The notes below the pieces were generated by a model. The model did not search any database. It worked only from the letters and a program-made list of their open reading frames with translations, and was not told where the DNA came from. 21,816 bases of DNA from a virus, in IMG/VR virus record IMGVR_UViG_3300031600_000039, positions 1-21,816 of that record, one strand, 5' to 3'. Below, one piece after another: positions 1 through 21,816 of the stretch. Each line of letters begins with the position of its first letter. Within the stretch, counting starts at the first letter, position 1. The position numbers and the translations under genes are program-made.

Positions 1-1
1 A

Positions 2-922
2 AGAATTAGATTTTATCAAACCGCTGATAGCATTTTAGATGATGGGTTTTTAGCAACCGATCCAGAATATATTGCAGCTAGTAGCGCACTATCACAAAAC
101 CCAAGACCAGTTAGAGTAGCTATCGGCCGCATCGATGCAGGTGATGCTTCCCTAACAGATTCACTAAATGCAGTTTCTCAGGAAAATGATGATTGGTATG
201 GCTTTGCTATTACATCTCGTCTTCAAGCTGATGTAGAAGAAGCAGCCGCATGGACCGAAGCTGAAATTAAAATCTTTGGCAGCGCATCTGATGATGTTGA
301 AATCCTTAACGCATCTTCAACAACTGATATTGGAGCAGTCCTTCAAGCAGCTGGTTATGCTAGAACTTTTGTAATGTACCATGATGAAGCAGCAACAGCT
401 TATCCTGAAGCAGCTTGGTTTGGAGTTCAACTTCCGACCGCTCCGGGATCTTCAACTTGGGCGTTCAAAACGTTGGCTGGTATTCCTGTTGTTGACATGT
501 CTTCTACTCAAAGAACAAATGCTTTTAATAAGAATGTAAATACATATGAACTAAGGGGCGGTGTTAACATCACTAAAGATGGTCAAGTTTCATCAGGTGA
601 ATATATCGACATTATCCGTGGGGTTGACTGGTTACAAGCTAGAATGACCGAGCGTGTTTATTTGCTATTAACTAACAGTCCGAAGATTCCTTATACAGAT
701 GCAGGTGTTGGTATTGTTGAAGCTGAAGTTAGAGCTCAACTAGATGCAGCTATAGCTCAAGGCGTTATTGCAATCGATCCAGCATATACAGTCACAGTTC
801 CTTTAGTAAAAAATATATCAACAAATGATAAAGCTAATCGCTTCTTACCAGACGTAAGATTCGAAGGAACTCTGCAAGGAGCAATACATTCAATAAGAAT
901 TCGTGGAATCGTTAGAATATAA
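2..922 (+). CDS. Contractile tail sheath protein, DUF3383-like (5' end cut off by window)
   Basis: The reading frame is open from base 2, so the start codon lies outside the window and 306 C-terminal residues are visible. The sequence runs through an N-terminal/middle region with GFLATDPEYIAASSALSQ and PRPVRVAIGRI, then TFVMYHDEAATAYPEAAW and a PGSSTWAFKTLAGI segment, and ends in IRIRGIVRI. This pattern is known from the DUF3383 family, which forms the contractile sheath of small myoviruses. The protein would polymerise around the tail tube and shorten to drive the tube through the host envelope. The following gene is a DUF3277-like tube protein, the usual sheath-tube order. An internal ATG at 374 exists but homologous sequence continues upstream of it, so it is not the start. 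The family assignment is from recognition, not a search. Confidence 0.85.
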   Translation, partial: RIRFYQTADSILDDGFLATDPEYIAASSALSQNPRPVRVAIGRIDAGDASLTDSLNAVSQENDDWYGFAITSRLQADVEEAAAWTEAEIKIFGSASDDVEILNASSTTDIGAVLQAAGYARTFVMYHDEAATAYPEAAWFGVQLPTAPGSSTWAFKTLAGIPVVDMSSTQRTNAFNKNVNTYELRGGVNITKDGQVSSGEYIDIIRGVDWLQARMTERVYLLLTNSPKIPYTDAGVGIVEAEVRAQLDAAIAQGVIAIDPAYTVTVPLVKNISTNDKANRFLPDVRFEGTLQGAIHSIRIRGIVRI

Positions 923-934
923 AGGAGATAAAAA

Positions 935-1381
935 ATGAGCGTAAGAACATATGATGCAGCACAAGTGATCCTTTCAATAGGTGGCGTTAATATCGGAGGA
1001 TATGCAGACGGTACTTTTATTTCAATTGAAAGAGAAGAGCAAAGCTTTACAAAAGTAGTAGGTGCTGACGGAAAAACAAGTAGAGCTAAATCAAATAACA
1101 GGTCTGGTAGTTTAACTATCACGCTGCAGCAAACCAGCCCATCGAATGATGTGATCTCAGGTTTCTTAACTCAAGACGAGTTAACAGCAGATGCAGTCGT
1201 GCCGGTTTTAATTAAAGATAACTCAGGTGAGTCAAGATTATTCTCAGCAACTGGATGGGTACAAGGTCTACCTACTATCGAGTATGCTAAAGAAATCTCA
1301 ACACGTGAGTGGGTAATGGATTTAGCCGATATAGAATTTAACATAGCTGGTAATGCAGCGATTGGCGGAGCAGAGGTATAA
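935..1381 (+). CDS. Tail tube protein, DUF3277-like
   Basis: This 148-residue protein fits the DUF3277 phage structural family, which sits directly after DUF3383 sheaths and is taken to be the tube (inner tail) protein. Visible hallmarks are an N-terminal TYDAAQVILSIGGVNIGGYA strand segment, a central FTKVVGADGKTSRAKSNNRSG segment rich in small and basic residues, and a predicted all-beta tail. It would form stacked hexameric rings inside the sheath and carry DNA to the host. A clear ribosome site (AAAGGAG, 7 bases before ATG) fixes the start. The gene lies 12 bases after the sheath stop and 3 bases before the chaperone gene, so the three are almost certainly co-translated. No odd residues or breaks were seen. 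Confidence 0.85.
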   Translation: MSVRTYDAAQVILSIGGVNIGGYADGTFISIEREEQSFTKVVGADGKTSRAKSNNRSGSLTITLQQTSPSNDVISGFLTQDELTADAVVPVLIKDNSGESRLFSATGWVQGLPTIEYAKEISTREWVMDLADIEFNIAGNAAIGGAEV

Positions 1382-1384
1382 TAA

Positions 1385-1819
1385 ATGATTGAGAATAAAG
1401 AAAGAACTATCAGCGGTAAAAGTTACGTGGTAACTCAATTTCCTGCTAGAAGAGCTTTAAAATTAAAGACAAGGCTAATTAAACTTGTAGCCCCTTCTTT
1501 GTTTTCAGTATTAGGAAATTCTGGTACTAACATTATGGAAACCAAAGTTGATTCAAGCATGATTAAAAGTGCGGTCTCTATTTTAGCAGATAAGCTAGAC
1601 GCAGATGAGGTTGAGGATTTAGTTATAAGTTTATTCGCATCGACTCGTCGTGATGGTAAAGAATTAAACGCAGCTGAGTTTGATCGAGCATATGCTGGTA
1701 ACTTTGGTGAAATGTACGGAGCTCTTCAGTTTGTACTGGAGGTGAACTTTGGATCTTTTTTAGACCAATTCCGTACTGGCAACCAAGGAGAAGTGCAGGC
1801 GGAAAATCATCTGGCTTAA
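1385..1819 (+). CDS. Tail assembly chaperone, short (zero-frame) product
   Basis: This 144-residue protein sits between the tube gene and the tape measure gene, the position of lambda gpG-type tail assembly chaperones. It has a helical, mixed-charge make-up, with a basic N-terminal segment (ARRALKLKTRLIKLVAP) and an acidic middle (ADKLDADEVEDLV). The family binds the tape measure protein and recruits tube subunits during tail assembly, and is absent from the finished virion. AGAGG upstream of ATG 1385 serves as ribosome site. Translation in the zero frame ends at TAA 1817-1819, but a slippery heptamer at 1756-1762 allows a second, longer product. Sequence similarity alone would give only a moderate call; position and the frameshift signal make the role firm. 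Confidence 0.85.
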   Translation: MIENKERTISGKSYVVTQFPARRALKLKTRLIKLVAPSLFSVLGNSGTNIMETKVDSSMIKSAVSILADKLDADEVEDLVISLFASTRRDGKELNAAEFDRAYAGNFGEMYGALQFVLEVNFGSFLDQFRTGNQGEVQAENHLA

Positions 1820-2010
1820 GCACTGGTAAGCTAGATCCAGAGCTTGAAGAAGAATGGCCGATATGGAGATTAATTTTTGAGAAAGTAGCGACCTTAAAAG
1901 AGCTAGAAGAGTTGTGGAATATTGATGATGTTGATCGGGCTAATTCTTTATTAGATATGCGAAAGTCTATAGAAGAAGAAGAATATAAGAAGAGTCAAAA
2001 GAAAAAATGA
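1385..2010 (+). CDS. Tail assembly chaperone, -1 frameshift fusion (gpGT-like)
   Basis: If ribosomes slip back one base at TTTTTTA (1756-1762), 126 zero-frame codons are joined to 82 codons of the -1 frame (next codon AGA at 1762), giving a 208-residue protein ending at TGA 2008-2010. The -1 frame has no good separate start: it is open from after a TGA at 1708-1710 and runs through PRRSAGGKSSGLSTGK into a helical, acidic domain (DPELEEEWPIWRLIFEKV, LEELWNIDDVDRANSLL) with a lysine-rich end. The tape measure ATG at 2007 overlaps this stop as ATGA, which makes sense only if the -1 frame is really translated. The gpG/gpGT pair made by -1 slippage is a conserved feature of long-tailed phages (known biology); the exact joint is inferred. 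Confidence 0.85.
1738..1762 (+). promoter_or_regulatory. Programmed -1 frameshift signal: internal SD plus slippery heptamer
   Basis: The zero-frame codons TCT TTT TTA contain the canonical slippery heptamer T TTT TTA at 1756-1762. Ten bases upstream lies GGAGGTGA (1738-1745), an eight-base match to the anti-SD end of 16S rRNA. An SD-like element about ten bases before the slip site is the known stimulator of -1 frameshifting in E. coli dnaX. No convincing downstream hairpin was found by eye in the next 60 bases. Confidence 0.85.
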
Positions 2011-3641
2011 TAGTCCGTGAATTACTAACCAAGATTGGTTTTAATGTTGATCAAAGTAAAATTCGTCAAGCGGATCAAGCTGTCAATGGTTTGACAACAA
2101 GATTAAATGGAGTCGCAGATGCAGCCATCGGTGCTGGTATGCGGCTCTCTGCTTTTGCAACATTGCCAATTGGTTTTCTTTTTAAAAATATTATAAAGGG
2201 CGCATCCGATGCTGCTGAAACTGCATCTAAATTTTCAGTGGTATTCAAGGATGTTTCTGAAGAAGCTATTGCTGTTCAACAAGATCTTGAAAAAAATTAT
2301 GGATTGAGTACTAGAGCAGCACAAGAGTTACTTTCTAATACAGGTGATCTATTAACGGGCTTTGGTTTTAATGGCAAAGCTGCTCTTGACTTATCACAAA
2401 AAACAAACCAATTAGCCGTTGACCTAGCCTCATATACCAACGTTGAAGGAGGTGCTAAGGTTGCATCTCAAGCTTTAACAAAAGCGTTGCTTGGTGAACG
2501 AGAATCTCTTAAGCAGTTAGGTGTTTCATTTAAGGAATCAGATGTCAAAGCTAAGATTTTACAATTGCGACAGGAGGGAATGACCTTCGAAACCGAACGG
2601 CAGGCTAAGGCTTATGCTGCTTTGGAAATCGCAATGGATCAATCTAAAAACGCCATTGGCGACTATGCAAGAACTAAGGATCAACTCGCTAACCGAGCAA
2701 GATTATTATCAGCACGAATTGAAAACTTAAGCAATAAGTTTGGTGATCTATTAATACCCATTACAGAAAAAGCCGTTACCATACTTTTGGAAGTGGTAGA
2801 ATATTTTGATTCATTGTCAAAAGAAACTAAAACTACAATACTTGGAATCCTTGGAGTAGTAGCTGTAGTGGGTCCCTTACTGCTAATATTCGGAGCTTTG
2901 ATAAAATCAATATTATTTATTGCGACTGCCTTTGAGGCTATTAAGTTTCGTGCTCTTATTAATGGTATGATGTCAGTAGTAACTTGGACTAAATCTACTG
3001 CTCTTGGCTTAAGGGCTATGGGTGCCGCTGCTATGTGGGCTCAGGCTAAGTTATTTTTAATACCATTAGCTATATTTGCTCTTATAATTGCAGTTGCAGC
3101 TGGAGCACAGGCATTATGGAATTGGCTAGATGAGAATGTTGATCTCTTAGATTTGTTAGAAAAAGCTTGGGAAGGCTTAAAAGATTTTATACCAGACATT
3201 GTTAAGGATGCATTTGCAAAAGCTTTTGAAATTGCTAAAACCATTGGTAATAAAATTAAAGGGTTCTTTGGATTTGGAGATGATGAAGAAGATAAAAAAG
3301 TAACGCTACAAACAACCGAGGATGTTACTAGGCGGTTATCTCCTGAGGAAAAGGAGGCAAGACAAAAACGTTCAGAGCAAATAGGTCGTAGTATTAATAC
3401 TCAAAGCTACGGCGCTGGGATGTTAACACCATCAACAACTTCAGAAATCTCTAGAATAAATAGCTCAACTATGAATGCTAATAAGAATGTTAATGTAAAT
3501 TTTGAGGTAGTAGTAAACGTACCACCCGGCACTCAGGAAGCGCAAGCTGAGTTTGTTAGGCAGGCCGCCCAAGCATCTTTTAGAGAAGAGTATAATCGTG
3601 AACTTGAAAAAGTTTTATTTGAAAACCCAGAGCTGGAGTAA
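2007..3641 (+). CDS. Tail length tape measure protein
   Basis: This 544-residue protein is mostly alpha-helical. Its N-terminal third contains VRELLTKIGFNVDQSKIRQAD and GASDAAETASKFSVVFKDVS, with the YGLSTRAAQELLSNTGDLLTG and SYTNVEGGAKVASQALTKALLG segments typical of phage tape measure proteins. Two strongly hydrophobic stretches (about residues 277-308 and 341-371) are of the kind thought to insert into the host membrane at DNA entry. Extended helical monomers in the tail lumen set tail length; 544 residues suggests a rather short tail of very roughly 80 nm (inference from about 0.15 nm per residue). The C-terminal 100 residues are charged and end in a segment like the region bound by the chaperones. 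The ATG overlaps the stop of the frameshifted chaperone gene. It is the longest tail-core gene before the baseplate genes, as expected. Confidence 0.9.
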   Translation: MIVRELLTKIGFNVDQSKIRQADQAVNGLTTRLNGVADAAIGAGMRLSAFATLPIGFLFKNIIKGASDAAETASKFSVVFKDVSEEAIAVQQDLEKNYGLSTRAAQELLSNTGDLLTGFGFNGKAALDLSQKTNQLAVDLASYTNVEGGAKVASQALTKALLGERESLKQLGVSFKESDVKAKILQLRQEGMTFETERQAKAYAALEIAMDQSKNAIGDYARTKDQLANRARLLSARIENLSNKFGDLLIPITEKAVTILLEVVEYFDSLSKETKTTILGILGVVAVVGPLLLIFGALIKSILFIATAFEAIKFRALINGMMSVVTWTKSTALGLRAMGAAAMWAQAKLFLIPLAIFALIIAVAAGAQALWNWLDENVDLLDLLEKAWEGLKDFIPDIVKDAFAKAFEIAKTIGNKIKGFFGFGDDEEDKKVTLQTTEDVTRRLSPEEKEARQKRSEQIGRSINTQSYGAGMLTPSTTSEISRINSSTMNANKNVNVNFEVVVNVPPGTQEAQAEFVRQAAQASFREEYNRELEKVLFENPELE

Positions 3642-3644
3642 GAT

Positions 3645-4211
3645 ATGTTAGTTAACTTTTTATTTTCGCCATTTACAAGACGTGGTAATCGCATAGGCTC
3701 ATTATCAATTGAGTGTACTTTATCTGAAACCCATTCGGCTACATCGAGAATAACTAATCAACCGGTCGAAGAAGGTTCAACTATTTCAGATCATATTGTT
3801 AACGATCCTGAAAAGGTAAATATAACAGGCTTTATTTCTGACACTCCACTTGATGCAAGCTATAGCAACTATTCGCAATTAGCATTCGATACCTTGTATC
3901 AAATCCGAGATACTAGAAATACTATATCAGTAGTAACTAACTATCGTGTTTATCAAGATATGGTTATTACTAACATTAGCGTACCACGTACTCAAGGATC
4001 TGGGCAGTCAATTCAGTTTAGTGTTGAGCTAACTAAAATACGTAAGGCAGGGTCTAATACTTTAGGATTGTTTGGAGCGCTACTTGCTGGAGATACTGAA
4101 GGAATAATTGACCAAGCCTCAAGTGCTTTAGATCTTGGAAGGTTGAACCCATCAGCGGCAACCGGACTTGTTGAAACAAGAGTAACAGATACTATAGGGA
4201 GGTTGTTCTAA
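3645..4211 (+). CDS. Dit-like distal tail / baseplate protein
   Basis: The 188-residue protein follows the tape measure gene by 3 bases. The N-terminal 135 residues contain SLSIECTLSETHSATSRITNQPVEEGSTISDHI and NITGFISDT, with a later TRNTISVVTNYRVYQDMVITNISVPR stretch. This pattern (embedded beta domain with E-x-H and P-V-E-x-G motifs) is known from the Dit-like N-terminal domain of phage tail proteins, which caps the tube and joins it to the hub. The C-terminal 50 residues (GLFGALLAGDTEG onward) look like a flexible, small-residue tail. The final base of its TAA stop is the A of the next gene's ATG (TAATG at 4209-4213). The family call rests on motif recognition and position. Confidence 0.75.
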   Translation: MLVNFLFSPFTRRGNRIGSLSIECTLSETHSATSRITNQPVEEGSTISDHIVNDPEKVNITGFISDTPLDASYSNYSQLAFDTLYQIRDTRNTISVVTNYRVYQDMVITNISVPRTQGSGQSIQFSVELTKIRKAGSNTLGLFGALLAGDTEGIIDQASSALDLGRLNPSAATGLVETRVTDTIGRLF

Positions 4212-4546
4212 TGTCATTAGTTATACCAGTCAGGCCCCTGCCAGCTTATTCATTTGAGGTCAATCTTGATAATGTTATTTACCGTATGGCGTTTCAGTGG
4301 AACTCTGTACATGAATTCTGGACTATGGATGTACAAACTAGAGAAGCAGAAAACTTAATCACTGGTATTAAGCTTGTAATAAACTACGAGCTAATTACAA
4401 GATATGTAGATCCCAACCTACCAGCTGGCGCTATCATCGCTCTTGATACGACAGGTAAGCTAGAGAGAATCGGGCGTAATGATCTTGGCAATGATGTCAA
4501 GTTAATCTATATACCACGAGGTGAATTCGATGACCTTGTTCAATAG
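4211..4546 (+). CDS. Baseplate plug protein (Pam3 gp18-like)
   Basis: This 111-residue protein has the compact all-beta pattern of the phage baseplate plug family: PLPAYSFEVNLDNVIYRMAFQWN, then EFWTMDVQTREAENLITGIKLV, a ITRYVDPNLPAGAIIALDT segment, and an ending in IYIPRGEFDDL. The plug is a small trimeric domain associated with the hub that closes the tube end; the family is best described from the Pam3 cyanophage baseplate. AGGGAGG lies 9 bases upstream of ATG 4211. The gene overlaps the Dit-like gene by one base and the hub gene by 17 bases, supporting a shared baseplate role. Confidence is high for the family, lower for the exact position in this phage's baseplate. Confidence 0.8.
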   Translation: MSLVIPVRPLPAYSFEVNLDNVIYRMAFQWNSVHEFWTMDVQTREAENLITGIKLVINYELITRYVDPNLPAGAIIALDTTGKLERIGRNDLGNDVKLIYIPRGEFDDLVQ

Positions 4547-5375
4547 AGTAATACAAACTAAAATTGGTAAAGCAGTTGGTGAAGGAATTGATGTAAGCGA
4601 CTTAAGAGTAAGTTTTACAATTTATAAAGCAATCGATCCAACTAGCAACTCCTGCCGAATAACGATTTATAATATGGCGGAAAATACCCGGAATCAAATA
4701 AGGGAGATTGATGATGTGATAACTATTAGCGCTGGTTATGCAGATGATGCTGGTGCTAAGTTAATGTTTACTGGTGATATCCTAAAGATCAATCATAAAG
4801 TTAGAGCGCCTGATATAATTTCAGAAGTTGAAGCAGGTGATGGTGCTAAAACATTAAGAGAAACTAGGATCTCGATATCGTTTAGAGAAGGAGCTGAAGT
4901 TAAAAGTGTTTTAGAAGATATCGCAAGTAAGCTAGATATAACATTAAGACCCCTACCTGATGATATACAAGGTCAGTATATTCATGGCTTTAGTTTTGCA
5001 GGGTCTGCTAAGGAAGGTTTAAATAAAGTAACCGAAAGAATTGATCTTGTTTGGTCGGTTCAAAATAATGAATTACAAATATTAAAAAGAAGAGCAGCGA
5101 TAAAGCTAGTGCCAAAACAAATTAGTTACTCGACTGGATTGTTAGAAGCTCCTGAAAAGTTAACTGATTTAAAAGCCAACCTTGAAAAGGATAAGCCTAA
5201 ACCGGGATATAGTTTAAGGATGTTATTGCTTCCCGATGTTGAGCCGGGTCAAACTGTTAACATAGATGCAGGACTTGTGTCTGGTCTTTACCGAGTTGAC
5301 CTAGTAACGCATGTTGGAGATAATGAAGGTTTCGATTTTATAACTAACTTAGAAGTCTCGGAGTATTCAGAATAA
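4530..5375 (+). CDS. Baseplate hub protein (gp27 / protein D-like)
   Basis: The protein (281 residues from ATG 4530) shows the fold pattern of hub proteins. It has an N-terminal LRVSFTIYKAIDPTSNSCRITIYNM strand-rich domain and an ITISAGYADDAGAKLMFTGDI segment. EVEAGDGAKTLRETRISISF marks the start of the second domain, followed by VLEDIASKLDITL, DLVWSVQNNELQILKR and a last beta domain (PGQTVNIDAGLVSGLYRVDLVTHVGD). Hub trimers link the tube to the spike. A GTG at 4521 could extend the frame by three codons, but the ribosome site GAGGTG at 4518-4523 is correctly spaced (6 bases) only for ATG 4530, so I chose that. It overlaps the plug gene and its TAA overlaps the spike ATG (TAATG). Confidence 0.85.
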   Translation: MTLFNRVIQTKIGKAVGEGIDVSDLRVSFTIYKAIDPTSNSCRITIYNMAENTRNQIREIDDVITISAGYADDAGAKLMFTGDILKINHKVRAPDIISEVEAGDGAKTLRETRISISFREGAEVKSVLEDIASKLDITLRPLPDDIQGQYIHGFSFAGSAKEGLNKVTERIDLVWSVQNNELQILKRRAAIKLVPKQISYSTGLLEAPEKLTDLKANLEKDKPKPGYSLRMLLLPDVEPGQTVNIDAGLVSGLYRVDLVTHVGDNEGFDFITNLEVSEYSE

Positions 5376-6172
5376 TGCAAGTAACGAATTTACCAGATGC
5401 TATAGCTGCAAGTATAAGAAGACACCTTGGGGAAATCCATACATGCCTGCCCGCAAGAGTCGAGAGCTATGATCATAAGCAGCAGCGAGCAAGCGTGCAG
5501 CCACAGATCAAAAAGAAATATCGTGATGGTTTAGTAGATGACATGCCAGTGATTGTTGACGTGCCAGTTATATGGCCCCGCTCATCTAACGCAAGCCTAA
5601 CATTCCCAGTTAACAAAGGTGATTACGTTATGCTAGTATTTGCCGAGCGTGCTATTGAAAACTTCCTAACACTTGGCGGTCTTCAAGAGCCGGGTGATCG
5701 TCGTAAGTTCGATCTAACAGATGCGATAGCAGTGCCGGGTTTATATCCGTTTAATGTGCCGTCACGTTCCGATAATAACGATGATGTGCTGCTCATCTAT
5801 AACAACACAAGTATTCGAATAAAGAAGGATGGTGATCTTGAGATCGTTGGTTCGAAAAATATGAAGGCAACAATCAAAGGAAATATCGAAGTTACTTGCG
5901 AAGGTAACCTAACTGCAAACGTTGGTGGTAATGCTACAATCGATATAGGTGGAACGACCGATCTAACATCTGGCGGGGATGTAAATATCACAGCGCCGAA
6001 TGTTAACATAACTGGCAACCTAACTGTTAGCGGTCAGACTGATCTTGCTGGCGGCGGTCCGGGCATCGCTCGTCAAGGTGACTCAGTTGAAGTTCAAGTT
6101 ACAGGTGGTTCAAGTGCGGGTACTTATTCAGGTACGATTACAGGAAGTTCAGGAAATTCAAGGAGTGGGTAA
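5375..6172 (+). CDS. Baseplate spike protein, Gp138 N-terminal domain
   Basis: The 265-residue protein starts with a Gp138-like OB domain (LPARVESYDHKQQRASVQPQ, VDVPVIWPRSSNASLTFPV, GDYVMLVFAERAIENFLTLGG) over residues 25-135. A beta-helical needle region with short repeats follows (IEVTCEGNLTANVGGNATID, DVNITAPNVNITGNLTVSG). It is the membrane-piercing central spike, bound to the hub. After GGGPGIARQGDSVEVQV, the last 25 residues are Gly/Ser/Thr-rich (TGGSSAGTYSGTITGSSG). That apex has no histidine, so the metal-binding H-x-H seen in some phage spike tips is absent here. The ATG overlaps the hub stop. Family and role are firm; the structure of the tip is unknown. Confidence 0.9.
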   Translation: MQVTNLPDAIAASIRRHLGEIHTCLPARVESYDHKQQRASVQPQIKKKYRDGLVDDMPVIVDVPVIWPRSSNASLTFPVNKGDYVMLVFAERAIENFLTLGGLQEPGDRRKFDLTDAIAVPGLYPFNVPSRSDNNDDVLLIYNNTSIRIKKDGDLEIVGSKNMKATIKGNIEVTCEGNLTANVGGNATIDIGGTTDLTSGGDVNITAPNVNITGNLTVSGQTDLAGGGPGIARQGDSVEVQVTGGSSAGTYSGTITGSSGNSRSG

Positions 6173-6547
6173 ATGAGTAATAGAGATTTATTGTTAAGCA
6201 AACAAAATAATGATTTGATCGTAAGTAGATTTGATCTAGGTATTGTTGAGGGTGTTGCCTCTACTGAGCAAAGACTTAAAGTACGATTGCAAATCTTTTT
6301 AAGGGAGTGGTTTTTAGACCGGACTGCTGGGCAGCCATATTATGAAGAGGTCTTTAGTAAAGCACCAAACATCAGTGAGATAGAAGCCAGACTTAAGGAA
6401 GCTATCCTAACGACCGAACGTGTACTTGAGATACTTTCATTTGATATAGACTTTAATAACGCATCGAGAACTTTGTTTGTTAACTTTGCAGTTAGTACCA
6501 TTGATGGCGATATTGTTATAGATGACGGAATAAATCTCAACGTTTAG
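6173..6547 (+). CDS. gp25-like sheath initiator / baseplate wedge protein
   Basis: The 124-residue size and motifs fit the gp25-like family of phages and contractile injection systems, which nucleates the first sheath ring and joins it to the baseplate. Visible motifs are QRLKVRLQIFLREWFLDRTAGQPYYEEVF (residues about 34-62), where the FLDR-x-x-G-x-P-Y core is diagnostic, then ISEIEARLKEAILTTERVLEI and a terminal beta hairpin (FAVSTIDGDIVIDDGI). AAGGAG about 9 bases upstream supports ATG 6173, which lies immediately after the spike stop. In this gene order it precedes the J-like wedge gene, as in many small myoviruses. No anomaly was seen. Confidence 0.88.
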   Translation: MSNRDLLLSKQNNDLIVSRFDLGIVEGVASTEQRLKVRLQIFLREWFLDRTAGQPYYEEVFSKAPNISEIEARLKEAILTTERVLEILSFDIDFNNASRTLFVNFAVSTIDGDIVIDDGINLNV

Positions 6548-6566
6548 TTGCTAATGCTTTTAAAGT

Positions 6567-6605
6567 TTGCAACTTATATGATATGATTGATTTAATAAAT
6601 TCAAT
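6567..6605 (+). promoter_or_regulatory. Possible weak internal promoter and AT-rich inverted repeat
   Basis: The 72-base gap 6548-6619 is the largest between the tail genes and breaks an otherwise tightly coupled series. It contains TTGCAA (6567-6572), 18 bases, then TTTAAT (6591-6596), and an imperfect palindrome with ATTGA (6586-6590) and TCAAT (6601-6605) as ends. The next gene has no visible ribosome site. In such AT-rich DNA this could be chance. Confidence 0.25.
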
Positions 6606-6619
6606 CTAGTGTAATAAGC

Positions 6620-8053
6620 ATGCCATTAAATTCCGGTGGATACCAACGAAAGCGTTTAGAAGAAATCAAAATAGAAATAGAGACGGATATCATTGCCGAG
6701 TTTGGTGAAGTTAACACCCAGCCCGATAGTGTATTTGGTCAGTTGATAGGAATTTTTGCTAAAAAAATATCAGATATTTATCAAGATAACGAGAATTTGT
6801 ATTTTTCAATGTATCCTTCGACAGCGGAGGGTGTATCTTTAGACAACGCCGTTGGCTTAGTTGGCATATCAAGATTAGCTGCTACTTTCTCAAGAGTAAA
6901 CGCAGCCGTAACAGGTGATCATGGAACTGCTATTATCCCGAACTCACAAGTAGAGGTAGAGGAAACCGGCGAGACCTTTGTCAATCCAAGTGCGGTTGTG
7001 ATAAATCGTAACAATGCTTTAATAATAAATGTAGAAGTGGTAACGCTTGCTGATAATACTGATTACAGTGTTTTAATAAACGGCACGCCTATTATCGTAA
7101 ACTCAAATTTGGGATCCACATTAGAGTCCATTGCAATCGATTTAGTAGATGCTATTAATTTATCAGCAGAACCAGTCACTGCGGAAATAGTAGATGGCGC
7201 TAGCTTTAGAATAACAGCAGATGATTTAGAGATATCCTTTGGATCTAGCGTTTCAAATAACATAGAATATATTGACGTTACAAGCCCAGCATTTTTTGAA
7301 GCAACAGTCACAGGACCGATCACGGTCTTGCCGGGTAAGTTAAATGTTATCGTTACTCCGATCTCGGGGTGGGATGCAGTCACTAACTTCTTTGATGGAA
7401 TTCAAGGGCGCGCCAGAGAAACCGATCAAGAATTAAGACTGAGACGCCGAAGTTCTCTCGCTGTTATTGGTGCTGCATCAATTCCTGCTATCAGATCTAA
7501 TCTACTTCAGAACGTTCAAGACGTAACTGGCGTGATTATATTTGAAAACCGAGAGCCATTTGTAGATGCGCAAGGTAGGCCGGGTCATTCATTTGAAGCA
7601 GTCGTTGAAGGTGGTGCAGATCAGGAAATAGCAGAAGAGATTTGGCGAGTAAAGCCAGCAGGCATCCAGACCTTTGGTAACGTAACTAATTTCATTATTG
7701 ATTCTAACAATGATCAGCAGGCAATATATTTCTCAAGACCAGAGCCATTATATTTATGGGTTCAGGTGGAGCTCGATATTGTAGCTGGTGCTTTCCCAAG
7801 CGAAGGAATAACAAGCGTAACGAATTCGATATTAGATACCGGGGCGCTGCTCGATGTTGGTGAGGATGTATTATTCCAATCCTTCTACGGAGCTATATAT
7901 ACGACTGCCGGTATTCAAAGATTAACTTTAACACTTGCTACTTCAAGTACTCCGGGCGGACCACCATCTGCATATGTTGCTGATAACATTAACGTAAGTG
8001 AAGTGCAAATTGCGCTATTTGATGTAAGTAGAATTAATATAAGTATAGCATAA
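6620..8053 (+). CDS. Baseplate J / gp47-like wedge protein
   Basis: The 477-residue protein has the Baseplate_J layout. The N-terminal helical segment is IETDIIAEFGEVNTQPDSVFGQ then YQDNENLYFSMYPSTAEGVSLDNAVGLVGI (residues 20-80), which is the hallmark arrangement. A beta domain follows with SRVNAAVTGDHGTAIIPN, and GWDAVTNFFDGIQGRARETDQELRLRRRSSL (about 250-280) is the conserved G-R-x-x-E-T-D-x-E-x-R-x-R motif. The C-terminal third ends with the LWVQVELDIVAGAF region. This wedge protein forms the inner ring of the baseplate that senses fibre movement and triggers sheath contraction. No SD sequence is visible before ATG 6620, and no alternative in-frame start lies in the 20 bases upstream, so translation efficiency is uncertain. 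The gene is followed after one base by the next wedge gene. Confidence 0.9.
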   Translation: MPLNSGGYQRKRLEEIKIEIETDIIAEFGEVNTQPDSVFGQLIGIFAKKISDIYQDNENLYFSMYPSTAEGVSLDNAVGLVGISRLAATFSRVNAAVTGDHGTAIIPNSQVEVEETGETFVNPSAVVINRNNALIINVEVVTLADNTDYSVLINGTPIIVNSNLGSTLESIAIDLVDAINLSAEPVTAEIVDGASFRITADDLEISFGSSVSNNIEYIDVTSPAFFEATVTGPITVLPGKLNVIVTPISGWDAVTNFFDGIQGRARETDQELRLRRRSSLAVIGAASIPAIRSNLLQNVQDVTGVIIFENREPFVDAQGRPGHSFEAVVEGGADQEIAEEIWRVKPAGIQTFGNVTNFIIDSNNDQQAIYFSRPEPLYLWVQVELDIVAGAFPSEGITSVTNSILDTGALLDVGEDVLFQSFYGAIYTTAGIQRLTLTLATSSTPGGPPSAYVADNINVSEVQIALFDVSRINISIA

Positions 8054-8054
8054 A

Positions 8055-9692
8055 ATGTCACATGTAGTATCAGATGCATTAAGATTATATACGGAGCAGT
8101 TCAGAGAGTCTGATAATCTGCTTCACCTAACTAGTGCGCTGCTAAATAACATACCCCAACTTGAGCAAGACTATCAAGACTTACTTAATAACCGGTGGGT
8201 AGATACTGCAATCGGTGAGCAGCTAGATCGCATGGGTGATATCGTCGGGGTGCTACGTCAAGGTAGATCGGATAATGCATATCGCTCAGCTATTAGATTC
8301 CAAATATTTATTAACACCTCAAAGACCGAACCTGAAACTATTATTACGGCAACGAGAGTTTTAAGTGGTGGTGATTTTATTCGTTACTGGGAAAACTATG
8401 CGGCAGGGTTTCAAGTATTTACTGACGGTCCTAATACACTTGATGTTAGTGGATCGGTAATTGATGAGTTCGGTCTTTTATTATCGGGGAATGGTTACTT
8501 AAGTTTTGATGATGGTGCTTCGTTTTTAATGCGCACTTCTTTTGAACCACCTGAAAGTTTAGCCGCCTTCTTAGCTAATATAAAACCAGCTGGTGTTGAT
8601 AGTGTAGCAGTCAGCTTCTCTTTAGGAGAGACTCCATTGTTTGGATACGGATCTGACTTCAATACTTTTAATTTAACACTAGATGACGGAGGTGAATTTG
8701 AACTATACGATGGAAACTTCCTTGGTGGGGTACTTGATTTTGGCGCTGTTAGCCCTGATGGTTTTGAAGGTTATGCCGAGATGGTACTACAAAAACTTAC
8801 CACTGATAATATGGGTGACCTTGCTATCAGCAGTAATATTGTCGATCCTATCAATACTGGTGTTAAGCTTGAAGGTATTCCTGATGATACCTTATCTAGG
8901 TTTATATTAGCCGAGCCGGGAATTGACTTGGATGATTTAGATGTGCAGGAAGCGCTTAATGTATTTACGGCTATTGAAACTATTGAACAGACTTTTGATG
9001 AAGAGCCATTTGGGCTGCGTGTTTATGGTGATGATTTATTTGTACTTGATGATGATGATAATTTTATATTAGCGGATGGCGAAGATTATGCGATTGTGGT
9101 AGATGAGTTTATCGATGACGCTAGATTGACCTTTGATAATGGCGATCCTGCTTTAGTATTTGTTGCTACAAATGAGAAGGACGAAATGCTGCTAGAGGGT
9201 GGTGATAATTTTGTACTAGATGATAATGAAGACTTTTTACTTTCAATTGATGAGCCCGGATTTAGTGAAGGCGCTCTTATAACTGATGATGGTGGAGACT
9301 TCGCATCCTTAATTACTGAGACCACAGCTGATACCTTTGTGCTAGATGACACAGAAGAATTACAAATTGCACGTCAAGCGCTAGTCGAAGACGTAACAAA
9401 ACTTGCAACTGATAATGGATATGGTATTCTATTAGATGATGATAGTTTACTAGGTGTAGGTATCGAGGCAAAGCTTGCAGTGCCTGCATATCTAGAATTG
9501 GAAAACGATGCTGAGTTTGGACTGATCACCTATGGAGCCGCTCCCGGTGAGGGTATACTGGAGGTCGACAACGAGGCTGAGTTTGAATTAAATATCTTTA
9601 GTGTCTTAGATGAGCAATCACCATTGCTCGTCTTTGACCAAAACCAGACCCCGAAAGAGGGCGGAAAATATGTGGAAGGTTTAGTAGCATAA
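8055..9692 (+). CDS. DUF2612-like baseplate wedge protein with acidic repeat tail
   Basis: The first 125 or so residues match the DUF2612 / P2 gpI type of wedge protein: NIPQLEQDYQDLLNNRWVDTAIGEQLDRMGDIVGV, then QGRSDNAYRSAIRFQIFINTSKTEPETII. This follows a J-like protein in many contractile phages and joins the wedge to the fibres. The remaining 400 residues are very different. They are strongly acidic, with about ten short beta-like units of the form L-D-D/N-x-x-x-F-x-L (for example FVLDDDDNFILADGEDY, NFVLDDNEDFLLSIDE, LELENDAEFGL, LEVDNEAEFEL). Standard DUF2612 proteins are much shorter (around 200 residues), so this looks like a fusion to a stalk or metal-binding domain. The ATG lacks a clear ribosome site but lies 1 base after the J stop, so coupling is likely. 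Confidence 0.7.
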   Translation: MSHVVSDALRLYTEQFRESDNLLHLTSALLNNIPQLEQDYQDLLNNRWVDTAIGEQLDRMGDIVGVLRQGRSDNAYRSAIRFQIFINTSKTEPETIITATRVLSGGDFIRYWENYAAGFQVFTDGPNTLDVSGSVIDEFGLLLSGNGYLSFDDGASFLMRTSFEPPESLAAFLANIKPAGVDSVAVSFSLGETPLFGYGSDFNTFNLTLDDGGEFELYDGNFLGGVLDFGAVSPDGFEGYAEMVLQKLTTDNMGDLAISSNIVDPINTGVKLEGIPDDTLSRFILAEPGIDLDDLDVQEALNVFTAIETIEQTFDEEPFGLRVYGDDLFVLDDDDNFILADGEDYAIVVDEFIDDARLTFDNGDPALVFVATNEKDEMLLEGGDNFVLDDNEDFLLSIDEPGFSEGALITDDGGDFASLITETTADTFVLDDTEELQIARQALVEDVTKLATDNGYGILLDDDSLLGVGIEAKLAVPAYLELENDAEFGLITYGAAPGEGILEVDNEAEFELNIFSVLDEQSPLLVFDQNQTPKEGGKYVEGLVA

Positions 9693-10174
9693 TGACAGAT
9701 ATTGAGAAACCAGATGACAAACCGAGATGGGCAAGTGACGATGTCATTAGTCCAATCACTGGCGTGCTAAATGTAGTGCCGCCACCAGAGAGTAAACGTA
9801 ATGTTGGTTACAATACATTTGAGCCACCTGCTCGTAACTTCGACAATTGGCTACAACGCTATAACTATTTATGGGTTGAATTCTTAGAGGACCGAGTTGT
9901 AAATCGCCAGCCTGTTACAGATGGCAATGGCCTTGAGATCTTTAATAAGGATGATGTACTGATAACTTTATATGCTATCGATACAACAACCCCAGCAAAT
10001 TATATACATGCAGTTGGATATAGAGCAGCGTCAACTAATCCCGTACTAAATGTAATTTCGAATAACGTATTAACACTAGGTACAAGTAGTACCACTGGAA
10101 CCCAACAAATTTTAGGCGGCTTACCCGAAGATATAATTATCTATGGTCAGATGCAAAAGATAAGTAATAATTAA
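9692..10174 (+). CDS. Small fibre-associated tail protein (unassigned)
   Basis: This 160-residue protein begins with a proline-rich, acidic segment (KPDDKPRWASDD). It contains PPESKRNVGYNTFEPPARNFDNWLQRYNYLWVEFLEDR (residues about 31-68), a pattern (P-x-x-x-K-x-x-G, then P-P-x-x-x-x-N-W-L ... W) that I recognise from the N-termini of phage tail collar and adhesin proteins, where it attaches to the baseplate. The C-terminal half is beta-rich and Thr/Ser/Asn-rich. Its ATG overlaps the stop of the wedge gene (TAATG), and it directly precedes the long fibre gene. It is most likely an adaptor between baseplate and fibre. I do not recognise a named family, and no catalytic motif is visible. Confidence 0.5.
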   Translation: MTDIEKPDDKPRWASDDVISPITGVLNVVPPPESKRNVGYNTFEPPARNFDNWLQRYNYLWVEFLEDRVVNRQPVTDGNGLEIFNKDDVLITLYAIDTTTPANYIHAVGYRAASTNPVLNVISNNVLTLGTSSTTGTQQILGGLPEDIIIYGQMQKISNN

Positions 10175-10186
10175 AGGAGCTAATAT

Positions 10187-12013
10187 ATGCCACGTCAGAT
10201 AACCGATTTACCAATTGCAACCCAAGCAGATGATGCTGATCTACTTTTACTCCGTCAAGGTTTATTCGATAAACAACTTGATGTTTCAGTTTTATTAGAC
10301 GGCTTATTAAAAGCAGACAATAACTTAGCAGATGTTTTAGATCCAGCAGCAGCGAGAACTAACTTAGGCATTAACACAGCTGACTTTTTAGAGTCTGCAA
10401 ATAACCTATCCGATGTTGCTAACGCAGCGACGGCGCTTACTAACTTAGGAGGGGCTGCAAGTGGTGATGTACTTCTTAAAGCTAACAACCTAAGTGATGT
10501 TGCCAATGCAGCAACCGCACGCACGAACCTAGGTATCGATACAACAGACTTTCTTTTAACAACAAATAACTTAAGTGATCTAGATGATAACGGCGTTGCT
10601 AGAACTAACTTAGGCGTGCCGGCAACAAGTGATGTATTAATCGCAGCGGATAACTTATCTGATGTTGCTAATGCTGGAACGGCTAGAACAAACTTAGATG
10701 TTCCAAGTACAACGGAGGCATTATTAGTTGCTAACAATTTATCTGATATCGCTAACACTGCCACTGCTAGAGCTAACCTTGGAATCGATACGAGTGACTT
10801 CCTATCGACAGCTAACAACTTAAGTGATTTAGCTAACGCCTCTACGGCTCGAGTAAATCTTGACGTCCCTTCGAATACTGAAGCGCTACTTGTAGCAAAT
10901 GATTTATCCGATATTGGAAACGCAGGAACTGCTAGAACTAATTTAGGTATTGATCTTTCATTATATCTGGAGGCATCGAATAACTTAAGTGACGTTGCTA
11001 ACGCAGCGACAGCTAGAGCAAACCTCGGGATCGATACAAGTGACTTCCTTGCATCTGCTAATAACTTATCGGATTTAGCAAACGCAGCTACGGCTAGAAC
11101 GAACTTAAGTGTTCCTTCCACTACCGAGGCACTACTTGCTGCCAATGATTTAAGTGATTTAGCAAATGCTGGTACGGCGAGAACAAACCTTGGGATTGAC
11201 TTAAGCTTATATACTGAGAATGCAAATAACTTAAGTGACTTGGCAAACGCTGCCACGGCTCGTACTAATTTAGATGTACCGAGTACAACCGAAGCGCTTT
11301 TAGCAGCTAACAATTTATCCGACGTTGCTAATGCAGCAACTGCCAGAACGAACTTAGGAATTGATACGAGTGATTTCCTTGCAGCTGCAAACAACTTATC
11401 TGACCTTGCCAATGCTGGAACTGCTAGAACAAACTTAGATGTACCTTCAACAACGGAAGCGCTTTTAGCAGCTAATGATTTAAGTGATCTAGCGAATGCG
11501 GCAACAGCTCGTACCAACTTAGGAGTTTCGGCAACGGCTGATACTTTACTAGTTGCTAACAACTTATCAGATGTAGCAAATGCAGCAACGGCACTAACAA
11601 ACTTAGGTGCTCAAGATGCAGCGACAGCAGCCGTGCTAGATGCGACGAATGACTTTAACTTTAACGTTCAACAGGAAGCGCAGCTTAAAAACTATAGTGA
11701 AACTTCAGATGCGGTTGGTAGCATAACTGGAACCGCTGACTTTGATTTTGTCGATGGTAATGTTAAGACAGCCACGGTAACTGGAACAGTAACTATAACA
11801 TTTTCAAATCCACCAGCATCAGGGCAGGGTGGTAGCTTTTTCTTAATCTTAACTAATGGCGGAAGTAATGCGGTAACATGGCCCGCTTCAGTTCAGTGGT
11901 CAGATGGAACGGCTCCAACTTTAACAGCTGCAGGAACTGACTTGTTAGTATTTACAACAGTCGATGGCGGCACGACATATTATGGAGCGCTTGCTGGTAA
12001 GGCAATGGCTTAA
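10187..12013 (+). CDS. Long tail fibre protein with 16 NNLSD-type repeats
   Basis: The 608-residue protein has three parts. Residues 1-43 are an N-terminal attachment segment (QITDLPIATQADDADLLLLR). Residues 45-486 consist of 16 tandem units of 27-28 residues with the consensus N-N-L-S-D-x-A-N-A-x-T-A-R-T-N-L-G-I/V. The last 110 residues form a beta-rich tip (TATVTGTVTITFSNP, WPASVQWSDGTAPTLTAAGTD, ending GALAGKAMA). The NNLSD-x-A-N-A-A-T-A-R-T-N-L repeat is well known in the shafts of phage tail fibres. This protein would form a trimeric stalk that reaches a host surface receptor. AAAGGAG precedes the ATG. The shorter gene at 13763 shares its start and tip regions but has only three units. 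A beta-propeller gene follows after a 9-base gap. Confidence 0.88.
   Translation: MPRQITDLPIATQADDADLLLLRQGLFDKQLDVSVLLDGLLKADNNLADVLDPAAARTNLGINTADFLESANNLSDVANAATALTNLGGAASGDVLLKANNLSDVANAATARTNLGIDTTDFLLTTNNLSDLDDNGVARTNLGVPATSDVLIAADNLSDVANAGTARTNLDVPSTTEALLVANNLSDIANTATARANLGIDTSDFLSTANNLSDLANASTARVNLDVPSNTEALLVANDLSDIGNAGTARTNLGIDLSLYLEASNNLSDVANAATARANLGIDTSDFLASANNLSDLANAATARTNLSVPSTTEALLAANDLSDLANAGTARTNLGIDLSLYTENANNLSDLANAATARTNLDVPSTTEALLAANNLSDVANAATARTNLGIDTSDFLAAANNLSDLANAGTARTNLDVPSTTEALLAANDLSDLANAATARTNLGVSATADTLLVANNLSDVANAATALTNLGAQDAATAAVLDATNDFNFNVQQEAQLKNYSETSDAVGSITGTADFDFVDGNVKTATVTGTVTITFSNPPASGQGGSFFLILTNGGSNAVTWPASVQWSDGTAPTLTAAGTDLLVFTTVDGGTTYYGALAGKAMA
10319..11644 (+). 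repeat. 16 in-frame tandem repeats of 81-84 bases in the fibre gene
   Basis: Sixteen units encode 27-28 residues each (442 residues in all). Two alternating tails are seen, GIDTSDFL-type and VPSTTEALL-type, with a third, GIDLSLY, in two units. The Ser of the NLSD core is written as AGT, TCC, TCT, TCG or TCA in different units, so units are close in protein but clearly different in DNA. Confidence 0.92.
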
Positions 12014-12022
12014 GGAGGCAAA

Positions 12023-12961
12023 ATGATTGAAAAGAAAAACTACTTTGCAGCAGCACAAATTCTAGCCGGAGGCGGCGGTGGCGGTGGTTCGGCGACAACT
12101 TTGTATGGCGTTAAAGATGATCGATTGTTTTCTTATGATCTAGATACAGACACTGAAGATTTTAACTTAGTCACTACTACTTCTGTCAATGTTTTTATGG
12201 ATGCTAATAGCACTAACCTTTTTACTGCTACCTTTGCGGATATCGAAGTAGAAAAGTTTGACTTAACAGGCAGTAATATTTGGACTAACACAGATCACAC
12301 TTCTTTTGTTAGAGGGGTCATAGTCGATGCTAGTGGAAATGTTTACTCATGCGCATCTGATAATACGGTTCGTAAAATGAATTCTGCGGGTGTTAATCAG
12401 TGGACTAATACAGATCATACTGATGATGTGTTTGCGGTTGCTATTGATGATGCAGGTGATGTAATTTCAACAGGTCTTGATAGCACAGTTCGCAAAATTA
12501 ATTCAGGAACTGGAGTGCAGACATGGTCTTATGCTTTAGGTAATAGAGGTATTGCAGTTTGTTGTGATGACTCAGGAAATAGTTTTGCATGTGGGATTGA
12601 TAATAATAACGTAACAAAAATAGATAGTACCGGATCGTTCGTTTGGAACTTTACTACGTCGAGTAACTATGCACGTGCGTTAACTTGTGATAATGATGGC
12701 AACCTCTATACAGCAGGCCGTGGTCAAAGAGTGCACAAAGTAGATACCAGCGGATCGGAAGTTTGGAATTATAACGTTGGAGTAGATTGTACCTCTGTTG
12801 CTGTTGACTTAAATAACTTTGTTTACGTTGGAGATTCATTTGGAGATATAACCGTGTTAAATGATAGTGGTACTTTTGTTAAAACAATAACAACATCAGG
12901 TGGTGGTGTTGTTAACTCATTAGTAACAAATGATTTAAGAGTGCCAGTGTTTAGACCGTAA
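12023..12961 (+). CDS. Beta-propeller tail adhesin with glycine hinge (first copy)
   Basis: The 312-residue protein has a short helical N-terminus (KKNYFAAAQIL), a run of seven glycines (residues 16-22), then six or so repeats of about 40 residues. Each repeat has the form V-Y/F-x-x-G-x-D-x-x-V-x-K-x-x-x-x-G-x-x-x-W-x-x-x ... A-V-x-x-D-x-x-G-N, for example WTNTDHTDDVFAVAIDDAGD. This is the pattern of NHL/PQQ-type beta-propellers. There is no signal peptide, and the gene sits between fibre genes, so a virion adhesin or receptor-binding role is inferred rather than an enzyme role; no catalytic site is visible. AAGGAGG is ideally placed before ATG 12023. The gene at 15087 has the same layout. 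A free (non-virion) role cannot be excluded. Confidence 0.7.
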   Translation: MIEKKNYFAAAQILAGGGGGGGSATTLYGVKDDRLFSYDLDTDTEDFNLVTTTSVNVFMDANSTNLFTATFADIEVEKFDLTGSNIWTNTDHTSFVRGVIVDASGNVYSCASDNTVRKMNSAGVNQWTNTDHTDDVFAVAIDDAGDVISTGLDSTVRKINSGTGVQTWSYALGNRGIAVCCDDSGNSFACGIDNNNVTKIDSTGSFVWNFTTSSNYARALTCDNDGNLYTAGRGQRVHKVDTSGSEVWNYNVGVDCTSVAVDLNNFVYVGDSFGDITVLNDSGTFVKTITTSGGGVVNSLVTNDLRVPVFRP

Positions 12962-13004
12962 AAGCACGATAATTTACAATTGTAGTTTTAATAGCTTTTT
13001 TAAA

Positions 13005-13033
13005 AAGACAGTTGAGTAAAAATAAAATATAAT
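13005..13033 (+). promoter_or_regulatory. Candidate promoter for the homing endonuclease gene
   Basis: AAGACA (13005-13010), 17 bases, then a perfect TATAAT (13028-13033). A start point about 7 bases on would fall at the ATG at 13040, and there is no SD before it, so the transcript could be leaderless. The stretch is very AT-rich, so a chance match is possible. Confidence 0.4.
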
Positions 13034-13039
13034 GATGAT

Positions 13040-13750
13040 ATGAATAATATAAACTTAGACACTAGAAAAGAATTAATTGGGCAGGGCATATATTCTATTA
13101 CGAATATAGCAACCAAAGAGGTTTATATTGGCTCTACCATTAATTTGAAAAAAAGAATACATCAGCATTTTAATGATCTTTCTCGTAACGATCATGATAA
13201 TAAAAACTTGCAAAAAAGTTATAATAAATATGGTTCGGAGTTTTTTGTTTTTGACGTTCTTGAGCATTATGAAAATATAGAAAGAGACTTTTTGTTTGAA
13301 AGAGAAAATATCTATATAAAAAAATATAAAGACAATATGTTTAATATGTCTTTAGATGCTAAGTGTGTAAAAGGTGTTCAGTTAAAACACACCCCAGAAA
13401 GTAAAAAAAAGATATCGTTAAAAAGTTTAGCTAATTGGCAGGATCCAGACTATTTAAGAAAGATGGAATCTAGGATTCATACCGAAGAAACTAAAGCCAA
13501 AATGAGCGATGCCCATAAAGGCAAAAAGTATAGTTTGGGTTATAAACACGATGATGAGTTTGGTGCTAAAATTAGTGAAAGGATGACAAAAAACAATCCT
13601 TTTAAAGGCCAAAAACATACAGAAGAGACTAGAAAAAAAATGTCCGAATGGCAAAAAACTAGGCCAGCTCCAAGTGAGGAGACTCGTCAAAAACTTAGAG
13701 AAGCAGCTTTAAAACGCTGGAATAAAAATAAAGAACTTAATAAAAATTAG
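13040..13750 (+). CDS. GIY-YIG homing endonuclease with NUMOD3 motifs
   Basis: The 236-residue protein carries GIY at residues 16-18, YIG at 29-31, a likely catalytic Arg in LKKRIHQHF (R39) and a likely metal-binding Glu in ERENIYI (E89). The C-terminal half has at least three NUMOD3-type DNA-binding repeats (HTEETKAKMSDAHKGKK, GQKHTEETRKKMSEWQKTR, SEETRQKLREAALKRW). Such free-standing endonucleases cut related phage genomes lacking the gene and spread by recombination. The gene is richer in A/T, Lys and Asn than its neighbours, and 78 bases separate it from the preceding gene, suggesting separate acquisition. It lies between two adhesin cassettes, a typical place for it to favour its own cassette in mixed infection. 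All key motifs are intact, so it is probably active. Confidence 0.92.
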   Translation: MNNINLDTRKELIGQGIYSITNIATKEVYIGSTINLKKRIHQHFNDLSRNDHDNKNLQKSYNKYGSEFFVFDVLEHYENIERDFLFERENIYIKKYKDNMFNMSLDAKCVKGVQLKHTPESKKKISLKSLANWQDPDYLRKMESRIHTEETKAKMSDAHKGKKYSLGYKHDDEFGAKISERMTKNNPFKGQKHTEETRKKMSEWQKTRPAPSEETRQKLREAALKRWNKNKELNKN

Positions 13751-13762
13751 AGGAATTGTAAT

Positions 13763-14500
13763 ATGCCAGATCCACGTCAAATAACTGAGCTCCCTATTGC
13801 TACACAGGCCGATGATGCTGATTTAATGCTAATGAGACAAGGCTTGTTTGATAAACAAGTTGAAGTTGATTTAATAAGAGCTGGGCTTTTAAGAAGCACA
13901 AATAATTTATCTGATCTAGATGATCCTGCTGCGGCAAGAGTTAACCTAGGCGTTGCCACTGGTAACTTCCTTCAGGTTGCAAATGACTTATCTGATCTTA
14001 ATGATCCTGCTACGGCAAGAGTTAACTTAGGTGTTGATACATCTGATTTCTTATCTGCTACAAATAACCTATCGGATTTAACAAGTACAACAGCTGCACT
14101 TACTAACCTATCTGCTGCTGGCCTAACTGTTGACAATGATTATGGTTTTAACATTCAAGAGAATATGCAGATCCAAAGTTATAGTGAAGTCACTAATAAC
14201 ATCGGTAACGTAACAGGTGTGCAGGCTTTAGACTTAGCAGTAAGTAATATTCATTCAGTAACAGTAACTGGTAACACTACTTTTAGTTTTACAAATCCAG
14301 CGTCAGCAGGGCAGACATCAAGTTTATTTTTAGAAATAACAAATGGTGGTAGTGCATCAGTAGCATGGCCGGCAAGTGTCCAGTGGCCAGCAGGAACTGC
14401 GCCGACTTTAACAACAGCAGGTACTGACATCTTGATCTTTATCACAAGAGATGCAGGAACCACATGGCGTGGCGTGTTATCAGGTAAAGATTTTAGTTAA
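13763..14500 (+). CDS. Short tail fibre protein, related to the long fibre
   Basis: The 245-residue protein shares the N-terminal segment (RQITELPIATQADDADL, GLFDKQVEVD) and the C-terminal beta tip (TVTGNTTFSFTNPASAGQ, WPASVQWPAGTAPTLTTAGTD) with the gene at 10187, but has only three NNLSD-type units, from base 13901. The DNA of the shared parts differs at many third codon positions, so the copies are old or come from different phages. GAGGA lies 8 bases before the ATG. Both would be trimeric fibre subunits that dock on the baseplate by the same N-terminal segment. The short shaft would place its tip closer to the baseplate. It is followed by a chaperone-like gene and a beta-propeller gene. 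Confidence 0.85.
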   Translation: MPDPRQITELPIATQADDADLMLMRQGLFDKQVEVDLIRAGLLRSTNNLSDLDDPAAARVNLGVATGNFLQVANDLSDLNDPATARVNLGVDTSDFLSATNNLSDLTSTTAALTNLSAAGLTVDNDYGFNIQENMQIQSYSEVTNNIGNVTGVQALDLAVSNIHSVTVTGNTTFSFTNPASAGQTSSLFLEITNGGSASVAWPASVQWPAGTAPTLTTAGTDILIFITRDAGTTWRGVLSGKDFS

Positions 14501-14524
14501 TAGAAAAAACAGCGGAGAATAATT

Positions 14525-15076
14525 ATGAGCATATATGCAAAAGTAGAAGGCGGTGAGGTGGTTTCAAAAGGAGCCCTTCCAAGGAATTCTGAAACGATAA
14601 GTGGATTTAACATGCTAGGTGATGTTGAGCTAAAGACTTATGGATACTATCCATACTCTGAAACAATCCCATCATACGATGCTAACACTGAAAAGCTTGG
14701 AGCTTTAACTTATACTATTAATGATGAGGATGTTGTAGGCTCTTATCCAGTTGAGGCTTTATCGCCTGCTGAGTTAACTACTAAGAAAAATAACCTAGTA
14801 GCAAGAGTCATGCCAAAGTTAAATGACTATATGTTTAAAACTGACTGGGTAGAAATTGCAGGTGCTAACTTAACAACTCCTGAAAAAGATGCTTACGATA
14901 CTTTAAGAACTAATATGGGAACGGCTAAAGCTGATCTAGATACTTATACAGCTGCTGAGCTTGCTGGTCTTGAGGCTAAGTTAAACGCATGTAACAAATG
15001 TATGTATTCACGCTTTGGAGCATTTAGTTCATTCATGACAGATTTAGATACCGAGCTTGCAACCCTAACAGCATAA
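14525..15076 (+). CDS. Putative tail fibre assembly / chaperone-like protein
   Basis: The 183-residue protein has the N-terminal pattern YAKVEGGEVVSKGALPRNS, followed by a YGYYPYSETIPSYD segment. This is like the start of many small phage proteins annotated as tail fibre assembly proteins, where a YAxVExGxV strand precedes a Y-G-x-x-P motif. Residues 90-183 are mainly helical, with a Cys-x-x-Cys (NACNKCMYSRF) near the end. It sits between the short fibre and the second beta-propeller gene, with GGAG 8 bases before its ATG, which suits a chaperone or a virion component of the fibre. I cannot separate these two roles. The first adhesin cassette has no counterpart, so this protein may serve both fibres. 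Confidence 0.5.
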   Translation: MSIYAKVEGGEVVSKGALPRNSETISGFNMLGDVELKTYGYYPYSETIPSYDANTEKLGALTYTINDEDVVGSYPVEALSPAELTTKKNNLVARVMPKLNDYMFKTDWVEIAGANLTTPEKDAYDTLRTNMGTAKADLDTYTAAELAGLEAKLNACNKCMYSRFGAFSSFMTDLDTELATLTA

Positions 15077-15086
15077 GGAGGCTTAC

Positions 15087-16043
15087 ATGTTAAAAGAAAG
15101 AGCAATCCTAGCGGCTGCATCTGAACCGTCAAATACAGGTGGCGGCGGTGAGTCTGAATTTATTTGGGGAGCTGATGATTCTCACGACGTCAAAAAGTTT
15201 GATCGTTTTGGTAATGAGCTGTGGTCTTATACGACCTTTACTTCAACAATAAGACGAACTTATGTTGATACTGCTGGTAATGTTTACGTTTCTGAGAATG
15301 CGGGCAATACGGCAAAACTAGACCCTAATGGTAATGAGCTTTGGAATCTTTTTGTAAGATCTTATGGTGTGGCATTAGATAGTAATGGCGATGTCATTAG
15401 TGCATCTACTAATGATGGCTTAGTAAGAAAGTTAAGTACTACAAACGGTTCAACTTTATGGACTTATGATCCAGTTGATGAAGCTACTTACATCTTAGCT
15501 ATTGCTGTCGATTCTTCTGATAACATATATTTTGCAAACCGAAGTTTTTTGTTTAAAATAAATACTTCAGGTAATCAAGTCTTTAAACTAGCCGTCTCTT
15601 TAGGACCAAACTCAGTAAGAGGAATTGCTGTAAATTCATCTGGAGAAATTTTTACTGCTAATGGTAGTGGTACTTTATCTTATTTTAATTCTTCAGGATC
15701 TTTTGTTAGGTCGGTTTCAGTTGGTGGTTTTCCTTATGGTGTAGTTATAGACAGAGATCAAAATGTTTTTGTATGTGGTCAAGGCTCTACAAATACTTTA
15801 AGAAAATATAATTCAGATTTAACCTCGTTATTAGAATCATATGATGCATCTAATGCAACAACATACTTTTATACTTTGGCAGCGGATGATGACGGGTTTA
15901 TATACGCTGCATCTAGGGCTGGTCAAACTGGAATATTTAAGTTTGATACAAATTTAAATTTACAGCTAACTGTTGATACTACAGCTAACTATGTATCAGC
16001 AGCTGTACTGCCGGGTCGTTTAAATGTTTCACAGGGGTTATAA
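15087..16043 (+). CDS. Beta-propeller tail adhesin with glycine hinge (second copy)
   Basis: The 318-residue protein has the same design as the gene at 12023: a short helical N-terminus (LKERAILAAAS), a GGGG hinge (residues 18-21), then about seven repeats of around 40 residues (for example VKKFDRFGNELWSYTTF, AKLDPNGNELWNLFV, VRKLSTTNGSTLWTYD, IAVDSSDNIYFANRS). The blades fit an NHL/PQQ-type propeller of seven blades. Sequence identity with the first copy is limited to the motif positions, so they are distant relatives. AAGGAGG before the ATG gives strong translation. Position after a fibre and a chaperone-like gene points to a receptor-binding role; this is inference. Confidence 0.7.
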   Translation: MLKERAILAAASEPSNTGGGGESEFIWGADDSHDVKKFDRFGNELWSYTTFTSTIRRTYVDTAGNVYVSENAGNTAKLDPNGNELWNLFVRSYGVALDSNGDVISASTNDGLVRKLSTTNGSTLWTYDPVDEATYILAIAVDSSDNIYFANRSFLFKINTSGNQVFKLAVSLGPNSVRGIAVNSSGEIFTANGSGTLSYFNSSGSFVRSVSVGGFPYGVVIDRDQNVFVCGQGSTNTLRKYNSDLTSLLESYDASNATTYFYTLAADDDGFIYAASRAGQTGIFKFDTNLNLQLTVDTTANYVSAAVLPGRLNVSQGL

Positions 16044-16045
16044 TT

Positions 16046-16270
16046 ATGAACGCATTATTTAGTTTTTTCAAAGACAGATTAAAAGAACGCAGCACATGGA
16101 CGGGTCTTGCCTTACTTGGCGGGGCTCTAGGTGTACACTTCGATCCTGAGCATATCCCTCAAATCATTGAGACTAGTGCGGAGATCTTAGGAGCTGCCTA
16201 TATAATTAGTCCTGATAAAAAGAAGCCACAAGGTCGTAGACCAAAAGCCGAACAAAAAAGAAAAAAATAA
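16046..16270 (+). CDS. Holin-like small membrane protein
   Basis: The 74-residue protein has a charged N-terminus (FKDRLKERSTW), a hydrophobic segment (TGLALLGGALGV), a short polar loop with FDPEHIPQ, a second apolar segment (IIETSAEILGAAYIISP) and a very basic C-terminal tail (PDKKKPQGRRPKAEQKRKK). The R-S-T-W-x-G-L start, the P-E loop and the P-D/E at the end of the second segment are familiar from small phage holins that follow the tail fibre genes. A holin would permeabilise the inner membrane to release the lysozyme encoded at 18446. AGGGG lies about 8 bases before the ATG. The second membrane segment is only moderately hydrophobic, so another membrane or virion role is possible. Confidence 0.5.
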   Translation: MNALFSFFKDRLKERSTWTGLALLGGALGVHFDPEHIPQIIETSAEILGAAYIISPDKKKPQGRRPKAEQKRKK

Positions 16271-16271
16271 T

Positions 16272-16709
16272 ATGTCTTCACTTCGGTTCAAGCTATTAAA
16301 TCTTTTAAAGCCCGCAAGCTTTAGGGGACGGCTTGGACCTGAGGCCCGCATTCAAAAAGCTTTTGTTGATGAGCTTAAATACCTTACCCTAGATAATAAG
16401 CTCGACTGTGTTTGGGCTGCGATTCCTAATGAGAATGGATCCAATGATAAGCCGATCTACGGAGCGATGCTTAGATCACTTGGTAAGATAGCCGGTGCTC
16501 CTGATATGATCTTCATGTGGGGCAACGGATCTGGATGTTTAGAGTTTAAGGCTGGTTCAAATAAGCAAAACGAAAAGCAAAAGATATTTGATGAGTGGTG
16601 TCAGGCTTGCAATGTTAAATATAAAGTTGTAAAAAGTAAGGAAGATGCGCTTAACACTTTACACGAATGGGGTTTAATTAATGAGCAAGCTAACATGGTC
16701 GGAGCATAA
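16272..16709 (+). CDS. VRR-NUC domain nuclease
   Basis: The 145-residue protein has the ordered motifs of the VRR-NUC family (PD-(D/E)xK fold): E24 in PEARIQKAFVDEL, the WAAIPNENG strand-turn, GAPD (D78), LEFK (E91 and K93) and Q103 in KQNEKQKIF. These residues form the metal-dependent active site, so the enzyme is probably active. VRR-NUC proteins in phages act on branched or flapped DNA, and some resolve Holliday junctions. Here the gene is in the late (+) strand series between a holin-like gene and a ParB-like gene, which would suit clearing branched DNA before packaging; that role is inferred. The start follows the previous stop by 1 base and no clear SD is seen. It overlaps the next gene by 29 bases. 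Confidence 0.82.
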   Translation: MSSLRFKLLNLLKPASFRGRLGPEARIQKAFVDELKYLTLDNKLDCVWAAIPNENGSNDKPIYGAMLRSLGKIAGAPDMIFMWGNGSGCLEFKAGSNKQNEKQKIFDEWCQACNVKYKVVKSKEDALNTLHEWGLINEQANMVGA

Positions 16710-17163
16710 GGTACGGCTAAAAGACCTAAAAGAATACCAGCATAATCCAAGACAGATATCTAAATCAGATTATAATAAATTAGTTAAATCAATAAAAGAG
16801 AATGGTTATAATTCACGTATCCTATGTGATACAGATGATACTATAATATCTGGGCATATGCGCACAATGGCCTTGCGTGATTCTGGCTTTCGTGATAATG
16901 ATATCCTGCACGTTTTAAAACCCAGTCGCAAGTTAACAGACAAAGAGTTCCAGAGAATAAACATCCAAGATAATGTTAGCTTCGGCGACTGGGACCTTGA
17001 TTCAATCACCAGCAGCTTTGAACTTGATGACCTTATGGATTGGGGTATTGATCATGATTTGTTTAAGGATCTAATGCATGACGATAAGGAGCAAGTGGTT
17101 AAGTCCAAGGATCCTATCGTACCTGAATCTAAGACATGCCCTAACTGCGGATTTGATCTTTAG
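16681..17163 (+). CDS. ParB-like domain protein with C-terminal CPxCG knuckle
   Basis: Residues 10-65 or so have the ParB/sulfiredoxin-like core: VRLKDLKEYQHNPRQISKSD, then LVKSIKENGYNSRILCD and the ISGHMR box (56-61) that corresponds to the nucleotide-binding GxxR motif of ParB proteins. The middle part (RINIQDNVSFGDWDLDSI, LMDWGIDHDLFKDL) is acidic and matches stand-alone phage ParB-like proteins and the N-terminal part of ParB-methyltransferase fusions, but no methyltransferase motifs follow. The protein ends with CPNCG (153-157), only one half of a zinc ribbon, so metal binding would need a dimer or it is a remnant. It is read from inside the VRR-NUC gene, with GGGG 8 bases before the ATG. 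Function is unknown; DNA binding, nuclease or CTPase activity are all possible. Confidence 0.7.
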   Translation: MSKLTWSEHKVRLKDLKEYQHNPRQISKSDYNKLVKSIKENGYNSRILCDTDDTIISGHMRTMALRDSGFRDNDILHVLKPSRKLTDKEFQRINIQDNVSFGDWDLDSITSSFELDDLMDWGIDHDLFKDLMHDDKEQVVKSKDPIVPESKTCPNCGFDL

Positions 17164-17375
17164 TCATTAAAGTATAAATCAATAGCAGCCAGACCGATCA
17201 TATTGATTTCTTCTGTAGGATTATCTAATTTCGTTATATAATCTTCGATAGCTTGCCAGCGTGGGCTTTCAACCGTTTTAGAAAATTCGTTATCTGACAA
17301 ACTCTTGAATTGTTTAATAATCTTATGAGCCTCACGGTAAAACTCGGGCGTGACAACATAGTATTCTTTTGACAT
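17160..17375 (-). CDS. Hypothetical small protein (71 residues)
   Basis: This is the last gene of the leftward series. It encodes a soluble, charged protein (SKEYYVVTPEFYREAHKIIK at the start, ending in IGLAAIDLYFND) with two likely helices and no recognisable family. AGGGA lies about 5 bases before ATG. Its stop overlaps the stop of the ParB-like gene on the other strand by 3 bases (17160-17162), so the two transcription units run into each other without space for a terminator. Regular codon use and a ribosome site support it being real. Confidence 0.6.
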   Translation of the reverse strand: MSKEYYVVTPEFYREAHKIIKQFKSLSDNEFSKTVESPRWQAIEDYITKLDNPTEEINMIGLAAIDLYFND

Positions 17376-17399
17376 TTATTTCCCTGCGGTTAATTTTTG

Positions 17400-17636
17400 C
17401 TAACTATAGTAAATTTCTAAGCATTTGTCACCAACTAATTCAAGATACCACTCGCTACCTTCAAGCTCGGCAACCGATTGTTTAATTATATCCAAATGAA
17501 TTATCTCAATCATCTCCATTGGCAGCTGCGGGGTGTTATCGGTATAGGTAATGTTGGTCCAAGAAGTGCAGGTGAACTTGAGCGGCCTTACTATTCGGCC
17601 TGCCTCAAATATCACTAGTACATCCAGCCAAGTCAT
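17400..17636 (-). CDS. Hypothetical small protein (78 residues)
   Basis: I do not recognise a family. The protein has a beta-rich N-terminal half (LDVLVIFEAGRIVRPLKF) and a helical, acidic second half (IIKQSVAELEGSEWYLELV). Its ATG overlaps the stop of the membrane-protein gene upstream (TAATG at 17638-17634), so it is probably translated by coupling; no clear SD is seen. It could be a partner of the kinase and membrane protein before it, but nothing in the sequence shows this. Confidence 0.55.
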   Translation of the reverse strand: MTWLDVLVIFEAGRIVRPLKFTCTSWTNITYTDNTPQLPMEMIEIIHLDIIKQSVAELEGSEWYLELVGDKCLEIYYS

Positions 17637-17872
17637 TATCTTTTACCATACCTCTTGCGGGTATTAACAACCCCATTTAATGTGATGAAGAAGTAAATAA
17701 AAAAAAGCAGAGCACCTGCAAAGTTTTCGATATAAAGATTATATAAAGTAAAGAAGCTATTTGAAAATAGCCATATATAAAATCCCTTGCCGTTGCCATT
17801 TGACACCATAAAGGCTCCGCATATTGCAGCAAGAGTTGCTACCCAATTAAAGGTTTCAAAAAATCCATCCAT
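17636..17872 (-). CDS. Three-helix membrane protein, PnuC/SemiSWEET-like half transporter
   Basis: The 78-residue protein has three hydrophobic segments: about residues 7-24 (NWVATLAAICGAFMVS), 31-48 (GFYIWLFSNSFFTLYNLYI) and 51-69 (FAGALLFFIYFFITLNGVV), then a basic tail (NTRKRYGKR). The G-F-x-x-W-x-x-S-N pattern in segment two is typical of PnuC and SemiSWEET-type half transporters, which have three helices and work as dimers. The ATG at 17872 has an AAGGAG site 7 bases upstream; an earlier TTG at 17878 is poorly spaced. It overlaps the NadR-like kinase gene by 17 bases, which supports a role in nicotinamide riboside uptake. The same three-helix, basic-tail layout is also that of class I holins, so a lysis role is the main alternative. 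Confidence 0.5.
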   Translation of the reverse strand: MDGFFETFNWVATLAAICGAFMVSNGNGKGFYIWLFSNSFFTLYNLYIENFAGALLFFIYFFITLNGVVNTRKRYGKR

Positions 17873-18428
17873 AGTCAAACTCCTTGTTGATGATTTCGCT
17901 TGTTGTTACTTCCACTACCTTGGGGGTAGAGAACTGGTTATTTAATTTATTAGTTAGTTTAAATTTATCAAAGTATTCTTTAAACATTTCATCGATCTTA
18001 TTTCTAAACTCAGCAACTGGTGAGCGCACGCCATCTAAAGCAATTGGAGTATCGGGTCTGATTAAGAAGATCTTATCATAGGTCAGCATCCATTCGTCGG
18101 CTGCGGCCTCTAACTTATATAGCATATTACTTTCGAACTCATGATACCTTGCATAGATGATACAATCAATTGATGCCCGGTCGCATATAACAAAGTTAAA
18201 GCCTCGAGCTATTGCTTCCAGCTCACGACATATTTGCTGGTGGTATAACCAGTATGCGGTTTCGACAGTTGATTCATCGTTAAATTTAAATGGTGAGTAG
18301 CGTACTCGTTCCTGAACTACATCTACATTCTCACCTGCTGCCTTAAGGTGGTAGGCTAATCTTAAAGCGAAGGTTGACTTACCAGCCGAGTGGCTGCCTA
18401 TTATGGCTATCTTCTTATAGTTTTTCAT
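17856..18428 (-). CDS. NadR-like P-loop kinase (AAA_28 type)
   Basis: The 190-residue protein has a Walker A loop GSHSAGKST (residues 11-19), an ICDR strand end (81-84) as in NadR and thymidylate-type kinases, and YDKIFLIRPDTPIALDGVRS (117-136). In that last segment the D-G-x-R motif (132-135) matches the lid region of the ribosylnicotinamide kinase domain of NadR. NadR kinase domains phosphorylate nicotinamide riboside to NMN. The N-terminal HTH and adenylyltransferase domains of full NadR are absent. AAGGGA sits 9 bases before the ATG. Overlap with the PnuC-like gene suggests a transport-and-phosphorylation pair. A different small-molecule or nucleic-acid kinase role is possible, since the AAA_28 family is diverse. 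Confidence 0.65.
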   Translation of the reverse strand: MKNYKKIAIIGSHSAGKSTFALRLAYHLKAAGENVDVVQERVRYSPFKFNDESTVETAYWLYHQQICRELEAIARGFNFVICDRASIDCIIYARYHEFESNMLYKLEAAADEWMLTYDKIFLIRPDTPIALDGVRSPVAEFRNKIDEMFKEYFDKFKLTNKLNNQFSTPKVVEVTTSEIINKEFDYGWIF

Positions 18429-18445
18429 GTTAGTATTTCCCTTAG

Positions 18446-18874
18446 TTACTTCATAAATAATCGAGCCTCATCAAGGCGTCGCCTGATTAAACCTCGAAGC
18501 ATTTTCTTGCCAGCATACACCCACCTGACAAATTCGGCAGGGCATTCTAATCTTTTATTGTCATTGAGTTTTTTAAGTAGGGTGGATGATTTAAGGCTAT
18601 ACTTACCTAGGTTAAAGGTAAAGGATACAAGGGCACTAAATTCATTTTCATTTAGCTCGACGTTTACCAAGGACGTTACGGCACGCTCTGCAAAGTGAAC
18701 ATCTTCTTTTAATATTTGAAGAGCAGCTTCACGAGTCAGGTGCTGTAATTGTTCCTCTGGTTTTATGACATGACCATAGCCGATGGTTAACTTACCACCT
18801 GAGCATGTATATGGATATTCTCTATAGCCTTCATAGAACTTAATTAGATCAAGCCCTTGTTTATTAATTAGCAT
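18446..18874 (-). CDS. T4-type lysozyme (GH24 endolysin)
   Basis: The 142-residue enzyme cuts the glycan strands of peptidoglycan. The catalytic set is visible as E15-x8-C24-x5-T30 (FYEGYREYPYTCSGGKLTIGYGH), the known E-D/C-T spacing of the family with Cys in the Asp position. ALVSFTFNLGKYSLKSSTLLKKLN and the final RGLIRRRLDEARLFM are also family hallmarks. No signal or SAR segment is present, so a holin is needed for release. A GTG at 18886 could add four codons, but GGGA is spaced correctly (6 bases) for ATG 18874. It is unusual in lying in the recombination-gene series and not with the late genes. A palindrome and possible promoter precede it. Confidence 0.9.
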   Translation of the reverse strand: MLINKQGLDLIKFYEGYREYPYTCSGGKLTIGYGHVIKPEEQLQHLTREAALQILKEDVHFAERAVTSLVNVELNENEFSALVSFTFNLGKYSLKSSTLLKKLNDNKRLECPAEFVRWVYAGKKMLRGLIRRRLDEARLFMK

Positions 18875-18897
18875 TTTCATTCCCACTAGTTACAACA

Positions 18898-18924
18898 ATG
18901 TTATGCTAGCATATTAGATTTCAA
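18898..18924 (-). promoter_or_regulatory. Possible lysozyme promoter with 12-bp perfect palindrome
   Basis: Read on the - strand, TTGAAA (18924-18919) is followed after 15 bases by TAACAT (18903-18898). A perfect palindrome TATGCTAGCATA (18902-18913) lies in the spacer and just overlaps the -10 element, as an operator would. This 50-base gap is the largest within the leftward gene series. The 15-base spacing is short for a sigma-70 promoter. Confidence 0.3.
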
Positions 18925-19314
18925 TTAAAACGGTATATCGTTATAATCATCTTCAATTATTTTGACCTCGTTACCTTGATGCCCCACACCTTCACCAGAA
19001 CTTGATTTAAGTTTAGTAACTTCACGACCAATTATTGAAAGGCTGTTAAACTCTTCACCTGATTTGGTCTTGCGTTTACTTTGATTTATTGTTCCGCTAA
19101 CAAAAATCATATCACCTTTCTTAAGATATTGTTTAGCAAACTTGGCGGTATGTTCAAAGACAACAACTGGAACCCAGTGAGTTTGTTTATTATCTTTATA
19201 GCCAGTGGTTACTGCTAAGTTTAGCTTGGTCATATCCTTGCCGGTTTTAGTAGTGATGGATTCAGGATCCATACCAAGGTTACCGCTTAGGTTAATTTGA
19301 TTTACTGATGTCAT
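18925..19314 (-). CDS. ssb: Single-stranded DNA-binding protein
   Basis: The 129-residue protein has the OB-fold pattern of bacterial-type SSB: NQINLSGNLGMDPESITTKTG, LAVTTGYKDNKQTHWVPVVVFEHTAKFAKQYLKKGD and IFVSGTINQSKRKTKSG, then ISIIGREV-type strand residues. A short linker leads to the acidic tip EDDYNDIPF, the conserved docking peptide for DNA repair and replication enzymes. It protects ssDNA during phage replication and recombination, and fits the exonuclease and RecT genes upstream. Two ATGs are close together; GAGG lies 6 bases before the second (19314) but abuts the first (19320), so I chose 19314. The gene overlaps the preceding small gene by 23 bases. Confidence 0.92.
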   Translation of the reverse strand: MTSVNQINLSGNLGMDPESITTKTGKDMTKLNLAVTTGYKDNKQTHWVPVVVFEHTAKFAKQYLKKGDMIFVSGTINQSKRKTKSGEEFNSLSIIGREVTKLKSSSGEGVGHQGNEVKIIEDDYNDIPF

Positions 19315-19591
19315 CCTCATCCTCTTCTTTTAATTTCTTCAGCTCGATAAACTTTTCTAAGAACTTACCAAACATCATGGTTTCTTTAACTGAGCTTTCT
19401 GACATTTTAAAGTCGTGCTTTAGTTTTTCAATAATGTCTTTATATTCTTTATCTTTAAGACACTCTATTACATGGTTATGCCCAGCCATCATTAACTTAG
19501 TATGGTCTTGAGTCATTAAATCTTGTACTTGTAATTTATACTTACGACATAGATTATAGTGGTTTAAAAATTCAGCTATTTTCCCTTCCAT
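19292..19591 (-). CDS. Hypothetical helical protein (99 residues)
   Basis: No family is recognised. The protein is highly charged and predicted almost wholly helical, with a Lys/Glu-rich C-terminal half (KFLEKFIELKKLKEEDEDD). GAGGAA precedes the ATG. It overlaps RecT by 20 bases and SSB by 23 bases, so it is embedded between two ssDNA-handling genes and is probably co-translated with them. A role as an accessory recombination or replication factor is a guess from position only. Confidence 0.6.
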   Translation of the reverse strand: MEGKIAEFLNHYNLCRKYKLQVQDLMTQDHTKLMMAGHNHVIECLKDKEYKDIIEKLKHDFKMSESSVKETMMFGKFLEKFIELKKLKEEDEDDISKSN

Positions 19592-20462
19592 ATTTTTCCT
19601 CTATAAAGTTGATACATTTTTCAATATGCTCTATATTGAGCTCATCGATGCTATTTACACTAGCACGTTCACACCATTTATCAACTGTTTCTTGAGGAAT
19701 ATTATGGGCTGGAATAAGCCTGAAAAGGATTTCAAGTTGTGCGAGACGATAGGAGACCGGGTCTTCTGGTTTGTCATCTGCATTACTGTCGCTCCCATTT
19801 GTTTTGTCGGAACCCTCTGGGGTTTTGTCGAGTGCTTTGGGCCTATCATTAGCTGGGGTTTTATATTTGTTAAGAGCGCTGCTGAGCTTCTCTGTGAGGC
19901 TATTACCGTTTGGATTAACTTCCTTAAGACCGCCTTGCACATCCTCTAGCTCTTCTACCATATGCATACCGTTCATAACTTCAGGAGCATGGGTACGTAT
20001 TAATAACGTAGCTGCCCTATAGCGAAGCATTAGTTCTGGCATGGTTCTGTATTTACTGTTTCTAGTATAGCCTTCTGCTTGGGCTTGTTTCAAGGTAAAG
20101 GTATAGGATATTTCCTCACCTGTTTTTTTAAGGTTAGTAAAGGCGGTAACTTTCATATCAGCACCTGCACCTTCTTCACGATATCTGATTCCGCTTTCGA
20201 ACAAGCCGCTGTTATTAGCTAAGCTTAATGCAAAGGATGTGTTCATGCCAAGCTTGCCACTAACTACGAAAGTGTTTTGCATAACGAGCATTGGATCTAG
20301 CTTCATCCGGTATGCAGTTTGCACGGCGATAAATACGTTGGCTGGTTTGCTGCGATAATGTTCTGGAATGATGTCGGACTTAGCCATGATCTCTGCGAAC
20401 TTATAGGCTTTCTCCATTACCTCGAACATATCTGAGGAACTGTTATTAGTTATATTGGACAT
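19572..20462 (-). CDS. RecT-family single-strand annealing protein
   Basis: The 296-residue protein matches the RecT superfamily. The region KPANVFIAVQTAYRMKLDPM, LVMQNTFVVSGKLGMNTSFALSLAN (residues about 39-83) and GYTRNSKYRTMPELMLRYRAATLLIRTHAPEV (residues 130-162) are its core motifs. The N-terminal 185 residues form the annealing domain. A low-complexity linker rich in Asn, Asp, Lys and Pro (about 190-235) follows, and then a helical C-terminal domain (ALEILFRL-like, VDKWCERASVNSIDEL). RecT loads on ssDNA made by the partner exonuclease at 20637 and anneals it to complementary strands. AAGGAG precedes the ATG with 8-base spacing. It overlaps both neighbouring genes, so the set is a tight operon. 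Confidence 0.9.
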   Translation of the reverse strand: MSNITNNSSSDMFEVMEKAYKFAEIMAKSDIIPEHYRSKPANVFIAVQTAYRMKLDPMLVMQNTFVVSGKLGMNTSFALSLANNSGLFESGIRYREEGAGADMKVTAFTNLKKTGEEISYTFTLKQAQAEGYTRNSKYRTMPELMLRYRAATLLIRTHAPEVMNGMHMVEELEDVQGGLKEVNPNGNSLTEKLSSALNKYKTPANDRPKALDKTPEGSDKTNGSDSNADDKPEDPVSYRLAQLEILFRLIPAHNIPQETVDKWCERASVNSIDELNIEHIEKCINFIEEKYGRENS

Positions 20463-20628
20463 TGTTTTTCTCCTTATTGTTTTTCATGGTCTCTAGTATA
20501 GCTGGAATATCGGCAATAGCAATTAGCCCTTGGCGATGTAAATTGTACAGATGTTTTATCTGATCCTTCTCGGATAGCTTGTTTGGCTCACTTAATGCCC
20601 TCAGGCTATCTGCTTTTGAAATTGTCAT
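20446..20628 (-). CDS. Hypothetical small protein between exonuclease and RecT
   Basis: This 60-residue protein (ISKADSLRALSEPNKLSEKD start, IAIADIPAILETMKNNKEK end) looks helical and has no known family. ATG 20628 has GAGG 7 bases upstream. A GTG at 20640 overlaps the exonuclease stop (GTGA) and would add four codons, so it is an alternative start. It overlaps RecT by 17 bases. Because it sits inside the exonuclease-RecT pair, a regulator or bridging factor is possible but not shown. Confidence 0.6.
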   Translation of the reverse strand: MTISKADSLRALSEPNKLSEKDQIKHLYNLHRQGLIAIADIPAILETMKNNKEKNNVQYN

Positions 20629-20636
20629 GGTTATCC

Positions 20637-21548
20637 TCACTTAATTAAAAAGGTTCGAGTGGCTCGACTATCTTGTAAATACTTTTCATATAGGTCGGGG
20701 TGGTCTTCTTTAAGAGCATTGCTATCAAAGCGTGATCTTGGATTAGACAAACGCCAGCTAGCAAGTACGTTATCATGCTGGTCAACTATATATGAGAAGT
20801 CTTTCATCTGCGCTTGGATATCGGTTTGCAAATCTTTAATGCGCTGGTCGAGTTCTTTTTTATATCCTTTAAGCTCACGAAGTTCGATAAGCTTATCAAG
20901 GTCAGCACCATCTGCTACCATCTTCTTACCGTTATCACGAGGGTATAGTTTGGCGATATCGTATATCGTACCGTCATCTGGTGGTACTTGCGCAAGGATA
21001 TGGTTCTCCCAAAACTGATGAGCTATCTCGATTAGCTTTTCTTCGAACTCTTTATTACGTTCATAGCGATATATTCTAAACTGGTTACCACCGGCAAGAG
21101 CTGCGAGCTCAGCATAGGGTACATCGCATATGGCAACATACCATGCCACTTGCGTAAGATAAGTAGCTGGCACGATATCGGTTCCTTCAGGACCCCAATC
21201 ATCTTTATTAAAGAAGCCGGTTGTTTTACATTCAAGTACTGCATCCTTGTTGCCGATCCATCTATCGATGTTGCCTAGCATAAGTGGGTAGTCAGGATGT
21301 CTTAAGGTTTCAGGTTCGATCATTACCTTGTTGCCAGATCGTCTTGAGTATTCCTCTGCTACGATATCCTCAAGTAGGTTACCGAAATGCATGGCATCGT
21401 TCATAGGCTCTTCTATATCGGTTAGCTGTAGCTTATCAATATAAACAGACATCGGTGATTTAAACTTTGAGACGTTGATGATAGCACCTATATCGGATCC
21501 AGTGATGCCGCTGCGCCTTAGGTCATACCATTCTTGTGGGTGATTCAT
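20637..21548 (-). CDS. YqaJ-type viral exonuclease
   Basis: The 303-residue protein has the YqaJ family motifs: WYDLRRSGITGSDIGAIINVS (residues 7-27), HFGNLLEDIVAEEY (54-67), NIDRW (D95), LECKTTG (E106 and K108) and TYLTQVAWY (Q133). These give the PD-(D/E)xK active site of lambda-type 5'-3' exonucleases. It would chew dsDNA ends and make 3' ssDNA for RecT. A helical extension of about 100 residues (LRELKGYKKELDQRIKDLQTD) follows the core and may mediate oligomerisation. It is the first gene of the leftward series, behind an extended -10 promoter. No SD is visible before the ATG. Confidence 0.92.
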   Translation of the reverse strand: MNHPQEWYDLRRSGITGSDIGAIINVSKFKSPMSVYIDKLQLTDIEEPMNDAMHFGNLLEDIVAEEYSRRSGNKVMIEPETLRHPDYPLMLGNIDRWIGNKDAVLECKTTGFFNKDDWGPEGTDIVPATYLTQVAWYVAICDVPYAELAALAGGNQFRIYRYERNKEFEEKLIEIAHQFWENHILAQVPPDDGTIYDIAKLYPRDNGKKMVADGADLDKLIELRELKGYKKELDQRIKDLQTDIQAQMKDFSYIVDQHDNVLASWRLSNPRSRFDSNALKEDHPDLYEKYLQDSRATRTFLIK

Positions 21549-21583
21549 AATGCGTTTTATTAAATTGTATTAAGTTGTAATAT

Positions 21584-21592
21584 ATTATAACA
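21584..21592 (-). promoter_or_regulatory. Extended -10 promoter of the leftward operon
   Basis: On the - strand, TGTTATAAT (21592-21584) is a perfect extended -10 element (TG-N-TATAAT). A poor -35 (TTTATT at 21612-21607) is 17 bases upstream, which is acceptable for the extended type. The transcript would begin near 21577, about 29 bases before the exonuclease ATG. Confidence 0.55.
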
Positions 21593-21687
21593 TAATAAAA
21601 CTTAATAATAAAGAATAAAGTTTAATGAATCAACTAGGCCTTAACTTTTTTAAAGTTTTTATTTGATTCTTAAGAAAAGATCTTATA

Positions 21688-21788
21688 GGTTGAAGAGGGC
21701 CTCTGGGAAAAGATAGATGCCCTCAACCAATAGTAACTTAAAAACGATTAGTAACTTATGTCGGAGCCACCTCTCGTTACAGGTTACT
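21688..21788. repeat. Bulged inverted repeat and GTTAC/GTAAC cluster in the non-coding end
   Basis: The last 268 bases (21549-21816) have no credible gene. GGTTGAAGAGGGC (21688-21700) pairs with GCCCTCAACC (21719-21728) through ten base pairs with a three-base bulge and an 18-base loop. TAGTAACTTA occurs twice (21731-21740 and 21749-21758), and GTTAC occurs inverted at 21776-21780 and 21783-21787. The set could be operator sites, iterons or an RNA structure. An AACTTT-TTT-AAAGTT hairpin (21643-21657) lies nearby. Confidence 0.5.
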
Positions 21789-21816
21789 GTATAAAATGAT
21801 AATTCAAGTTGCAAGC

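Follow-up and report, generated by a model that had tools for sequence, protein, structure and literature searches.

The tail assembly chaperone gene of a myovirus represented by a 21,816-nt IMG/VR virus fragment (hereafter, the window) very probably carries a programmed −1 ribosomal frameshift signal, with pairing between an internal Shine-Dalgarno (SD)-like sequence, GGAGGTGA, and the 16S rRNA acting as the stimulator. Such ribosomal slips are common in phages, and in long-tailed phages the length of the tail depends on a fixed ratio between two chaperone forms. As judged from the sequences compared, the cassette is dnaX-like, with both the SD and the downstream hairpin varying between lineages.

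According to the mechanism that we propose, the majority of ribosomes would read 1385–1819 and release the 144-aa chaperone. When the P and A sites are occupied by TTT-TTA, the 3′ end of the 16S rRNA would pair with GGAGGTGA behind the ribosome, holding and pulling the mRNA, and a minority of ribosomes would settle into the −1 frame, with renewed pairing on TTT-TTT (tandem slippage). The shifted ribosomes would continue to position 2010, yielding a 208-aa fusion as the minority product. By analogy with the G/GT proteins of phage lambda, the 144-aa form would cover the tape measure, whereas the added C-terminal domain would enable the 208-aa form to bring in subunits of the tube. For the phage of the window itself, frameshifting and its rate, as well as the role of the SD as the main stimulator, are predictions from sequence, and the role of the two forms in tail assembly is predicted from the lambda analogy.

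Tail module and the frameshift cassette

The genes for the sheath, the tube, the Phage_TAC_15 chaperone and the tape measure follow one another in the window (Table 1), the chaperone being placed as in G/GT-type systems. The chaperone scores 81 bits with the Pfam Phage_TAC_15 profile (PF21822), above the curated cut-off of 22.

Table 1. Features of the tail module and of the predicted frameshift cassette in the window
Feature	Position	Strand	Support
Tail sheath (DUF3383), C-terminal part; frame open to window start	374–922	+	Pfam 1.6e-17; phrog_205 2.8e-61
Tail tube-like protein (KPP10_Orf10), upstream neighbour	935–1381	+	Pfam 6.3e-13; phrog_280 2.1e-43
Zero-frame tail assembly chaperone (TAC-N, gpG-like), 144 aa	1385–1819	+	Pfam Phage_TAC_15 1.4e-22; phrog_1613 tail assembly chaperone 1.9e-27
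GGAGGTGA, putative internal SD-like stimulator, over Leu-Glu-Val-Asn codons	1738–1745	+	Sequence; family-wide synonymous-codon test
10-nt spacer, SD to slip site	1746–1755	+	Sequence
Slippery heptamer T_TTT_TTA	1756–1762	+	Sequence; position kept in homologues
Predicted −1-frame extension (TAC-C, gpT-like), 82 codons past shift, TGA 2008–2010	1762–2010	+	Sequence; conserved motif
Candidate hairpin TTCCGT...GCGGAA, imperfect/bulged, weak, starting 6 nt past heptamer	1769–1804	+	Folding; family peak at +6/+7
Tape measure protein gene; ATG overlaps −1-frame TGA	2007–3641	+	phrog_991 6.4e-18

The elements named in the original prediction, namely, GGAGGTGA, the 10-base spacer and T_TTT_TTA in the zero frame, are exact, as is the course that it gave for the −1 frame. 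This frame is open from position 1711 to the TGA overlapping the ATG of the tape measure gene, for a predicted fusion of 208 aa, and the heptamer, which covers the zero-frame codons TTT (1757–1759) and TTA (1760–1762), lies ahead of the stop codon of the 144-aa product. Among the 31 in-frame XXXYYYZ heptamers in the genes of the window, no other is preceded at 7–14 nt by 6 or more bases matching the anti-SD, and −1 runs of at least 84 codons are found at only ~1% of the zero-frame codon positions. Searches of Pfam and PHROGs with the −1 domain of the window returned no solid family. Another heptamer, TTTAAAT, lies at 16019 (region 15950–16043), close to the end of the gene at 15087–16043, and the −1 run of 83 codons that follows it results from the following gene, at 16046, being in that frame; this heptamer has no SD and is probably incidental.

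Plasmid 1 of Criblamydia sequanensis CRIB-18 (L248), the best annotated relative of the window chaperone, is collinear with the tail module of the window (374–8053), with 51% identity for the sheath, 57% for the tube and 32–47% for most of the proteins further down. In this plasmid, the −1 frame fills the unannotated gap between the chaperone and the tape measure genes. The window may derive from a phage infecting environmental chlamydiae or a relative. Further along the window, tail-fibre-like genes with many repeats of '(A)NNLSDVANAATARTNLG' occupy 10187–12013 and 13763–14500, and a GIY-YIG-like endonuclease ORF (13040–13750) and beta-propeller-like ORFs lie between and around them (all named by eye).

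Conservation of the slip site and of the −1 frame

Homologues were gathered through tail tube protein searches, two DNA patterns, one of which required VNFG and T6 but placed no constraint on the codons for Glu and Leu or on the third Val base, and named phage and plasmid records. The chaperone profile then picked 77 unique proteins among the matches listed, which form 62 clusters at 60% identity. The slip place falls on the same codon pair in all 77 homologues, apart from an offset of at most one codon in a few that are furthest removed. T_TTT_TTN is present in 51 of these sequences (46 clusters), in a sample drawn partly by the pattern that required T6; one example is Escherichia phage DrSchubert/Bas50 (L251), which carries GGAGGTTA-10-TTTTTTC. 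G_GTT_TTT is found in Pakpunavirus, Otagovirus and Nankokuvirus, C_CTT_TTY in one group of environmental phages, and the remaining homologues retain at least T_TTN. The G_GTT_TTT and C_CTT_TTY types still hold a U_UUU or U_UUC tetramer, which is known to shift in E. coli given a stimulator (PMC4066793).

In all 76 homologues free of contig-end cuts, the −1 frame is open for 72–121 codons past the slip pair and ends near the next gene, whereas the +1 frame mostly closes early. The −1 protein is conserved from ~8 residues past the slip (YW motif), with the consensus FF..YW...E-W..WRLV...ATL.ELE..W..DD..RAN.LLDM, whereas the zero-frame tail diverges in the alignment. All readable homologues retain the slip codon pair, the −1 frame and the conserved −1 protein, as expected if the gene is frameshifted in the way originally predicted.

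Selection on the Shine-Dalgarno sequence

Because the SD overlaps the codons of the conserved Leu-Glu-Val-Asn motif, we evaluated it against a synonymous null, in which each homologue was compared with recodings drawn from the codon usage of its own contig, with the peptide held constant. The tested interval was narrow; a broader one also took in a far-upstream GAGG of the G_GTT_TTT class. For the 46 T_TTT_TTN clusters, the pairing energy at the SD, scored against a 16S 3′ end which may not be that of the window's host, was about −9.4 kcal/mol versus −5.0 kcal/mol expected (Z about −9.5, with clusters counted as independent). At other codon offsets, from −25 to −3 and downstream, pairing in the same test was flat or weak (strongest Z −2.6). 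Within this class, the Glu codon at the SD is GAG in 34 of 38 cases (19 expected), the Val codon is GTG in 24 of 39 (8.8 expected) and the Leu codon is CTG in 18 of 31 (5.5 expected). These results support natural selection on the SD beyond protein coding in the relatives and agree with the SD-type stimulator proposed originally. The SDs are weaker in the two tetramer classes (p 0.003). Against the proposed reading, L006, the closest different relative, has only GAGGT.

The frameshift could be real and GGAGGTGA a functionless by-product of the Leu-Glu-Val-Asn-Phe peptide combined with G-ending codons. Given that this peptide is conserved under the SD, the conservation of the latter is indeed partly protein-driven; furthermore, the peptide is kept even in members lacking an SD (e.g., VRVNFGDLF in L232), and individual members rarely reach p<0.05 alone. 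However, the null retains both the peptide and the codon usage of the contig, and the signal nonetheless stands out at this place only, so that we consider a by-product improbable.

When IMG/VR was scanned for GGAGGTGA-N10-TTTTTTY with no use of protein information, a frameshift architecture was seen in 66 of 120 matches (54 of the 120 belong to the TAC_15 family), compared with none of 119 when the spacer was set to 5 nt. Such specificity of a pattern independent of homology suggests that frameshift predictors could be sharpened. The 10-nt spacing in the window is within the 9–14 nt range known for SD-stimulated −1 frameshifting (PMC5009743). A tendency to stronger SDs alongside the poorer A-site codons UUA/UUG than alongside UUU/UUC is no more than suggestive (p 0.09; UUU versus the rest, p 0.01). 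UUA in the A site is less shift-prone than UUU or UUC (PMC4066793), a point against the proposed reading.

The strong SD would also fit a separate gene in the −1 frame, started internally, for which GGAGGTGA would be the true ribosome-binding site of a rare start codon, either alone or beside frameshifting as in IS911. An ATC at 1753 in the −1 frame of the window is 7 nt downstream, that is, at initiation spacing, a single SD serves both initiation and frameshifting in an IS element (PMC5009743), and in many records the downstream ORF is listed as a hypothetical protein in its own right. Yet in most relatives the codon at the ATC place is CGA, GGA or similar, none of which is a start, and the first of the codons ATG, GTG or TTG to occur in the window's −1 frame is the TTG at 1912, after the conserved WRL...ATL core has begun. 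Considering how close to the slip the conserved −1 protein begins, these observations point to a fusion, and a separate gene, which does not fit them, appears very improbable.

A helix downstream of the slip site in the family

The original prediction described a clean SD-driven signal with no 3′ structure, a description that the family does not support. When helices are scored by their distance from the heptamer, their starts in the T class peak sharply 6–7 nt past it (Z 6.1–6.5, versus 0.56 ± 1.12 for control anchors), which suggests that a 3′ helix at this distance is a second conserved feature of the chaperone family. In the window, the candidate hairpin has an energy of −8.3 kcal/mol and does not stand out from shuffled sequences, p being 0.07 when only a start at +6 is allowed and 0.19–0.32 when the start has more freedom. 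Among the homologues, 9-bp hairpins are found downstream of the slip in L009 and L015, and helices of 10–11 bp with differing right arms in L186, L248, L021 and L017. General minimum-energy folding of 60-nt downstream stretches yielded no more than a weak signal, and the best-of-all-folds score was nearly null. A search of Rfam with the window region 1600–2100 returned nothing credible, and among the homologues no general tendency for strong SDs to go with weak hairpins was found (Spearman −0.06, p 0.63).

Taken literally, the combination that the original prediction named as refuting it, an open −1 frame with neither the SD nor the T heptamer, does occur in a few homologues (e.g., L232, L016 and L238). 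In these, C_CTT_TTT preserves the shift-prone U_UUU tetramer and the hairpins are the longest of all (13–15 bp), which suggests that the stimulator has been replaced rather than that frameshifting is absent.

It is hardly conceivable that the T run acts instead through transcriptional slippage, generating mixed mRNAs with no ribosomal frameshift, because, although the run comprises six T, and up to eight in some relatives, six is short for slippage by RNA polymerase, members with C_CTT_TTY or G_GTT_TTT have just four or five T with the frame still kept, and the SD and the helix at +6/+7 are stimulators of translational shifts.

Relation to known frameshift systems

The frameshift itself is of a known kind and has already been predicted in this chaperone family, namely, in Vandenendeviridae and Andersonviridae, in the description of Pseudomonas phage Adele (December 2025; PMC12846349). 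The annotations of the Felix O1-like phages Moogle (PMC4319497) and Mijalis (PMC5543628) already carry it, and in the record of Salmonella phage Meda (MH586731) a 'tape measure chaperone frameshift product' is annotated in two pieces. The chaperones of Vandenendeviridae and Andersonviridae share with that of the window the gene place, the protein family, a poly-T slip site and a −1 frame open to the tape measure gene. However, PMC12846349 gives a GTTTTT motif with no mention of a Shine-Dalgarno sequence, whereas in the window and in most environmental relatives the heptamer T_TTT_TTN is complete and is preceded by an SD at a distance of 10 nt. The conserved dnaX-type SD and downstream helix, with lineage-specific replacement, appear undescribed, although an earlier mention of the SD in the subscription literature is possible.

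The likeness to E. coli dnaX extends to the SD ~10 nt upstream, the heptamer and, in many relatives, the hairpin 6–7 nt downstream. The heptamer of dnaX, however, is A_AAA_AAG, whereas the window has a T heptamer and a weak hairpin, and the dnaX shift leads to a shorter product at a ratio near 1:1, whereas that in the window would lead to a longer, presumably minor product.

To our knowledge, a conserved SD stimulator is no described part of the tail chaperone set of Xu, Hendrix and Duda (2004). Lambda G/GT resembles the window in having a C-terminal domain added by frameshifting to a chaperone encoded directly before the tape measure gene, but the protein family and the slip sequence, in lambda as in that set, differ from those of the window. 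Transposase frameshifts of the IS3/IS911 type rely on the same type of SD stimulator for −1 shifting, but the genes are unrelated and the motifs are mostly A_AAA_AAG; an SD stimulator has been estimated for 56% of IS elements (PMC5009743), and a conserved SD was present in 3 of the 13 IS and prophage clusters of one survey (PMC4066793).

In a single family, with the signal at a fixed place, nature has combined slip site, SD strength and hairpin strength in dozens of ways, all presumably tuned for one task, from which the mutual substitution of SD pairing and 3′ structure becomes measurable. Annotation is mended as well, given that what most such phages show ahead of the tape measure gene as a gap or a 'hypothetical protein' would be the C-terminal half of the chaperone. 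We further suggest, as a tentative scenario with somewhat less than even chances, that the slip codons are fixed, whereas lineages acquire, lose and exchange the two stimulators, an SD encoded through synonymous codons and a 3′ hairpin, in a way that maintains the product ratio, and that the SD-U6 cassette occurs also in chaperones outside TAC_15, by convergence or very old descent.

The cassette in other gene families

The combination of GGAGGTGA-10-TTTTTTY with a long −1 extension was observed in several other zero-frame families (L291, L309, L330, L334, L343, L348, L353, L358, L365, L366, L376, L288 and L325). These include members of phrog_1442 (tail assembly chaperone; L288, L325 and L365) and related 'EVNxxGFF' genes (e.g., L330, L348 and L353); L348 had no match in the phage collection. 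T4-like chaperones are not known to use frameshifting. It is therefore of interest that in L277 (1299–2093, minus strand) GGAGGTGA-10-TTTTTTC and an 87-codon −1 extension stand at the end of a T4_baseplate (PF12322)/baseplate hub-like gene.
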